A DNA stretch of 64,000 nt from a bacterium (lineage in GTDB: Bacteria; BMS3Abin14). The notes under the pieces are model-generated. The model saw only the letters and a program-made list of their open reading frames with translations. It did not search any database and had not been told where the DNA came from. The stretch is from contig CP070719.1 of NCBI GenBank assembly GCA_020350725.1, positions 1,809,162 through 1,873,161 on the forward strand, in the 5' to 3' direction. The position numbers and the translations under genes are program-made. This document shows, one piece after another, positions 1-64,000 of the stretch. Each line of letters starts with the position of its first letter. Position 1 is the stretch's first letter.

Positions 1-1282
1 AGAGGTCCTCCGCGCTCACGGTGGACCTGAGGAAATTGATGCCGGAAAGGTTGTCCTCGACGACCAGATCTCGAAGCTCCACAACCGAGTCCCTGAAACG
101 CATGGCGCTCCTGTTGTTTCGGAAGGTGCCCCAACTGAGGGACGTCCCTTCCGATTCCTGGAACTGAACACCCCGGAGATTGTCCTCGAAGACCACGTGG
201 GAAAGGGAAACCCGGGAGAAATGACTGTGAAAGGCCTTGACACCGCGGCGAAACAGAGCGTACTGCACCGTGTTGTCTCCCGATTCGGAAGCGATGATGC
301 TCAGGCTGTCCCACGATCCCGGCGAGGCATCCTCATCCTCGGCGTCAAACAGGACCCAGGCATCTTCCCTTCCCTTGACCTTGATGCGGCCCTGAACGAT
401 CAGCCAGGATTCACCCAGGCCGTCTCCGTTGGTGTCCCGGAACCGGAACAGTACGCGGGTGCCGGCATCGACCGTCAGTGTGATCCCCTCAGGCACCGCC
501 ACCTGGCCGTCCACAACAACCGTCCCCGTCCAGACGGTGTCCTCTCCCAGCGCCACCTCACCCACATATTCCCTGGTGGAAGGCGGGTCTTTGACCGTGG
601 CGGGCAGGGTGGTGAGGAACAGGGGTTCGCCGGCGCTGTCCGAGGACGGGACGGGGGAGTGGGTGTCGACGTCGTTGTCCTCGAACCGGTCACGGGGATG
701 GCGTGATAACGGGGGGCCTCCGGCGAGGGAGAGGATACCGATCCCGTTGTTCAGGTACCGGTTGGCCTGGAGGGTCGTCGATGCCTTTGGCCCGGCGGCG
801 ATACCGATCTCGTTTCCGGAGAATGTGGATCGGGCGGCGATGAGCTTGCCATCAAGGGCCCCAATAGCTGTTTCCGCCCCCACGATGGTGGTCCTGATCA
901 GCCTTGCCCTTGCCGTTGGAGACGACAGAGCGATCCCGCCCCAGGAACCCCTCCCCCCAGGGCCCTGCGGTCGAAAGGAGACCGGCCCCACGGGGATGGA
1001 CAGTTCGCCGTGGACCATGATCTCCGTCTCGCTCGTCAGGAACTGGGCGTCGGTCCGGGACCCGTCACTGGGAAGTACCCGGACAGTTGTTCCCGAGAGC
1101 ATGGTCAGTGTCACTCCCTCGGGGATCAGCAGATCCTCCGCCAGGATGACCTCACCCGATACGGTTGTGTCCTCCGTGATAACCGAGGCCAGGGTCACCG
1201 CTTCCTTCCCGGCTGCGTGGACCGGCGCCGGTGAAAAGACAAAGAAGAACAAGAAGATAAAAGCGGGGAGACTGCAGATCAT
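1..1282 (-). CDS. Secreted right-handed beta-helix protein (3' end outside window)
   Basis: This frame is open from an ATG at 1282 to the window edge, about 427 codons, so the C-terminus is missing. The product starts with a classic signal peptide: a very hydrophobic Phe-rich core ending near PAPVHAAG. The rest is rich in short repeats of alternating hydrophobic and Asn/Asp/Gly residues (for example FEDNLRGVQF, FRNNRSAMRF, VEDNLSGINF), the look of a parallel beta-helix (NosD/pectate-lyase-like fold). The fold call is by eye. It starts 7 bp after the permease stop, so the two are probably co-transcribed. Substrate and role cannot be read from the sequence; an extracytoplasmic binding or structural role is likely. 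Confidence 0.75.
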   Translation of the reverse strand, partial: MICSLPAFIFLFFFVFSPAPVHAAGKEAVTLASVITEDTTVSGEVILAEDLLIPEGVTLTMLSGTTVRVLPSDGSRTDAQFLTSETEIMVHGELSIPVGPVSFRPQGPGGRGSWGGIALSSPTARARLIRTTIVGAETAIGALDGKLIAARSTFSGNEIGIAAGPKASTTLQANRYLNNGIGILSLAGGPPLSRHPRDRFEDNDVDTHSPVPSSDSAGEPLFLTTLPATVKDPPSTREYVGEVALGEDTVWTGTVVVDGQVAVPEGITLTVDAGTRVLFRFRDTNGDGLGESWLIVQGRIKVKGREDAWVLFDAEDEDASPGSWDSLSIIASESGDNTVQYALFRRGVKAFHSHFSRVSLSHVVFEDNLRGVQFQESEGTSLSWGTFRNNRSAMRFRDSVVELRDLVVEDNLSGINFLRSTVSAEDL

Positions 1283-1289
1283 TCCATCC

Positions 1290-2261
1290 TCAGAACAGAT
1301 AGTGGTAAAGGTAAGCCAGGCCGATGGTCCCAGTGAGACAGATGCCCAGATAGAGGAAGAAGACGCGACGCCTGAAGAAGGTCAGAAAGATAGCCATGAC
1401 GGGGATGGCGGTTACGGGTGCGCCTATGAGAAAAGCCAGCCCCGGGCCTTTTGCCAGGGGCAGATCGACGAACCCGTAAAGGATCGCCGATGCCATGATC
1501 TGGTTGATGTGAAGAGGGACAACCGCAAGGGTGATGAGGGGAATGCTCAGGGGCAGTGCGTTGGTGAGGAGGGGGGTAACCCATTCAGTGGGGATGTAGC
1601 GGGCCGCCAACACCTCGATGGCTACGCCGATGACGGTAAATTTGCCGATCTTGAGGGTGCCGTCCACAAACTTTCCCAGGAAGATAAAGAACCTGTTGTC
1701 GGTTCGCGTTTCCACGTACCTCTTGCTGAACATCTTCCGGCAATCACATTGGAGGTCCTCGCAGGGGTAGTCGGGGTCGTGGAAGTCCCCCTCAGGGATA
1801 CCCCTGGTGAAGAGCTTGTCGAGGTCAAACCACCCCCTCCTCTGGAAGTAGAGGGTGGTATAGCCTGCGAGCAAACCCATGACGGCCGCCGACACCACCT
1901 TGACGATGGCCCACTCATCACCCAGCTCCCATGCGGTCAGGGTGTAGCCTGCCGGACTCATCAGGGGGCTTGTGATCAGGAGGGTCATGGCCGGTGCGAA
2001 GGGGACACCCGCCAGGATCATGGAGATGGTCAGGGGCAGGACACCGCATGCGCAAAGGGGTGAGAAAAGACCGATACCCGTTGCCAGCCAGATGGATCCG
2101 TGTCCGAACCGGTCCAGGAGCTTGCGGAGACGGATGTGCCACCCGAAGGTCCTGATAAGAGCCTCGAGAGCCACTCCGGCGATGAAGTACCAGAAGATGA
2201 AGCGGAATTCCGCGACGAAGTCACCACCGAGGGCCATCAGTTCTGCGAAAACCGATTCCAA
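1290..2261 (-). CDS. ArsP/DUF318-type permease
   Basis: 323-residue polytopic membrane protein with about eight hydrophobic segments. The motif PLCACG (Cys70, Cys72) followed by VLPLTISMILAG is the signature of the permease family PF03773, whose members include ArsP organoarsenical exporters and SO_0444-type metal efflux proteins. A hydrophilic loop near residues 160-175 carries three more cysteines (PCEDLQCDC), possibly a metal or thiol site. The start is TTG at 2261, preceded at good spacing by AGGAA; the first ATG is further in. It lies between a TauE/SafE exporter upstream and a secreted beta-helix protein downstream. Metal or arsenical export is inferred from family; the substrate is unknown. 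Confidence 0.8.
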   Translation of the reverse strand: MESVFAELMALGGDFVAEFRFIFWYFIAGVALEALIRTFGWHIRLRKLLDRFGHGSIWLATGIGLFSPLCACGVLPLTISMILAGVPFAPAMTLLITSPLMSPAGYTLTAWELGDEWAIVKVVSAAVMGLLAGYTTLYFQRRGWFDLDKLFTRGIPEGDFHDPDYPCEDLQCDCRKMFSKRYVETRTDNRFFIFLGKFVDGTLKIGKFTVIGVAIEVLAARYIPTEWVTPLLTNALPLSIPLITLAVVPLHINQIMASAILYGFVDLPLAKGPGLAFLIGAPVTAIPVMAIFLTFFRRRVFFLYLGICLTGTIGLAYLYHYLF

Positions 2262-2492
2262 GGATGTTCCTCTTAATCCGTGCCTTTCAGGTAATGCCGG
2301 ATGCGCGAGAGACCCGGACTGTTAGGGCCCACCCGATCCCGGCGGCTGATTCCCGGGTATGGTTCTGTCCAGCCCGGCTGTCAGATTTCTGCCACCCGCT
2401 CCGGCCTGAAGGGCCGGAAACGTCATATTATCAAACAGATCTGCGCCGGACCGATGTGTCTCTGCCACAAGCATGCCAAAGCCTCAGGTTCC
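2262..2492. other. Spacer between tauE-like and permease genes
   Basis: This 231-bp spacer has no convincing gene. It contains a 7-bp GC hairpin at about 2401-2419 (TCCGGCC/GGCCGGA) with no T-run on either strand, so it is not a standard terminator. Confidence 0.4.
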
Positions 2493-3257
2493 TCAGGGAC
2501 CCGCTAGCATCTGAAGGAAGCCCTCCACCGCCACTTTGACCGAGATTATGAGGATGATGACGCCCACAATACGTCTCAGGGTCCGGGGCCTTGCTCTTCT
2601 CGACGTCCAGAGTCCTCCCATACGGGATCCGATGGCGACTCCGAGGACGAGGAGAACGGCCAGGGACGGGTCAAAGGTGGCCCACTGAAGATGGGTCAGA
2701 AAGGCCGACAGGGCCGAAAAGGTGACAACCATGGCTGATGTGGCGACGGCTTCCTTAGTGGGATAGCCGATGGATAGAAGAAACGGGAGAATGAAAAGTG
2801 CCCCGCTGACGCCCAGCAGGCCGCTGGAAAACCCCGAGAAAAAGCCTATGAAGAGCGCTCCCGTGACGGCCAGTTTCGGGTCGACCGTCCTGTCCGGGTC
2901 AGGATCCTGGGATGCCAGTATGCGGAGGGAGGCATAGAAGGCCACACCCGCAAAGAGGATCTTTATGACGCCCGTGGAAATGTGGCGGAGGACATATGCC
3001 CCGGCAGGAGCGCCTATGAAGGCAGTGGCGATGGCGGCGGCGCCGATACGTAAGTGGACGAGCCTCGCCCTGAAATAGGTGTAGGCGGCGGTCATCCCGG
3101 TCGTGGTCACGAGGAGAAGACTAAGGGGAATGGCCCCGGTTCTGAAATCGAGCCCGTACCAGGCCAGGATGGGGACGTAGATGACACCGCCGCCTAGCCC
3201 CATCATGCCGAAAAGTCCGGCCGTGAGGATGATGGTGAAGAGGAGAATTGCCGTCAA
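2493..3257 (-). CDS. TauE/SafE family sulfite/anion exporter
   Basis: Multi-pass membrane protein with the TauE/SafE (PF01925) pattern: an N-terminal helix followed by GLFGMMGLGGGVIYVPIL, and a second half-repeat FSGFSSGLLGVSGALFILPFL. The family exports sulfite, sulfoacetate or other small anions. The frame is open further upstream, but that part is basic and Pro/Ser-rich and unlike the family. I take TTG at 3257, preceded by GAAGGA seven bases away, giving 254 residues, the usual family length. It is transcribed toward the permease and beta-helix genes and may be their first gene. The substrate is not evident. Confidence 0.8.
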   Translation of the reverse strand: MTAILLFTIILTAGLFGMMGLGGGVIYVPILAWYGLDFRTGAIPLSLLLVTTTGMTAAYTYFRARLVHLRIGAAAIATAFIGAPAGAYVLRHISTGVIKILFAGVAFYASLRILASQDPDPDRTVDPKLAVTGALFIGFFSGFSSGLLGVSGALFILPFLLSIGYPTKEAVATSAMVVTFSALSAFLTHLQWATFDPSLAVLLVLGVAIGSRMGGLWTSRRARPRTLRRIVGVIILIISVKVAVEGFLQMLAGP

Positions 3258-3491
3258 TGCAGGTTCCTTCGCCAGGGAGGCATATAGGGTGCTCGGGACA
3301 GGAGGGATCCCACCTGTTCTTCCGGCAGAGGATCGCCAGGTCCCGCGATACCGGGGAATGCTAACACACAGGGAGTTCCAGGAGAAGACGGAGAAACGTA
3401 AGGGGGAGAAGAAAGAGGAGAAGGGGGAAAGGGGATCGCGCCTCGGGTTACGGCATGCCAGGGGAGCTGAGAAAACAATCACAAAAAGACC

Positions 3492-3530
3492 TTGACGTGG
3501 CGCCCGGGTGCTTGTTATATTTTTAACAAG
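3492..3530 (+). promoter_or_regulatory. Sigma-70-type promoter with overlapping palindrome
   Basis: TTGACG at 3492-3497 and TATATT at 3516-3521 are 18 bp apart (17 bp if TTATAT is used). A perfect inverted repeat, CTTGTTA / TAACAAG with a 6-bp centre (3511-3530), covers the -10 element, as expected of a repressor operator. It points at the small membrane protein that follows. Confidence 0.55.
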
Positions 3531-3571
3531 TGGGCGCGTTCCCGGTGCAGAACCGGGAGGAGGTGACGAAA

Positions 3572-3715
3572 ATGCTCGAGTTCCTCATGACAATGGCCGT
3601 TATTGCCCTTATTTTCGTTGCTGCCACATTTCTCGTGACACTGGTTGCGGGCGGTCTCCTGAAGGCCCGCAGCGCCCTGAAGAAGACCGAGAAGGAACCG
3701 GTAGAAGAAGGTTAG
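3572..3715 (+). CDS. Small single-helix membrane protein (47 aa)
   Basis: 47-residue product: one hydrophobic helix (about residues 4-28) followed by a basic/acidic tail ending in KKTEKEPVEEG. The ATG at 3572 has the strong ribosome site GGAGGAGGTGA; an in-frame start 42 bp upstream would put that site inside the gene. A small hairpin (CCCGGT/ACCGGG, 3541-3557) sits just before the ribosome site and could affect translation. Upstream is a good promoter with a palindrome. I do not recognise the family. The promoter, ribosome site and sensible topology make a real gene likely. Confidence 0.6.
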   Translation: MLEFLMTMAVIALIFVAATFLVTLVAGGLLKARSALKKTEKEPVEEG

Positions 3716-4124
3716 AAACCGCGAGCAGGGGAACAATTCCACTTCCCAGTCTGCCGTTCACAGTTTGCGGTTAATACCTGGAAACCGGAACCTGGAATTG
3801 ATGTCTCCTCACCATTCACGGCGGACGTCCGATCTCAAGTTCTCCAATGTTCTGATGTCCTGATTTTACCCGGCAACGATCCCTGACCGTGTTGAAATGA
3901 CCCACGGAGTGCGGAAGATAGCGCAGTCCCCTCCCTGACCGTGGCTGTCAGGCGGTGGACGAAACCGTCCTCCGAGTGACAAATCCTTATTTTATAGTCA
4001 GATAACGATTATCGGTAAACGCTGCCCTTTTGGCATCGGTGTTGCTAGCGAGAAGGGCCAGCGCTGACCCTAAAGGTGTTCGATCGGCCCTGTGAGAAAG
4101 TCAATATATGTGAGGTCTAAGACG
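3716..4124. repeat. Non-coding spacer with heptad-phased repeats
   Basis: No gene is visible. At about 3750-3868 the text runs in degenerate 7-mers, e.g. GAAACCG-GAACCTG-GAATTGA and TCCAATG-TTCTGAT-GTCCTGA, the same style as other spacers here. The right part (3880-4124) is unique and carries a Fur-like inverted repeat at 4001-4013. Confidence 0.5.
4001..4013. promoter_or_regulatory. Fur-like inverted repeat upstream of redoxin gene
   Basis: GATAACGATTATC is nearly an inverted repeat and resembles half of the classical Fur consensus (GATAATGATAATCATTATC). It lies about 110 bp before the redoxin start. A single short match like this can arise by chance. Confidence 0.3.
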
Positions 4125-4682
4125 ATGCGTATGATCAGATTGGAACGTGTTCGACTCAATTCGACGGCATTTATCCTGGCGACCGCCATGATCCTGTTTA
4201 TGACCGGCCCCGCGACGGCCGACGGTCCGGCGGTGGGCCAGAGAGCCCCTGACTTCTCCCTGTTCAGCACTTCCGGCGAGAAGTTCCACCTTTCCGAACG
4301 GCAGGGCAGGACCGTTCTCATGACCTTCTGGTCAACCTGGTGTTCGAGGAGCTCGGACGAGCTGGCCTTCCTCAAGAAAAACGCGGAGCTTTATCCTTCC
4401 CTTGAGATCGCTGTGGTCTACTCCGGTGACCCTAAACCGGACATAAGGTCGCTGGTCTACATCAAGCAGGTGATCGATGAGTGGGATCTGCCGGCCTCGA
4501 TCCTCGTCGACAGGGGACAGAAGGTGTGGGAACTCTTCGGGGTAAAGGCCCTGCCGACGAGCTTCATTATTGATCCCAATGGCGTGCTCGCCTACGGGGC
4601 TTCCAATTTCTACTCCTCTTCGCCGGATGAGCTCAATACCCTTCTGGGGCGGATGTCAGCCCTTTCCATGGCGGGGCAGTAG
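4125..4682 (+). CDS. Exported TlpA/AhpC-type thioredoxin-fold protein, resolving Cys missing
   Basis: 185-residue protein with an N-terminal signal segment ending near GPATADG, then the redoxin pattern GQRAPDFSLFSTSGEKFHLSE and VLMTFWSTWC. The active site reads W-C-S-R-S: the nucleophilic Cys73 is kept, but the second cysteine of the usual WCxxC is Ser76. The cis-Pro loop is present (ALPTSFIIDPNG). A peroxiredoxin-like or monothiol role is more likely than classical disulfide reduction. I prefer ATG 4125, which has GAGGT eight bases upstream, over an in-frame GTG at 4092. It stands alone; a Fur-like site upstream hints at metal or redox control. Confidence 0.75.
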   Translation: MRMIRLERVRLNSTAFILATAMILFMTGPATADGPAVGQRAPDFSLFSTSGEKFHLSERQGRTVLMTFWSTWCSRSSDELAFLKKNAELYPSLEIAVVYSGDPKPDIRSLVYIKQVIDEWDLPASILVDRGQKVWELFGVKALPTSFIIDPNGVLAYGASNFYSSSPDELNTLLGRMSALSMAGQ

Positions 4683-5099
4683 AGCGCAGTTCCCGGTTGC
4701 CGGTTTCCAAGTTTACGGTCCTACGGATCACTGTCTGCGGCTAAAACCCGGACCAGGGAACTGGATTTCCTCTGGTCTGTGGCCTTTGGCCGCGGGATTC
4801 CTTTTACGGCGTCTTCGTGTCTCCGTGTTCGATCTTCCCTCCCTTATTCCCGGGCCAGGCATCGGTCCGGAACCCGAAAACCCCCTCTGCGAGGAAGATA
4901 CCTGCCCGGTTGCGGGCATAGGATCCCCCCGTGTCCCCCTCCCGTCTCCGGGTCGGGACCTTCTCCGGACACCGGACGAGCTTTTTCCCTCCAGGTAACA
5001 AAAATTGTCAATGATGTACCAAATGGTGTCACCGGAGAGGACCGGGGAGGTACTGCCAGTCCTCACCAGGTGCCTGAAAAGGCCTGTAAAACAAAGGAT
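4683..5099. other. Non-coding spacer, no gene seen
   Basis: The open frames here have no start signals or protein-like composition. Parts look like low-complexity wording shared with other spacers (a TCTTCGTG / TCTCCGTG pair near 4809). No promoter or terminator stands out. Confidence 0.4.
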
Positions 5100-5133
5100 T
5101 GCCAAATTGTAACCAAAATATTTTGATTTGGCA
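5100..5133. repeat. Nested palindromes upstream of small ORF
   Basis: TGCCAAAT (5100-5107) and ATTTGGCA (5126-5133) form perfect 8-bp arms, and inside them CAAAATATTTTG (5114-5125) is a perfect 12-bp palindrome. It lies about 70 bp before the 41-codon ORF and could be an operator or an RNA hairpin. Confidence 0.6.
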
Positions 5134-5203
5134 TCCTTGTTGCACAAACATGGGTGAACAAAGGATCGGGTCAGGAGAGATCGAAGCCAATAGGAGAACC
5201 GGA

Positions 5204-5329
5204 GTGCCAAGGATGGACAGGAGATCAAGCAGGTCAGTTGTCATCGGTTTGCCGGACAGGAATCCTGGCTGGATAGTGTCCGGAACGGCCGCTCTCCTGG
5301 CTGTCCTATTCGTTCTCCTGGCACGCTGA
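5204..5329 (+). CDS. Putative 41-aa single-helix membrane peptide
   Basis: A GTG at 5204 with AGGAG seven bases upstream opens a 41-residue frame: a short basic Arg/Ser-rich N-terminus, then one clear hydrophobic helix (GWIVSGTAALLAVLFVLLAR) at the C-terminus. A strong intrinsic terminator follows about 90 bp downstream and nested palindromes lie upstream, so a short transcription unit is plausible. No family is recognised. It could be a small membrane regulator or toxin-like peptide, or a chance frame within an sRNA. Confidence 0.4.
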   Translation: MPRMDRRSSRSVVIGLPDRNPGWIVSGTAALLAVLFVLLAR

Positions 5330-5417
5330 CAGACGAAGGAAAAGGGCCACCGGAGGCACCACAGCAGTCCGTACCCGACAGGCCCATAAAGGTTCATTAC
5401 CCCCCACCCCACCCCCC

Positions 5418-5457
5418 GGCCTGGGGCCGAGCATTCGGTCCCAGGCCACTCTTTTTT
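5418..5457 (+). terminator. Strong rho-independent terminator
   Basis: GGCCTGGG and CCCAGGCC form an 8-bp outer stem with a second CCGA/TCGG stem inside, followed by a CTTTTTT run. It closes the region before the division cluster and suits a short transcript covering 5204-5329. Confidence 0.8.
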
Positions 5458-5728
5458 ACCGTCAGCCCAAGGTCCCGGGTCAAAGGTCCGGAACGGAGGC
5501 CGGCCGGGCACCGTTTAGAGAACTTCCCCTCTCGGTTTTCGAACCCGAACCTGTAGTTTGGCTACCCCGGCAGATGTCAAGGATAACCGCCGGCTCTCTC
5601 CCACCTCTCCCCACCTGTTCCGTCACGCCGCCGATCCGGACAGAAACAGGGGGCGGATTGTCCCAGAAGGGACCCCTCTCCGGCTCAACCACCCTTGGCC
5701 TAAGGTAGGGAAAAACCAATACATTTCC

Positions 5729-5757
5729 TTGACAGGAAGTTTGACTGCTCGTATAGT
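5729..5757 (+). promoter_or_regulatory. dcw cluster promoter
   Basis: A perfect TTGACA (5729-5734), a 17-bp spacer and TATAGT (5752-5757) form a near-consensus sigma-70-type promoter 38 bp before mraZ. It is the best candidate for driving the whole mraZ-to-ftsZ cluster. Confidence 0.85.
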
Positions 5758-5783
5758 GTGGGGCAGTGTGGTAAATAGTGGGG
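5758..5783 (+). promoter_or_regulatory. MraZ operator (three TGG boxes at 10-bp spacing)
   Basis: TGGGG (5759), TGGTA (5769) and TGGGG (5779) recur exactly every 10 bp between the -10 element and the mraZ start. MraZ is known to bind arrays of TGGG-type direct repeats in front of its own gene, so autoregulation of the cluster is expected. The third box also overlaps the likely ribosome site. Confidence 0.75.
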
Positions 5784-5794
5784 AAAATTAAACT

Positions 5795-6247
5795 ATGAGA
5801 ACTGTTCTGTTCCGCGGCCGACACGAGCACGCCATCGATGAGAAGGGGCGCCTGAGCATACCCTCGAAGTTCCGTGAGATTATCACGGAAAACCATGGAG
5901 GGCGACTCATCCTTACCAATCTCCCCCGTTGTCTCGTTGTCTACACACCGGAAGAATGGGAGATCATCGAATCCAAGGCAAGCAGGCTCTCCACACTGAA
6001 GGCCAACGCCCAGGGTTTCCTCCGCTACTTCTATTCCGGCGCCACAGAGTGTGATCTGGACAAGCAGGGAAGGATCCTGATCCCGCCGACGCTCAGAAGC
6101 GCGGCAGGCCTCGATCGCCAGGTCGTGATTGCCGGTATGCTCAACAAGATAGAGATCTGGAGCCAGGAGCGGTGGAACGAGGAAATTCAACGGGCTGTGG
6201 ACAGTTTCGACCAGATCTCCGAGGAACTGGCCGATTTCGGCCTGTAA
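5795..6247 (+). CDS. mraZ: MraZ, transcriptional regulator of the dcw cluster
   Basis: 150 residues, the normal length, with the two SpoVT/AbrB-like half domains. Each carries the D-x-x-x-R signature (D15-EKG-R19 in DEKGRLSIPSKFRE; D89-KQG-R93 in DKQGRILIPPTLRS). MraZ forms a ring-shaped oligomer that binds direct repeats upstream of itself, and such repeats are visible at 5758-5783. First gene of the cluster, 33 bp before rsmH. Confidence 0.97.
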   Translation: MRTVLFRGRHEHAIDEKGRLSIPSKFREIITENHGGRLILTNLPRCLVVYTPEEWEIIESKASRLSTLKANAQGFLRYFYSGATECDLDKQGRILIPPTLRSAAGLDRQVVIAGMLNKIEIWSQERWNEEIQRAVDSFDQISEELADFGL

Positions 6248-6280
6248 AATGGTCTCCCCGGCGGGGGAGCATGTTGTCCG

Positions 6281-7234
6281 ATGACCGGACGTGGGGTGAG
6301 ACAGCGCCACATCCCGGTACTGCTGGAGGAAGTCCTGAAGGGACTTGGAATCCGGGAGGGCGGGGTGTATCTCGACGCGACCGTGGGAGAGGGCGGTCAC
6401 TCCCTGGAGATCCTGCGGCGGTCAGCGCGGGCGCAGGTTATAGGGATCGATCAGGATCCGGAGGCCCTGGCTTCAGCCGGGGCCGCACTGGGTGAATTCG
6501 GGCAGCGTGTTCGCCTGTGCCGAAGGAATTTCAGGTATATGGGAGAGGTTGTTCAGGAAATGGGAGTCCCGGCCGTCGACGGCATCCTCCTCGATCTGGG
6601 AGTGTCGAGCCTTCAGCTGGACCTGAGTGAGCGCGGCTTTTCCTTCTCTCAGGACGGACCGCTGGACATGAGGATGGACCCCGATGGCGCCCTGACGGCC
6701 GGGATGATCGTCAATTCCTACTCCGAAGAGGACCTGGCGAGAATAATCTCGACCTACGGCGAGGAGAGGCTTTCACGAAGGATCGCACAGGCCATTGCAC
6801 AGGAGAGAAGCAAGAACCCCATCACAACGACCGCCGGATTGGCCGTCATCGTGTCCCGGGTTCCCGGCATGTCCCGGGTCAAGAGCATCCACCCGGCAAC
6901 CAGGACCTTCCAGGCCCTTCGGATAGAGGTGAACGATGAGTTGAATGCTCTCAGGGAAGCTCTCGTCTCCGGCATAGGCCTTCTGGTCCCAGGCGGCCGG
7001 ATGGCGGTGATCTCCTTCCACTCCCTCGAGGACCGTATTGTCAAGAGGACTTTCAGAAGAATGGCGGATCCCTGTGAATGTCCCCCCGATTTCCCCATGT
7101 GCGTGTGCGGCGCCTTACCCATGGGGTCCGTCAGGACCAGGCGCCCCATAATCCCCGGGGAGAGCGAAAGGCGGGACAATCCCCGCAGCAGAAGCGCCAG
7201 GCTCAGAATATTCGAGCGGGCGCCCCGCGCATAA
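6281..7234 (+). CDS. rsmH: 16S rRNA (cytosine(1402)-N4)-methyltransferase RsmH
   Basis: 317 residues. N-terminal RHIPVLLEEVL and the SAM-binding GGVYLDATVGEGGHS are typical of RsmH (MraW), as is VDGILLDLGVSSLQLD; the C-terminus has the family ending NPRSRSARLRIFER. The enzyme N4-methylates C1402 of 16S rRNA. ATG 6281 puts RHIPVLL at residue 8. Second gene of the dcw cluster, 10 bp before ftsL. Confidence 0.96.
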   Translation: MTGRGVRQRHIPVLLEEVLKGLGIREGGVYLDATVGEGGHSLEILRRSARAQVIGIDQDPEALASAGAALGEFGQRVRLCRRNFRYMGEVVQEMGVPAVDGILLDLGVSSLQLDLSERGFSFSQDGPLDMRMDPDGALTAGMIVNSYSEEDLARIISTYGEERLSRRIAQAIAQERSKNPITTTAGLAVIVSRVPGMSRVKSIHPATRTFQALRIEVNDELNALREALVSGIGLLVPGGRMAVISFHSLEDRIVKRTFRRMADPCECPPDFPMCVCGALPMGSVRTRRPIIPGESERRDNPRSRSARLRIFERAPRA

Positions 7235-7244
7235 GGACGGACCG

Positions 7245-7565
7245 ATGGACACGCTGGCTGAGGCCAAAATACAGAGCGGTCAAGGCGTCAGGTGGAGGGG
7301 AGCCAGAGAATATTTTCTCATCCTTTGCCTCTCGATCTGCCTGGGGGCAGGCATCCTGCTCTCCGTGTGGAGCGGGATCGCCTTTATCAACATGGGATAC
7401 GAGATCAGGGCCTTCGAGCAGAGGGAAGGTGAACTCCTTCACCTGAACCGGGAACTCGAGATCGAAAAGGGCATGCTGACCAGTCCGGAGCGGATAGAGA
7501 AAGTGGCAAGGGAAAAACTGGGTATGACCGATCCCCGTCCAGACCAGATCAAGGTGATCCGGTGA
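7245..7565 (+). CDS. ftsL: Cell division protein FtsL
   Basis: 106-residue bitopic protein: about 27 cytoplasmic residues, one membrane helix (about 28-50, FLILCLSICLGAGILLSVW) and a periplasmic leucine-rich coiled coil ending in the conserved EKVAREKLGMTDPRPDQI. FtsL forms the FtsQLB divisome complex and helps activate FtsWI. The 3' end overlaps the next gene by four bases. FtsL is weakly conserved, but topology and position make the call safe. Confidence 0.88.
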   Translation: MDTLAEAKIQSGQGVRWRGAREYFLILCLSICLGAGILLSVWSGIAFINMGYEIRAFEQREGELLHLNRELEIEKGMLTSPERIEKVAREKLGMTDPRPDQIKVIR

Positions 7566-9532
7566 GAAACGGCCCGGGAAACCACATGCGATGGAACAGC
7601 CGGGCCCATCTCCGTCTCCGCCTGCTCGGCGTCGTTCTCCCAGCGCTCCTCCTTCTGCCCCTCGGCCGCGCCTTCTACCTTCAGGTCCTGGACAGAGCCG
7701 AGCTCAAGGAACTGGCTGTCCGTCAGAACCGGATGGTGGTGAAGGTCCAGCCGCGCCGGGGTCCCATAGTCGATCGGAACGGCCAGCCTCTGGCCATCAG
7801 CGTCCCTGTCCCCTCAGTGTACGCGGTCCGGGAGGAGATTCAGGAAAAGGGCAAGACAGCCCTGCTCCTGTCGCAGGCATTGGGAATGAAGAAGGGCGTC
7901 CTGCTGAACAAGCTCGGCAACGGCAACGGGTTCGTCTGGCTGAAGAGGAGGGTGGCACCTGAGGAGGCGGAGAAGGTCGCCGACCTCGATCTTCCCGGTG
8001 TCGGGGTCCAGGAGGAGTCCAGACGGTATTATCCCAATCTCGAACTGGCCGCTTCCGTCCTCGGGTTCGTGGGTGTGGATAAGGGTCTGGAGGGCATCGA
8101 GTGCTCCCTTGAGGATCAGTTGAAGGGAGGAAGCAGCACAAGGGTCCTGAAAAGGGATGCCAAGGGCTGGGCCTACACGCCGCTGGATTTCTGGGACTCG
8201 TCGCCCACGGTGGGGGCAACCGTTCAGCTGACCCTGGACAGGAGCATCCAGTTCTTCGCCGAACAGGCGCTGAATGCCGCGGGACAAAAGCTCGGCGCCA
8301 AGAGCGGGTCGGCCATCGTCATGGAGACCGAGACGGGAAGGATCCTCGCCATCGCCAGCTATCCTCCCTTCAACCCCAACGAGTTCAGCCGATACAGGCA
8401 GGAGAATTTCCGGAATCAGGCCTCCAGCTTTATCTTCGAACCGGGGTCGACCTTCAAGGTGATCACCATCGCCTCGGCCCTCGAGGAGGGGATCTTCGAC
8501 GAGAAGGATATCTTCTTCTGCGGAAACGGGAGCTACAGGGTCGCCGACGCAACGATCAATGACAATCTGCCCTACGGGTGGCTGACTCTCAAGGGCATTC
8601 TGCAGAAATCGAGCAATATAGGAGCGACCAAGGTGGGGCTCGAACTCGGCCGGGAGCGGTTTGAGGAATACGCGAGACGATTCGGACTGGGTGAGAAGAC
8701 CGGTATCCTCCTCCCCGGCGAAGGCAGGGGGATGCTGAGGAAGGCGTCATCCTGGACACAGGTGGATACAGCAGCGGCGTCCTTCGGGCAGGGGATCGGT
8801 GTGACGGCCCTTCAGATGGTCAATGCCGTCAACGCCATCGCCAACGGAGGCCTCCTCATGAGGCCCTACCTGGTGGAAAAGATCGTGAGCTCCTCGGGGG
8901 AGATCATCCAGATGAGGCGTCCCCAGGAGATCCGCCGGGCGATCAGCCCCGAAACGGCTGTCAAGATCACCAGGATGATGGAATCGGTGGTGGGCCCTGA
9001 GGGTTCAGGATACAGGGCCAGGGTTCCCGGCTACGAAACCGCGGGAAAGACCGGGACAGCGCAGAAGTTCTCCTCCAAACAAAACGGCTACTCGGAGAGC
9101 TCCTTCGTGGCATCTTTTGTCGGTTTCGCCCCTTCCAGGTCGCCGGTCCTGACGGTCCTTGTGGTGATTGACGAGCCGAAGGAGAACACCTACGGCGGGG
9201 TTGTCGCTGCCCCGGTGTGGGCGGAGATCGTCGGCAAGACCCTGAACTATCTCCAGATCGAACCGGGGGCATCGGAACCCGGTCGGCCGGATGCACCCCT
9301 GCCCAAGGGAACCAGAGTGGCCGGGAGACCGGACGTGAAAAATGCGGGAGCCCCCATGTCGATGCCCGACCTGAAGGGGTTGACCCTCAGGGAGGCCCTG
9401 GGTGTTCTCGCCGACATGGAGTGCGGAGTTAAGATCGAGGGAACCGGCGTCGTCGTCCGACAGAGTCCGGAGCCGGGCGAGGGCGTCGCCCCTGTTGTTC
9501 GAATAGGGTTGATGCCGAGGATAAGGACGTGA
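7562..9532 (+). CDS. ftsI: Division transpeptidase FtsI/PBP3 with C-terminal PASTA domain
   Basis: 656-residue class B penicillin-binding protein. An N-terminal anchor (about 20-38) is followed by the PBP dimerisation region (QPRRGPIVDRNGQPLA) and the transpeptidase domain with STFK (about 296-299), SSN (about 350) and KTGT (about 495). A PASTA-like domain (MPDLKGLTLREALGVL... VVRQSPEPGEGV) fills the last 55 residues, an arrangement common in deltaproteobacterial and Gram-positive homologues but absent from E. coli FtsI. It cross-links septal peptidoglycan with FtsW. GTG 7562 overlaps the ftsL stop; ATG 7586 is an alternative start. Confidence 0.95.
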   Translation: MRNGPGNHMRWNSRAHLRLRLLGVVLPALLLLPLGRAFYLQVLDRAELKELAVRQNRMVVKVQPRRGPIVDRNGQPLAISVPVPSVYAVREEIQEKGKTALLLSQALGMKKGVLLNKLGNGNGFVWLKRRVAPEEAEKVADLDLPGVGVQEESRRYYPNLELAASVLGFVGVDKGLEGIECSLEDQLKGGSSTRVLKRDAKGWAYTPLDFWDSSPTVGATVQLTLDRSIQFFAEQALNAAGQKLGAKSGSAIVMETETGRILAIASYPPFNPNEFSRYRQENFRNQASSFIFEPGSTFKVITIASALEEGIFDEKDIFFCGNGSYRVADATINDNLPYGWLTLKGILQKSSNIGATKVGLELGRERFEEYARRFGLGEKTGILLPGEGRGMLRKASSWTQVDTAAASFGQGIGVTALQMVNAVNAIANGGLLMRPYLVEKIVSSSGEIIQMRRPQEIRRAISPETAVKITRMMESVVGPEGSGYRARVPGYETAGKTGTAQKFSSKQNGYSESSFVASFVGFAPSRSPVLTVLVVIDEPKENTYGGVVAAPVWAEIVGKTLNYLQIEPGASEPGRPDAPLPKGTRVAGRPDVKNAGAPMSMPDLKGLTLREALGVLADMECGVKIEGTGVVVRQSPEPGEGVAPVVRIGLMPRIRT

Positions 9533-10995
9533 TCGTGAGGGATGTCGTGAGAGGAGTCCCGGATATCCGTGTGACAGGATCGGAAGATGTGGATGTGAGA
9601 GGGATCCAATACGACTCGCGAAGGATCCGGGCGGGGGACCTGTTTGCAGCCGTTCCCGGCGAGAGCTTCAACGGGAGCGTATTTATCGACGAGGCCCGAA
9701 AAAAGGGGGCCGTATCGATCCTGGTGAACGAAGCGGAAGTCGGCGGCGAGGAGGGGACCATCATATTCGCGAAGGACGTGCGGCGGGCCCTTGCCTACAT
9801 TTCCCGGAATTTTCACGGCGATCCGTCCTCCCTGTTGAAAGTGGTGGGGATAACGGGAACCAACGGCAAGACCACCACCTCCTTCCTCATCCACGGTGTT
9901 CTCGAGTCGGCAGGTATCGGCGCGGGCCTCATAGGGACGGTTCAGTACCTGGTGGGAGGAGAGGTCCTGAGCGCCTCGAGGACGACACCCGAATCGCCGG
10001 ACCTGAACGCCCTGCTGGCCAGCATGGTCTCCTCGGGCCACAAAGCCTGCATCCTAGAGGTCTCGTCCCACGCCCTCGCCCTGGAGAGAGTTACGGCCAT
10101 CCGCATGGAGGTGGCTGTCTTCACCAACCTTACCCGCGATCACCTGGATTTTCACCGGGACATGGAGGACTACTTCCAGGCCAAGGCCAGGCTTTTCCTG
10201 GAGGGTGAAGTGATCCACAGGCTGGTGAACATCGACGATCCCTACGGTCGCAGGATCGTGGAGGATCTGGGTGCCCAGGCTGTGACCTTCGGCATGGAGA
10301 GAGGAGATGTCAGGCCCATCACCGAGATCTCCAGCGGCCGGTGGGGCAGCCGCTTTACCCTCGGCACGCCGTGGGGCGAAGTTCCGGTGAACACGAGCCT
10401 GCCGGGCCTCTTTAATATCTCGAATATCATGGGGGCCGTGGGGACCTGCGGGCTCCTTGGTCTGGATGTCGAGGCGATCTCCCGGGGCATCTCCGAGGTC
10501 GGCAGCGTCCCGGGACGTTTCCAGCGGGTGGATGAAGGCCAGCCCTATATGGCTATCGTGGATTATGCACACACTCCGGACGCCCTGGAGAATCTCCTCC
10601 GGAACGTCAGAAGGATGACCGACGGCCGGGTGATCGTCGTTTTCGGTTGCGGCGGCGACAGGGACCGGACGAAGAGACCCCTCATGGGCAGAATAGCTGC
10701 GACCATGTCCGAGGTGGCCATCGTCACCTCGGACAATCCCAGAGGCGAAGACCCGGAGTCCATCATCGCCGATATTCTCTCGGGCATGGATAGCGGCGGA
10801 GCCCAGATCAGGAGGATCGTTGACAGACGGGAGGCCCTCGCCGCCGCGGTGAGGGAGGCCGCACCGGGGGATACCGTGGTCGTGGCCGGCAAGGGACATG
10901 AGAACTACCAGATCCTGGGAGAGCGGGTGGTCCCCTTTTCGGACGTCGACCGCCTGGCCGAAGCTATCGTTGCTACGCAAGGGGGAGTGTCGTGA
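9529..10995 (+). CDS. murE: UDP-MurNAc-tripeptide synthetase MurE (meso-DAP type)
   Basis: 488 residues in the three-domain Mur-ligase layout. The P-loop GITGTNGKTTTS lies at about 107-118, and the carbamylated-lysine segment (YFQAKARLF) follows. The C-terminal domain has DNPRGEDP at about 402; DNPR is the motif of ligases that add meso-diaminopimelate rather than lysine, so the peptidoglycan is predicted to be of the DAP type. GTG 9529 overlaps the ftsI stop by four bases, and the 3' end overlaps murF. Confidence 0.95.
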   Translation: MIVRDVVRGVPDIRVTGSEDVDVRGIQYDSRRIRAGDLFAAVPGESFNGSVFIDEARKKGAVSILVNEAEVGGEEGTIIFAKDVRRALAYISRNFHGDPSSLLKVVGITGTNGKTTTSFLIHGVLESAGIGAGLIGTVQYLVGGEVLSASRTTPESPDLNALLASMVSSGHKACILEVSSHALALERVTAIRMEVAVFTNLTRDHLDFHRDMEDYFQAKARLFLEGEVIHRLVNIDDPYGRRIVEDLGAQAVTFGMERGDVRPITEISSGRWGSRFTLGTPWGEVPVNTSLPGLFNISNIMGAVGTCGLLGLDVEAISRGISEVGSVPGRFQRVDEGQPYMAIVDYAHTPDALENLLRNVRRMTDGRVIVVFGCGGDRDRTKRPLMGRIAATMSEVAIVTSDNPRGEDPESIIADILSGMDSGGAQIRRIVDRREALAAAVREAAPGDTVVVAGKGHENYQILGERVVPFSDVDRLAEAIVATQGGVS

Positions 10996-12389
10996 TCCGT
11001 TTTCGAATGGAGGACATACTCCAGGGAACAGGGGGGACCCTGATCAGCAGCGCCGAGGGCGGAAGATCTTTCGAGGGTATTTCCACGGACAGCAGGACCA
11101 TCGGGCCGGGCCATGTCTTTATCGCCATCCGCGGCCAGAGCCATGACGGTCATGATTACCTCAGGGATGCATGGAAAAAGGGGGCCGGCCTGGCGATCGT
11201 CGACAGGAAAGCCCCCGCGAGGGGATCGTCCCTTCCCCCCATTCCCCTGGTCGTGGTGGATGACACGGTTCGGGCTCTCCAGGCATTGGCCTCCTACTGG
11301 AGAATGCGCCATCCGATCCCCCTTGTGGCGGTCGTGGGCAGTGTGGGCAAGACCACCACAAAGGAGATGACGGCCTCCATACTCTCCGCGGGAGGACCGT
11401 GTCTCAAGAACCCGGGAAACCTGAACAATTACATAGGTCTGCCCCTTTCTCTCCTGGATCTTGAGGATCACCACAGGTGTGCCGTCCTCGAGATGGGTGC
11501 CAATATCCCGGGGGAGATCGCCATGCTGTCGGGAATAGCCGCTCCGCAGGCGGCGGTCATAACCAGGCTCGGCTGGGCTCACCTCGAGGGATTCGGGGAT
11601 CCTGATTCCCTGGTGAAGGAAAAGGGGTCCGTCCTGGACAGCCTTCCCGCTTCGGGATGGTGCGCCCTCAACACGGGGGACCAATATTTCGACAGGTTGA
11701 GAAGCAGGACCCGATGCCGGCTGGTGACATACGGTCTTGATGACGGTGAGGTGACCGCCTCCGAGATCGCGCTGGGGGAGAACACATCCTTTGTCCTGGA
11801 AACACCCATGGGCCGGGAAAGGATCCATCTGAAGGGCTTCGGGGGCCATTTCGTCGAGAACGCTCTGGCGGCCGTGGCGGTCACGCTTCCGCTTGACATC
11901 TCCCTCGAACAGGTCGCCTCGGGACTCGACGGCTGGCAGCCGCAGGAGATGAGGGGAGGGATCATCAGTCCCAAACCGGGTATTTTCTTCATCGACGACA
12001 CCTACAACGCCAATCCCCTGTCCGTGGGTACAGCCCTGGAAAACCTGGCCCTCCAGAGGAGGGAAGGGGTGACCATCGCCGTCCTGGGAGAGATGAAGGA
12101 ACTGGGGGATTATTACCGGGAGGGCCATTCCCTGGTCGGCAGGAGAGTAGCTGAGCTGGGCATCGATTTTCTCATAGCGGTGGGGGCGGCATCGGAACTC
12201 ATGGGAAAGGGAGCCAAGGAATCGGGTATGGATCCGGAGAGGATCATCCTCTGCCTGGAGGAGGATACGGCTGTTGAGGCCCTCTCCGGGCTGATGACGG
12301 AGGGTGTCTGGGTTCTGTTCAAGGGATCGAGGGCGGCGAGGATCGAGAAGATCCTTGAGGCCGTTCTTCCTGCATCGCTCTCAGCCTGA
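10992..12389 (+). CDS. murF: UDP-MurNAc-pentapeptide synthetase MurF
   Basis: 465-residue Mur ligase that adds D-Ala-D-Ala to the UDP-MurNAc-tripeptide. Visible are the N-terminal substrate domain (FEGISTDSRTIGPGHVFIAI), the ATP site VGSVGKTTTKEM, and the C-terminal domain with DDTYNANPLSV and VLGEMKELG, all typical of MurF. GTG 10992 overlaps the murE stop; mraY begins 17 bp downstream. Confidence 0.95.
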   Translation: MIRFRMEDILQGTGGTLISSAEGGRSFEGISTDSRTIGPGHVFIAIRGQSHDGHDYLRDAWKKGAGLAIVDRKAPARGSSLPPIPLVVVDDTVRALQALASYWRMRHPIPLVAVVGSVGKTTTKEMTASILSAGGPCLKNPGNLNNYIGLPLSLLDLEDHHRCAVLEMGANIPGEIAMLSGIAAPQAAVITRLGWAHLEGFGDPDSLVKEKGSVLDSLPASGWCALNTGDQYFDRLRSRTRCRLVTYGLDDGEVTASEIALGENTSFVLETPMGRERIHLKGFGGHFVENALAAVAVTLPLDISLEQVASGLDGWQPQEMRGGIISPKPGIFFIDDTYNANPLSVGTALENLALQRREGVTIAVLGEMKELGDYYREGHSLVGRRVAELGIDFLIAVGAASELMGKGAKESGMDPERIILCLEEDTAVEALSGLMTEGVWVLFKGSRAARIEKILEAVLPASLSA

Positions 12390-12406
12390 GCGGGAGGTCT
12401 GCCGGT

Positions 12407-13489
12407 TTGCTTTACAAGCTGCTGACATCCATGAAGGCTATCGACCCCGGGTTCGATGTCTTTCGATATATCACCTTCAGGACGGCGATCGCCACCCTGA
12501 CCGCTCTGGTCATCAGCTTTATCCTGGGACCGTGGGTCATCGGCAGGCTGAAGACCGCTCAACCGGGTAATTACGTGCGGGAATACCTGCCGGACAACCA
12601 CGTCCTCAAAGCCGGCGTTCCAACCATGGGCGGGCTGCTCATCTTTCTGGCCATCTTCCTGTCCACACTCCTGTGGGCGGACCTGAGCAATCGCCTCGTC
12701 TGGGTTGTCCTGCTGACATTCACCTTCTTCGGCCTTGTCGGTCTGGTGGACGACATCATGAAGCTCTACGGGTCCAGGGGGAAAGGCCTCACCATCCGGG
12801 CCAAATTCGGCATGCAGGTTCTGATCGCCCTCTGCGTCGCCCTTTACCTCTATCATTTTCCCTCCGGAGAGTGGGGTCCCTATCTTCAGGTCCCTTTCTT
12901 CAAGGAGGTTCTGATCAACCTGTCATGGTTCTACGTCCCCTTCGTCATGATCGTGATCGTGGGGTCCTCGAACGGAGTCAACCTCACCGACGGCCTCGAC
13001 GGCCTCGCCATCGGTCCGGTCATGTTCGCCTCCGGGGCGTTTGCCCTCTTCATCTACCTCTCCGGGCACTCCCGATTTGCCGAATACCTGCAGATCGTCT
13101 TCGTGCCGGGGGCGGGTGAATTGACCATCTTCTGCGGGGCCATGATCGGTGCCAGCCTGGGGTTTCTGTGGTTCAATACCTATCCCGCCCAGGTCTTCAT
13201 GGGGGATATCGGCTCCCTGTCCCTCGGCGGTTCCCTGGGACTCCTGGCGGTGATCGCCAAACAGGAACTCCTCCTCGTTCTGGTGGGAGGGCTTTTCGTC
13301 CTGGAGGCCCTCAGCGTCATTATCCAGGTGATCTCCTTCCGCCTCTTCGGCCGTCGGGTGTTCCTCATGGCGCCGCTCCACCATCATTTCGAGAAGAAGG
13401 GGTGGCCGGAGCCGAAGATCATCGTTCGTTTTTGGATCATCTCCATCATCCTGGTGCTCGTGTCCCTGAGCACCCTGAAGGTCAGGTGA
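12407..13489 (+). CDS. mraY: Phospho-MurNAc-pentapeptide translocase MraY
   Basis: 360-residue polytopic membrane enzyme that makes lipid I from UDP-MurNAc-pentapeptide and undecaprenyl phosphate. Family motifs are clear: PTMGGLLIFLAI, GLVDDIMKL with the catalytic Asp pair, NLTDGLDGLAIG, PAQVFMGDIGSL and the cytoplasmic PLHHHFEKKG. The start is TTG 12407 with GGGAGGT just upstream. Followed by murD 4 bp after the stop. Confidence 0.96.
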   Translation: MLYKLLTSMKAIDPGFDVFRYITFRTAIATLTALVISFILGPWVIGRLKTAQPGNYVREYLPDNHVLKAGVPTMGGLLIFLAIFLSTLLWADLSNRLVWVVLLTFTFFGLVGLVDDIMKLYGSRGKGLTIRAKFGMQVLIALCVALYLYHFPSGEWGPYLQVPFFKEVLINLSWFYVPFVMIVIVGSSNGVNLTDGLDGLAIGPVMFASGAFALFIYLSGHSRFAEYLQIVFVPGAGELTIFCGAMIGASLGFLWFNTYPAQVFMGDIGSLSLGGSLGLLAVIAKQELLLVLVGGLFVLEALSVIIQVISFRLFGRRVFLMAPLHHHFEKKGWPEPKIIVRFWIISIILVLVSLSTLKVR

Positions 13490-13493
13490 GGTC

Positions 13494-14891
13494 ATGACTG
13501 TCGGTTTCCGGGACCCCAAGGACCCCGTCAGAGAGGTCATCGACCGAAGGGAACCCGTTCTGGTCGTGGGACTGGGGCGGTCCGGGATCGCAGCGGCGAA
13601 CCTCCTGGATAGACTCGGCTGTCGGGTCACGGTCAGCGAACTTATGGACCGGGACCGTTTCAAGGGGTCGACCAGCGGCCTGAACCAGGGGATCGATGTC
13701 GTCTGGGGGGAGCATACGGTGGATCTCTTCGCCGGAAAGAACCTGGTGGTTCTCAGCCCCGGAGTGGCGCCGGAATCCCTTCCCGTGAGGGTAAATGAGA
13801 ACAGCGGTCCGAGGATCGTAGGTGAGATGGAACTGGCGTTCCGGCTGAGCAGAGTTCCCTGGATCGCGGTGACCGGGACGAACGGAAAATCAACCACAAC
13901 GACTCTGATCGGCGAATTCGCCAAGGCGGCCGGTATGGACGTCCTGGTGGGGGGGAATCTGGGCATCCCCGCGGTGGAGCTCATCTCGCGGGATCCCGAT
14001 CCATCCTGTCTCATCGCCGAGGTCTCCAGCTTCCAGCTCGAGACCATCGAGACCTTCAGGCCGTCCATCGCCGCCCTGCTCAACATCACTCCGGATCACC
14101 TGGACAGGTACCCCGATGAGGAGTCCTACATCCGGGCCAAGAAGAACCTCTTCCTGAGAATGCGGGAGGAAGACAGGGTGATCGTGAACGCCGACGATCC
14201 GATCGTCGCCGGTCTGGTCCGCGACATCAGGCCGGCGATCACCCCCTTCAGCAGGAAGAAGCGTCCCAGGGGGGGGGTTTTCCTCGAGGATGGGAAGATC
14301 GTGATCAGGTCAGGCCGGACCAAAATAGGGGTGATTGCCGCACGGGATATCGCGCTGGTCGGGACCCACAATCTGGAAAACTGTCTGGCGGCTGTTGCCG
14401 TTGCCTGGAAAATGGGGATCGAACCAGAGCCCATGGCAGAGGTCATGAAGACCTTCTCGGGGCTGGAGCATCGGATGGAGCTCGTCGGATACATCCGCGG
14501 TGTTCCCGTTTACAACGATTCAAAGGGTACGAATGTCGGGGCCACCGTCCGTTCCCTGGAGGGTTTCAGCGGTCACGTGATCCTGATCCTGGGAGGGAAG
14601 GACAAGGGGACCTCCTATGAACCGCTGCACGACCCCGTGTCCAAAAAGGTCGGCCTCCTTATCCTGGTGGGTGAGGCCGGAGATCGCCTGCATAACAGCC
14701 TTGCCGACGCGGCCGAAACAGTCAGAGCCCGGAGCCTTGAGGAGGGGGTGAGGTTGGCCGTGGACAGGGCAAGGCCCGGCAGTGTGATCCTCTTCTCACC
14801 GGCCTGCTCGAGCTTCGACATGTTCAGCAGTTTCGAGGAGCGGGGTCTGTTTTTCAAGCGGCTCATACGGCGCTACCTGGATATGAGATGA
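13494..14891 (+). CDS. murD: UDP-MurNAc-L-alanine:D-glutamate ligase MurD
   Basis: 465-residue Mur ligase. The N-terminal Rossmann-like domain starts VLVVGLGRSGIAAAN, the ATP loop is VTGTNGKSTTTTLIG, and the C-terminal domain has PVYNDSKGTNVGATV, LILGGKDKG and FSPACSSFDMF, all MurD hallmarks. It adds D-glutamate to UDP-MurNAc-L-Ala. Overlaps ftsW by four bases. Confidence 0.95.
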   Translation: MTVGFRDPKDPVREVIDRREPVLVVGLGRSGIAAANLLDRLGCRVTVSELMDRDRFKGSTSGLNQGIDVVWGEHTVDLFAGKNLVVLSPGVAPESLPVRVNENSGPRIVGEMELAFRLSRVPWIAVTGTNGKSTTTTLIGEFAKAAGMDVLVGGNLGIPAVELISRDPDPSCLIAEVSSFQLETIETFRPSIAALLNITPDHLDRYPDEESYIRAKKNLFLRMREEDRVIVNADDPIVAGLVRDIRPAITPFSRKKRPRGGVFLEDGKIVIRSGRTKIGVIAARDIALVGTHNLENCLAAVAVAWKMGIEPEPMAEVMKTFSGLEHRMELVGYIRGVPVYNDSKGTNVGATVRSLEGFSGHVILILGGKDKGTSYEPLHDPVSKKVGLLILVGEAGDRLHNSLADAAETVRARSLEEGVRLAVDRARPGSVILFSPACSSFDMFSSFEERGLFFKRLIRRYLDMR

Positions 14892-15985
14892 AAAGAACGC
14901 TCAAGATCAACGCTGCGGTCATCCTGGCCGTCGTCGTCCTGATGGTGCTGGGCACGATAATGATCTACAGCGCCAGTGCGGTCAAGGCGGGGAGGGATTT
15001 CGGGGACGGCGGCTTCTTCTTCAAGCGACAGGCTTTGTTCGGGGTCGCTGCCCTATCCGTCATGATCGCGATGTCGCTGATCCCGTACGGCGCCTGGGAA
15101 AGGCTGGCCGCTCCCCTGATCATCCTGACCATCGTCCTCCTCGCCGCGGTCCTGTCCCCCCTGGGTCATACCTCCAACAATGCCACAAGATGGTTCCGGA
15201 TCGGTCCCGTTTCCCTGCAGGTGGCCGAGTTCGCCAAGCTTGTCGTCGTCATCTATCTTGCCCGCTACCTCGGACGGCGCTCGGAAGAAGTCGGCAGCGA
15301 CTCCAGAATCCTCATCCGTCCCCTCGTTCTCCTCGTAACGGTGGTCGTTCTCGTCGCCTGCGAGCCGGACCTGGGAACGGCCATCTTCATCGGCCTGCTG
15401 GGCTGCGGCATGTTCTTCGTGGCAGGCGCTCCGCTTCGCTCACTGGCGGGCCTCGCGATCGCGTCCAGTCCGCTCATCGCATTCCTGATCCTGAAGCAGG
15501 AGTTCAGGGTTCAGCGCATCCAGGCCTTTCTGAACCCATGGAAGGAGTACGAGGGGTCAGGGTTCCAGCTGGTCCAGTCCTTCCTCGCTTTCGGTGACGG
15601 CGGAGTGTTCGGAACGGGACTGGGCGGGGGAAAGAGCAAACTCCTCTTCCTGCCGGAGTCGCATACCGATTTTATTCTGGCAGTCGTTGGCGAGGAGTTG
15701 GGTTTTGTCGGTGTGGCCGTCGTCATCGGCCTCTACGGGGTCATCGTCACCAAGGGAATACAGATCGCTCGGCGCGCCCCAGATTCCTTCGGCATGCTCA
15801 CGGCAGCCGGCGTGACCCTGATGATCGGCCTCCAGGCACTCATTAACGCCATGGTGGTCCTGGGACTGCTCCCCACCAAGGGTCTCCCTCTGCCCTTTTT
15901 CAGCTATGGGGGCTCTTCCCTCCTGACCTCCGCGGCTGCAGCAGGGATCCTCATGAGCGTTTCGACCAGGGGGAGTGAACCATGA
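14888..15985 (+). CDS. ftsW: Septal peptidoglycan polymerase FtsW
   Basis: 365-residue SEDS protein with about ten membrane helices. Motifs include IMIYSASAV, the large periplasmic loop (FLNPWKEYEGSGFQLVQS) and KGLPLPFFSYGGSSLL near the end. FtsW polymerises lipid II at the septum together with FtsI, encoded in the same cluster. ATG 14888 overlaps the murD stop, and murG overlaps its end. Confidence 0.96.
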   Translation: MKRTLKINAAVILAVVVLMVLGTIMIYSASAVKAGRDFGDGGFFFKRQALFGVAALSVMIAMSLIPYGAWERLAAPLIILTIVLLAAVLSPLGHTSNNATRWFRIGPVSLQVAEFAKLVVVIYLARYLGRRSEEVGSDSRILIRPLVLLVTVVVLVACEPDLGTAIFIGLLGCGMFFVAGAPLRSLAGLAIASSPLIAFLILKQEFRVQRIQAFLNPWKEYEGSGFQLVQSFLAFGDGGVFGTGLGGGKSKLLFLPESHTDFILAVVGEELGFVGVAVVIGLYGVIVTKGIQIARRAPDSFGMLTAAGVTLMIGLQALINAMVVLGLLPTKGLPLPFFSYGGSSLLTSAAAAGILMSVSTRGSEP

Positions 15986-17136
15986 GGCTTGTAATTGCCG
16001 GCGGGGCCACGGGCGGCCACCTGTTTCCGGGCATTGCACTGGCCGAGGCGATGAGAGAGCGGGACAGGGATGCGAAGATAACGTTCATGGGCGCCGACAG
16101 GGGCATTGAGACGACGATCATCCCCGCCCTCGGGTACGACCTGATCACCTTTCCGATCGGGGGCATCGCAGGAGTCGGCATGGCACGGAGCCTGTCAAGG
16201 GCGGCGACCATGATCCTGGCCGTATCGAGGGCCGTCGCGATGTTGAGGCGTTTGACGCCGGACCTCGTGGTGGGCGTGGGAGGGTATGCCTCTGTACCGG
16301 GAGTGCTGGCTGCCGCCGTCTGGAGGATCCCCCGGTGCATCCTGGAACAGAACGTAATCCCCGGAAAGGCCAATCGCTTCCTGGCCCGGTTCGTGCCCAG
16401 GATCTATCTGGGGTTTCCCACGGACCGGTCCGTCTTTCCCCAGGAGAAGACCACGGTCACAGGCAATCCCATCAGAAGCCAGGCCCTGACCGGCGAGGCC
16501 CGTGTCAAAGCCCCCGGTGGCGGGATCACGCTGCTCATCCTCGGGGGCAGTCAGGGGGCGTCCCAGCTGAACGACCTGGCCCTGAAGACCGTTCCCGGAC
16601 TCATGAGGCGGATCGCCGGTCTGAAGGTCATTCACCAGACGGGACCCGCCCACGAGGCCTCTGTGAAACAACACTATGAGAGAGAGGGTGTGGACGTTGA
16701 GGTCGTTCCGTTCATCGGGAACATGGGTGCTTATTACGCCAGAGCGGATCTGGTCCTGTCCAGGTCCGGCGCCATGTCGGTGTCCGAGCTGGCGGCGTCC
16801 GGCCTCCCGGCGATCTTCATCCCCTACCCCCACGCTACAGAGCGCCATCAGAGGGCCAACGGAAGATGGCTCGAGAGCCAGGGCGGCGCCATTCTGATGG
16901 AGGCGGAAGAGGTGACGCCCGAAATGCTCCGTGATCTGATCGAGCACCTTCTGGCGGCGCCGAATGCACTCAGCAGAATGGCTGAAGCATCCAGGAGGGC
17001 CGGGACCAGGAACTCCGCCCGGCGGATCATCGAGGAGGAGATGAGGCGATTGGGAGTGATCCGGGAGGGAGAGAAGGCTGAGGAGCGAGAGGAAGAGGGG
17101 GCAAGAGGGAGAGGGGGCGAGGAGTCGGATGGTTAA
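15982..17136 (+). CDS. murG: Lipid II synthase MurG with charged C-terminal tail
   Basis: 384-residue GT-B glycosyltransferase adding GlcNAc to lipid I. Motifs: IAGGATGGHLFPGIALAE, GGYASVPGVLAA, EQNVIPGKANR, LGGSQGASQLND, RSGAMSVSELAASG. The family core ends near residue 357. The last 25 or so residues are a low-complexity acidic/basic tail (EGEKAEEREEEGARGRGGEE) encoded by a purine-rich tract that also supplies the murC ribosome site. The tail looks like a non-coding repeat absorbed into the gene. Confidence 0.95.
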   Translation: MRLVIAGGATGGHLFPGIALAEAMRERDRDAKITFMGADRGIETTIIPALGYDLITFPIGGIAGVGMARSLSRAATMILAVSRAVAMLRRLTPDLVVGVGGYASVPGVLAAAVWRIPRCILEQNVIPGKANRFLARFVPRIYLGFPTDRSVFPQEKTTVTGNPIRSQALTGEARVKAPGGGITLLILGGSQGASQLNDLALKTVPGLMRRIAGLKVIHQTGPAHEASVKQHYEREGVDVEVVPFIGNMGAYYARADLVLSRSGAMSVSELAASGLPAIFIPYPHATERHQRANGRWLESQGGAILMEAEEVTPEMLRDLIEHLLAAPNALSRMAEASRRAGTRNSARRIIEEEMRRLGVIREGEKAEEREEEGARGRGGEESDG

Positions 17137-18511
17137 GCTGCGGGAGACCAGGCATCTTCATTTTGTCGGGATCGGCGGCATCGGCATGTCGGGTATAGCG
17201 GAAGTCCTGCTCAACCTCGGCTACCGGATCTCCGGCTCCGACCTGGCCCAAAGCGATACGACCACACGGCTCGCGGACCTTGGAGGTGAGATCCGGATCG
17301 GTCACGACAGGAGACATGTAGAAGGTGCCGACGTTGTCGTCATCTCCTCGGCGGTCCGGCCTGACAACCCGGAAGTCGTGGCGGCCAGGGAGCTTGGCAT
17401 ACCCGTCATACGCCGGGCAGCCATGCTCAACGAGCTCATGCGGATGAAGTACGCTATTGCGGTTGCCGGATCCCACGGCAAGACCACGACGACCTCCATG
17501 ATCGCCATGGTCATGGCCCGGGCAGACCTCGATCCCACCGTCGTCATCGGTGGAAAGCTGGACATCCTCGGTACCAACGCCAGACTGGGTGAGGGCGATT
17601 ACCTGATAGCGGAGGCGGACGAAAGCGACGGATCGTTTCTCCACCTCACACCCACCATCGCGGTCGTCACCAACATCGATAACGAACACCTTGACCATTA
17701 CGGTACCTTCGAGGACCTCAGGGCGGCTTTCGCAGGCTTCCTGGAGAAGGTGCCCTTCTACGGCAGAGCGGTCCTCTGTCTGGACGACACGGAAGTCGCC
17801 GGCCTTCTCGCTGATCTGGACAGGCCTTACCTGACCTACGGGCTGACATCCCAGGCCCACGTCATGGCCTCCGCTATTACCCATTCCGGCTTCGGCTCGT
17901 CCTACACCGCTTCCATGAGAGGAGAGGAACTGGGAAGGGTGGACCTCAATGTTCCCGGTCTCTACAACGTTTACAACTCCCTTGCCGCCCTGGCCGTGGC
18001 CGTGGAGCTGGAAATTCCCATCGAGACAACCATCGGGGCGCTCAATGATTTCGCCGGGGCACAGCGCCGGTTCCAGTTCAAGGGGGAAGAGGCAGGGGTC
18101 ACCGTTTACGACGACTACGGACACCATCCGACGGAGATCAGGGTCACCCTGAAGGCGGCGAGACAGGGATGGGACGGGAGGATCGTCGTCATCTTCCAGC
18201 CCCACAGGTACAGCAGGACAAGGGATCTCCTCTCGGAATTCGGCACGGCCTTTCACAATGCCGACGAGGTCCTGGTCTGTGACATTTACGGGGCCGGTGA
18301 GGACAGGATCGAAAACCTCACCGGCGAGACCGTAGCCCGGACAGTGGCCGGATACGGGCACCGGGGAGTTTCCTACGTCGGTTCCCGTCAGGATGCGCTG
18401 GAAAAGGCCCTGGAGATCCTTATGCCGGGCGACCTGGTGCTCACCTTCGGCGCCGGGGACATCTGGAAGTCAGGTGAGGACCTCGTGGCCCGCCTTCGGG
18501 AGAGGGGATGA
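17129..18511 (+). CDS. murC: UDP-MurNAc:L-alanine ligase MurC
   Basis: 460-residue Mur ligase. N-terminal HFVGIGGIGMSGIAEVL and SGSDLAQSDTT, ATP loop VAGSHGKTTTTSMIA, EADESDGSFL, NIDNEHLDHY, and YDDYGHHPTEI in the C-terminal domain are all MurC signatures. It adds L-alanine to UDP-MurNAc. ATG 17129 lies inside the end of murG, after the ribosome site GAGGAG. Confidence 0.96.
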   Translation: MVKLRETRHLHFVGIGGIGMSGIAEVLLNLGYRISGSDLAQSDTTTRLADLGGEIRIGHDRRHVEGADVVVISSAVRPDNPEVVAARELGIPVIRRAAMLNELMRMKYAIAVAGSHGKTTTTSMIAMVMARADLDPTVVIGGKLDILGTNARLGEGDYLIAEADESDGSFLHLTPTIAVVTNIDNEHLDHYGTFEDLRAAFAGFLEKVPFYGRAVLCLDDTEVAGLLADLDRPYLTYGLTSQAHVMASAITHSGFGSSYTASMRGEELGRVDLNVPGLYNVYNSLAALAVAVELEIPIETTIGALNDFAGAQRRFQFKGEEAGVTVYDDYGHHPTEIRVTLKAARQGWDGRIVVIFQPHRYSRTRDLLSEFGTAFHNADEVLVCDIYGAGEDRIENLTGETVARTVAGYGHRGVSYVGSRQDALEKALEILMPGDLVLTFGAGDIWKSGEDLVARLRERG

Positions 18512-19410
18512 AGACGCTGAGCACCGCCCTGCGGGAGGCGGGGTTCTCGGGCCGCCTGAGCGAGGGAGAGCCCCTGTCGCAGCACTGTTCCCTGAGGGTG
18601 GGCGGTCCGGCGGCCCTCTATGCGGAGCCGGAGGAAATGAGGGATCTTGAGACCCTCCTGAGTGCCCTCGGGGAGAGAGACCTTCCCTGGATGATCCTTG
18701 GGGGAGGCACCAACGTCCTCTTTCCCGACGGGGGCTACCCGGGATGTGTCGTCAGGCTGCAGGGTTCCTTCCGGGAATTCGACGTCGACGAGGAGGGTGA
18801 AGTGGATGCCGGTGCCGGCGCCGCGACGCAGGTCCTCTTTGCGGCCGCGGCCCGGATCGGTCTAACCGGCATGGAATTCGCGGCCGGTATTCCCGGCACC
18901 CTCGGGGGGGCCGTGAGGATGAACGCCGGGACCGGGACAGGAAGCATCGCGGATGTGGTACAGCGGATCCAGATCCTGAAAGGGGGGATCCTCAGCTGGA
19001 AAGAACGGGAGGAGCTCGCTTTCGCCTATCGCAGGTTGACCCTTTCACCCGGATCGGTGATCACGCGGGTAAACCTGAAGCTCGCGAGGGACGATGCCAG
19101 GGCTGTCCTCGCCCGCGGAAACAGGATCATGGAGGGGCGAAGGTCATCCCAGCCCCTGGAGCTGCCGAGCGCCGGCTGCTGGTTCCTGAACCCGCGGGAT
19201 GACAGCGCAGGACGGCTTATCGAGAAGGCGGGATTGAAGGGCAGAAGGATCGGCGGGGCTGAGGTTTCCGCGGTCCACGCCAATTTTCTCGTCAACGTGG
19301 GCGGGGCGGCGTCGTCCGATTTTATAGAGCTCGCCGAGGAGATCCGGACTGCGGTCAGGAAAAAGTTCGGGATCCTTCTCGAGGAGGAGGTGCAGGTTGT
19401 CCAAGGGTAA
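18508..19410 (+). CDS. murB: UDP-N-acetylenolpyruvoylglucosamine reductase MurB
   Basis: 300-residue FAD enzyme reducing UDP-GlcNAc-enolpyruvate to UDP-MurNAc. It has HCSLRVGGPAALYAEP, the FAD-binding ILGGGTNVLF and GMEFAAGIPGTLGGAVRMNAG. The proton-donor motif reads PSAGCWFLNP, with Cys where E. coli MurB has Ser, a replacement seen in many type II MurB proteins. Overlaps murC by four bases and ddl by fourteen. Confidence 0.94.
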   Translation: MKTLSTALREAGFSGRLSEGEPLSQHCSLRVGGPAALYAEPEEMRDLETLLSALGERDLPWMILGGGTNVLFPDGGYPGCVVRLQGSFREFDVDEEGEVDAGAGAATQVLFAAAARIGLTGMEFAAGIPGTLGGAVRMNAGTGTGSIADVVQRIQILKGGILSWKEREELAFAYRRLTLSPGSVITRVNLKLARDDARAVLARGNRIMEGRRSSQPLELPSAGCWFLNPRDDSAGRLIEKAGLKGRRIGGAEVSAVHANFLVNVGGAASSDFIELAEEIRTAVRKKFGILLEEEVQVVQG

Positions 19411-20302
19411 AGTCGGTGTTCTGATGGGGGGAAACTCCGCCGAGAGGGAAGTCTCTCTCACCACGGGCGGTGCCATCCTGCAGGCACTTCTGGAGGAGGG
19501 TGTGAAGGCTGTCGGCGTGGATACGGCGGTGGACTGGCGCGAGGCCATTGACAGGGAGGGGATAGATGTCGCCTTCATCGCTCTTCACGGCAGGGGCGGT
19601 GAAGACGGCACGATACAGGGCGCCCTGGAGCTGATGGGGATCCCTTACACGGGGTCCGGTGTCATGGCGTCCGCCCTCGCCATGGACAAGGTCCAGACCA
19701 AGAGGATGCTTCAGGCATGCGGGATTCCCACTCCGGCCTTCACCGTACTGGGACCGGATCGGTACGGGGAGGATCCGTCACTTCCCCTGCCGGTCGTCGT
19801 CAAACCGAGCAGGGAAGGGTCCACCATCGGCGTGACAGTGGTGAAAAAGAGGGAGGAGATGGCGGGGGCCGTCCAGGCGGCGGCCTCTCACGATCACATC
19901 GTACTGGTGGAGGCTTTCGTCGAGGGCGACGATTACACCGTGGGGGTGTTGAACGATGAGCCGCTGGCCGTTGTCCAGATCGTCACGGAGACGGGATTTT
20001 ACGATTACACCACCAAATACGTCACGGGGGCCCAGGAATACAGGGTGCCGGCCCCCCTCGACCGGGAGGCGACGGAGGCCCTGCGCACAATGGCCCTTGA
20101 AGCCTCCCGGGCCCTCAGGTGCGCCGGCGCAGTCAGGGTGGATTTCCGGGGAGACGGCAGGGAGTTCTCCGTTCTCGAGATCAACACGATTCCGGGAATG
20201 ACCCCGACAAGCCTTCTGCCCAAATCCGCCTCAGGAATGGGCATCGGTTTCAATGAACTGGTCCTCCGGATGCTGCGGACGGCCGGAGAGGGCAGTCGAT
20301 GA
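19397..20302 (+). CDS. ddl: D-alanine--D-alanine ligase
   Basis: 301-residue ATP-grasp enzyme supplying the D-Ala-D-Ala dipeptide used by MurF. VGVLMGGNSAEREVSL, IALHGRGGEDGTIQGALE, PYTGSGVMASALAMDK, VVKPSREGSTIGV and FSVLEINTIPGMTPTSLLPKS are diagnostic. The start is TTG 19397 within the end of murB, preceded by GAGGAGGAGG. Overlaps ftsQ by four bases. Confidence 0.95.
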   Translation: MSKGKVGVLMGGNSAEREVSLTTGGAILQALLEEGVKAVGVDTAVDWREAIDREGIDVAFIALHGRGGEDGTIQGALELMGIPYTGSGVMASALAMDKVQTKRMLQACGIPTPAFTVLGPDRYGEDPSLPLPVVVKPSREGSTIGVTVVKKREEMAGAVQAAASHDHIVLVEAFVEGDDYTVGVLNDEPLAVVQIVTETGFYDYTTKYVTGAQEYRVPAPLDREATEALRTMALEASRALRCAGAVRVDFRGDGREFSVLEINTIPGMTPTSLLPKSASGMGIGFNELVLRMLRTAGEGSR

Positions 20303-21183
20303 GAAAGGGTCGCAAGGCTAGACCGCTTTCGAAGAGGACGGCCAGGCGTAAAAGCTCCGTGAGGAGAAAGGTCACCGGGCAGTCCCTCAGAACGGCAGCC
20401 GTCAAGGGCTGGTGGGTTCTCCGGGGAATGCTGGCGGGACTGATCGCGGCGGCGGTGATCTACGGAGGATGGCTCGGCGGAAAAGCTGTGGTCGTCCATC
20501 CCTACCTCTCGGTCAAACAGATTATCGTAGAGGGCGGCGATCGACGGCACGATGGCGGCGTGAGAGCCCTGTCAGGTGTTACCATCGGGCAGCCTCTCCT
20601 GACCCTTGACCTGGAGGAGGCTCGCAAGCGCATTCTCAAGGACCCCCGGATCAGGGATGCCGTGGTGGTTCGAAAACTTCCTGACACCCTTCAGATAAGG
20701 GTGGAGTATCGGAGCCCGGCGGCGGTCGTGTTCGATAAGGTCTTTTACCTGGTGGACACGGAAGGAGTGGTGCTTGCCGAAGGCGTCAGACAGACCGGGG
20801 ACTACCCCCTGATCACCGGGGCCGGCGGCCCATGGAAGCAGGGGGATATAGCCTCCGAAGTCCTGCCCGGTCTCGGGGTCCTGGCTGCCTTTTCTGCCTA
20901 CGGCCTGATCGGATATGACCGGATCTCCGAAGTCAGGCTGTCGGATGACCGCACGGCCCTGGTCTCCCTGACGGACACGGGGATCGTCCTTGTGATGGCC
21001 ACCGACACCCCGGTGGATCAACTGGACCGACTGGCACGGCTCATGGAGACGAACCATTATGACGTCAACGCCGCCGGATACGACCTCCGTTTTCAAGGCA
21101 GAGTGGTAAGACTGCCCGAGAGATCAGGAGAGAAGGAGACAAACCTTTACCGCAGGGGAGGTTCTGAACATGGCCAAGGGTAA
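20299..21183 (+). CDS. ftsQ: Cell division protein FtsQ/DivIB
   Basis: 294-residue bitopic protein: a basic cytoplasmic N-terminus (about 38 residues, many Arg/Lys), one membrane helix (about 40-62), then a POTRA-type domain (HPYLSVKQIIVEGG, LEEARKRILKDPRIRDAVVVRKLPDTLQIRVEYRSPAAVV) and the FtsQ domain. It bridges early and late divisome proteins. Its last 14 bases overlap ftsA. Confidence 0.9.
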   Translation: MRKGRKARPLSKRTARRKSSVRRKVTGQSLRTAAVKGWWVLRGMLAGLIAAAVIYGGWLGGKAVVVHPYLSVKQIIVEGGDRRHDGGVRALSGVTIGQPLLTLDLEEARKRILKDPRIRDAVVVRKLPDTLQIRVEYRSPAAVVFDKVFYLVDTEGVVLAEGVRQTGDYPLITGAGGPWKQGDIASEVLPGLGVLAAFSAYGLIGYDRISEVRLSDDRTALVSLTDTGIVLVMATDTPVDQLDRLARLMETNHYDVNAAGYDLRFQGRVVRLPERSGEKETNLYRRGGSEHGQG

Positions 21184-22402
21184 AGAGCGCATCGTTGTCG
21201 GGTTGGATATCGGAACGACCAAGATCTGCGCCGTTGTCGCCGCTGTGGACGGTCTGGGGAAGTGCGAGATCATCGGCATCGGGACCACTCCCTCGAAGGG
21301 ACTGCGGAAAGGGGTTGTCATCAACATCGACTCCACGGTGGATTCCATCAAGAAAGCCGTGGAGGAGGCCGAACTCATGGCCGGCGTGCCGATCCAGGGT
21401 GTCTATGCCGGCATAGCTGGAGGACACATCAAGGGTTTCAACAGCCACGGGGTCGTGGCCGTCAAGACCAGAGAGGTGACACGCAAGGACGTCGAAAGGG
21501 TTATCGACGCGGCGCAGGCTGTAGCCATGCCGTTGGACAGGGAGATGATCCACACCCTGACCCAGGAATTCATCGTGGATGACCAGGACGGCATCCGGGA
21601 TCCCCTCGGCATGTCGGGTGTGCGCCTGGAGGCAAAAGTCCACATCGTGACCGGGGCGGTGACCTCCGCTCAGAACATCGTCAAAAGCTGCAACCGGGCG
21701 GGGCTGGATGTTCTGGATATTGTTCTGGAGCCCCTTGCCGCGGCCACGGGGGTCCTGTCGGAGGAGGAGAAGGATCTGGGGGTGTCGCTGGTCGATATCG
21801 GCGGCGGGACCACAGACGTCGTCATCTTCGGGGACGGCAGCATCAAGCACACAGCGGTCCTCGCCCTGGGCGGCATCAACCTCACCAACGACATCGCCTA
21901 CGGTCTTCGCACTCCCGCCACCGAGGCCGATAACATCAAGAAGCAGTATGGATGCGCTGTCATCGAAATGGTGGAAGAGGGGGAGGAGTTCACCGTCCAC
22001 GGCGTCGGTGACCGCAAGTCGAGAACCGTGTCCAGAAGAGCCCTGTCGGAGATCATCGAACCGAGGGCCGAGGAATTCTTCGATCTCATCAACAGGGAGA
22101 TCCTCAAGTCCGGTTTCGAGGAGAAGATCGCCTCTGGAGTTGTCATCACCGGCGGAACCGTGGTCATGGAGGGAATGGTGGAGCTCGCGGAGCAGATCTT
22201 CAACCTTCCGGTCAGGAGAGGGTATCCCCAGGACATCGGGGGACTGGTGGACGTGGTCAACAGCCCCCTTTACGCCACTGCGGTGGGCCTTGTGAAATAC
22301 GCGTCCACCCATGCCGGGGAGGGGGGCTTCGGCACCAACGAATCGAGGATCTTCGAGAAGATCCTGTCAAAGATGAAAGGGTGGCTGAAGGAATTTTTCT
22401 AG
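21170..22402 (+). CDS. ftsA: Cell division protein FtsA
   Basis: 410-residue actin-like ATPase that tethers FtsZ to the membrane. Phosphate 1 loop VGLDIGTTKICAVV, the 1C subdomain (VYAGIAGGHIKGFN), VSLVDIGGGTTDVVIF and GVVITGGTVVMEGM are all present. The C-terminus KMKGWLKEFF is the amphipathic membrane-targeting helix. ATG 21170 overlaps ftsQ; ftsZ follows 74 bp downstream. Confidence 0.96.
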   Translation: MAKGKERIVVGLDIGTTKICAVVAAVDGLGKCEIIGIGTTPSKGLRKGVVINIDSTVDSIKKAVEEAELMAGVPIQGVYAGIAGGHIKGFNSHGVVAVKTREVTRKDVERVIDAAQAVAMPLDREMIHTLTQEFIVDDQDGIRDPLGMSGVRLEAKVHIVTGAVTSAQNIVKSCNRAGLDVLDIVLEPLAAATGVLSEEEKDLGVSLVDIGGGTTDVVIFGDGSIKHTAVLALGGINLTNDIAYGLRTPATEADNIKKQYGCAVIEMVEEGEEFTVHGVGDRKSRTVSRRALSEIIEPRAEEFFDLINREILKSGFEEKIASGVVITGGTVVMEGMVELAEQIFNLPVRRGYPQDIGGLVDVVNSPLYATAVGLVKYASTHAGEGGFGTNESRIFEKILSKMKGWLKEFF

Positions 22403-22476
22403 AGGCGAAACAGGAGAACATCCCATTGGCGAGGCTTTGAGTGGACGGGCACCGCTCATAGACCAGGAGGTGGAAA

Positions 22477-23628
22477 ATGCTGCAGTTCGTTGACGAGAAC
22501 AAGGACCTGAGGGCCAGTATCAAGGTCATTGGTGTCGGCGGCGGAGGAGGAAATGCGATCAACAACATGATCCAATCCCGCCTGAGGAATGTGGAATTCG
22601 TCGCCGCCAACACCGATGCCCAGGCCCTCAAAATCTCCATGGCGCCCAACAAGATCCAGATGGGCGTGGATGTGACGCACGGCCTGGGTGCGGGCGCCGA
22701 TCCTGAAGTGGGGAAAAAGGCCGCCGAGGAGAGCGAGCAGCAGATCAGGGAGACCCTGGCGGGGGCCGACATGATCTTTGTCACCGCCGGCATGGGGGGC
22801 GGGACAGGTACGGGAGGGGCACCCGTCGTGGCTCGGATCGCCAAGGAGTCGGGTATCCTGACCGTGGGTGTGGTGACCAAGCCTTTCGGCTTCGAGGGAA
22901 AGGTCCGGTTGAGGAACGCCGAATCCGGCCTCGAGGAATTCAGGAGGTGTGTTGACACCCTCATCGTCATCCCCAACGACAGGATCTTCTCCGTTATCAG
23001 GCACGGAGCCCTGGCGGCCGACGCCTTCCAGATCGTCGACGACGTCCTTCACTGCGCCGTCAAGGGGATATCCGACCTGATAACAAAACCGGGACGGATC
23101 AATCTGGATTTCGCCGACGTCAAGAGGGTCATGGAGGGTAAGGGCCGCGCCCTCATGGGAACGGGCCTCGCCCAGGGCGAGGAGAGGGCCGCCGAGGCGG
23201 CTCAGACGGCCATCTCAAGTCCCCTCCTCGAGGACAACAGCATCGACGGGGCCACCGGTGTTCTCATCAACATCACCGCCGGGACGGGCATCGGAATGCA
23301 GGAGATACAGAGTGCGTCCAGCATTGTTCAGGAGGCTGTCCACGACGAGGCGGAGATCATCTTCGGTTGGGTCGAGGATGACACCATGGTCGACGATCTC
23401 ATGGTGACGGTCATCGCCACCGGATTCGGCCGGGAGGACAAGGTCAGGGGCCTCGATGCCGGCGTCGCCATCCGGACCGGTGACAGGGTCCAGGATCGAG
23501 AGGTGCCCACTTTCATCAGGAAGAAGGGTCCCGACCATGAACCCGAGAAGACGCGGAGGCCGTCGATAACGATCATAGACGAAGAGGAATTTGAGGTTCC
23601 GGCGTTCCTGAGACGCTCGGCGGATTAG
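22477..23628 (+). CDS. ftsZ: Tubulin-like division GTPase FtsZ
   Basis: 383 residues. The N-terminal IKVIGVGGGGGNAINNMI, tubulin signature AGMGGGTGTGGAPV and T7 loop NLDFADVKRVM are intact. After a variable linker the C-terminal peptide reads FEVPAFLRR, which docks on FtsA. ATG 22477 has AGGAGG nine bases upstream. The 74-bp gap after ftsA could hold an extra promoter, though none is clear. Confidence 0.97.
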   Translation: MLQFVDENKDLRASIKVIGVGGGGGNAINNMIQSRLRNVEFVAANTDAQALKISMAPNKIQMGVDVTHGLGAGADPEVGKKAAEESEQQIRETLAGADMIFVTAGMGGGTGTGGAPVVARIAKESGILTVGVVTKPFGFEGKVRLRNAESGLEEFRRCVDTLIVIPNDRIFSVIRHGALAADAFQIVDDVLHCAVKGISDLITKPGRINLDFADVKRVMEGKGRALMGTGLAQGEERAAEAAQTAISSPLLEDNSIDGATGVLINITAGTGIGMQEIQSASSIVQEAVHDEAEIIFGWVEDDTMVDDLMVTVIATGFGREDKVRGLDAGVAIRTGDRVQDREVPTFIRKKGPDHEPEKTRRPSITIIDEEEFEVPAFLRRSAD

Positions 23629-23634
23629 AGGACC

Positions 23635-25197
23635 GTGTCCGCAAGGGCCCTGGACGAGGCCTGGGTCTCTCCCCCTCCCGGCCGCGGGGGCACACTCAGG
23701 GTGGCTGTAGCCTATCCCAATTCCTACTGGGTCGGCATGTCCAACCTGGGTTACCAGGCGGTGCTCAGGGCCTTCCTGGAAAGACCCGGATTCGATGTCC
23801 GGCGGGTCTTCTGGGAGAAGCAGGGCCTCTGGTTCCCCGACGGAGGCCGATCCCTTTCAGAGTTCCACGTCGTCGTCTTCTCCGTTTCCTACCAGCCGGA
23901 TCTTGTCCACCTCCACCGGATGCTGGAAGCGGGGAGGACGGCGGAAGGCAGGGCCGCTTCCGGGATGCCCGTCATCGCAGGGGGAGGAGTGGCTCTCACC
24001 CTGAATCCGGAAGTGGTGTCCCCCCTGCTTGATCTGATCGTCATCGGTGATTCCGAACCGTGCCTGCCGGGGATCATGGACGCTCTCCTGTCCTGGGGGG
24101 GCAGCGATGCCGTCGAGGGTCTCCTGGACCATCTCGGCACTCTGCCGTCATGTTACCTTCCCGCGAGGTACGGGGTCGAAGCTGATCCCGCGGGGATCTA
24201 CCAGATCCCCTTCCCGAAGGGGGGCGCTCCCGGTGCGATCCGGAGAGCGGTCCTGTCACAACTGGATGATAATCCGGCCAGACCCGCTGCCGTTTCCAGG
24301 AGAACGGAGTTCGCGTCCCTTTACCTCCTGGAGGTATCCCGCGGCTGCGGAGAGGGATGCGCCTTCTGCGCCGCTTCGGCCGTCTGCGGACCGGTGCGGT
24401 TTCTGGGCTACAGAAAATTCGAAGAGGAGATGGAGAGAGGGCTGCGATACAGAAAACGGATCGGCTTTGTCGGGACGGCCGTATCGTACCACCCAAAACT
24501 CCTTGAGATGGCGGGAAGGGTCGTCGGAGAGGGGGGAGGATTTTCGCCGTCCTCCATACGCCTGGAGCGCCTGGGAGAGCCCCTCGCGGAGCTCCTCGCG
24601 GCCAGCGGGCACAGGACCGTCTCCGTGGCGCCGGAGGCCGGCCGGGAAGAGTTAAGAGCCTCGGTGGGAAAACCTTTTTCCGACGGCGAGGTGCTCAGGG
24701 CTATTGAGGTCCTGCAGGGTGCCGGCATCCCCAACATCAAACTCTACTTCATGGTGGGGCTGCCCCGGGAGACGGACGCGGACGCCGCAGCCATCGTTCA
24801 CATGGTCAGGGAGATCAGGGAGAGGGTGATAGGTGCCGGCCGGGTAAAGGGGAAGGTGGGGACAGTGACTGTGAGTGTCAATCCTCTGGTCCCAAAACCC
24901 CAGACGCCCCTGGAGCGGATGCCCATGGCAGGCGAGGACGTGCTGAACAGAAGGTTGGCGATCGTCCGCGAGGGGCTGGGTCCCATCGGGGGAGTCTCGG
25001 TTCAGACCGGTTCGATCCGGGCGGCCTACCTGGATGCTCTTCTTTCCCTGGGAGACCGAGGGACGGGAAGCTCCCTGGAGAGGCTTCCGGCGAAGGGTCT
25101 TTCCCTGAAGCGGCTTGTCAAGACGATCCCCGCGGCGGAGGGCGTCCTCTTCGGCAGAGAGAAATCGGAACTTCCCTGGAAGATGTTCTCCCGATAG
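23635..25197 (+). CDS. B12-binding-like radical SAM protein next to ftsZ
   Basis: 520 residues. The N-terminal half (VAVAYPNSYWVGMSNLGYQAVL... VVFSVSYQPDLVHLHRMLEAG... GMPVIAGGGVALTLNPE) resembles the cobalamin-binding fold of class B-like radical SAM proteins. The SAM/[4Fe-4S] motif is C238-GEG-C242-AF-C245, with extra Cys nearby. GTG 23635 lies 7 bp after ftsZ, so it is probably in the same operon. The reaction is unknown. The family belongs to the Fe-S oxidoreductases (COG1032-like); a role in envelope or rRNA/tRNA modification would be a guess. Confidence 0.75.
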   Translation: MSARALDEAWVSPPPGRGGTLRVAVAYPNSYWVGMSNLGYQAVLRAFLERPGFDVRRVFWEKQGLWFPDGGRSLSEFHVVVFSVSYQPDLVHLHRMLEAGRTAEGRAASGMPVIAGGGVALTLNPEVVSPLLDLIVIGDSEPCLPGIMDALLSWGGSDAVEGLLDHLGTLPSCYLPARYGVEADPAGIYQIPFPKGGAPGAIRRAVLSQLDDNPARPAAVSRRTEFASLYLLEVSRGCGEGCAFCAASAVCGPVRFLGYRKFEEEMERGLRYRKRIGFVGTAVSYHPKLLEMAGRVVGEGGGFSPSSIRLERLGEPLAELLAASGHRTVSVAPEAGREELRASVGKPFSDGEVLRAIEVLQGAGIPNIKLYFMVGLPRETDADAAAIVHMVREIRERVIGAGRVKGKVGTVTVSVNPLVPKPQTPLERMPMAGEDVLNRRLAIVREGLGPIGGVSVQTGSIRAAYLDALLSLGDRGTGSSLERLPAKGLSLKRLVKTIPAAEGVLFGREKSELPWKMFSR

Positions 25198-25346
25198 GTG
25201 CTTCGGGTACGGGTCATCCCCCGGCTCCGTCCCGGAGTCAAACCGCCCCTCTCCTTTCCCCATGGTCCGCGAACCAGGATTTGAAATTTGCCATCACTGG
25301 TGTTACATGTTGCACTTTGCCTTAAAATAAACGAGATTGGGAGGCC

Positions 25347-25961
25347 ATGGTACCCGTACGGATAGTGCAGAGATGGTGGTCCCGCCGGAAGAAGGTCATC
25401 CTGGCATCCACCTCCCCGCGGAGAAAGGAACTTCTGGAGATGACAGGCCTGAGGTTCCAGGTGGAGGCACCGCAGACCGATGAGAAGATCATTCCGGAGG
25501 AGACCCCCAAGGAGCACGTTGAGAGGCTGGCCCTGGAAAAGGCCCTCAGCGTGGCGAAAAATCACCCGGAGGACATCGTTATCGGATGCGATACGGCGGT
25601 GGTCCTCAACGGGAGGACTATCCTGGGCAAACCCAGGGACAAGAAGGATGCCCGGGCCATTCTGACGAAACTCGGCGGCAGGGAACATACGGTCCTGTCG
25701 GCGGTGGCCGCGGTCTGGCACAGCAAGAACAAGAAGCGTGTCGTCACAGTGGAGACGCGGGTGAGGATGAAGCAGTTCGAGGATTGGGAGATCGCCTGGT
25801 ACCTGGATTCCGGGGAGCCCATGGACAAGGCCGGCGCCTACGCGGTCCAGGGCCGGGGCGCGATCTTCGTGGAGGGGATCGTCGGTTCCTATACCAATGT
25901 CATCGGCCTGCCGCTGATGGAGAGCGTCCTGCTCCTCCGATCCTTCGGCCTTCGACTTTAG
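25347..25961 (+). CDS. Maf-like nucleoside-triphosphate pyrophosphatase
   Basis: 204 residues with the Maf/YhdE/YceF signature: ILASTSPRRKELLEMTGL, DEKIIPEETPKEHVERLALEKA, VIGCDTAVVLNGRTILGKP and GAYAVQGRGAIFVEGIVGSYTNVIGLPL. Maf proteins hydrolyse non-canonical or specific NTPs (dTTP/UTP or m7GTP) and were first linked to septum formation. The basic stretch RIVQRWWSRRKK before the core may mean the true start is slightly later, but ATG 25347 has GGGAGG upstream. Confidence 0.92.
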   Translation: MVPVRIVQRWWSRRKKVILASTSPRRKELLEMTGLRFQVEAPQTDEKIIPEETPKEHVERLALEKALSVAKNHPEDIVIGCDTAVVLNGRTILGKPRDKKDARAILTKLGGREHTVLSAVAAVWHSKNKKRVVTVETRVRMKQFEDWEIAWYLDSGEPMDKAGAYAVQGRGAIFVEGIVGSYTNVIGLPLMESVLLLRSFGLRL

Positions 25962-26026
25962 TTCATATCAGGTTCCGGTATTCATGGCATCAGAGGCCAG
26001 GCGCGGATCGCCGCCCTCCCTTCTCC

Positions 26027-26054
26027 TTGCATTCGCGACTTCCCGCGGTAAAAT
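26027..26054 (+). promoter_or_regulatory. Candidate promoter of the ferritin-like gene
   Basis: TTGCAT (26027-26032), a 16-bp spacer and TAAAAT (26049-26054) lie 66 bp before the bacterioferritin-like start. No Fur-like palindrome is obvious around it. Confidence 0.5.
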
Positions 26055-26119
26055 ATTATTCATTCGCAGCTCCAATAACCCTCAATATGGTGGAGTCGAT
26101 TTTGGGAGGAGGTTGACAG

Positions 26120-26560
26120 ATGTCCCAGACGCACAAGGTAAAGGTTTCCCGGGAGCTCCTGGATATGATGAACGCGGCCATAGCCAGGGAGATGCAGGTC
26201 TCTATCCAGTACATGTGGCAGCACGTGCAGTGGGTGGGTGTCAAGGGATTCACTGTGAGGGATCAGCTCAAGTTGGTCGCGATCAATGAGATGACCCATG
26301 CCGAACTGATCGCCGACCGGCTCAACTTCCTGGGCGGCACACCCACCACCAAACCCAGCCCCATCAATGTCGGTGAGAACCTCAAGGAGATGATCACCAA
26401 CGATGTCAAAGCCGAGGAGGAGGCCATCGACCTCTACAGGAAGATCATCCTCAAGGCCACCGAGGAAGGGGACGTGGTGACCAAGAAGCTGTTCGAGCAG
26501 ATCCTCGAGGACGAGGAGGGACATCTGGACACCTTCGAGGGCTGGCTGGGTGACCTGTAA
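26120..26560 (+). CDS. Bacterioferritin-like di-iron protein
   Basis: 146-residue four-helix ferritin-like protein. Ferroxidase ligands are visible: E24 (AREMQ), E57-M-T-H60 (NEMTHAE), an Asp/Glu cluster at 99-101 (AEEE) and an E-x-x-H pair near 132-135 (DEEGHLDTFE). Met58 matches the haem-ligand methionine of bacterioferritin (E-M-x-H), so haem may bind between subunits. Likely role: iron storage or peroxide detoxification in the cytoplasm. Strong ribosome site (GGGAGGAGG). Followed by a heptad repeat and a strong terminator, so monocistronic. Confidence 0.85.
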   Translation: MSQTHKVKVSRELLDMMNAAIAREMQVSIQYMWQHVQWVGVKGFTVRDQLKLVAINEMTHAELIADRLNFLGGTPTTKPSPINVGENLKEMITNDVKAEEEAIDLYRKIILKATEEGDVVTKKLFEQILEDEEGHLDTFEGWLGDL

Positions 26561-26566
26561 AGACAG

Positions 26567-26595
26567 GTCCAAAGTCCAAAATCTCAAGTCCAAGG
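26567..26595. repeat. Heptad repeat tract
   Basis: Four consecutive 7-mers: GTCCAAA, GTCCAAA, ATCTCAA, GTCCAAG, beginning 7 bp after the ferritin-like stop. Confidence 0.7.
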
Positions 26596-26661
26596 GAAGA
26601 AGCCTGACAAGGGGACATGGAGAATAAACCCATCACCGATCACGGAAATTCCATCCCCGTC

Positions 26662-26695
26662 GCCGCCCCCCGCAGATCAGAGGGGCGGCTTTTTT
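26662..26695 (+). terminator. Rho-independent terminator after ferritin-like gene
   Basis: GCCGCCCC / GGGGCGGC arms (26662-26669, 26682-26689) with a 12-nt loop, followed by six T. It falls inside an upstream extension of the metallophosphoesterase frame, which supports the later start chosen for that gene. Confidence 0.85.
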
Positions 26696-26739
26696 GTCGT
26701 GAAAGGCAATCCGGCCGGATATTATGCTGCGGAGTGAAG

Positions 26740-27591
26740 ATGAAACGGCATCGAATCGTTCTGACACGCATCACCCTGACGGCCCTTCTGCTCGCGATCG
26801 CCTGCGGCCAAAGCGACGGAGCGGAGCCGTCATGGAAGAGCCTTCCGGTCCACCTCGAGGGAGGGATAGTGGTTTACGGTGACAGCCGGTCCGGTCACGA
26901 TGAGCATCGACGGATCGTCGAGGGCATCGAGCACGTCCGTCCTCTGGCCGTGTTCCACACGGGTGACCTGGTCAACGAAGGAACGGATCCCGGCGACTGG
27001 CAGATCTTCGACGGGATAACAGCCGACCTGTTGGCCCGGACGGCTTTTTACCCCGCCCTGGGCAACCACGAGAGGGAGTCAGACCTCTATTTCGATCATT
27101 TTGATCTACCCGGGAACGAGCGCTGGTACACCGTCGCCCTCCCTCCGATGAAATTCATCGTCCTCGATACGGAGAGCAGCCTGGCGGTAGGATCGACCCA
27201 GTACCAGTGGCTCCGGTCCCAGTTGGAGACGGCAGACGCCGGGGACGCGCTGGCCGCTGTCTTTCACTACCCCCCCTACAGCACCGGTTACCACGCCGAG
27301 GACGAGAAGGGGCTGAGAAAATCCATCGTCCCACTCTTCGAGGCCTACGACGTCGATGTGGTCTTCACCGGCCATGACCATGACTATGAGCGTTCCCTGG
27401 TCAACGGCGTCGTCTACGTCGTCACCGGCGGCGGCGGCGGCCCCCTCAGGGGCCGGTCGCGATCCAGCCCTTTCAGTCAGGTGTTTGCCAGCGTATACCA
27501 CTTCTGCGCCCTCTACGTCGAGGAGGGAAAGATCATGGTGGATGTATGGGACAGCAATGTGAACCTCGTGGACCGGTTCGAAGTGGAGTAG
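26740..27591 (+). CDS. Exported metallophosphoesterase
   Basis: 283 residues with an N-terminal signal (hydrophobic ALLLAIACG; a lipobox is possible but imperfect). Calcineurin-type metal motifs are in order: GDSR (47-50), GDLV (75-78), GNHE (108-111), a later FHYPPY and the terminal GHDHDYER. This resembles the catalytic domain of purple acid phosphatase-like enzymes; the substrate is unknown. I chose ATG 26740 with GGAG upstream because a frame from 26617 would run through a terminator. Downstream lies its own terminator at 27767-27802. Confidence 0.82.
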   Translation: MKRHRIVLTRITLTALLLAIACGQSDGAEPSWKSLPVHLEGGIVVYGDSRSGHDEHRRIVEGIEHVRPLAVFHTGDLVNEGTDPGDWQIFDGITADLLARTAFYPALGNHERESDLYFDHFDLPGNERWYTVALPPMKFIVLDTESSLAVGSTQYQWLRSQLETADAGDALAAVFHYPPYSTGYHAEDEKGLRKSIVPLFEAYDVDVVFTGHDHDYERSLVNGVVYVVTGGGGGPLRGRSRSSPFSQVFASVYHFCALYVEEGKIMVDVWDSNVNLVDRFEVE

Positions 27592-27915
27592 CGGGTCCAA
27601 GACAGGAGCCTTGAGGTCCCGACGGTATTCCTTGGCCCGGAACCCGGGGGGGGAGAAAAACTCCCTGAGGGGCCGATACAGCGGGGAAAAGCGGAAGGGC
27701 TCAGGTTTAACCCATAGGGGACAGGTGATATGGGATATGCGGCGGGGGAAAGGGCCCGGAGCGTACACAGGAGCGGGAGAACTACAGTCCCCCCGCTCCT
27801 GTTATTTCGTTTTCAGCCGGAAACCCGGACCCCGAAGGACAGGCACCTGAATGCCCATCTCCGAATGTCCGATCTCCGATGTCTGATCTCTAATTCCAGA
27901 AGTTCCCTCTTGCCT
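27592..27915. other. Spacer between metallophosphoesterase and amt, convergent
   Basis: 324 bp without a gene. It holds a terminator (27767-27802) and a heptad-phased tract at about 27850-27905 (CTCCGAA-TGTCCGA-TCTCCGA-TGTCTGA-TCTCTAA) just before the amt stop. Confidence 0.55.
27767..27813 (+). terminator. Terminator after metallophosphoesterase
   Basis: An 11-bp perfect stem ACAGGAGCGGG / CCCGCTCCTGT (27767-27777, 27792-27802) is followed by a T-rich stretch (TATTTCGTTTT). Confidence 0.7.
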
Positions 27916-29211
27916 CTAGTAGTCGTACCCCCTCTCGTTGTGAAGGGAGACGTCCAGGCCGGTGACCTCCTGGTCATCCTCCACCCGGAGACCGATGGTC
28001 TTTTCGACGGCCTTCAGGATGACGAAGGATCCGATACCGCTGTAGGCGGCGGTGGCCACGACGCTGACGAACTGGATCCACACCTGGCCGGCGATGCTTA
28101 TCTCCTCGAACCCCCCGAGGGCGGTGGAGGCGAACACGCCGGTGAGCAGGGCCCCCACAATTCCGCCCACCCCGTGGACCCCGAACGCGTCCAGGGAATC
28201 GTCATATTTCAGGGTCCGCTTGAGTGTGGTGGCGCCGAAGAAGCAGACGGCGCCGGACACCGCCCCGATGGCGATGGCGCCCATGGGACCGACGAACCCG
28301 GATGCCGGGGTAATGGCCACCAGGCCGGCTACAGCCCCGGTGATGGCCCCCAGGACACTTGGTGTGCCGTGCTTTATCCACTCGATGAACATCCACACCA
28401 GGGTTGCGGCTGCTGCGGCGATCTGGGTCACGGCCAGTGCCATGCCGGCCGTACCGTCCGCGGCCAGTTCGCTGCCGGCATTGAACCCGAACCATCCCAC
28501 CCAAAGCATGGAGGCGCCCACCAGGGACAGGGTCAGGCTGTGGGGCATCATGGGAGTCGTGGGGTAGCCTTTCCTTCTGCCCAGGACGAGAGCGGCCACG
28601 AGGCCCGCCACACCGGCGTTGATGTGGACCACCGTCCCGCCGGCGAAATCCAGGGCGCCCATTTTTCCCAGCCATCCGCCGACCCATACCCAGTGACAGA
28701 CGGGGGCATAGATCAGCAGCATCCAGATGCTCGTGAACCAGAGGACGGCGGAGAACTTCATCCTCTCGGCGAAGGCTCCGATGATCAGGGCAGGGGTGAT
28801 GATGGCAAAGGTGAGCTGGAACATCGCAAAGAGCATGACCGGGATGGTCCCCGAGACGGCGTCCCTGCCGATGTTGCCGAGAAAGGCATACTCGAGGCTC
28901 CCGAAGAAGGCGTTGCCCTCACTGAAGGCGATCGTGTAGCCGGCGATAGTCCAGAGGATCGTCATGAGGGCGGTGATGGCGAAGCACTGCATGAGAACCG
29001 ACAGCACGTTTTTGGCCCGAACCAGGCCCCCGTAGAAGAGAGCGAGCCCCGGAACGGTCATGAAAAGGACGAGAGCGGTGGCCGTGATCATCCAGGCGGT
29101 GTCACCGCTGTCCAGGGCATCCGCCCTGGCGATGCCGGGCATGAAGATCAAAAGGAAGGCCGGCAGGGCCGTCCGGAATGCGGTGGCAGTCGAAAGATAA
29201 CGCGAGATCAT
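27916..29211 (-). CDS. amt: Ammonium transporter Amt
   Basis: 431 residues: a cleavable signal (FLLIFMPGIARADA), then eleven membrane helices. Family motifs: FYGGLVRAKNVLSVL, the two pore histidines (HINAGVAGL and FGVHGVGGI) and DDSLDAFGVHG. It conducts ammonium and is blocked by PII when nitrogen is ample. An upstream in-frame ATG at 29283 would add a spacer-like peptide, so I use ATG 29211, with GGAGG eight bases before it. The gene follows glnK, separated by 72 bp carrying heptad repeats. Confidence 0.94.
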   Translation of the reverse strand: MISRYLSTATAFRTALPAFLLIFMPGIARADALDSGDTAWMITATALVLFMTVPGLALFYGGLVRAKNVLSVLMQCFAITALMTILWTIAGYTIAFSEGNAFFGSLEYAFLGNIGRDAVSGTIPVMLFAMFQLTFAIITPALIIGAFAERMKFSAVLWFTSIWMLLIYAPVCHWVWVGGWLGKMGALDFAGGTVVHINAGVAGLVAALVLGRRKGYPTTPMMPHSLTLSLVGASMLWVGWFGFNAGSELAADGTAGMALAVTQIAAAAATLVWMFIEWIKHGTPSVLGAITGAVAGLVAITPASGFVGPMGAIAIGAVSGAVCFFGATTLKRTLKYDDSLDAFGVHGVGGIVGALLTGVFASTALGGFEEISIAGQVWIQFVSVVATAAYSGIGSFVILKAVEKTIGLRVEDDQEVTGLDVSLHNERGYDY

Positions 29212-29222
29212 TTTAGGTTCCT

Positions 29223-29283
29223 CCAATGTCCAAATTTCAGTGTTCCCATGTCTGATTTTCAGTCTTCGGTTGCAAATTCCCAT
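29223..29283. repeat. Heptad repeat tract between glnK and amt
   Basis: Most of the intergenic gap reads as degenerate 7-mers: CCAATGT, CCAAATT, TCAGTGT, TCCCATG, TCTGATT, TTCAGTC, TTCGGTT. It sits within a bicistronic unit. Confidence 0.6.
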
Positions 29284-29652
<369 letters not shown>

Positions 29653-29667
29653 TTACTGCCGAACAGG

Positions 29668-29682
29668 GCAAGGGGTGTGCCA
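29668..29682 (-). promoter_or_regulatory. Sigma-54-type promoter of glnK-amt
   Basis: On the minus strand TGGCAC, five bases, TTGC matches the -24/-12 consensus (TGGCACG-N4-TTGC) with correct spacing, 46 bp before the glnK start. This predicts NtrC-type activation under nitrogen limitation. No clear NtrC site pair is seen upstream. Confidence 0.75.
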
Positions 29683-29967
29683 GTCGAGGGGTGGTCGGGA
29701 GGGATTAAAAAAATACTATAAAATAAAGGTGGTTAGGGATTAGTGCTTTTTATTCAGGCAAAAAAGGGCTGAGAAGGCCCAAGCAATTAGCACGATATTT
29801 AGGCCCAATGCGGCACAAATTGCCCAAATAATAGGCACGAAGGACGATCCTGATCCTCACCTCCTCCCCTTTGTTCTTGGCAGAGGGGGATCTGTTCAAG
29901 TAGACTCGATGGGACGATTCCCGTCGGTTCAGAGGCAGGGGGGTTCTCCCCGGCCGGGAGAGAGGGA
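29683..29967. other. Upstream region between glnK promoter and MFS gene
   Basis: AT-rich stretch at 29700-29760, then a region with GGCAC/GTGCC-like half-sites near 29788-29840 that might include activator sites for the sigma-54 promoter. No gene seen. Confidence 0.35.
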
Positions 29968-31179
29968 ATGGGCAACCCCCAGGGATCAGGTTCGGGTAGA
30001 CTGTACAGGGACAAAAACCTCAGGATCATCTTCGGCGTCACTCTCATGGGGGTCCTCGGGGTGGCCAGCATCACTCCTGCCTTCCCGCGGATCATCACGG
30101 ACCTGGGTATCCAGCCCAGAGATGTCGGGTTGCTGATCACCGTGTTCACCCTTCCCGGCATCTTTCTGTCCCCTTTCCTGGGCCTTCTTGCCGACCGCTA
30201 CGGGAGAAAGAGGATCCTGGTGCCGTCCCTCGTCCTCTTCGCTCTGGCCGGTGGCTCGTGCGGGCTGACCCGGGATTTTACCCTGCTTCTGATGGCCAGG
30301 TTCTTCCAGGGGGTGGGGGGGGCCTCCCTGGCCGCCCTCTCGAGCACCGTCATCGGAGACCTCTACGAGGGACAGGCGCGAGCGGCCGCAATGGGATACA
30401 ATGCCAGCGTCCTCTCCGTCGGAACCGCCACCTATCCCGCCATCGGAGGCACACTGGCCCTGCTGGGATGGCATTATCCTTTCTTCCTCCCTCTCCTGGC
30501 CCTGCCCGTTGCCTACCTGATCCTCTTTCACATGGACAACCCGGAGCCGGTGAGGCGGCAGGGTCTGGCGGAGTACCTCAGGGGCGCCATGGCGATCCTC
30601 CGCAACAGGAATGTGTTGGGGGTTTTCGTGGTCAGTGTCGCCACCTTCATCATCCTGTACGGTTCCCTCCTGACCTACTTTCCCCTTCTTGCGGCGGGAC
30701 GCTTCAGCGCCTCCACCATGATCATCGGGCTCATCATGTCATGCATGTCGCTGACGACGGGGTTGACATCCACCCAGATGGGACGGCTGTCGGGTAGATT
30801 CACGGAGAAGAACCTCATCAAGGTGTCCTTTCTCCTCTATGCCGTTGCCCTGGCCCTGATCCCTTTCACACCGGCGATCGGATCCTGTCTGCTGCCAATG
30901 GTGATCTTCGGCCTCGGTCACGGAATGAACATCCCATCCATCATGTCCCTGATGGCGGGGTACGCCCCCATGGAGCACAGGGGCATCCTCATGTCCGTAA
31001 ACGGTACGGTCCTCCGCCTGGGACAGACCCTCGGTCCCCTGGTGATGGGGCTCGCTTTTGCCCGATGGGGGATTGCCGGGCCGTTTCTGTCAGGGGCGGT
31101 ATTGTCCCTGGTGGTGTTCGGAGCAGCCGTGACCATTGTCAAGGGGGAGAGGAAGGGAATTCCATCCCGGGTGGTGTAA
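29968..31179 (+). CDS. MFS transporter
   Basis: 403 residues with about twelve membrane helices. MFS motif A is GLLADRYGRKR (about 72-82) between helices 2 and 3. The overall pattern (PAFPRIITDLGIQPRDVGLLITVFTLPG; NTSV-type internal repeat) suits the drug:H+ antiporter DHA1 group. The substrate cannot be read. GAGAGAGGGA precedes ATG 29968. No linked regulator. Confidence 0.85.
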   Translation: MGNPQGSGSGRLYRDKNLRIIFGVTLMGVLGVASITPAFPRIITDLGIQPRDVGLLITVFTLPGIFLSPFLGLLADRYGRKRILVPSLVLFALAGGSCGLTRDFTLLLMARFFQGVGGASLAALSSTVIGDLYEGQARAAAMGYNASVLSVGTATYPAIGGTLALLGWHYPFFLPLLALPVAYLILFHMDNPEPVRRQGLAEYLRGAMAILRNRNVLGVFVVSVATFIILYGSLLTYFPLLAAGRFSASTMIIGLIMSCMSLTTGLTSTQMGRLSGRFTEKNLIKVSFLLYAVALALIPFTPAIGSCLLPMVIFGLGHGMNIPSIMSLMAGYAPMEHRGILMSVNGTVLRLGQTLGPLVMGLAFARWGIAGPFLSGAVLSLVVFGAAVTIVKGERKGIPSRVV

Positions 31180-31311
31180 GGGCGGCAGTAGTGGACACAG
31201 AAGCAGGAGCAACAGCAGAAGGTATGGTGGCAGAGATGCATCTCCTCTCGCCTTTACTTATCCTTATCCTTCTGATCATACTTGGTGGAACCGCTGGACC
31301 AGGACCGGATC

Positions 31312-32238
31312 ATGGCCGATAATCCCGCTCCCCTCATATTCTCCAAGGGATGGTTGTACCTCTTTCTGGCGGTGATCCTGATAAGCGTCATCAGGATCAT
31401 CCAGAAGATCGGAGTCATCCAGAGAGAGGGTAACCTGAAAGCCAGGATACAGATCATCAAACCCATCGATGCCGTGCGGAGGGCAGCAAAGCGAAGGGCG
31501 GAGGGAGCGGTTCAAGAGAGGGAGCATTCCGGTCTCAGAACAAGAGCCGAGGCCCTGGAAAAGGAGCTGGAGTCCCGCCCCGTGGACGAATTCCCGGCTG
31601 AGCACTGCCGCCTCCTCATGGATCTCGGCGAGACCCACAGGGCCCTCTCGCTCTACGATGACCGTAAGGAAGAGCTTCTCAGGGCAGCCCGATGGTTCTT
31701 CCTGGGTTCCCAAGCCCGTCCCCCGGAGGGTTTCCAGGAGGAACATGGACATTTTCTCGCCCGCCTCGGGGACACCTACACGGAGCTGTCCGGTATCTTT
31801 GAGAGGACGGAATGTCTCGGCAGGGCGGCTGCCTCCTACGGCGAGGCACTGACCGCCGCAGGTCCGGGGCTGGACCGGGAAAGACGGGCGGAGATCGAGG
31901 CCAAACTGGGAGGGGTTCTTCTCGATCTGGCCGATGACGAAGACCGGGAGATGAATCTGGTGCGCGCAATCCACGTCCTCAACGATGCCGTGAAGGGATA
32001 TTCCCTCGACAGGGATTCCACTCCGTACGCCCTGGCCATGTACGATCTGGGCAGGGCCTTCCTGAAGTACGCCGCAGTCGATGACCCCAAGAGGAACCTC
32101 CTGAGGGCGGGCAAGGCGGTCAAGGAGGCCATGCGGGTCCTTACCCGGGAGAACCATCCGGAGCATTACGAGAAGCTGAGGATCCTTATCGAGGAGGTGA
32201 AGGCGGCGTACACCAGGGTGACAGGGGAAGGTCAGTGA
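31312..32238 (+). CDS. Membrane-anchored TPR-like protein
   Basis: 308 residues: one N-terminal membrane helix (about 14-31), a basic linker, then mostly helical sequence with TPR-like spacing (LLMDLGETHRALSLYDDRKEELLRAARWF... ASYGEALTAAG... AMYDLGRAFLKYAAVDDPKRNLLRAGKAVKEAM). Such proteins scaffold complexes. I do not recognise the family. ATG 31312 is preferred to a GTG 30 bases upstream, although neither has a strong ribosome site. Confidence 0.6.
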   Translation: MADNPAPLIFSKGWLYLFLAVILISVIRIIQKIGVIQREGNLKARIQIIKPIDAVRRAAKRRAEGAVQEREHSGLRTRAEALEKELESRPVDEFPAEHCRLLMDLGETHRALSLYDDRKEELLRAARWFFLGSQARPPEGFQEEHGHFLARLGDTYTELSGIFERTECLGRAAASYGEALTAAGPGLDRERRAEIEAKLGGVLLDLADDEDREMNLVRAIHVLNDAVKGYSLDRDSTPYALAMYDLGRAFLKYAAVDDPKRNLLRAGKAVKEAMRVLTRENHPEHYEKLRILIEEVKAAYTRVTGEGQ

Positions 32239-32371
32239 GCCGGGACCGTTCAGGTCAGCGGTTTTTCATGCCAGGGTCCGGTCCAGGAGCTCCATCCGTA
32301 CGGCTCCAATCCGGGCACGCGGCACCCTGGATCCGGGGCTGACGGCCTCCCGGCACGGCCGCCGTTGGATC

Positions 32372-33085
32372 ATGAAACCTCTGATCATAGCCCACAGGGG
32401 AGCTTCCGCCTACGCCCACGAGAACACACTCGAGGCGTTCCGTATCGCCGTGGAGATGGGCGCGGACATGATCGAACTGGACGTGCGCCGGACCGGAGAC
32501 GGTACCCTGATCGTCCTTCACGACGGCGTGATCAACGGCCGGCCGGTGGGAGAGCAGGAATATGACGAGATCCACGCCTACGGCGTCAGTATGGGGTTCA
32601 TCGTCCCCACACTGGCGGACACGCTGGATTACACCGCGGGAAAGATCGGCATGAATATTGAGCTCAAGGAGGAGGGATACGAATCGGACGTCGCCGATCT
32701 GGCCCTGAAACACTTCGGCTCAGAAGATCTCGTCATCACATCGTCCCTCGACGGTGCCGTGCAGAGGATCAAGGACCGCTTCCCCGCCATCACCACAGGG
32801 CTTGTCCTGGGCGCGAGCATTTACCCTTCAGGTCTGCGAAATATCCTGCCCGGCAGGAGGATCAAGGCCACCGGCGCCGACATCCTCTCCGTGGACGCCC
32901 GCCTGATGCGGTTCGGCTTTATGGCTCTCAACAGGCGGCTCAGGAGGCCGGTCTACGTGTGGACGGTAAACGACAGAAAGACGATCTGGAGGCTGCTGTC
33001 CACGGGAGGGGTGGAGGGCATCTTTACCGACAGGCCCGATGTGGCCCTTTTCCTGAGGGAGGTCTTCCACCGGGCGCAATCATGA
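32372..33085 (+). CDS. Glycerophosphodiester phosphodiesterase
   Basis: 237-residue GDPD domain: catalytic H8-R9-G (IIAHRGASAYAHENTLEAF), E17, metal ligands E35 and D37 (MIELDVRRTGDG), H50-D51 (VLHDG) and a C-terminal VYVWTVNDRKTIWRLLSTGGVEGIFTDRPD. It hydrolyses glycerophosphodiesters to glycerol 3-phosphate and an alcohol. No signal peptide, so cytoplasmic. Lone gene before the B12 region. Confidence 0.9.
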   Translation: MKPLIIAHRGASAYAHENTLEAFRIAVEMGADMIELDVRRTGDGTLIVLHDGVINGRPVGEQEYDEIHAYGVSMGFIVPTLADTLDYTAGKIGMNIELKEEGYESDVADLALKHFGSEDLVITSSLDGAVQRIKDRFPAITTGLVLGASIYPSGLRNILPGRRIKATGADILSVDARLMRFGFMALNRRLRRPVYVWTVNDRKTIWRLLSTGGVEGIFTDRPDVALFLREVFHRAQS

Positions 33086-33088
33086 AAG

Positions 33089-33202
33089 GTATTCAGTAGT
33101 CAGGAGTCAGTATTTATTGGTCAGGATTCAGTATTCAGTTGAAAGGCCGTAATTCGAAAAAACGGTTTCTGGTTTCTGGTCTAGAAACTAGACCCTAGAA
33201 AC
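33089..33202. repeat. Exact-phase heptad repeat array
   Basis: 33089-33144 is eight contiguous 7-mers: GTATTCA, GTAGTCA, GGAGTCA, GTATTTA, TTGGTCA, GGATTCA, GTATTCA, GTTGAAA. After a short gap come TTTCTGG twice (33166-33179) and TAGAAAC, TAGACCC, TAGAAAC (33182-33202). CACTTGT twice follows near 33218. Confidence 0.85.
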
Positions 33203-33266
33203 CGCATCCCCCCTTTCCACTTGTCACTTGTTAATTTCCACTGCGCCAAAGGCGCCCCCCCTTTCC

Positions 33267-33295
33267 TTGACACCGGAGTCGCGGTGTTCTATCCT
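33267..33295 (+). promoter_or_regulatory. Promoter of the cobalamin riboswitch transcript
   Basis: TTGACA (33267-33272), a 17-bp spacer and TATCCT (33290-33295). Transcription would begin near 33302, just before the aptamer. Confidence 0.75.
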
Positions 33296-33304
33296 CGTCT
33301 CCAG

Positions 33305-33507
33305 CATGGGTTTAGGGAAGACGGTGCGAATCCGTCGCGGACCCGCCGCTGTAACCGGGGACGAAAACCGCAACCAGAGCCACTGATCGAGCGACGGGGA
33401 GATCAACCTGACCAGGCGCAGCGCGTCGAAGGGTGCCCCAGGATCTGTCGCTGAATCGGGAAGGCGCGGCGATTAGGACGATCCGGAAGCCAGAAGACCT
33501 GCCCATG
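33305..33507 (+). ncRNA. Cobalamin (B12) riboswitch
   Basis: The conserved core is easy to read: GGTGCGAATCC, then CCCGCCGCTGTAACCGGGGA, the GCCACTG box, GGGAAGGCGC, and near the 3' end GAAGCCAGAAGACCTGCC. The P1 stem pairs CATGGG (33305-33310) with CCCATG (33502-33507). It senses adenosylcobalamin or a related form and lies directly before btuB-tonB-btuFDC. With cofactor bound, the terminator at 33573-33610 should form and reduce uptake. Confidence 0.95.
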
Positions 33508-33572
33508 TCAACATAGCGGGACGGACCCTCGAGGGCAGGGCCGGGACGTACTCCGGAGGATAAAAACGGGAT

Positions 33573-33610
33573 CCCCGGGTCTCTTAGGAGGCTCGGGGTT
33601 TTTCTTTTCT
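33573..33610 (+). terminator. Riboswitch expression-platform terminator
   Basis: CCCCGGGTCTC / GAGGCTCGGGG form an 11-bp stem with a TTAG loop, followed by TTTTTCTTTT, about 90 bp before btuB. It indicates control by transcription termination. Confidence 0.85.
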
Positions 33611-33701
33611 CCACCGAGGTCGACACGGGTGCTCTTCGATCTCCGTACCCTCAGAACCGTCTCCGATCGTGTCCCCGGGGCGGGAGGAAAGGAAGAAGCC
33701 C

Positions 33702-35606
33702 ATGAAAAAAACCCTGGCCGCTCTTGCCGCAGTCTCTTTTCTGATGTCCCCCGATGCGGTCCTTTCCGAAGTCTCACCCGGTGATGACGTTCCCGAGGTC
33801 GTGGTAACCGCGACCCGTCTGGACACCCCGGCAGACCAGGTCTCCGGCACGATCCTCGTGATCACAGACGAGGACATTCGGAGAAAACAGGCGCGGACCG
33901 TGGCCGACGCCCTGCAGGGCCTGCCCGGTGTCGACCTGATCAGCCAGGGAGGGCCCGGCAAGACCACCTCGGTCCTCCTGCGGGGAGGGGACACCCGGTT
34001 CACGCTGGTGCTTGTGGACGGGGTTGAGGTCAACGACCCCAGCAACCCCGAGCGAACCTTCGACTTCGCCCACATGGCGACAGATGATGTGGAGCGCATA
34101 GAAGTCCTCTTCGGACCCCAGAGCACCCTGTACGGGTCCGACGCCATCGGCGGTGTCATCCAGATCATCACCAAGAAAGGAACCGAAGATCCGAGGATCG
34201 AAGTGGCGGGCGAGGCGGGTTCTTTCCATACCCGGCGGGTCATGGCCTCCTCCAGGGGAAAAGGGGATTATGCCTCCTGGTCCCTTTCAGCCATGACCAT
34301 CGAAACAGATGGAATCTCCGCAGCTTCGGAGGCCGACGGAAACAGGGAAAGAGACGGCTACGAAAACAAAACACTCTCAGGTCGCCTGGGGGTGGATCTC
34401 GGTGCTGGAGCCTCGGTGCAGATCAACATCAGGCAGGTCGATGCCCACAATGAACTGGATCACTACGGGGGCCCCGGGGGCGATGATCCCAATTTCACCG
34501 GATATGCCGACCAGGTTCTCCTTCAGGGCAGGCTGTCGATGTTCCCCTCGGGGATCTGGGAATCGCTCCTTTCCCTGTCGAGCAATGTCCACGAGCGTCG
34601 TGATCTCAACCAGCCCGACCCTGCCCGGGATTTCGTCATGGAGCTGGATTTTCAGGGCCGGTCCCGCAAGGCCGAATGGGTCAACAACTTTTACCTGGGG
34701 GAGAACTCCATCGTCACCGTCGGCCTGGACACCGAGAGGGAAACCGCCGAATCCTCCTTTTTCTCAACGGAATTCGGGTCTCCCTACCTGTCCACCCTCG
34801 ATGAAAAATCTGCGACCATAAACGGTCTGTTCGTCCAGGAGCAATACACCGGCGGGGCCGGTGGGGCGCTGACTCTCGGAATACGGACAGATGATCACTC
34901 CGATTTCGGAAAGGAGACAACCTTTCGGGCCGGGTTTTCCAGGACCCTGTCGCCCGGCGCCAGGTTCAGGGCCGTATACGGGACGGGTTTCCGGGCCCCG
35001 TCCATCGATCAGCTCTTCAACCCGGACTACGGCAACCCGGACCTGGACGCTGAGAGAAGCCGTGGTTGGGACGTCGGGTTCGAGACGTCTCTGGGCAAGG
35101 GCGTCACGGTATCCGTCTCCTGGTACCTGACGGAATATGACAACCTCATCGCCTGGTTCGATGCCGACGGCGATCCCGCCACCTGGTGGGACGGAAGTTA
35201 CCAGAATATCTCCGAGGCGAGAACAGAGGGGCTGGATCTGGTCCTCGACGCCAGGTTCGGCCCGGTGAGCCTTGGAGGCACGGCATCCCTTCTGAGGACG
35301 GAGGACGATCAGGGTGAAGAGCTTCTGCGCCGGCCCAGGACCCGCCTCGGGGCGCAGCTCGGTTTCAAGCCCGCGTCCAGGACGTCCCTCGACCTAGACG
35401 CCTCCTGGGTCGACGAGCGGAAGGACTGGGGGGACGTCATCCTCGCCAGTTATACCCTGGTGAACCTGGCTGGGGCCTATCGGATCTCCGGAGCCCTGGA
35501 ACTGACCGGCCGGGTTGTGAACCTCCTGGACGAGGAGTACGAGGAAGCGGCAGGCTACGGGACGCCGGGGATGTCGGGATACCTTGGCTTGAGGGCGGAA
35601 CTGTGA
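33702..35606 (+). CDS. btuB: TonB-dependent cobalamin receptor (BtuB-like)
   Basis: 634 residues. Signal peptide (MKKTLAALAAVSFLM... VLSE), TonB-box-like segment EVVVTATR, plug domain (VADALQGLPGVDLISQGGPGKTTSVLLRGGDTRFTL... VEVLFGPQSTLYGSDAIGGVI-type text) and a 22-strand barrel ending in GMSGYLGLRAEL. The riboswitch and following transport genes make corrinoid uptake the clear role. ATG 33702 follows GGAGGAAAGGAAG; an earlier in-frame ATG adds 11 charged residues. Overlaps tonB by four bases. Confidence 0.92.
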   Translation: MKKTLAALAAVSFLMSPDAVLSEVSPGDDVPEVVVTATRLDTPADQVSGTILVITDEDIRRKQARTVADALQGLPGVDLISQGGPGKTTSVLLRGGDTRFTLVLVDGVEVNDPSNPERTFDFAHMATDDVERIEVLFGPQSTLYGSDAIGGVIQIITKKGTEDPRIEVAGEAGSFHTRRVMASSRGKGDYASWSLSAMTIETDGISAASEADGNRERDGYENKTLSGRLGVDLGAGASVQINIRQVDAHNELDHYGGPGGDDPNFTGYADQVLLQGRLSMFPSGIWESLLSLSSNVHERRDLNQPDPARDFVMELDFQGRSRKAEWVNNFYLGENSIVTVGLDTERETAESSFFSTEFGSPYLSTLDEKSATINGLFVQEQYTGGAGGALTLGIRTDDHSDFGKETTFRAGFSRTLSPGARFRAVYGTGFRAPSIDQLFNPDYGNPDLDAERSRGWDVGFETSLGKGVTVSVSWYLTEYDNLIAWFDADGDPATWWDGSYQNISEARTEGLDLVLDARFGPVSLGGTASLLRTEDDQGEELLRRPRTRLGAQLGFKPASRTSLDLDASWVDERKDWGDVILASYTLVNLAGAYRISGALELTGRVVNLLDEEYEEAAGYGTPGMSGYLGLRAEL

Positions 35607-36502
35607 CCTTCGAGGTTCATGCCGGGACAGGGACAAAGGGATTGGTCTGGGGAGGGGTTACCTGTCGGAAGAGGAACGTGAGGGGGTTCGTGACCTTTTC
35701 GACGCTGATTCACCTCCTGCTCCTCCTCACCGCTTCGCCTGTGCTGATCGAGGATGGTGACAGGGCGGGTGGGGATACGGTGGTCCGGCTGGGCATACGG
35801 CCGTGGTCGGCCGGGTCCGTGCTCCCCGGACCGGCGACGACGAAACCGGATGAGACCGGGGATCGCCCTGCACCGGAGGGAACGGCACTGACGGAAGCGT
35901 CCGCTCCGGTGGAAAGACCCGTTGGCGATGACGGCAGGATTGACAGGGACACCCTCCCGGCGCCGGAGGCCGAGGTCGATGCTCCCCGGCACAGGCCGGT
36001 TGAGACCGTCGGGATGGGCCGCAATGGATCCCCCCCCGGTGAAAATGGGGAAGATGAAGCGATGAGCGGCGATCATCCGGACCCTTCGGAACCGGTCGGG
36101 GCCGAGCGGGACCCGGCGCCGCGGGAAGAGCGGGGTCCGGAACGTGAAACCGGTCACCTGGCTCTCGCCGGGGATCCCGTTTTCCCCGGCGTCCCGGACG
36201 GTGCCCGTCCCGACAGGGAGCCACTCCTTTCGGCCGGGGCCATCCACCTCCCCAGACCCGTCTATCCGGTGGTCTCCCGCCGCCGTGCCGAGGAGGGAAG
36301 GGTCGTGGTTGAGGTGAAGGTGGGCCCCGACGGGAGGGCTCTCGACTGGAGGCTGGACAGGTCGTCCGGCTACGAGCGTCTGGACAGAGCGGCAATGGCG
36401 GCGGTCCGGGGGGCTGTTTTCTCCCCCGCCACCGGCAGCGGCGGAGCGCGGGAATCCATCAGACAGGTGGTTTACACCTTTCGCCTTGAGGATCGAAGAT
36501 GA
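35603..36502 (+). CDS. tonB: TonB-family protein dedicated to the B12 system
   Basis: 299 residues. A cytoplasmic N-terminus precedes the membrane helix STLIHLLLLLTASPVL, with a Ser/His pair as in TonB. The long periplasmic linker is rich in Pro, Asp, Glu and Arg. The C-terminal TonB domain is clear (PRPVYPVVSRRRAEEGRVVVEVKVGPDGRA ... LDRAAMAAVRGAVFSPA). It would pass proton-motive energy to BtuB. GTG 35603 overlaps btuB. No exbB/exbD is found in the window. Confidence 0.85.
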   Translation: MTFEVHAGTGTKGLVWGGVTCRKRNVRGFVTFSTLIHLLLLLTASPVLIEDGDRAGGDTVVRLGIRPWSAGSVLPGPATTKPDETGDRPAPEGTALTEASAPVERPVGDDGRIDRDTLPAPEAEVDAPRHRPVETVGMGRNGSPPGENGEDEAMSGDHPDPSEPVGAERDPAPREERGPERETGHLALAGDPVFPGVPDGARPDREPLLSAGAIHLPRPVYPVVSRRRAEEGRVVVEVKVGPDGRALDWRLDRSSGYERLDRAAMAAVRGAVFSPATGSGGARESIRQVVYTFRLEDRR

Positions 36503-37494
36503 AAAAAGTCCCCTGGATCCTCCTGAATTCCCTGGCTGTCCTCCTCGTCGCAGGTGTGGCAGCCGGCCTGCTCTGGTCTTCGGATCCCTCCGGCCCGGCC
36601 CGGCCTGAGGGGGACAGCGGCGCCCGGACCGCAGATAATGGCCCCGGGCGGATCATCTCTCTTGCCCCCAGCATAACGGAGGTTCTGTTCGCTCTTGGCC
36701 TCGGTGACAGGGTCGTGGGCGTCACCCGTTACTGTGATTTTCCCCCGGAAGCCCTGACCGTTCCCAGGGTAGGGGGATACCTGGACGTCAATTACGAGGC
36801 GGCCCTTGGCAGAGAACCCGACCTGGTGGTCCTCCTCAGGGAGCATGAGGAGGCGAGGGAGCGTTTCGAGCGATTCGGGATCGAGGTGATGGCGGTCGAT
36901 CACAGTAAGGTGGACGGGATACTGGGCTCCATAGAGTCGATAGCCCAGCGCTGCGGCATCCGGGAGGAGGGCATTTTCCTCCGTCGTAAACTGGTAGAGA
37001 GAATCGACAGAATTCGGGGGGCAATTGCCCTGAGCACTCCTCGCCCCCTCGCCCCCTCGTCCTCTCCCTCCACCCGGGACCCCCGCCCCACGGTTATGGT
37101 GGCGGTGGGCAGGAGCCTCGAATCCGGGGCCGCCGGCGAGGTCTTCGTCTCCGGCCGGGACGGCTTTTACGATGATCTCATCCGCCTTGCCGGCGGCGTC
37201 AACGCATATGCCGATGATACCCTCAAACTCCCCGCTCTTTCAGCCGAGGGGATCTCCCGACTCGACCCGGACGTTATCATCGAGATGGTGCCGGATGTCC
37301 ACGACCCGTCCGCAGGCGACAGGATGGCCGAGAGGTGGAAATCCATTCCGGCGCTGGAGGCCGCCGTCGAGGGAAGGGTCCATGTCCTCGGCGGCGACTA
37401 CGTCGTGGTGCCGGGCCCGAGATTCGTCCTCCTCCTGGAGGACATGGCGCGGTTGATCCACCCGAACCTGCAGTGGGACAGGATCATCCGATGA
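36499..37494 (+). CDS. btuF: Cobalamin ABC transporter substrate-binding protein (BtuF-like)
   Basis: 331 residues with an N-terminal hydrophobic signal/anchor (about 5-27), then the class III binding-protein pattern: RIISLAPSITEVLFALGLGDRVVGVTRYCDFP, VGGYLDVNYEAALGREPDLVV, and the second lobe. A low-complexity Pro/Ser insertion (about 177-200, encoded by a C/T-rich repeat) interrupts the middle. Overlaps tonB and btuD by four bases each. Confidence 0.88.
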   Translation: MKKVPWILLNSLAVLLVAGVAAGLLWSSDPSGPARPEGDSGARTADNGPGRIISLAPSITEVLFALGLGDRVVGVTRYCDFPPEALTVPRVGGYLDVNYEAALGREPDLVVLLREHEEARERFERFGIEVMAVDHSKVDGILGSIESIAQRCGIREEGIFLRRKLVERIDRIRGAIALSTPRPLAPSSSPSTRDPRPTVMVAVGRSLESGAAGEVFVSGRDGFYDDLIRLAGGVNAYADDTLKLPALSAEGISRLDPDVIIEMVPDVHDPSAGDRMAERWKSIPALEAAVEGRVHVLGGDYVVVPGPRFVLLLEDMARLIHPNLQWDRIIR

Positions 37495-38273
37495 AGATCG
37501 TCTACGAGGTAAACGGCCTCTCCTGCGATATCGACGGCAGGAAGATCCTGCGGGATGTGTCCTTCACCGTCGGAGAGGGGGAGTACCTCTCGGTGATCGG
37601 GCCCAACGGGGCGGGCAAAACAACCCTGATCAAATGCATGGGGCGGATCATGCGCGGGGGGACCGGAACCATAAAAATCCTGGGCCGGCCACTGGCGGAG
37701 TACAGCAGCAGGGAACTGGCCAAAAGGGTCAGCTACGTCCCCCAGGCCGACGGAAGACTCTTCCCTTTTACGGTCAGCGAGTTTGTCCTCATGGGACGCT
37801 ATCCTTACCTCAGCCCCTTTACGGCCGTCGGGCCCGGGGACCGAAAGGCGGCAGAAAAGGCCCTCGAGACAGTCGGCATGGGGGAATTCTCCCACCGTCC
37901 CCTGAACACGCTGAGCGGGGGGGAGCGTCAGAAGGTCTTCATTGCGGCCGCGCTTGTCCAGGAGGCGGGGATCATGCTCCTCGACGAGCCGACGACATTT
38001 CTCGACCCCAGGCACTCGGGCGATATCATGGGGATCCTATACCGGCTGAACAGAGGATCGGGGGCAACCATTGTCTCTGTGACACACGACATAAACAACG
38101 CCGCTCTTTACGGACACAGGGTCATCGCTTTGAGGGAGGGATCCGTGGCCTACGACGGTTCGCCCGGGGGCATTATGGACAGCGAGGTCCTGTCCCGGGT
38201 TTTCGGCAAGGAATTCCTCTTTACGGAACATCCCCAGACCGGGAAGAGGATCGTTGTCCCCGAGGCGATCTAG
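37491..38273 (+). CDS. btuD: Cobalamin ABC transporter ATPase (BtuD-like)
   Basis: 260 residues. Walker A IGPNGAGKTTLI, Q-loop YVPQADGR, signature LSGGERQKVFIA, Walker B GIMLLDEPTTFLD and switch His in SVTHDINNA. ATG 37491 overlaps the btuF stop; a longer in-frame extension back to 37335 is btuF sequence read in another frame. btuC starts directly after the stop. Confidence 0.92.
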   Translation: MKIVYEVNGLSCDIDGRKILRDVSFTVGEGEYLSVIGPNGAGKTTLIKCMGRIMRGGTGTIKILGRPLAEYSSRELAKRVSYVPQADGRLFPFTVSEFVLMGRYPYLSPFTAVGPGDRKAAEKALETVGMGEFSHRPLNTLSGGERQKVFIAAALVQEAGIMLLDEPTTFLDPRHSGDIMGILYRLNRGSGATIVSVTHDINNAALYGHRVIALREGSVAYDGSPGGIMDSEVLSRVFGKEFLFTEHPQTGKRIVVPEAI

Positions 38274-39275
38274 ATGACCACGCGGAGGAAATACGCCGTC
38301 ATCGTCTTCCTTTGCCTGCTGGCGATATTTGTCCTCCTGGCAGCACCCTTTGTCGGCATGAAGATCACTCCTCTCTCGGCCATCTATGATCCTGTGGGGT
38401 CGGGAAAGGAGGCGGAGATCTTCTGGATGATAAGGGTGCCGAGGGTCTGCATCTCATTCCTCGCCGGCGCCGCTCTGGCCATCAGCGGCATGGCCTTCCA
38501 GGCGCTGTTCATGAATGCCCTTGCCACTCCCTTCACCCTCGGCGTCGCCTCCGGAGCCTCCCTGGGCGCGGCTCTCTACATCCGGTTCGGCCTGCCGGCG
38601 GTTCTCCTGGGATTATCCGGCATAGCAGTCTCGGCTTTCGTGGGGGCCATACTCTCCGTTCTCCTGGTCTACGGGCTGAGCAGGCTCAGGGGAGGTTTCT
38701 CCACGGCCACCATGCTCCTGGCCGGCGTGGCGGTCAGCTTCTTCTTCTCCAGCATTAACCTCTTCACCCAGTATCTCAGTGATTTTACCCAGACCTTCAG
38801 GATCATCCGATGGCTGATGGGAGGTCTGGAGGTCGTCGGATACGGAACCGTCCTGAACCTTCTGCCCTTTGCAGCTGTCGGGTCCCTGATCGTCCTTTAC
38901 CTCACCCACGAACTGAACCTGTTGACGACCGGTGAGGAGATGGCGGCGAGCCGCGGCGTCGACGTCCTCTTCGTCAGAAGGATCCTGTTCTTCGGTACCT
39001 CGCTCATGGTCGGGGGGGTTGTCGCCGTCTGCGGACCCATCGGTTTCGTGGGGCTCATGTCCCCGCACATCTGCCGCCTGATCATCGGTGCCGATCACCG
39101 CGTTCTCACACCGGCAACTCTCCTGTTCGGGGGCATCTTCCTCACGGTCTGCGACACCTTCGCCAGGACGGTCATTGCGCCGGCCGAGATCCCCGTCGGG
39201 GTCATCTCGGCCCTGCTGGGCGGCCCCTTTTTCCTGTGGCTGCTGGTGAGGCGGTCAGAGGGAACGGTTCTCTGA
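38274..39275 (+). CDS. btuC: Cobalamin ABC transporter permease (BtuC-like, FecCD family)
   Basis: 333 residues, about ten membrane helices, with FecCD-type motifs: RVPRVCISFLAGAALAISGMAFQALFMNALATPFTLGVASGASLGAAL, the coupling helix (GEEMAASRGVDV) and the ending GFVGLMSPHICRLIIGADHRVLTPATLLFGG. It forms the inner-membrane channel with BtuD. Last gene of the operon. Confidence 0.92.
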   Translation: MTTRRKYAVIVFLCLLAIFVLLAAPFVGMKITPLSAIYDPVGSGKEAEIFWMIRVPRVCISFLAGAALAISGMAFQALFMNALATPFTLGVASGASLGAALYIRFGLPAVLLGLSGIAVSAFVGAILSVLLVYGLSRLRGGFSTATMLLAGVAVSFFFSSINLFTQYLSDFTQTFRIIRWLMGGLEVVGYGTVLNLLPFAAVGSLIVLYLTHELNLLTTGEEMAASRGVDVLFVRRILFFGTSLMVGGVVAVCGPIGFVGLMSPHICRLIIGADHRVLTPATLLFGGIFLTVCDTFARTVIAPAEIPVGVISALLGGPFFLWLLVRRSEGTVL

Positions 39276-39513
39276 CCTCCGTCCCATCTGTAAAAAAGGA
39301 GTGTTCAAGTCCATCCCCGGTTCCGGATACCGTGGTCCCGGCCTCTCCGAAAGACGGCCAGAACATTTCCGGCCCGGGAAGCGACTCCATGTGTTTTTTT
39401 TCATATTCCGCCGGGAAAATACCTTAATATTACTATTAAAGGGTGTTGCGGCCCTCTTTGCCGTATTGTCCACAGATGTTCCCTTGGAGTCCTGAAAGCA
39501 GCAGGACGGGGGA

Positions 39514-41283
39514 ATGCCCATGCGATCGGATCTGCTCCTCGTTCACGTCCCATCGGTCTTCGATTTCCGTGAGAGATTGACCCTCTACGGACCCATCTCG
39601 GACGTCATTCCCTCGACGCCGGTGTTCGAGATGTATCCCATCGGTTTCGCCACCATGTCCCACTATCTGGATCGCCTCGGCTTCAAGGTCAGGATCCTCA
39701 ATCTGGCGGTAAAGATGCTCAGGGACCGCGATTTTGACCCCGAGTCCTATCTGAAGAAGTTCAAACCGGCCCTGTTCGGCCTCGATCTCCACTGGCTCAC
39801 CCACATTCACGGCGTGGTCGAAGCAGCGAGGCTGCTCAAACGGCTCCACCCGGAGATCCCCATCGTACTCGGCGGGCTCACCGCCTCCTATTTCCACCGG
39901 GAGATCCTGGAGAGCTACCCCGAGATCGATTACGTGATCCGGGGCGACTGCGCCGAGGAGCCCGTCGCGAAACTCCTGTCCACCATCCGCTGGGGAGGGG
40001 ATCCGGGTAACGTGCCGAACCTCTCCTACCGGCGAGGTGAGGGCATTGTCGAGGGGGCCATCGAACTGGTGCCGGACTCCCTTGATGACTTTCCCCTTAA
40101 CTACCGGCACATGATCCGTCAGGTCCATCATCACCGCGACCTGACCAGTTATTCCCCCTTCCGGAAATGGCTCTTCTACCCCATCACCGCTGTCCTGACC
40201 TGCAAGGGCTGCATTCACGATTGCGTCACCTGCGGCGGGTCATTGTCCGCCATGAAGCGGGTCGTCAACCGTCACCGGATCGCGTTCAAGGACCCGAAGA
40301 TCCTGGCGGGCGAGGTCTCCTCCATCATCAATTACCTCCGCGGTCCCATCTTCTTCGTCGGTGACTGCCTTCAGGGCGGGCCGGAACATTTCCAGGAGAT
40401 GATGAAGGCTCTGAGACCCCTCAGGATCAAGAACGAGATCATGATGGAGTTCTTCTCCCCGCCCGGAAAGGAGGTCCTCAAGGAGATAGCGTCCACCTTC
40501 GAGCACTTCAACCTGGAGATCTCCCCCGAGAGCCATGATGAGGAAGTGAGAAAAGCCTTCGGCCGCCCCTTCGACAACCGGTCCCTGGAGGGGTTCATCG
40601 AGGATGCCCGCTCGGTAGGCTGCCGGAGAATGGACCTGTTCTTCATGACCGGCCTGCCCCGCCAGGACTGCAGATCCGTCCTGGGCACGGTGGACTACTG
40701 CCGGAGCCTGATGCGGGAGTTCGGCTCAGGTATCCGTCTGGTTCCCTTCGTCTCGCCTCTCGCCCCCTTTGTCGATCCCGGCAGCGATGTCTTTGAAGAG
40801 CCCGGGAAGTACGGTTACCGGCTCCGGTTCCGTACCCTCGAGGAACACCGCCAGGCCATGCTGGCCCTTACGTGGGTGGATATGCTCAACTACGAGACAC
40901 GCTGGATGGACCGGGAAACCATCGCTGTCGCCACCTACGAGTCGGCCATCGGACTCTCCCTTCTCAAGAGCGAACACGGCCAACTCAGCAGGCGGGAGAG
41001 CGAGGCGGTGGTCGCCAGGGCCCGCGCCGAGATGGAGTTCATGACAAGCTGCCGAACTGAAGGTGCGGCGTCGCCGGATGGGGAGGAGAGAACCACCGCT
41101 TCGATGAAAAGGTACATGAGGCGGAACAGGGGAGCGTCGGTCTGCCGGAAGGAGGAGCTCAACATGCCGGTGAATCCCTTCCGTCTGCACCTCTTCAACC
41201 TCGCCCGTCTCCTTCTCACCGGCAGGGAGGACTCCTTTGACCAGAGACCGGCATCTCTGGACCCGGGACGGCAGACCGGCTGA
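39514..41283 (+). CDS. B12-binding/radical SAM protein (Ta0216-like)
   Basis: 589 residues. An N-terminal cobalamin-binding-like domain (PIGFATMSHYLDRLGFKVRILNLAVKM... PALFGLDLHWLTHIHGVVEAA... IVLGGLTASYFHREIL) is followed by the radical SAM core with C233-IHD-C237-VT-C240 and an extra Cys at 230. Its position just after a B12 uptake operon and the B12 fold suggest a cobalamin-dependent radical SAM methylase or related enzyme. The TIGR04190/Ta0216 resemblance is from memory. A spacer of 238 bp separates it from btuC, so it may have its own promoter. Confidence 0.75.
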   Translation: MPMRSDLLLVHVPSVFDFRERLTLYGPISDVIPSTPVFEMYPIGFATMSHYLDRLGFKVRILNLAVKMLRDRDFDPESYLKKFKPALFGLDLHWLTHIHGVVEAARLLKRLHPEIPIVLGGLTASYFHREILESYPEIDYVIRGDCAEEPVAKLLSTIRWGGDPGNVPNLSYRRGEGIVEGAIELVPDSLDDFPLNYRHMIRQVHHHRDLTSYSPFRKWLFYPITAVLTCKGCIHDCVTCGGSLSAMKRVVNRHRIAFKDPKILAGEVSSIINYLRGPIFFVGDCLQGGPEHFQEMMKALRPLRIKNEIMMEFFSPPGKEVLKEIASTFEHFNLEISPESHDEEVRKAFGRPFDNRSLEGFIEDARSVGCRRMDLFFMTGLPRQDCRSVLGTVDYCRSLMREFGSGIRLVPFVSPLAPFVDPGSDVFEEPGKYGYRLRFRTLEEHRQAMLALTWVDMLNYETRWMDRETIAVATYESAIGLSLLKSEHGQLSRRESEAVVARARAEMEFMTSCRTEGAASPDGEERTTASMKRYMRRNRGASVCRKEELNMPVNPFRLHLFNLARLLLTGREDSFDQRPASLDPGRQTG

Positions 41284-41309
41284 TGGGGCGTTTGCGATCT
41301 GAATTGATT

Positions 41310-43400
41310 CTAATCGATTTCCTGGACGAATCGGACGATACGGCCTGAGTCGACCGTCAGAAGGTGGGGTCTCTGCACGATGTCCCCGTCTTCCTGCGTG
41401 GTCAGGAGACCTTCGGCGGCCTGGAAAGCCTCGAGCTTCAGGAGATACTCCCGCATGGAGGATCTGTCCCGCACCAGGCCCGACTCCACTCCCGTCCTGA
41501 CGATCAGGGCCGCGTCATAGGCCTGGGCGGCAAGGGGCTGAGGATCCTCCCCGAAGGTCAGCCAGTAACTCTCGGCCAACTCCCAGGAGGCGCTGTTTTC
41601 CTTGTCGGGCAGGTAATTGCCCGTAAAGAGGGCCCCCTCCACATACTGTTCGCCAAGCTCCACAACCCAGGGGCTGTTCCAGCCGTCCGTCCCGAGAAGG
41701 GTCGGAGTCGTGACGTCGTAGAATGCCAGCTGAGGGGCCAGAAGGCCCACCGTCTGGAAGTCCGCCGGAATGAACAGGGCGTCGAAATCGACAATGGGCT
41801 CCAGCTCAACATCGACGCCGCTTTCCTTGAGGGCCTGCTGCTCCGGGGTCATCTTTCGGTCGAGGCCGACCATGGACCTGATCTGGGGGCCAAAATCGGT
41901 CTGGCCCGGCTGAAAACTCTCGATCGCGGTCACTTCGGCCCCCCGCCGGTCCAGCTCGTCCCAGAAGAGCTGGGTCATCTCCCGGCCGTAGGAGGTGTCG
42001 GGGTGGAGGAAGGCGAACTTCCTCATCATCAGCCTCCCGTAGGACATCTCCACCAGCATTTTTACCTGTTGGGCGTCGGTCAAGGCCCTGCGGAAGACGT
42101 TCTCACCCAGGGCGGGGATGGCTGGGTCCGGAGAAAGGGAGATGAGGGGAACGCCCCTTCCCTCGACGGCTTTCGCCGCCGACCGGGACGTCCTGGAGAA
42201 GAGGGGGCCTATGATGGTCAGGACCTGATGATCGTCGATGAGTTTTTGCACCGCCCGTTCGGCCATCACCGGATCGGCCCCGGAATCCTCGACGACGAGA
42301 TGGAAACTGACGGGGGACCTCCGGGAGAGGGGATGTAGGAGCCCCAAGGCGGTCTGGATGCCCTGCAGGGCCTTCTCGCCATAGACTTGGTAAGGTCCGG
42401 ACAGGGGAAGGACGGCCCCGATGACGTTGCTCTTCACCAGGATCCTGTCACTGATGGCGGCATAGGCCTGCGACACCCTCTGCGGGGGGACCTGGTCGGG
42501 GTAATGGACGAGGATGTCCATCAGCTCGACCAGGGCTTCCTGGAAAAGACCGTCCTGGATGAATCTCTCAAGGCGGACAACAGCCAGGAGTCCATAGGGC
42601 GGCATGCCGTCGGATCCGTCCAGCGCTCCGTCCAGATATCCCCGTTTGACCTGTTGCCCGATATCCTCGATGGTCGCGGCCGCCAGGACGCGGGTGTCCT
42701 CTGAAGCGGCTGCCCTGTAGCTCTCAACGGCGTCCCTGATCGATTCGAGGAAGTCCCTTTTCCCGAACCGGCACACAGCCCTTCTGTTTAAAACCTCGGA
42801 GCGTTCATCGGGCATTGGATCCAGGGCCAGGACGGCGTCTCCGGCCTCGATGCAGTCCTGCCATTTTTCCCAGGAAAGGGAGACTTTCTGGAGTTCGAGG
42901 TAGGCTCTCTTGCGCAGCGGACTCATGGGAAAACGGTCGAGCATCTTCCCGATGGTCAAGGAGGACTTCCGGTAATCCCCGAGGTGGAGGTGGATCCTCG
43001 CCTGCTCGAGCATGGCGTCATCGGCATAGGCACTGTCAGGGTGCATCTTCAGGAACCCCTGAAGAATATCGAGGGCCTCCTCGGACCGCCCTTCCTGCCG
43101 GAAGACCCTGACGCCTTCCTGATATTTCAGGAGTTCCTCACGGTCCGCCTCTGCTGTGGGAACCGGTACTCCCTCGGGAGGGGGAGGCAACTCCGGAGGC
43201 CCCGGGATCCTCCTGGCGGCGACTTTCGGCTCGGCGGGGCGGGGCGGCTCAACCTCGGCGGACGGCGCGGTGGGGGCCAGGACGGGGGGCGCCGGCCCCG
43301 GTGTGGCGCAGGCTCCCAGGATGAGGCTGAAACTCGCCAGTATTGCCAGGGTCGGGAGAGTGATGTATAAACTCCCATGCAGCCTGATTTTTTTCGCCAT
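41310..43400 (-). CDS. LpoA-like lipoprotein: TPR region plus periplasmic-binding fold
   Basis: 696-residue lipoprotein: signal ending in the lipobox L-G-A-C (SLILGAC), a Pro/Ala linker, TPR-like helices (about 75-270; LLKYQEGVRVFRQEGRSEEALDILQGFLKMHPDSAYADDAMLEQARIHLHLGDY-type text) and a periplasmic-binding-protein type I fold (about 300-690; VIGAVLPLSGPYQVYGEKALQGIQTAL). This is the plan of LpoA, the outer-membrane activator of PBP1A. Branched-chain amino-acid binding proteins share the fold but lack TPR and lipidation of this kind. Start ATG 43400; an ATG 30 bases upstream adds a peptide before the basic n-region. Confidence 0.75.
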   Translation of the reverse strand: MAKKIRLHGSLYITLPTLAILASFSLILGACATPGPAPPVLAPTAPSAEVEPPRPAEPKVAARRIPGPPELPPPPEGVPVPTAEADREELLKYQEGVRVFRQEGRSEEALDILQGFLKMHPDSAYADDAMLEQARIHLHLGDYRKSSLTIGKMLDRFPMSPLRKRAYLELQKVSLSWEKWQDCIEAGDAVLALDPMPDERSEVLNRRAVCRFGKRDFLESIRDAVESYRAAASEDTRVLAAATIEDIGQQVKRGYLDGALDGSDGMPPYGLLAVVRLERFIQDGLFQEALVELMDILVHYPDQVPPQRVSQAYAAISDRILVKSNVIGAVLPLSGPYQVYGEKALQGIQTALGLLHPLSRRSPVSFHLVVEDSGADPVMAERAVQKLIDDHQVLTIIGPLFSRTSRSAAKAVEGRGVPLISLSPDPAIPALGENVFRRALTDAQQVKMLVEMSYGRLMMRKFAFLHPDTSYGREMTQLFWDELDRRGAEVTAIESFQPGQTDFGPQIRSMVGLDRKMTPEQQALKESGVDVELEPIVDFDALFIPADFQTVGLLAPQLAFYDVTTPTLLGTDGWNSPWVVELGEQYVEGALFTGNYLPDKENSASWELAESYWLTFGEDPQPLAAQAYDAALIVRTGVESGLVRDRSSMREYLLKLEAFQAAEGLLTTQEDGDIVQRPHLLTVDSGRIVRFVQEID

Positions 43401-43504
43401 GGATCGATTTATATGCGCAGTAAAACCCAAATGTCAATTGCCACCATTCAGAGAAACCGCGGCGTGGCGTGTCCATCGGGCCAGCTCCCGTCTGATATCA
43501 CCGG

Positions 43505-44362
43505 ATGAGCAGGCGAATCTCCCGGCGCGGGACTCCAGCCTACGGGCAGCATTTTCTCCACGACGGAAATCTCCTCCGGACCATAGTCGATGCGGCTGAG
43601 CTGGATTCCGGAAGCCATGTCCTCGAGATCGGCGTCGGTACAGGAAACCTGACCCGGATCATCCTGGAAACGGGAGCTCAGGTGGTGGGGGTGGAAGTCG
43701 ACCGATCCCTCGAGAGCCGGATCGAGGACCAGTTCGGCACGAACCCATCCTTCCGCCTCGTTCGGGGAGACATCCTCAGGATCCCGTGGTCCGACCTTCT
43801 CCCCCGGGAGGACAAGGCCGTGGTCATGGGAAACCTCCCCTATGCCGTTTCCAGCCAGGTCCTGTTCAAGGTACTCCAGTGGCGGGAGAGGGTCGCTCGG
43901 GTCGTGTTTCTCGTCCAGTGGGAGGTCGGTGCCCGACTGGCAGCCGACAGGGGCGGCAAGGATTACGGTATCCTGTCGGTAGCCTGCCAGCTCTACGGAA
44001 AGCCGACGATCCTCCGGAAGATCCCTCCGGGTGTCTTCACGCCCCCGCCTCGGGTGGATTCGGCCCTGGTGAGGTGGGATGTCCGGAGCAGCCCGATCAC
44101 GCCCGTGGACGACCGCGATTTCACCATGGAAGTGATCAGGGCCGCTTTCGCCCAGAGGAGAAAGAAGCTGGTCAACAGCCTCGCTGCCAGGCTCAAGGAC
44201 TGGGACAAGGATGCCCTCCAGAAGGTCTGCGGTGTGCTCGGTATACCCGAGAACACAAGAGCGGAACAGCTGTCGGTGGAGCAGTTCGCCCAGCTGGCCA
44301 ATTCTCTGTTTCGTCACACGAAAGGGGAGAAGAGGGTAAAAAACGAGGAGGCGAGGGGATGA
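43505..44362 (+). CDS. rsmA: 16S rRNA dimethyladenosine transferase RsmA/KsgA
   Basis: 285 residues. YGQHFLHDGNLLRTIV, the SAM motif VLEIGVGTGNLT, catalytic NLPYAVSSQVL, FLVQWEVGARLAA and IPPGVFTPPPRVDSALV are diagnostic. It dimethylates A1518/A1519 of 16S rRNA. Divergent from the LpoA-like gene. The last 15 residues (KGEKRVKNEEARG) lie in a purine-rich tract continuous with a C/T-rich repeat after the stop. Confidence 0.95.
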   Translation: MSRRISRRGTPAYGQHFLHDGNLLRTIVDAAELDSGSHVLEIGVGTGNLTRIILETGAQVVGVEVDRSLESRIEDQFGTNPSFRLVRGDILRIPWSDLLPREDKAVVMGNLPYAVSSQVLFKVLQWRERVARVVFLVQWEVGARLAADRGGKDYGILSVACQLYGKPTILRKIPPGVFTPPPRVDSALVRWDVRSSPITPVDDRDFTMEVIRAAFAQRRKKLVNSLAARLKDWDKDALQKVCGVLGIPENTRAEQLSVEQFAQLANSLFRHTKGEKRVKNEEARG

Positions 44363-44450
44363 TGATGTTCCCTTCTTTCCCCACTTTTCCCCCTCACCCT
44401 CTCACCCTGTCTCCCCTTGGCGCAGAGCTCAAGATACGGGAGGCGTCCTT
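44363..44450. repeat. C/T-rich heptad tract between rsmA and RNase J gene
   Basis: Contains CCCTCAC-CCTCTCA-CCCTGTC in 7-bp phase and other pyrimidine runs. The RNase J ribosome site (GGGAGG) follows. Confidence 0.5.
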
Positions 44451-46112
44451 GTGAGTTCGAAAGCCCTTCGCATTATCCCCCTCGGCGGCGTGGGAACCTT
44501 CGGGATGAACTGCACGGTCCTCGAATCCGGGAACAGCATGATCGTGGTGGACGCCGGTCTCAAAGTCCCGCAGGGCAACCTTCCCGGCGTGGACCTCATC
44601 CTTCCCGATTTCAGCTATGTCATCGACAATGCCCGACGCGTGGCCGGCATCTTCCTCACCCATGGACACGATGACCATATCGGCGGTCTTCCCTACCTCC
44701 TCCGCGAGGTCCAAGTGCCGGTTTACGGAACGGCCCTCACGCTCGCGCTGGTGAGGGAGAGGCTGGCTGCCGCAGCCAGGGACGGTGCACAGAACGATAT
44801 CCTGATGCGGCAGATACTCTTCACGGAGAGTGTGAAATGCGGACCGTTCATCGTCGAAGCGGTCAGGGTCAGCCACAGCATCCCCGACGGGGCGGCGCTC
44901 ATCATCCGCACTCCGGCGGGGACGGTTGTTCACTCGGGCGATTTCAAGATGGATCCGACGCCCCTGAACGGACATCTCACGGATGAGGACCGCCTCACCC
45001 GGGTCGGAGATGAGGGAGTCCTGTGCCTGCTCTGCGACAGCACCAACGCCGACAGGGCCGGAACGACTCCCTCGGAGAAAGACGTCTCGGAGGTTCTCGT
45101 GAGGATCATCGACGGGGCCCCGGGGAGGGTGTTCGTGGCCACCTTCGCCTCCCACATCCATCGCATCCAGTCCGTCCTCGACGCGGCCCACCGGGCCGGG
45201 CGAAAAGTGGTCCTGGAGGGACGCCGCATGATCGCCAATTGCGAGCTGGCCGCCGCAATGGGATACCTCCGGTACCCTCCCGGCACCCTTGCCTCAGCAG
45301 ACAGGATCGAGGGTACCGATGGGAAGGTCGTCTTCCTGGTAACCGGCACTCAGGGGGAGCCCATGTCGGCCTTGAGCCGGATCGTGAAAGGTGAACACCC
45401 GCTCGTTGGGGTCAGGAGGGGAGACACGGTGATCTTCTCATCCAGGATCATCCCCGGCAACGAGCTGACCACCGGCCAGATGATCGACGAACTCTACAGG
45501 AGAGGGGCCGAGGTTTACTATCAGGACCCGCCCAGGGTCCACGCCTCGGGGCACGGAAGCGCCGAGGAGATCTTGAGGATGATCCGGGCGGTGCGGCCTC
45601 GGATTTTCATCCCCATCCACGGGGACTACAGGCAGATGGCCGCCTGCTCCCGGCTGGGCAGGGAGGCGGGTATAGCCGAGGGATGCGCCTTCCTGATGGA
45701 GGCCGGGCATGTCCTGGAACTCCGCCCCGAAGGAGCGGGCCTGGCCGATCCAGTCAATGCCGGCCAGATATTGGTGGACGGTGACCTCATGACGGCTGTG
45801 GGGGGATCCCTTCTCAAGGATCGCCGCAGGCTCGCCCGTGAAGGGGTCGTCCTGGTGGCTGTCTCGCTACCAAGGGACGGCGAGAGGGCGGCTTTCGAAC
45901 CGGATGTGCACAGCGTCGGAGTTGCCCCCGACTTGATCAGCCCGGAACTGGACGCCGAGGCCGCCAGGACCGTTACCGTCCTCCTTTCAGACCGGGATGG
46001 CTCCTCCTCCCTCGAGGAACTCAAGGAGAATATCCGGCTGGCAGCACGTTCTGTCTATCGGAAGGCCATCCAGAAGAGGCCCCATGTCGTTGTGGTAGCC
46101 CTCGAGGAGTGA
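44451..46112 (+). CDS. rnj: Ribonuclease J
   Basis: 553-residue beta-CASP metallo-beta-lactamase RNase. LGGVGTFGMNCTVLE, the zinc motif H71-G-H73-D-D75-H76 (THGHDDHIGGLPYLL), SHSIPDGAALIIRTPAGTVVHSGDFKMD, SDSTNADR-like CDSTNADRAG, and the beta-CASP part (FATFASHIHR..., GTQGEPMSALSR, HGDYRQM) are all present. RNase J has 5'-exonuclease and endonuclease activity in RNA maturation and decay. GTG 44451. Confidence 0.93.
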   Translation: MSSKALRIIPLGGVGTFGMNCTVLESGNSMIVVDAGLKVPQGNLPGVDLILPDFSYVIDNARRVAGIFLTHGHDDHIGGLPYLLREVQVPVYGTALTLALVRERLAAAARDGAQNDILMRQILFTESVKCGPFIVEAVRVSHSIPDGAALIIRTPAGTVVHSGDFKMDPTPLNGHLTDEDRLTRVGDEGVLCLLCDSTNADRAGTTPSEKDVSEVLVRIIDGAPGRVFVATFASHIHRIQSVLDAAHRAGRKVVLEGRRMIANCELAAAMGYLRYPPGTLASADRIEGTDGKVVFLVTGTQGEPMSALSRIVKGEHPLVGVRRGDTVIFSSRIIPGNELTTGQMIDELYRRGAEVYYQDPPRVHASGHGSAEEILRMIRAVRPRIFIPIHGDYRQMAACSRLGREAGIAEGCAFLMEAGHVLELRPEGAGLADPVNAGQILVDGDLMTAVGGSLLKDRRRLAREGVVLVAVSLPRDGERAAFEPDVHSVGVAPDLISPELDAEAARTVTVLLSDRDGSSSLEELKENIRLAARSVYRKAIQKRPHVVVVALEE

Positions 46113-46181
46113 CGATCGGCCCCTCCGCACCCATCCGGATGAGACCGCGCCGACAGCCGCCAGAATAGGGATCAGTATCAG

Positions 46182-46961
46182 ATGAATGACGTGATCAATG
46201 CATTTCTGCTGGGAGTCCTTCAGGGCCTTACCGAATTTTTACCCGTCTCCAGTTCCGGCCATCTGGTCATCGTTCGCTCCCTCATGCCGGAATTCGTCGC
46301 CCCACCGGAGATATTCGACGTTCTCCTTCACGGAGGCACCCTGATCGCTCTGGGCGTCTATTTCAAAAGGGATCTTGCCGGGATAACTTCGGATATAGTC
46401 CATCGACAGCGTAGAGGTCTCCACCTTCCCCTGATGCTTTTCGTTGCCAGCATTCCTGTCGGTGTGGTGGGATTTTTCTGGGCAGATACCGTCACACCTC
46501 TCTTTTCCTCTCCCAGGGTGGCCTCTTTTGGCCTGATCGGAACGAGTGTTTTGTTGGCCTCTGCAGCCCGCTTCGGGAGAGGTGAGAGGACGATGGGGCA
46601 GATGCAACTTTGGCAGGCATTTGCGGTTGGCTGTTTTCAGGCATTTGCAGTTATACCTGGTGTCTCGAGATCCGGGGCTACGATTTCACTGGCCCTAATT
46701 CTGGGCTTTTCGGGCACGGAATCCGCACGCTTTTCCTTTCTCCTCTCCATCCCCGCCATACTGGGAATTGTCGCCGTCAGGGTTGCCGGGCTGGGGGGAT
46801 CGGGGATGATCGGAATATATCTTGTGGGAGCGATAGCTGCAGCCGTATCGGGCTGGCTGTCGATCGCTCTTCTCATGCGGGTTCTCCTCAAGAGAAGGCT
46901 CCTTCCATTTACCCTTTACTGTTTCGCTCTCGGTTCCTTTTCCCTGGTGTTTCTGGTATGA
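46182..46961 (+). CDS. uppP: Undecaprenyl-diphosphatase UppP (BacA)
   Basis: 259-residue polytopic enzyme recycling undecaprenyl diphosphate for cell-wall synthesis. Motifs: GLTEFLPVSSSGHL (E18, residues 17-27), the region around residue 50 (LLHGGTLIAL), and PGVSRSGATISLAL in the second half. Followed by ftsK after 72 bp. Confidence 0.94.
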   Translation: MNDVINAFLLGVLQGLTEFLPVSSSGHLVIVRSLMPEFVAPPEIFDVLLHGGTLIALGVYFKRDLAGITSDIVHRQRRGLHLPLMLFVASIPVGVVGFFWADTVTPLFSSPRVASFGLIGTSVLLASAARFGRGERTMGQMQLWQAFAVGCFQAFAVIPGVSRSGATISLALILGFSGTESARFSFLLSIPAILGIVAVRVAGLGGSGMIGIYLVGAIAAAVSGWLSIALLMRVLLKRRLLPFTLYCFALGSFSLVFLV

Positions 46962-47033
46962 GAGGATAAGTCCAAAGGGCCATTCGTTATGTTTTTGTGC
47001 TCAAGATGCCGCCAGTAACGCTTTCGGCTTCCC

Positions 47034-49241
47034 ATGAAGCGCATGGCTTATGGAAACCAAGCTGAATCTATGGCTAAAGACAAGGAAAAAGTCAGCCCCA
47101 CTGCCGTTTCCCGATGGCGGGAGGTCGTTGGAGTCCTGCTCACCGCTGTGGGCGTCTTCCTCCTCGTATCCCTGGTGTCCTTCCACCCCCAGGACGTGTC
47201 CCTCAACAGCACCGGCGTTTCCGGCGAAGGCGTCAGGAACATGGGCGGCGTCGTCGGGGCCCATCTTGCCGATATCATCATCCAGCTCCTCGGCCTGTCC
47301 GGATTTCTGATCCCCGTCCTCTTCCTTTTCCTGGGGGTCTCGCGTTTCTTCGCCAGACAATGGGGGGGTTGGTTTTTGAGGGTCTTGGGAGGCCTCTTTT
47401 TCCTTCTCTCCCTGTGCGTAATCCTCCAGTTGAGGATCGGGAATGCTCCCTTGCTGGGGGAATCGGCAAGGGACGCCGGAGGATTCATCGGCAGGCTGGC
47501 AGCCGAAGCCCTGGTAAGCTTCCTGGCGGTTCCGGGGGCTACTATCACCGCCCTCGCCGTTCTCCTGGCTTCCATGGTGCTGATCACGAGCCTGTCCCTG
47601 AAGACGCTGGCGGCGGCGGTCGCGGGAAGCTTCATGTGGACGGGAAGGCTTTTCGTCATCCGCAAGGAGCGTTTCAGAAGGCACAAGGCGGTCACCAAAG
47701 CCAAGGAGGTCGAGAAGAAGATCAAGCCCAGGGTGGTCAAAGGAGGGAGACCTGCCGTCCCGGGCGATGAATCAGTCGAGCCTGTTCAGGAGGAGTTTGA
47801 AAGCCTGCCGAGGCCCAAGGGGCGATTCTCTCTCCCCCCCCTGCGGCTCCTCGATCCACAGGATCACCGCCCGGGTGGGATCAGTGAGGAGGAGTATGTC
47901 GCCCAGTCCGGTATCCTCGAGCGAAAGCTCAGGGAGTACGGGGTCGATGGTATCGTCAAGGCGGTCAATCCAGGTCCGGTCATCACGGTCTTCGAGTACG
48001 AGCCCGCTCCCGGTGTGAAGATCAATCAGATCGTCAACCTCACCGGCGATCTTTCCCTGGCTCTGGGAGGAAGATCCATCCGTGTCGTGCCCCACATCCC
48101 TGGAAAATCGGTGGTGGGTATAGAGGTGCCGAACATGAATCCCGAAACGGTCAGCCTGAGGGAGATCCTGTCTTCGGCAGAGTTCAAGAGATCCAAAGGG
48201 ACCCTCAAGTTGGCCCTGGGCAAGGATACATCCGGTTTGCCCCTCGTCACCGACCTCGACTCCATGCCCCATCTCCTGATCGCCGGGGCAACCGGGCAGG
48301 GCAAAAGCGTGGCCATCAACTCCATAATCCTCAGTCTGATCACCAATCTCGTTCCCGACGAGGTGCGCTTCCTGATGATCGACCCCAAGATGCTCGAGCT
48401 GTCTCCCTACGAGGGCATTCCATACCTCCTGTCGCCGGTGGTCATGGAGCCCAAGAAGGCGGCGTCGGCCCTGAGGTGGGCAGTGGCGGAGATGGAGAGA
48501 CGGAATCAGCTCCTGGCTTTCCAACAGGTTCGCGATATCACCGGCTATAACCGGAAAATGGCCAAACTCGACCATCACCCTGAAGGCGATGATCCCCATA
48601 TCCCCCACATCGTGGTGATCATCGACGAGCTTGCGGACCTCATGATGGCGACATCACGTGAGGTCGAGGAATGCATCGCGCGCCTGGGCCAGATGGCCCG
48701 TGCGGCCGGTATCCACCTTGTCATTGCAACCCAGAGACCCTCGGTCGACATCATTTCCGGCAACATCAAGACGAACATAACCAGCAGGATCGCCTTCAAA
48801 GTCTTCGACAAGGCCAACTCCAGGGTCATTCTCGATGAGAACGGTGCCGAGCAGCTCCTCGGGAGGGGCGACTTTCTCTTTATCCGCCCGGGTATGCCCC
48901 GCATGGTCCGAGGTCACGGTTCCATGGTGACCGATGAGGAGGTCGCCAGGGTGGTAACCTTCCTCAAGGATCAGGGGGAGCCCGAATACAGGGATGATCT
49001 GTTCGAATATGACGCCCCTTCCCACACTCGAGATGAAGAAGAGGAGGACGAGAAATACGGAGAGGTTCTGGACTTCGTCTTCCGGAAAGGATACGCATCC
49101 GCCTCCATGATCCAGAGAAACTTCAAAGTGGGCTACAATCGCGCCGCCAGGATGGTGGAGAGAATGGAGACCGAAGGGATCGTTGGCCCCCCCGACGGGG
49201 CCAGGCCAAGGCCCGTCCTCAAGAGAGTCGACCTCGAATGA
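47034..49241 (+). CDS. ftsK: DNA translocase FtsK
   Basis: 735 residues. About four N-terminal membrane helices, a linker, and the FtsK/SpoIIIE motor with Walker A GATGQGKSVA (about 418) and Walker B VVIIDELADLMM (about 530), plus ATQRPSVDIISGNIKTN. The C-terminal gamma winged helix (YGEVLDFVFRKGYASASMIQRNFKVGYNRAARMVERME) binds KOPS-like sequences. The start is uncertain: ATG 47034, 47043 or 47070, none with a clear ribosome site. Confidence 0.94.
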   Translation: MKRMAYGNQAESMAKDKEKVSPTAVSRWREVVGVLLTAVGVFLLVSLVSFHPQDVSLNSTGVSGEGVRNMGGVVGAHLADIIIQLLGLSGFLIPVLFLFLGVSRFFARQWGGWFLRVLGGLFFLLSLCVILQLRIGNAPLLGESARDAGGFIGRLAAEALVSFLAVPGATITALAVLLASMVLITSLSLKTLAAAVAGSFMWTGRLFVIRKERFRRHKAVTKAKEVEKKIKPRVVKGGRPAVPGDESVEPVQEEFESLPRPKGRFSLPPLRLLDPQDHRPGGISEEEYVAQSGILERKLREYGVDGIVKAVNPGPVITVFEYEPAPGVKINQIVNLTGDLSLALGGRSIRVVPHIPGKSVVGIEVPNMNPETVSLREILSSAEFKRSKGTLKLALGKDTSGLPLVTDLDSMPHLLIAGATGQGKSVAINSIILSLITNLVPDEVRFLMIDPKMLELSPYEGIPYLLSPVVMEPKKAASALRWAVAEMERRNQLLAFQQVRDITGYNRKMAKLDHHPEGDDPHIPHIVVIIDELADLMMATSREVEECIARLGQMARAAGIHLVIATQRPSVDIISGNIKTNITSRIAFKVFDKANSRVILDENGAEQLLGRGDFLFIRPGMPRMVRGHGSMVTDEEVARVVTFLKDQGEPEYRDDLFEYDAPSHTRDEEEEDEKYGEVLDFVFRKGYASASMIQRNFKVGYNRAARMVERMETEGIVGPPDGARPRPVLKRVDLE

Positions 49242-49885
49242 TCCGTCTCCTGGCGTTGATGACCGTTCTCCTCTGTGCCTGGCCCCTTCGGGCTTCCGAC
49301 GTCCCCGATGACGCCGCCAGGGCGATGGCCCTGGTCCGTGAGACGTACGGGACACTGACCGCCATCAGGGCCGATTTCGTCCAGACGGAAGAGAGGCCCG
49401 GAGTCGGTGTCTCCCTCAGGGAGGAAGGGGTCCTTTCCTTCCTGCTCCCTGACATGATGAGGTGGGACTATGGGGGTGAGAAGCCCCATCGGGTCGTGAT
49501 CGACGGCGACCTGGTCTGGATCTACACGCCGTCGCGCAAGCAGGTTGTCCGGAGGAGGATGACGCCCGAGGAGATGAGACAGGGTGCCGCCACCTTCCTT
49601 CGCGGTATGGACGGCCTGGAGCGTGATTTCTCCGTCCGATCCGCCGGGGGAAATGAGGAACACCGTTATCTGCTCGATCTCTACCCCAGATCGGACACCA
49701 CCCCCTACGAGCGGATCCGGGTGGCAGTGAATAAGGAGACGGGGATCATCGAGCGGATCGGCATTCACCATCGTATAGGAAATGTCACAACCATAACCTT
49801 TACCGACATCGAGACCGAGGTCAGCCTGCCGCGGTCCCTCTTCGCGTGGGACATCCCGGATGGGGTGGAGGTCATAGAACCGTGA
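49238..49885 (+). CDS. lolA: Outer-membrane lipoprotein carrier LolA
   Basis: 215 residues. Signal peptide (MIRLLALMTVLLCAWPLRAS) and the LolA fold: IRADFVQTEERPG..., EGVLSFLLPDMMRWDYGGEKPHRVVIDGDLVWIYTPSRKQVV, followed by the half-barrel repeat. It ferries lipoproteins across the periplasm, such as the LpoA-like protein nearby. ATG 49238 overlaps ftsK by four bases. Confidence 0.88.
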   Translation: MIRLLALMTVLLCAWPLRASDVPDDAARAMALVRETYGTLTAIRADFVQTEERPGVGVSLREEGVLSFLLPDMMRWDYGGEKPHRVVIDGDLVWIYTPSRKQVVRRRMTPEEMRQGAATFLRGMDGLERDFSVRSAGGNEEHRYLLDLYPRSDTTPYERIRVAVNKETGIIERIGIHHRIGNVTTITFTDIETEVSLPRSLFAWDIPDGVEVIEP

Positions 49886-49996
49886 ACCTTCGACGAGTCG
49901 TCACCCGGCAGTCGGCATCCGGTTTTGAGAACGTGGAAATAGTGTAATACCACTGAATGCGGAATTTTCTTTGTCTGGCAGGCAGTTGAGATCCCG

Positions 49997-51289
49997 ATGA
50001 AAGTCGCCGTCACATCCCTGGGCTGCTCCAAGAACCTCGTCGACACGGAGGTGATGCTCGGTCACCTTGCCCGCGCCGGATGCTCGGTAGTGGAAGAGCC
50101 GGAGGGGGCGGACTGCCTCCTCGTCAACACCTGCGCCTTCCTCACGGAAGCGGTCCAGGAAGCGCTGGACCGGATCGTCGAGCTGGCCCAATACAGATCC
50201 AGGGGAGACGTCGCGAGACTGGTGGTGACAGGCTGCCTGGTGAGCCGTTATGGATCGGACCTGCGAAAGGAGATCCCCGAGATCGACGCCCTGGTGGGCC
50301 CCTCGAGCCTCGAGGAGGTTGTCGAAGCCGTCACCGGCCGATCCGACAGCGTGAACGAAAAGGAACAGGAGTTTCCACTCCGCTTGAGGTCGAGCCCCGG
50401 TCACAGAGCCTACCTCAAGGTCGGCGAGGGATGCTCCAATCACTGCACCTACTGCCTGATCCCCCACCTCAGGGGGCCGTTCCGGAGCCGTACCGCCGAT
50501 TCCGTCATCTCCGAAGCCGGATGGCTCATGGATCAGGGAGTGCGCGAGATCAGCCTCGTCGCACAGGACACGGGGCGGTTCGGGTCGGATAACGGAGAGG
50601 GAAATCTGGCCGGCCTGGTCCGCCGGATCCTGGCCCTCCCCGGGGATGCCTGGATCCGCATCCTTTACGTCCACCCCTCCCGGATAGAGGAACAACTGCT
50701 GGATGTAATGGTCTCGGACAGCCGGGTCTGCCGGTACATGGACATCCCCTTTCAGCACGTGTCTGCCGCGGTTCTCGACCGGATGGGACGGATGGAGGTA
50801 CCCCGCGCGGAGGCTGTTCTCCGGAGGGTTCGCGATGCCGTTCCGGGAGTGTTCATCAGGACCACCTTGATGACCGGCTTCCCAGGGGAGACCGGAGAGG
50901 ACTTCCGGGAACTGCTCCGTTTTGTCGAGGGCGCCGATATCGACCATCTCGGGGTATTTCCCTACAGCCGTGAGGAAGGAACGCCGGCCGCCTCCATGGC
51001 CGGGGGGGTCGGGGGGGACGTCGCCGTGGAGAGGGCGCGTATCCTCATGGAGATTCAAGACAGTGTCTCATCCCGCCGGCTCGGGAATCTGGTTGGAAAA
51101 AGGCTGGACGTCCTGGCCGAGGGGACGGACGAGAAGGGTCCCTTCGGCCGCCACAGGGGTCAGGCGCCCGAGGTGGACGGGGTGGTGAGACTGGACAGGA
51201 CGGTGGAGCCGGGGCGGGTCGTACCGGTGAGGATCGTCGGGAGCGGGGTGTACGATTTAATCGGGGAGGTGTTGGGCACTAAGGGCTGA
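49997..51289 (+). CDS. rimO: Ribosomal protein uS12 methylthiotransferase RimO
   Basis: 430 residues. UPF0004 cluster ligands C10, C46 and C80 (SLGCSKN, VNTCAF, VTGCL), the radical SAM motif C146-SNH-C150-TY-C153, YCLIPHLRGPFRSRT and a C-terminal TRAM-like domain. RimO adds a methylthio group to an Asp of ribosomal protein S12. The stop TGA and the final residues (GTKG) coincide with a heptad repeat (CACTAAG-GGCTGAG-AGCTAAG), so the end may have been altered by it. Confidence 0.92.
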   Translation: MKVAVTSLGCSKNLVDTEVMLGHLARAGCSVVEEPEGADCLLVNTCAFLTEAVQEALDRIVELAQYRSRGDVARLVVTGCLVSRYGSDLRKEIPEIDALVGPSSLEEVVEAVTGRSDSVNEKEQEFPLRLRSSPGHRAYLKVGEGCSNHCTYCLIPHLRGPFRSRTADSVISEAGWLMDQGVREISLVAQDTGRFGSDNGEGNLAGLVRRILALPGDAWIRILYVHPSRIEEQLLDVMVSDSRVCRYMDIPFQHVSAAVLDRMGRMEVPRAEAVLRRVRDAVPGVFIRTTLMTGFPGETGEDFRELLRFVEGADIDHLGVFPYSREEGTPAASMAGGVGGDVAVERARILMEIQDSVSSRRLGNLVGKRLDVLAEGTDEKGPFGRHRGQAPEVDGVVRLDRTVEPGRVVPVRIVGSGVYDLIGEVLGTKG

Positions 51290-51338
51290 GAGCTAAGGAA
51301 CAAAAACCAAGAGCCTTGTTCCCGGTTCTCAGTTCTCT
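51277..51338. repeat. Heptad tracts overlapping the rimO stop
   Basis: CACTAAG-GGCTGAG-AGCTAAG (51277-51297) spans the stop codon. GTTCCCG-GTTCTCA-GTTCTCT (51318-51338) follows. Confidence 0.7.
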
Positions 51339-51362
51339 GAACACAGACCCCCGGCATTTTCC

Positions 51363-52094
51363 ATGACCGCCAAATCCATCGACATAATTGGGGGAAAGGG
51401 TCTGAGACTCGTCCAGGATTCCCGGGGCGTTAAAGCCTCCGTCGACGGCCTCCTCCTTGCCCGCTTCGTCAGACCGGAGCCCGGATGGCGGGTGGCCGAC
51501 CTGGGATGCGGCAACGGATTGGTCGGCCTTATCCTTGCCTCGGAGCAGCCGGAATGTACCGTGTTGGGAGTTGACATCCAGGAGGCTCTTCTGACCAACG
51601 CGGCAGAGAGCGCCGCAGTCAACGATCTTGACAATATCCGGTTCCTCGGAGCTGACCTGAGAGCCTACCCCTGGCCAGACAACCTTGCCAGGTTCGATCT
51701 GGTCGCGGCCAACCCCCCCTACAGGAAGGTCGGAACGGGGCGCATCAGTCCCGATCCAGGCCGTGCGGCAGCCAGGCACGAGGTGGTCGGGAGCGTCCAT
51801 GATTTCGCCGCCTCCGCCTCAGCCATGCTCCGCGACGGCGGGTGTTCGACCTGGGTGTTTCTTGCCGCACGCTACCAGGACCTGATCGAGGCCCTGGTGA
51901 ATGCCGGCCTGGAGGCGGTACGCAGCAGATACGTTCGATCCAGGGCCGGGGACGAACCTTCCCTGGTCCTGGTGGAGGCGATCAAGGGAGGCGGGGTTGG
52001 ATCTGCCTGGCAGGAGCCTCCGCTTACCCTCTACCGGGGTCCCACCGGAAGGGACTACACGGATGAGGCAAGAGAGCTGCTGTATGGGGGGTAG
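51363..52094 (+). CDS. TrmN6-like tRNA1(Val) adenine(37)-N6-methyltransferase
   Basis: 243 residues. Class I SAM motif VADLGCGNGLVGLIL (44-58), acidic pair GVDIQ, and the amino-methyltransferase motif NPPY (117-120) followed by RKVGTGRISPDPGRAAARHE, the pattern of TrmN6 (YfiC). It would methylate the base at position 37 of a valine tRNA; assignment to that substrate is by family. Confidence 0.85.
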   Translation: MTAKSIDIIGGKGLRLVQDSRGVKASVDGLLLARFVRPEPGWRVADLGCGNGLVGLILASEQPECTVLGVDIQEALLTNAAESAAVNDLDNIRFLGADLRAYPWPDNLARFDLVAANPPYRKVGTGRISPDPGRAAARHEVVGSVHDFAASASAMLRDGGCSTWVFLAARYQDLIEALVNAGLEAVRSRYVRSRAGDEPSLVLVEAIKGGGVGSAWQEPPLTLYRGPTGRDYTDEARELLYGG

Positions 52095-52126
52095 AGGTTA
52101 AAGGGGAAAGGCATTAATAGTCCTGA

Positions 52127-52190
52127 GAGATAAGTGCTCAGAGATAAGGTTTGGGCCCATTTACTTAGCCCTTATCACTTAGGACTTAGG
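52127..52190. repeat. Heptad repeat tracts
   Basis: GAGATAA-GTGCTCA-GAGATAA (52127-52147) and ACTTAGC-CCTTATC-ACTTAGG-ACTTAGG (52163-52190). Confidence 0.75.
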
Positions 52191-52369
52191 ACTGGTGTTA
52201 ACTGCAGCCCAGGATCCGAGAGTCTTTAACCTTCCTCCCCCTCTCCCCCCTTGTTGTCGCGCCGATCCGTGGTTAGCCTAGAAGTATAGACCCGTTACAA
52301 ATTAATAACGATTGCAATTTACTGCCCCAGGTGGCATGGTTCAGGGACCCGATCCCATGGAGGTACGAC

Positions 52370-52969
52370 TTGAGAAGGACGCTGTTTCTGCCCCTCTGCC
52401 TGATCACATTCGGTCTCCTCTGTCCTGATGCTCACGCCGGTGAGGGGTGGTATATCCAGGGGGCCGGAGGTGCCTCGCTGGCCGGTGACGCGACCTTCTC
52501 CGGTGCCGGCGGCGATGATCTGGTGGAATACGAACCGGGACTGAATCTATCCGGATCTGCCGGTTACGGGTTTTCCCGGTTCAGGATCGAGGCCGAGCTC
52601 GCCTATCGAGCGAACGAAGTCGAGGAGATAGACGGGTTGAGGAGCGAGGGGGACGTGGAAACCTACTGCCTCCTCCTGAATTGCTTCTTCGAATTCGAGA
52701 ACCGATCCCGCTGGGTTCCCTATATCGGTTTCGGTGCAGGACTGGCCGATTTTCGTCTCAGCGATCTGCAGATAGGGGCCGTGAACCTCGATGAAAGGGA
52801 CAGCGTCCCTGCCTACCAGGTCGCAGTCGGAGTCGGTCTGGATGTGGACGACCAGCTCAGTTTCACCCTGGACTACCGTTATTTCACCACCTCCGATCCC
52901 AATTTTGACGGCATCGATGCGGAGTACGACGCCCACACCCTCACCGTAGGCCTGAAAATTTTCCTGTAG
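52370..52969 (+). CDS. Outer-membrane beta-barrel protein (199 aa)
   Basis: About 199 residues after signal peptide LFLPLCLITFGLLCPDAHAG. The mature part has the alternating pattern of an 8-strand OmpW/OmpA-like barrel: WYIQGAGGASLAG, NLSGSAGYGFSRFRIEAELAYRAN, WVPYIGFGAGLADF, LSFTLDYRYFTTSDP, TLTVGLKIFL. I prefer TTG 52370, with GGAGGT five bases upstream, to GTG 52331 with no ribosome site. It has a relative immediately downstream. Function unknown; barrels of this size usually have structural or small-molecule roles. Confidence 0.7.
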   Translation: MRRTLFLPLCLITFGLLCPDAHAGEGWYIQGAGGASLAGDATFSGAGGDDLVEYEPGLNLSGSAGYGFSRFRIEAELAYRANEVEEIDGLRSEGDVETYCLLLNCFFEFENRSRWVPYIGFGAGLADFRLSDLQIGAVNLDERDSVPAYQVAVGVGLDVDDQLSFTLDYRYFTTSDPNFDGIDAEYDAHTLTVGLKIFL

Positions 52970-53158
52970 GGCAAAGATCCCCGGTCTCTAAATCCCTGAT
53001 TTCCCATGCCTAACGTCTCTTTCCGGTTTTCCTCCTCCCTTCCCTTTTCCGGATGTTTTCTGGTAAAGTCCTTGCCGGAAAGTCGCCACCGGCAATAAAG
53101 CCTGTGCCCGCCGCCGAGGTCAGCGCCCCGGGGCGGCATCCGACAGCGGGGAAGAATT

Positions 53159-53779
53159 ATGAAAAGGCTCACCTCAGGCCTTATTGTCCTCCTGCTCCCC
53201 TGCCTTTGGGTCCAGGCGGCTCTCGCTTCAGAGGTATACTATCTTTCCATCCGGTCCGGTCAGTCCACGCTCCTCGACGCCGCCTCCGACGATCTGGTGG
53301 ACGATCCGGACATGGGGGAATTGAAGGTGGTCTATGATGGCGGCACCCACACGGCCGGAGCTTTCGGATGGTCCTTCATGGACGGCCGCGTGGAGCTCGA
53401 GGTGACGGACGGGGAGGCGAAGGTCGAGAGCAGGGGGGGCATGCCTCCCTCCGCCGGCGTCCGCTGTTCCCTTCAAAGCCTCATGTTCAACGGCTTCTAT
53501 GACATCGAGACCTGGTCCACCTGGAATCCCTATGTCGGCCTGGGTTTCGGGGGAGCCGTGCTGACGATCGAGGAGGGCGGGGCGGAAGACGATGACTTGG
53601 TGTTGGCCTATCAGGCGGGAGGAGGCATTGCTGTGAGGCTCGGCAATAACGTGGCCGTCGATCTCCAGTACTGGTTCTTCGTCACCAGCGAATACGAGCT
53701 TCTAGTGGGCAACAGCGAGTATCAGGATCTGCTGCAGAGCCACAACCTTTCCCTGGGCCTGAGGTACTATCTCGAGTAG
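53159..53779 (+). CDS. Outer-membrane beta-barrel protein (206 aa), relative of the preceding gene
   Basis: 206 residues. Signal peptide (LIVLLLPCLWVQAALAS), then barrel-like strands: VYYLSIRSGQSTLLDA, WNPYVGLGFGGAVLTI, VAVDLQYWFFVTSEYELL, HNLSLGLRYYLE. The WxPYxGxGxG and (L)xYxxFxTS motifs match the previous protein, so the two are probably paralogues. The 189-bp gap between them shows no terminator. ATG 53159 with GGGGAAG upstream. Confidence 0.75.
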   Translation: MKRLTSGLIVLLLPCLWVQAALASEVYYLSIRSGQSTLLDAASDDLVDDPDMGELKVVYDGGTHTAGAFGWSFMDGRVELEVTDGEAKVESRGGMPPSAGVRCSLQSLMFNGFYDIETWSTWNPYVGLGFGGAVLTIEEGGAEDDDLVLAYQAGGGIAVRLGNNVAVDLQYWFFVTSEYELLVGNSEYQDLLQSHNLSLGLRYYLE

Positions 53780-54080
53780 GGCCCTGCGGACGTGATAACC
53801 AGTTCACGGTTCACTGTTTAGGGTGGAAATAAGAGCATTAGAGCATTAGAAATTAGAGATTAGAGATCGATCCAAGATCCAAAAAGGTAGTTCACGGTTC
53901 ACAGTTCACAGCTGGAAAGCAGACCATTAGAGATTAGAGCATTAGACATTATTGCCAAAATCCGAAACTAGGGACATCTCTGTGGCACTCTGTGGCGGCG
54001 TCTCAAGGGACGCCTCCGTGTCCTCTGTGTTAAATTCCTTCCTCCTGAATTCTGGCTCCTGACTCCTTTTCAAAGGCACG

Positions 54081-54243
54081 TTCCACGTTCCGGATACTAA
54101 CTGTGAACTGAGAGCTGAGTCCCAAGGACTCAGTGATATGTGGTCAGTAACACCTCACTATACTTATCTCTTAGCACTATATATCCCTCTCCCATGCGCC
54201 CCCTCTGGACGCTGGCCTCTGGACTCTGGACTCTTTTCTCCCC
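54081..54243 (+). repeat. Left arm of a 163-bp inverted repeat
   Basis: Matches the reverse complement of 56578-56740 at 160 of 163 positions (by-eye comparison). It includes a perfect hairpin, CTGAGTCC-CAA-GGACTCAG (54114-54132). Confidence 0.85.
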
Positions 54244-54315
54244 CTCACCCATGCGCCCCCTCTGGACGCTGGCCTCTGGGCTCTGGACTCATTTCTCCCC
54301 CTCACCCATGCGCCC
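54191..54315 (+). repeat. 57-bp tandem repeat, about 2.2 copies
   Basis: Copies begin at 54191 and 54248 (CCCATGCGCC...), with a partial third at 54305. The unit itself contains TCTGGAC-GCTGGCC-TCTGGAC-TCTGGAC in 7-bp phase. A further partial unit at 54477-54515 overlaps the stop of the dciA-like gene. Confidence 0.85.
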
Positions 54316-54505
54316 CCGCGCCGGAAGATTGAGGTTCCATGCTGTCTGGTAAGTATCGGTGTAACGAGGTATGGAGGTGTCGAGGAATTCAATCTCAGGT
54401 TCCTTCTTTGTTGTTCTTAAAACCTCGATACTTCGCTACCTCCATACTTCGGTACGCATTACCTTTAATTCGTTCCCTCTGGACGCTGGCCTCTGGACCC
54501 TGGAC

Positions 54506-54838
54506 TCATTTTTCCTCTGTCCCCCGACCCCTCATGAGGGTGAACCGGATATCGGTCACGACCCCTTTCCCGGCGAGATCGTCCAGCTTCTTGATGATCT
54601 CGTTCTTTCTCATGGACAATTCATTCATCCAGGAGGGATCACTGACTTCAACGATCATCGACTTGCCTCGGAATCGGACCGGCCTCGCGTGGCCGGACGC
54701 GTCCCCGGCGATCTGATCCCAGGCGATCATGATCATCCCCTGCCGGGCAGTATCTTCGGGAAGGCCGAGGTTGCGGAGAACCGAGCCGATGACCTGGCCC
54801 ACGGCCGTGGGTTCTCTCTTTATTCTGCGATCTCTCAT
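54506..54838 (-). CDS. DciA-like DUF721 protein
   Basis: 110 residues from ATG 54838. The DUF721 pattern is visible: KREPTAVGQVIGSVLRNLGLPE, IMIAWDQIAGDASGHARPVRFRGKSMIVEVSDPSWMNELSMRKNEIIKKL. DciA proteins help load the replicative helicase DnaB in bacteria lacking DnaC/DnaI. No good ribosome site stands before 54838; the frame is open up to 54895. The stop codon sits in a copy of the local repeat, so the native 3' end may have been replaced. Lies inside the 163-bp inverted-repeat pair. Confidence 0.75.
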   Translation of the reverse strand: MRDRRIKREPTAVGQVIGSVLRNLGLPEDTARQGMIMIAWDQIAGDASGHARPVRFRGKSMIVEVSDPSWMNELSMRKNEIIKKLDDLAGKGVVTDIRFTLMRGRGTEEK

Positions 54839-54919
54839 CAGGACGAAATTAATCTCCGGCTGAGGTAAATTCCTTGACAGTAAAAGGGAAATCACCTAAC
54901 TTAATATTAAGAATACTGT

Positions 54920-54935
54920 ATTTTGTATACAAAAT
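54920..54935. promoter_or_regulatory. Perfect 16-bp palindrome, likely GntR/FadR operator
   Basis: ATTTTGTATACAAAAT is a perfect palindrome with the TTGTATACAA core typical of FCD-type GntR operators. It lies 44 bp before the first GntR start, in the divergent region with the dciA-like gene. Confidence 0.7.
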
Positions 54936-54978
54936 TTCCCTCCCCCATCAGAGTCTGGATTATAACAGGATAGTGAGA

Positions 54979-55653
54979 TTGAAAAAGCACAAAACCCTCA
55001 GGGAGCAGATAGCCTCCTCACTTAGGGAGTCCATCATCCAGGGTGAACTGCCGCCGGGCCAGAAGCTCACGGAGCCGGAACTGGCAGAGCGGCTCGGGAT
55101 CAGCCGGACGCCTATCAGGGAAGCCTTTCGGCAGCTGGAGAGCGAGGGGTTCCTGACCGTCATTCCGAGGCGCGGCGCGGTCGTGTCCACCATTACCGTC
55201 AAAGAGATCAAGGACTTCTACGAACTGAAGAGCCTCCTGGAGGGATATGCCGCCAGGGTCGCTGCGGAGAGGATAAACCTGAAGGACATTGAGAAACTGG
55301 AAAAGATCAACAACCAACTGGAAGACCTTGCCGAGAGGGGCCACGTGGAAGGATTTTTCCGCAAGAACGAGGAGTTCCATAACTGCTTTCTCCAGCTGTG
55401 CGGAAACGAGAAGCTGATGGAACTAAGGAACACGATGGTCAAAAGGTTCCTCGGTTTCAGGATGGCGACCCTGTCGCTGCCCGGAAGGCTCATGGAGTCC
55501 GTACGTCAGCATCGATCCATCATCAAGGCCTTCCAGAAGAGAGACGGACGTCTGGCGGAGGCCATCGTCGTGGAGCACGCCCTTCTGGGCGGTGAGGAGC
55601 TGGCCAATCAGGTCCGAAAGCTTCAAGAGGAGGCTGGTCTGAAAATGGGATAG
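54979..55653 (+). CDS. GntR/FadR-type regulator (FCD domain), first of two
   Basis: 224 residues from TTG 54979, with AGGA eight bases upstream. Winged HTH (TLREQIASSLRESIIQGELPPGQKLTEPELAERLGISRTPIREAFRQLESEGFL), then an all-helical FCD ligand domain with the metal-type pattern (EEFHNCFLQL, QHRSIIKAF, EHALLGG). Such regulators sense small carboxylates. The palindrome upstream suggests autoregulation. The next gene is a closely related regulator. Confidence 0.88.
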   Translation: MKKHKTLREQIASSLRESIIQGELPPGQKLTEPELAERLGISRTPIREAFRQLESEGFLTVIPRRGAVVSTITVKEIKDFYELKSLLEGYAARVAAERINLKDIEKLEKINNQLEDLAERGHVEGFFRKNEEFHNCFLQLCGNEKLMELRNTMVKRFLGFRMATLSLPGRLMESVRQHRSIIKAFQKRDGRLAEAIVVEHALLGGEELANQVRKLQEEAGLKMG

Positions 55654-55750
55654 GGGGGAGCCCGCCCGGTTGCCCTTTCCGAAAAACGGAGGGAAGCACC
55701 GGAGCCGGGCAGGATCCCGTGTAGTCAGACAACAGACGGCAGGTGATCTC

Positions 55751-56437
55751 ATGATAAAGGATTTCAAGATCAAGATCGAGGAGCCGAAGCTTCTCTCCGA
55801 GGATATCGCGGATTCCATCAAGAGGGCCATCATCAAGGGGAAATTCAAGCCGGGTGAAAAGATCTCCGAGGGGGAGCTTGCCGAATCCATGGGTATCAGC
55901 CGGACGCCCCTGAGGGAGGCATTCAGAAAACTGGAGAACGAGGGCTTCATCGAGATCATCCCGAGAAAGGGCGCTGTGGTCACGGAGATCGATGCCAAGG
56001 AGGCCTATGACCTGTACCAGATCAAGAGCGCCCTTGAGGGGTTGGCCGCCAGACTCGCCGTCGGCAAGGTCAAGGAGAAGGACATCGAAAAACTGAAGAA
56101 GATCAACGCTGAGCTGAGTGAGACTATTGAGGAATACGATCTGGAATCCTTTTACAGAACCCACTGCCGCTTCCACGAGGTCTTTGTCAAGATTTCCGGA
56201 AATAATCGGCTGATCCACCTGATCTCCAATCTCAACGATCATTTCCAGCGCTACGGCATCGCCTCTCTGGCCCTGCCCGGCCAGTATGAGAACACGATCA
56301 GGCAGCATGAGGAGATCATCGATGCCTTCCAGAGGGGAGACGAACGGAACGTCGAGGAGAAGGTCCGGGAAAATGTCCTGACGGGCGGGAGTGTCCTCAT
56401 CGACCACCTGGCCAGGACCGCCCCTTCCCCCAAGTAA
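55751..56437 (+). CDS. GntR/FadR-type regulator (FCD domain), second of two
   Basis: 228 residues from ATG 55751 (AGGTGA upstream). HTH SEDIADSIKRAIIKGKFKPGEKISEGELAESMGISRTPLREAFRKLENEGF and an FCD domain (HCRFHEVFVKI, RQHEEIIDAFQRGD). Similar in plan and sequence to the preceding regulator, so probably a tandem duplication. Lies before the formate dehydrogenase-like genes, but also inside the inverted-repeat pair. The ligand is unknown. Confidence 0.88.
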   Translation: MIKDFKIKIEEPKLLSEDIADSIKRAIIKGKFKPGEKISEGELAESMGISRTPLREAFRKLENEGFIEIIPRKGAVVTEIDAKEAYDLYQIKSALEGLAARLAVGKVKEKDIEKLKKINAELSETIEEYDLESFYRTHCRFHEVFVKISGNNRLIHLISNLNDHFQRYGIASLALPGQYENTIRQHEEIIDAFQRGDERNVEEKVRENVLTGGSVLIDHLARTAPSPK

Positions 56438-56577
56438 CAACCTGCCTGCCGTCCAGGCGCTGCAAAGAGACCGGTCAATATCCCCTATATTCCGCAGGTT
56501 GATTCCATCGGATTTCTCTGACATTATCTGCCGGCATGTTCCGCCCGGGAAAAGGTGTGGAGCGGTAAAACCGACGC

Positions 56578-56740
56578 GGGGAGAAAAGAGTCCAGAGTCC
56601 AGAGGCCAGCGTCCAGATGGGGCGCATGGGAGAGGGATATAAAGTGCTAAGAGATAAGTATAGTGAGGTGTTACTGACCACATATCACTGAGTCCTTGGG
56701 ACTCAGCTCTCAGTTCACAGTTAGTATCTGGAACGTGGAA
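56578..56740 (-). repeat. Right arm of a 163-bp inverted repeat
   Basis: Reverse complement of 54081-54243 with three mismatches by eye. Between the arms lie the dciA-like gene and both GntR genes (2,334 bp). Confidence 0.85.
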
Positions 56741-56786
56741 CATCAGACACGGGACTTGGATATAAGAGGCAGCGAGAAAAAGCGGT

Positions 56787-56822
56787 CGTCATTGCGAACC
56801 GATGCCTGCGTGAAGCAATCTT
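56787..56822. repeat. GTCATTGCGA...GCAATC dispersed repeat-like element
   Basis: Starts CGTCATTGCGA and ends GAAGCAATC, with ATTGC/GCAAT as inverted ends. Elements beginning GTCATTGCGA and ending GCAATC are, from memory, a widespread class of intergenic repeat in diverse bacteria. Only one copy is seen in this window. Confidence 0.5.
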
Positions 56823-56824
56823 TA

Positions 56825-56930
56825 GCTGTGAACAGTGAACCGTGAACTGTGAACTATCTTTTTGGATCTTGGACTTTGGATTTTGGATTCGTTTCCAAAT
56901 CACTAATTACCAATCACAAATCACGACGGT
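56825..56930. repeat. Heptad repeat tracts
   Basis: GTGAACA-GTGAACC-GTGAACT-GTGAACT, then GGATCTT-GGACTTT-GGATTTT-GGATTCG, then AAATCAC-TAATTAC-CAATCAC-AAATCAC. Confidence 0.85.
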
Positions 56931-56976
56931 TTTCAACGGTGAACTATTTTATCCATAGGTTATCCGGGGGTCACAT

Positions 56977-59799
56977 TTGAAGAGTGTCCGGATCAGCAGG
57001 AGGTCCTTTTTCAAGGCAGGCGCCGGGCTGCTGGTGAGCCTTCTGGGCCCTTCCGGCGGCGGTCCCCTTTTTGCCGGTGTCAAGCCGTCGCCGATCTTCG
57101 GAAGGGAGATCCCCAGCCGATGCCCCCTCTGCGCCATGGGCTGCGGAGTGATCTATCTGAAGCGAACGGACGGGAGGTGGTCCGTTGAGGGGGATCCGGA
57201 CTGTCCCGTGGCCGGCGGCAGTCTGTGTGCCCGGGGGACGTCCCTTTTGGCGGTGTCCGATCTGGCTGCGTCGGCAAAACCCCTTGTCAGGAACCCCGGC
57301 AGTTCCCAATGGGAGGAGCTGCCCTGGTCCGAAGCCGTCGACAGGGTCGCCAGGCGGATCAAGGACTTCAGGGACAGGGAGTTAAGGGGAGTAGGTAACG
57401 ATTCACCCCATAGCAACCGCTTCGAGGGTATGGGGATCATCAGTGGCGGCCATATCGCCAATGAGGAGGCCTACCTCGCGGCTAAGCTCTTCCGATCCCT
57501 CGGGATCGTGCAGATGGACACCACTGTCAGGGCAGGCCGCGGCATGGCGGTCCTCGGTCTTCTAGAGGTTCTCGGCCTGCCTGGCCCAACCCATCCGCCT
57601 GTTCAAGTAGCCGACAGCGACGTGGTGTTCCTGGTGGGGTGTAATCCGGGTCAGACCTCCCCTGTTCTGTCCAGGGCCCTGGACAACGTGCGCCGAAGGC
57701 ATGGAGTGGTCATCGTCCTGGACCCCAGGATGACCGAGTCGGTCAAGGAGGGGGACATCTGGCTGAACGTGAGACCTGGCTGCGATGCCGCCGTCCTGGG
57801 AGGACTGCTGCACTGGGTCCTGGAGAATGTCTCGCCGAGAAAGGAGGAACTGACACAGAACACGGACGCCGCCTTCATGACGCTGACTGAAACCCTGGGA
57901 CAGTACGAACGGCATACAGGTAAAAGGGCCGAGGAAGGTTTCGTCACGGATCCCTCTCTGGAGGAGCCCTACTCGATCTTTCAGCGGCTCAAAAGACACT
58001 ACGAGCGCTACGATCTTCGAAAGGTCTCCGATATTGCCGGTGTGGATGAGACACTCCTCCGCAGGGCCGCCCGGCTGCTCGCCAGGACCGGCGAGCAGGA
58101 GTTCTCGGCCTGTTTCGTTCTCGGTGCCGGGGCTCTCGGCAGGCCATCGGGGCCTGACAGCGCCCGAATGGCGGCCATGATCCAGGCTCTGCTCGGAAAC
58201 CTCAAGAAGCGCGGCGGCGGAATCGTGATCGCGGCAGGTGCCGGAAATGCTCAGGGCGTCTGTGACATGGGTCTGTTGTCGCCCTTCCTCCCCGGCTACC
58301 TGGCCCTTCCCCGGCATGGCGAGGGCGTCGGAGGGGAACCGCATGTCTCAAAGGACATGGGGGCGCTCCATGCTCTGCTGAGAGCATGGTTTGACGGGAC
58401 GGGCCCCTCCGAGACGGTGGGATATCTGCCGGTCCTCGATGAGGGTGAGACACCTTTGATCAACACCATCCTCCAGGGAATTGGAGAGGAGAAGGTCCGC
58501 TCGCTCGTCCTCATCGGCGCCGATCCCGTAATGAGTATTCCGGGCAGCGGAGAGATCAGGGAGAACCTGTCAAATCTCGATCTCCTCGTCGTCCTGGATG
58601 TTCTGCCCAGTAAGACCTGCGAATTCTGGATGTCCGCCTCCGTGGACCTCTCCTCCGTCAAGACGGAGGTTATCTATCTGCCCATTCAGGCTCCCGCACA
58701 GAGAGGCGGAACCATGACCGATGGGGGGCGCCGTGTCAGGCCTCTTTACCCGGTAGAGGGGGGGAGCGGCGCGGCCCGGTCGCTTTTGGGGATCCTTGTC
58801 GAACTGGGAGTCCACCTGAAAGAGGCCTATCGCAGAGAGGGAGGCTCCGTAGACGCCCCCGTCATGGCCCTCAGATGGCCCTTGAAGTCCGATTACCGCC
58901 AGATAGCCGAGGAGATCAACGGCGTCCTCTTTCGAAACGATGACAGGGAGCTGCTCTCGCCGGAGCACCCTTGGGAGGGTGAGGTCCTCTGCGGTAATCG
59001 ACTCTACAGGGGATGGTTGTCGGAGGCGGGCTGGCAGGTCGAACGGAGAGGTGTCTCGGACAGGAACCGGATCGGTCTGTTCGAGGAATGGGGTTGGTTC
59101 TGGCCGGGGGGGATCCCGGATCCCTTTTCCTGGATTTTCGACAGGACACATGAAGCGACGGTTCTGCTCCGATGGGAGGGCCAGGAAGGGATGGTTCGCT
59201 CCGGTGACGTCGCCCTCCCTCTCAGGCGAAACCTGCCGGTGAAATTCTGGAGGGAGTCGCCTCACGGCATCCCCTTTCCAGAACATTACGAGCCCCTCCA
59301 CAGCCCTCTTCCGGATCTTCTGACGGGGGGAAAAGGCAGCCCGGACATCGTCACCCGGTTCAGCGGCGGCGAGCCATGGGACTATCTCTCGCGCCGGCCC
59401 GAGATGACCCTGGAGGATTATCAGGTTATCATGACCGTCCACCGCACCGGGAACATGGCAGGAAGCGGGGGAGTGGTGGCGCAGGTCGATTGGCTGAGAG
59501 AGCTCGGCACGGCAAGGGTCCTGGAGATCGGCGTCGACCTGGCTGCACGCCTGAAGGTGGTCTCAGGCGACACGGTGACCGTCCGTTCACCCCATTTTCG
59601 GGTGGGAGTGACCGCTGCGGTCCTGGTGACCCGGAGAATTGGGAACTATCAATTCAACGGTAGAAGCTTTGCCCTGGCGTCCCTGTCGCTTTACGGAGAG
59701 GGAACACCGTCGACAAACGACCTCCCTCCCCCGGCTTTCAGCTCGTCCGGAGAGGGAATGCAGATAAAAGCCTTCATGGCCAAAGTGGAGAAAGCATAG
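56977..59799 (+). CDS. TAT-exported molybdopterin oxidoreductase, formate-dehydrogenase-like but lacking the metal ligand
   Basis: 940 residues, with a twin-arginine signal (SRRSFFKAG). [4Fe-4S] ligands C49, C52, C56 and C84 and the bis-MGD domains of the formate dehydrogenase/nitrate reductase family are present (FLVGCNPGQTSPVLSRA, ARMAAMIQALLGN, IGADPVMSIPG). At the position of the selenocysteine/cysteine molybdenum ligand it has Gly187, and the neighbouring His is Arg188 (VRAGRG aligned with ARIUHS of the fdnG product below). It may be catalytically altered, NuoG-like, or a partner or structural subunit. TTG 56977. Followed by fdhE after 64 bp. Confidence 0.8.
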   Translation: MKSVRISRRSFFKAGAGLLVSLLGPSGGGPLFAGVKPSPIFGREIPSRCPLCAMGCGVIYLKRTDGRWSVEGDPDCPVAGGSLCARGTSLLAVSDLAASAKPLVRNPGSSQWEELPWSEAVDRVARRIKDFRDRELRGVGNDSPHSNRFEGMGIISGGHIANEEAYLAAKLFRSLGIVQMDTTVRAGRGMAVLGLLEVLGLPGPTHPPVQVADSDVVFLVGCNPGQTSPVLSRALDNVRRRHGVVIVLDPRMTESVKEGDIWLNVRPGCDAAVLGGLLHWVLENVSPRKEELTQNTDAAFMTLTETLGQYERHTGKRAEEGFVTDPSLEEPYSIFQRLKRHYERYDLRKVSDIAGVDETLLRRAARLLARTGEQEFSACFVLGAGALGRPSGPDSARMAAMIQALLGNLKKRGGGIVIAAGAGNAQGVCDMGLLSPFLPGYLALPRHGEGVGGEPHVSKDMGALHALLRAWFDGTGPSETVGYLPVLDEGETPLINTILQGIGEEKVRSLVLIGADPVMSIPGSGEIRENLSNLDLLVVLDVLPSKTCEFWMSASVDLSSVKTEVIYLPIQAPAQRGGTMTDGGRRVRPLYPVEGGSGAARSLLGILVELGVHLKEAYRREGGSVDAPVMALRWPLKSDYRQIAEEINGVLFRNDDRELLSPEHPWEGEVLCGNRLYRGWLSEAGWQVERRGVSDRNRIGLFEEWGWFWPGGIPDPFSWIFDRTHEATVLLRWEGQEGMVRSGDVALPLRRNLPVKFWRESPHGIPFPEHYEPLHSPLPDLLTGGKGSPDIVTRFSGGEPWDYLSRRPEMTLEDYQVIMTVHRTGNMAGSGGVVAQVDWLRELGTARVLEIGVDLAARLKVVSGDTVTVRSPHFRVGVTAAVLVTRRIGNYQFNGRSFALASLSLYGEGTPSTNDLPPPAFSSSGEGMQIKAFMAKVEKA

Positions 59800-59863
59800 T
59801 ACTCTGGGCCTTGATCCGCGGTGGAGCCCGGAAAAGAGCATCATCTTTGCAGGAGGTTTTGAA

Positions 59864-60790
59864 ATGGGGAAAGCGTCAAATATGGAATCCGGACCCTATC
59901 GGGCTCTGTTCTCCGGCGACATGGATGTCGAGGGAATGGAGGAGATCCTCCAGTTGTACCGGGACCTGTTCCCCTTGTCCGGCCAAGCACTGAAACCGGC
60001 CAGGGAATATCGAATGCCGACCGGTGAAGAGGTGAGCATGAGACTGGAAGAGGGTTTTACCCTCCTTCAGCCTGAGGATCTGATGCCCTCCACGGAGGAG
60101 GTTTACCGGACAGCCATCGAGGTGATGGGGATCCTCTCCCGTCACTCGGACAGGGAGGAAGCGATGGGGATGCTTGCGGAAGAGGTGAAGAGGGAGGAAT
60201 TTCTCCCGTCCCTGGTGGCGCTCTATCTCCGTGGCGGCGAAGAGAGCCTGAGGGCGGAGATCGGCTCCGACCCCCGGGTCGATCCGGAACTCTGCCTGTT
60301 TCTCATATTCAACATCGTCAAAGGCAGCTTCCGGGAGAACGGAAGGGTCCTGGCCGAGGTTTCCCTGACGCCCTGGGAGAAGGAGACCTGTCCCGTGTGC
60401 GGCGGAGTGCCGGCGGTCGCCTATCTGTCCGGAGAGGAAGGACAGCGTCATCTTGTATGCCACCGATGTGAGGCCAGGTGGCGCTTTACCAGGATCCAGT
60501 GCCCATTCTGCGGCAACCGTGACCATGAGACGCTTGGCTACTTTACCCTCGAAGGGGGGGATCCGATCCTCAGGGTGGATTTCTGCGAGGAGTGCGGGAA
60601 GTATATCAAATCCTGGGATGTGCGGCAGAGGGAGGATCTCCTTCCGGAATACGAAGACCTCAAAAGCATCAGTTACGATATGGCGGCCGAGGAAGAGGGC
60701 TACCGGCGGGGAGCGCCCAATATTTTCGGAGTGTGGGTCAACTTCGGCAGACCGGGGGATGAGAATGCCGAGGCAGACCGGGAGGCCTGA
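59864..60790 (+). CDS. fdhE: Formate dehydrogenase accessory protein FdhE
   Basis: 308 residues. The C-terminal half carries four CxxC pairs typical of FdhE rubredoxin-like modules (CPVCGG, CHRCEARW, CPFCGN, CEECGKYIK; about 176-250), plus the family FxxxxxCPFCG and DFCEECGKY context. FdhE is needed to activate respiratory formate dehydrogenases. ATG 59864 with AGGAGG seven bases upstream. Lies between the ligand-less paralogue and fdnG. Confidence 0.88.
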   Translation: MGKASNMESGPYRALFSGDMDVEGMEEILQLYRDLFPLSGQALKPAREYRMPTGEEVSMRLEEGFTLLQPEDLMPSTEEVYRTAIEVMGILSRHSDREEAMGMLAEEVKREEFLPSLVALYLRGGEESLRAEIGSDPRVDPELCLFLIFNIVKGSFRENGRVLAEVSLTPWEKETCPVCGGVPAVAYLSGEEGQRHLVCHRCEARWRFTRIQCPFCGNRDHETLGYFTLEGGDPILRVDFCEECGKYIKSWDVRQREDLLPEYEDLKSISYDMAAEEEGYRRGAPNIFGVWVNFGRPGDENAEADREA

Positions 60791-60831
60791 AATACCATAA
60801 TAATATAATGGTTTTTTGGTCCTTATAACCC

Positions 60832-60860
60832 TTGCAAATATCCACGCGGTTCGGTAATAT
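60832..60860 (+). promoter_or_regulatory. Promoter of the structured RNA before fdnG
   Basis: TTGCAA (60832-60837), a 17-bp spacer and TAATAT (60855-60860). Transcription should begin near 60867, more than 350 bp before the fdnG start. Confidence 0.65.
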
Positions 60861-60866
60861 TTTCCG

Positions 60867-61107
60867 TGTTTCGGAGACCGCCTCCCGGCCCTTAGCCGGG
60901 ATATGTGGGGCTGGCGGGTAATGAAAACCTATCCCCGCACTCTGTTTCAGCGATCTACATACTGGCGAAAGCCGGCTCGTAACTGAATCGAGCGACTTCC
61001 GATCCCGCCGTGTCCCTCTGGGATGCCCGGGACGTTAGGGTGTGGAGAGCAATCGCCGCGCCTGCCGTCTTGCAAAGGAAGCCGTGACTGGGTCATGGCT
61101 TCCTTTT
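60867..61107 (+). ncRNA. Structured non-coding RNA or riboswitch-like leader of unknown class
   Basis: About 240 nt between a good promoter and a strong terminator. Hairpins readable by eye: CCCGGC/GCCGGG, GTGGGG/CCCC(G)CAC, CTGGC-GAAA-GCCGG with a GNRA tetraloop, GCTCG/CGAGC, GTCCC/GGGAC. A possible long-range pair GGCGGG (60913-60918) / CCCGCC (61002-61007) competes with one of them. Position before a molybdenum/tungsten enzyme gene makes a cofactor-sensing leader (e.g. Moco-type) possible; an independent sRNA or 6S-like RNA is the alternative. I could not match a known consensus. Confidence 0.55.
61074..61107 (+). terminator. Terminator of the structured RNA
   Basis: AAAGGAAGCC / GGCTTCCTTT with a second TGAC/GTCA stem inside and a TGG loop, ending in a T-run. 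It lies 115 bp before fdnG, so read-through or antitermination would be needed for the leader to serve that gene. Confidence 0.85.
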
Positions 61108-61221
61108 TCTATTGAACGGAAAAACGGAGGAAAGGAAGGAGGTGGGGTTCAGGAGGTTCCATTACCTGTCTTAAGCTGTCTAAACCACTGTTTGATCGAG
61201 AAAGGAAGGTGAGGACGTAAG

Positions 61222-64000
61222 ATGAACGTAACCAGGAGAGATTTTCTGAAGATCTCCGGCGTCACCGTTTCAGGAGCGGCGATTGGCGGTCTTGGTCTCC
61301 GTGGTACGGCGATGGCTGGTGCCCGGCAGGGTAACACAGCCGTCAAGTACGCAAAGGAGTCAACCACCATCTGCCCGTTCTGCGCGGTGGGATGCGGCAT
61401 CATCGTCCATGCTCACGGCGGCAAAGTGGTGAACATGGAGGGTGACCCCGATCATCCCATCAACGAGGGAACGCTCTGCTCGAAAGCCCAGGCTCTCCGG
61501 CAGGTCTCTGAAAACCCCTACCGGATCACCAAACCCCTCTACCGCGCGCCCCGAAGCAGTGAGTGGAAGGAGGTCACTTGGGATTGGGCCTACAGTGAGA
61601 TCGCCAAACGGGTCAAGAAGAGCCGTGATGCCGGTTTCACCAAGGTCAACTCGAAGGGACAGGTCGTCAACCGGAACGACGGGATCGCCCACGTCGGTTC
61701 GGCGGCCCTTGACAATGAGGAGTGCTACCTCCTCCAGAAATGGCTTCGCGCCCTCGGCCTGGTGTACATCGAGCACCAGGCGCGGATATGACACAGCGCC
61801 ACCGTAGCGGCTCTGGCAGAGTCGTTTGGAAGAGGCGCGATGACCAACCACTGGATCGACATCCGCAATTCGGACGTCATCCTCATCAGCGGATCCAACG
61901 CCGCTGAGAACCACCCCATCTCATTCAAGTGGGTGACCAAGGCCATGGAGAACGGGGCCAAGCTGATCAGCGTGGACCCCAGGTTCACCCGAACCTCCTC
62001 CAGGGCCGACATATTTGCCGCCATTCGGTCCGGTACGGACATCGCGTGGCTGGGCGGTATGATCAAGTACATCCTCGACAACGAGCTTTATCACAAGGAC
62101 TACGTCAGGCTGTACACCAATGCCCCGTTCATCCTGAACAGCGGCTTCAAGATGCCGGGTGATCTGGACGGCTTGTTCTCGGGGTACGACCCGAAGAAGA
62201 GGAGCTACGACAGGAGCACCTGGGCCTATGCCAAGGACGCCAACGGCGTGATCAGGAAGGATCCTAGCATGAAGGATCCCATGTGCGTCCTCCAGCTCCT
62301 GAAGAAGCACTTTTCCAGGTACACCCTGGACAAGGTGTCGACCATTTGCGGTACCCCCAAGGACAAGCTCCTCGAGGTCTACAAGGCCTACGCTACCACC
62401 GGCAAAGCGGACCGGACCGGTACCATCATGTACGCCATGGGCTGGACCCAGCACACGGTGGGGACCCAGAACATCAGGACCATGGCCATTATCCAGCTCC
62501 TGCTGGGCAACATCGGCATGGCCGGGGGCGGCGTCAACGCCCTGCGGGGGGAATCCAACGTCCAGGGGTCCACGGACCACTGCCTGCTGTTCCACATCCT
62601 GCCCGGATACCTCGGCACCCCTTCGGCTTCCCTGTCCAGCCTGGACAAGTACCTTGAGGCCAAGACGCCCACGACCAAGGAGCCCTATTCGGCGAACTGG
62701 TGGCAGAACTATCCCAAGTACATGGCGAGCCTGCTGCGGGCGCACTTCGGCCAGAGCGCCGACCTCGCCACCCAGTACAACTGGATGCCCAAGCTGGATG
62801 ACGGACAGAACGCGTCCTGGCTCATGCTGTTCGACGAGATGTTCAACGGCAAGTTCACCGGATTCTTCGCCTGGGGCCAGAACCCGGCCTGCTCGGGGTC
62901 CAATGCCGGCAAGGTCCGGGAGGCCCTCAAGAAACTGGACTGGATGGTCAACGTCAACCTGTTCGACAACGAGACCGGTTCCTTCTGGCGCGGTCCCGAG
63001 ATGAACCCGGCCGAGATCAAGACGGAGGTGTTCTTCCTCCCCTGCGCCATGTCCTTCGAAAAGGAGGGGAGCATCACCAATTCCGGGCGATGGGCCCAGT
63101 GGCGCTATACAGCCGTCAAACCGCCGGCCCCCACCGATGCAGACATCATCAACGAGCTCCAGTTCAAGGTCAGAAAGCTCTATGAGGAGCAGGGCGGCGT
63201 GTACCCCGATCCCATCCTGAACCTGGCATGGGATTACGGTGCCAAGGGTCCGGACGGCAAGGTCAGGCACATGGACACCCACCTGGTCGCCAAGGAGATC
63301 AACGGGTACTTCCTGGAGGACAAGGAGATCAGGGGCACCCTCTACAAGAAGGGTGACCTGGTTCCGTCCTTCGCCTTCCTCCAGGACGACGGATCCACCT
63401 CGTCGGGCAACTGGCTGTACTGCCAGTCCTACAACGCCTCCGGCAACAACATGGCAAGACGAAGCAAATCGGATCCCACAGGCACCGGCCTCTACAACGG
63501 CTGGTCCTGGTGCTGGCCCGTCAACAGGCGGATCATCTACAACCGGGCCAGTGTCGACGAGTACGGCAAGCCCTGGGCGCCCCACAAGCCGGTCATCTAC
63601 TGGAGCGGCAAATCGTGGGTGGGTGACGTTCCCGACGGCGGATGGCCGCCGCTCAGGAAGCCAGACGGCACCTGGAACGAGGCGACGAAGCTGGCCTACA
63701 TCATGAAACCGGTGGGTGTGGCCCACATCTTCGGTCCCGGCCGGGCTGAGGGTCCCTTCCCCGAGCACTACGAGCCTCTGGAGTGCCCCATTGAGAAGAA
63801 CCTCATGAATCCCCAGAGGATCAACCCGGTCGCCAAACTCTTCACGGGCAAGATGGATCAGTTCCTCACCTGTGACGACCGCTATCCCCTGGTGGCCACC
63901 ACCTACAGGGTCACTGAGCACTGGCAGACCGGGGTCCTGACCAGGTGGCTTCCCTGGCAGGCCGAGATGATGCCCGCCAACTTCGTGGAGCTGAGCGAAG
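61222..64000 (+). CDS. fdnG: Selenocysteine formate dehydrogenase alpha subunit FdnG/FdoG (3' end outside window)
   Basis: Open reading across an in-frame TGA at codon 190 (61789-61791), with 736 further sense codons to the window edge. TAT signal RRDFLKISG, [4Fe-4S] ligands in CPFCAVGCG and the later LCSKA, and ARI-U-HSATVA, the active-site pattern of FDH-N (RVUHGPTVA). The catalytic His and the family text NHWIDIRNSDVILISGSNAAENHP and FAWGQNPACSG continue after TGA. A bSECIS-like hairpin follows. It oxidises formate in the periplasm and passes electrons to beta/gamma subunits expected beyond the window. ATG 61222 with GGTGAGG upstream. Confidence 0.95.
61789..61838 (+). other. Selenocysteine codon and bSECIS-like hairpin
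   Basis: TGA (61789-61791) followed by an outer stem GCGCC/GGCGC (61796-61800, 61834-61838) and an inner stem GGCTCT/AGAGTC (61809-61814, 61818-61823) with a GGC loop. This corresponds in place to the SelB-binding hairpin of fdnG/fdhF mRNAs. Confidence 0.7.

Follow-up and report, generated by a model that had tools for sequence, protein, structure and literature searches.

The near-identical inverted repeat around dciA and two gntR genes is most probably formed by two members of a dispersed, non-coding intergenic repeat family, each of them the head of a polar mosaic island, which together bracket an old gene block; we assign this reading a probability of roughly 0.8. The DNA analyzed here, referred to as the window, is a stretch of 64,000 nucleotides. 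For this reading, the dispersal of the family, its intergenic location, the polarity and order of the islands, the synteny and orientation of the genes in relatives, and the rare variants common to both arms are matters of observation. Accordingly read, the repeat unit would be the head of a larger island of mostly 7-bp-periodic modules in a set order, and the islands would sit between genes, their head often behind a stop codon. The islands of dciA and gntR2 would stand head to head and hence look like an inverted repeat around a conserved block, whose genes would be bystanders. One arm would recently have been copied onto or into the site of the other. The family as a whole would have been copied around in the lineage, and local gene conversion over short tracts would have kept certain neighbours similar. 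A false lead is thereby removed, since signs of a switch or of gene cargo are absent from the dciA-gntR locus. The finding that stands is a repeat system with modules that run in one order and one direction over many intergenic regions, and the grammar of these islands is more interesting than the inverted pair as it was first posed.

The inverted pair

Read against each other's reverse complement, the two arms agree at 161 of 164 positions (98%), with mismatches at unit positions 13, 100 and 124 (Table 1). A blastn comparison of the two intergenic regions alone, which measure 726 bp on the left and 539 bp on the right, gave an E-value of 3e-80, and chance is therefore ruled out as the source of the likeness. 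The preliminary description had placed a near-identical inverted repeat here and had called it non-coding. Both statements hold, the first with one additional paired base at an end, and the second for both arms under the gene models applied. Two features had escaped notice: on its inner side the left arm is part of a 57-bp tandem repeat, and dispersed repeats outside the arms also match in inverted orientation (53871-53909 with 56835-56873).

Table 1. Coordinates of the repeat features and genes at the dciA-gntR locus (positions in the window)
Feature	Position	Strand	Remarks
Left arm	54080..54243	-	One copy of the 164-bp unit, by identity to the right arm (161/164) and family membership; layout, read on the - strand away from dciA: U1 (TCCAGAG heptamers), G-rich stretch, U3 (TAAGAGA... 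heptamers), U4 (TGGAACG heptamers)
Right arm	56578..56741	+	Second copy of the unit; read on the + strand away from gntR2
57-bp tandem repeat	54185..54317	.	2.3 copies; the outer copy belongs to the left arm
Left mosaic island	53826..54507	-	Read from dciA: U1, U1, U1, U3, U4, M8, M7, then M9/M4/M9 heptamer arrays; ends near the OMP2 stop
Right mosaic island	56588..56932	+	U1-U3-U4-M2-M3-M4-M5-M6; ends ~45 bp before fdhA
dciA (PF05258)	54506..54895	-	3' end towards the left island
gntR1, GntR/FCD regulator	54973..55653	+	Start codon picked by eye
gntR2, GntR/FCD regulator	55751..56437	+	3' end towards the right island
fdhA-like molybdopterin oxidoreductase	56977..59799	+	Right-hand syntenic anchor

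A dispersed intergenic family

A search of the genome, a single contig of 2,777,163 bp, found the 164-bp unit in 66 whole or partial matches. It thus lies at many unrelated sites, one of two findings that the preliminary description had together named as telling against a special role of the pair. Leaving the arms aside, copies of more than about 80 bp match the unit at 69-89% identity. Thirty-three copies with the central U3 module could be aligned, and all of them are intergenic except one that overlaps a low-scoring open reading frame, as judged by a home-made, uncalibrated gene caller based on codon usage. Many sites carry the unit as a single copy or as direct copies, and the outer contexts of both arms recur at other places in the genome. 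Among the genomes searched, the full unit was found only in this one. The wider class covered by the search is a single bacterial family, and in its other genomes only the part made of TCCAGAG heptamers (approximately unit positions 111-164) matches. An exact search of viral contigs with a 35-base piece of the repeat family consensus gave 0 matches.

The unit has a 7-bp periodicity, with a self-match of 0.47 at lag 7 against an expectation of about 0.25 (z 6.3), and the two whole intergenic regions at this locus are likewise periodic (z 9.4 and 6.9). Several different heptamer arrays and non-tandem stretches are found inside the 164 bp.

Polar mosaic islands

The arms belong to longer islands, for which we defined 14 recurrent modules by eye from the sequence and then used them for scanning. 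The survey comprised the two islands of Table 1 and the loci L003-L030 and L085-L124; part of this set was chosen for containing the unit, and some of the intergenic islands are partly masked as N. The modules follow the order U1, U2, U3, U4, M2, M3, M7, then M4/M5/M6, then M9. Over 559 kb, made up of an evenly spaced sample and repeat-centred loci, adjacent modules had the same orientation in 386 cases and opposite orientations in 16, a ratio that cannot arise from the choice of the modules' reference strand. A sample of 464 kb, taken as 20 evenly spaced stretches and the window, gave 206 module matches, of which 5 were within genes; two or more modules were present in 23 of the 252 intergenic regions of at least 30 bp. 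The loci of relatives show few of these modules.

With respect to the neighbouring genes, the heads have a modest preference for 3' ends. Between co-directional genes the U1 head is directed towards a gene 3' end in 23 cases and towards a 5' end in 9 (two-sided p 0.02), and several heads are located 20-50 bp from a stop codon. Could the unit then be a 3'-end element, a terminator or an mRNA-stabilising 3' UTR behind genes, with each arm serving dciA or gntR2? The bias and the short distances to stop codons would suit such a role, but the folding energy of the unit is ordinary (z -0.91), no site that resembles an intrinsic terminator was found in the arms, and some copies lie in divergent intergenic regions. 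The scan for promoters and terminators returned nothing above chance, and an Rfam search of the region gave one chance match far below the gathering score, with no family above threshold. We therefore regard a 3'-end function as unlikely.

The mosaic islands themselves account for the bracket. At this locus both heads are directed towards 3' ends, those of dciA and gntR2, and because these 3' ends point outward the two islands are mutually inverted; no role of the enclosed genes is needed to explain the arrangement. Head-to-head pairs are a recurrent form, with heads 0.1 to 2.9 kb apart: among island pairs within 6 kb, 11 are co-directional, 9 are head-to-head and 1 is tail-to-tail.

The left island also contains a palindromic M11 pair (GTAACGAGGTATGGAGG.. 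/ ..CTACCTCCATACTTCGGTAC) at approximately 54361-54455 with a periodicity of ~8 bp, and M11 recurs elsewhere as an inverted pair.

Recent copying between the arms

The preliminary description had proposed recent copying or gene conversion between the arms, and the variants that they have in common support it. Common to both arms are nine variants seldom seen in the repeat family, together with a private 14-bp deletion (two heptamers). Pairwise identity was scored in the central region only (unit positions 20-99) for 527 scorable pairs among the 33 copies that carry U3, with a median of 0.86. Two pairs alone reach 100% in this core: the arms themselves, which are inverted and 2.5 kb apart, and the pair 849280/851309, which is direct and 2.0 kb apart. 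The best pair separated by at least 10 kb reaches 98.8%. Near pairs (<10 kb) make up 17 of the 527, and the chance that both perfect pairs fall among them is about 0.001, the pairs being partly dependent.

At 849280/851309 an identical tract of ~125 bp lies within homologous islands that are about 77% alike overall, a signature such as gene conversion would leave. The common tract of the arms ends abruptly on both sides with no homologous diverged flanks beyond, so that a freshly inserted copy would explain the arms no less well than conversion would. From the identity pattern of neighbouring copies, we infer that the copying step was most likely short-tract gene conversion between neighbours and not a fresh insertion, and that the same process may keep other nearby copies alike. 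Relative to the family majority, the left arm carries one private change and the right arm two; these make up the three differences between the arms and would have accrued since the copying. As the arms have kept these differences they are not being homogenised now, and their last homogenising event appears to have been recent but not current.

The dciA-gntR1-gntR2 block in relatives

Pfam matches confirm the gene identities: DciA (PF05258), both regulators as GntR/FCD proteins, and a molybdopterin oxidoreductase with fdhE behind it. On the right the block is adjoined by the fdhA-like gene, fdhE and one more formate dehydrogenase gene. Protein searches placed gntR1 and gntR2 side by side in 10 other genomes of the bacterial family, with dciA next to the pair in nine, and dciA is opposed to the gntR genes in every family genome that carries it. 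According to tblastn searches with the window proteins, the order in relatives is rimO, methyltransferase, (outer-membrane protein), dciA on the opposite strand, gntR1, gntR2, fdhA, fdhE, fdh. The nine genomes belong to several genera and keep the block beside rimO/methyltransferase and/or fdhA/fdhE, in each case without the arms. In G003, G007 and G009 no more than tens of bp separate the outer-membrane gene from dciA, and the intergenic DNA of relatives at this locus is unrelated to that of the present genome. Given this conserved synteny and orientation, the family inherited the dciA-gntR-gntR block from its common ancestor, and the arms were added afterwards, in the gaps on either side of it.

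These comparisons bear directly on the proposal that the arms form a switch, in which RecA-dependent inversion of the 2.3-kb segment would turn the regulators, and any read-through from gntR into fdh, relative to the formate dehydrogenase genes. A repeat of this length and identity (164 bp, 98%) gives homologous recombination ample substrate, and such an inversion between the arms is physically possible; there is no indication here that it occurs. PMC3004938 describes ectopic inversion between inverted repeats of insertion sequences. No scorable relative has the segment inverted: the upstream anchor (seen in G001, G002, G003, G004, G006, G007 and G009) and the fdh anchor (seen in G002, G003, G004, G005, G006, G008, G009 and G010, that of G006 resting on fdhE and the second fdh gene) have the window's orientation every time, in genomes that are all armless. 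The private differences of the arms argue against present homogenisation, and eight more head-to-head island pairs surround unrelated genes or none, so that the arrangement is not specific to the dciA-gntR block. We consider a switch decidedly improbable.

The further suggestion is that dciA, gntR1 and gntR2 arrived here as the cargo of a non-autonomous mobile element whose terminal inverted repeats are the arms. The two long inverted arms that flank the segment would suit it, but nine other genomes have this block next to the same neighbours and with the same orientation, so the segment was not carried in. The single and direct copies of the unit, the recurrence of the arms' outer contexts and the unrelated GGGGTC-type flanks of the two Y1-type transposase genes also speak against the suggestion, and we dismiss it as highly improbable.

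Other repeats occupy the corresponding gaps of relatives. In G002 the gaps that flank dciA-gntR-gntR share another heptamer family, of GTGAATT type and in both orientations (L079 8569-8968 and 10931-11064), and further 7-bp-periodic arrays are found in the gaps at the same genes in relatives (L076-L084). Several of the relatives' arrays have their own inverted complement tens of bp further on (L082 7474-7595, L084 4318-4446, L079 16612-16774). In the window, the catalytic subunit of formate dehydrogenase at 61222-64000 is interrupted in frame by a TGA (61789-61791) whose context, HQARI-U-HSATVAAL, is selenocysteine-like, and the standard gene call breaks this open reading frame in two.

Comparison with known repeat systems

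The islands resemble BIMEs and other REP composites in that short intergenic modules, almost none of them coding, are joined into islands dispersed over one genome. BIMEs consist of palindromic REPs in alternating orientation, according to PMC2817692, whereas the modules here are mostly heptamer-periodic and run nearly all in one orientation and one order. A Y1/RAYT transposase was considered as the driver and rejected: unlike in BIME/REP systems, the two Y1_Tnp (RAYT) genes of this genome (L095, L096) have flanks without the unit, one flank being partly masked as N. The REP-associated-like Y1-type gene at L096 is bracketed by inverted copies of GGGGTCGCATCTTGCCTTTTAACC.

Intergenic heptanucleotide repeats have been described as GGGAATC in Xanthomonas and GGGGA(C/T)T in Nostoc (PMC4692102), and as TAACTGA in Beggiatoaceae (PMC4679880). 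The present family is like these and the cyanobacterial STRRs in its 7-bp periodicity, intergenic location and many copies. In STRR-like families one heptamer word dominates, whereas here many heptamer arrays and non-tandem modules stand in a fixed order. With a MITE the unit shares a length of ~165-200 bp, its non-coding nature, its dispersal and its recurrent ends (GGGGAG... and ...GGAACGTGGAAC). Unlike those of a MITE, these two ends do not pair as inverted repeats by inspection, and the copies differ by whole heptamers; no target-site duplication was noticed by eye at unit copies. The locus is similar to invertible promoter or gene segments in having a gene segment between inverted repeats, but differs from them in that the armless relatives show no orientation variant and the arms are part of a dispersed family.

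An ordered one-way combination of modules therefore fits neither the heptamer-repeat nor the BIME definition fully. Heptamer repeats are common in some bacteria; polymerase slippage has been proposed as their origin, on which explanations have so far been guesswork (PMC4692102, PMC4679880). Slippage by itself leaves the fixed order and polarity of differing heptamer modules unexplained, so this genome offers a testable case. We tentatively suggest that the islands could be a distinct repeat class of directional mosaics, in which about a dozen mostly heptamer-periodic modules keep one preferred order and orientation, with heads preferentially at gene 3' ends, head-to-head pairs and short-tract copying, which would imply a directional copying process, possibly coupled to transcription or replication.

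Regarding single modules, no relevant paper on the GTCATTGCGAG module and no description of the M3-type pattern as a repeat was found in the literature searched. The M3-type pattern (GTCATTGCGA..GAAGCAATC) is present in the window at 56788-56820 (GTCATTGCGAACCGATGCCTGCGTGAAGCAATC) and also at L097-L104. Its backwards control gave 0 among the matches listed, and in the form GTCATTGCGAN{5,30}GAAGCAATC the pattern matches 64 of 290 genomes from the whole domain, with a maximum of 432 in one genome.
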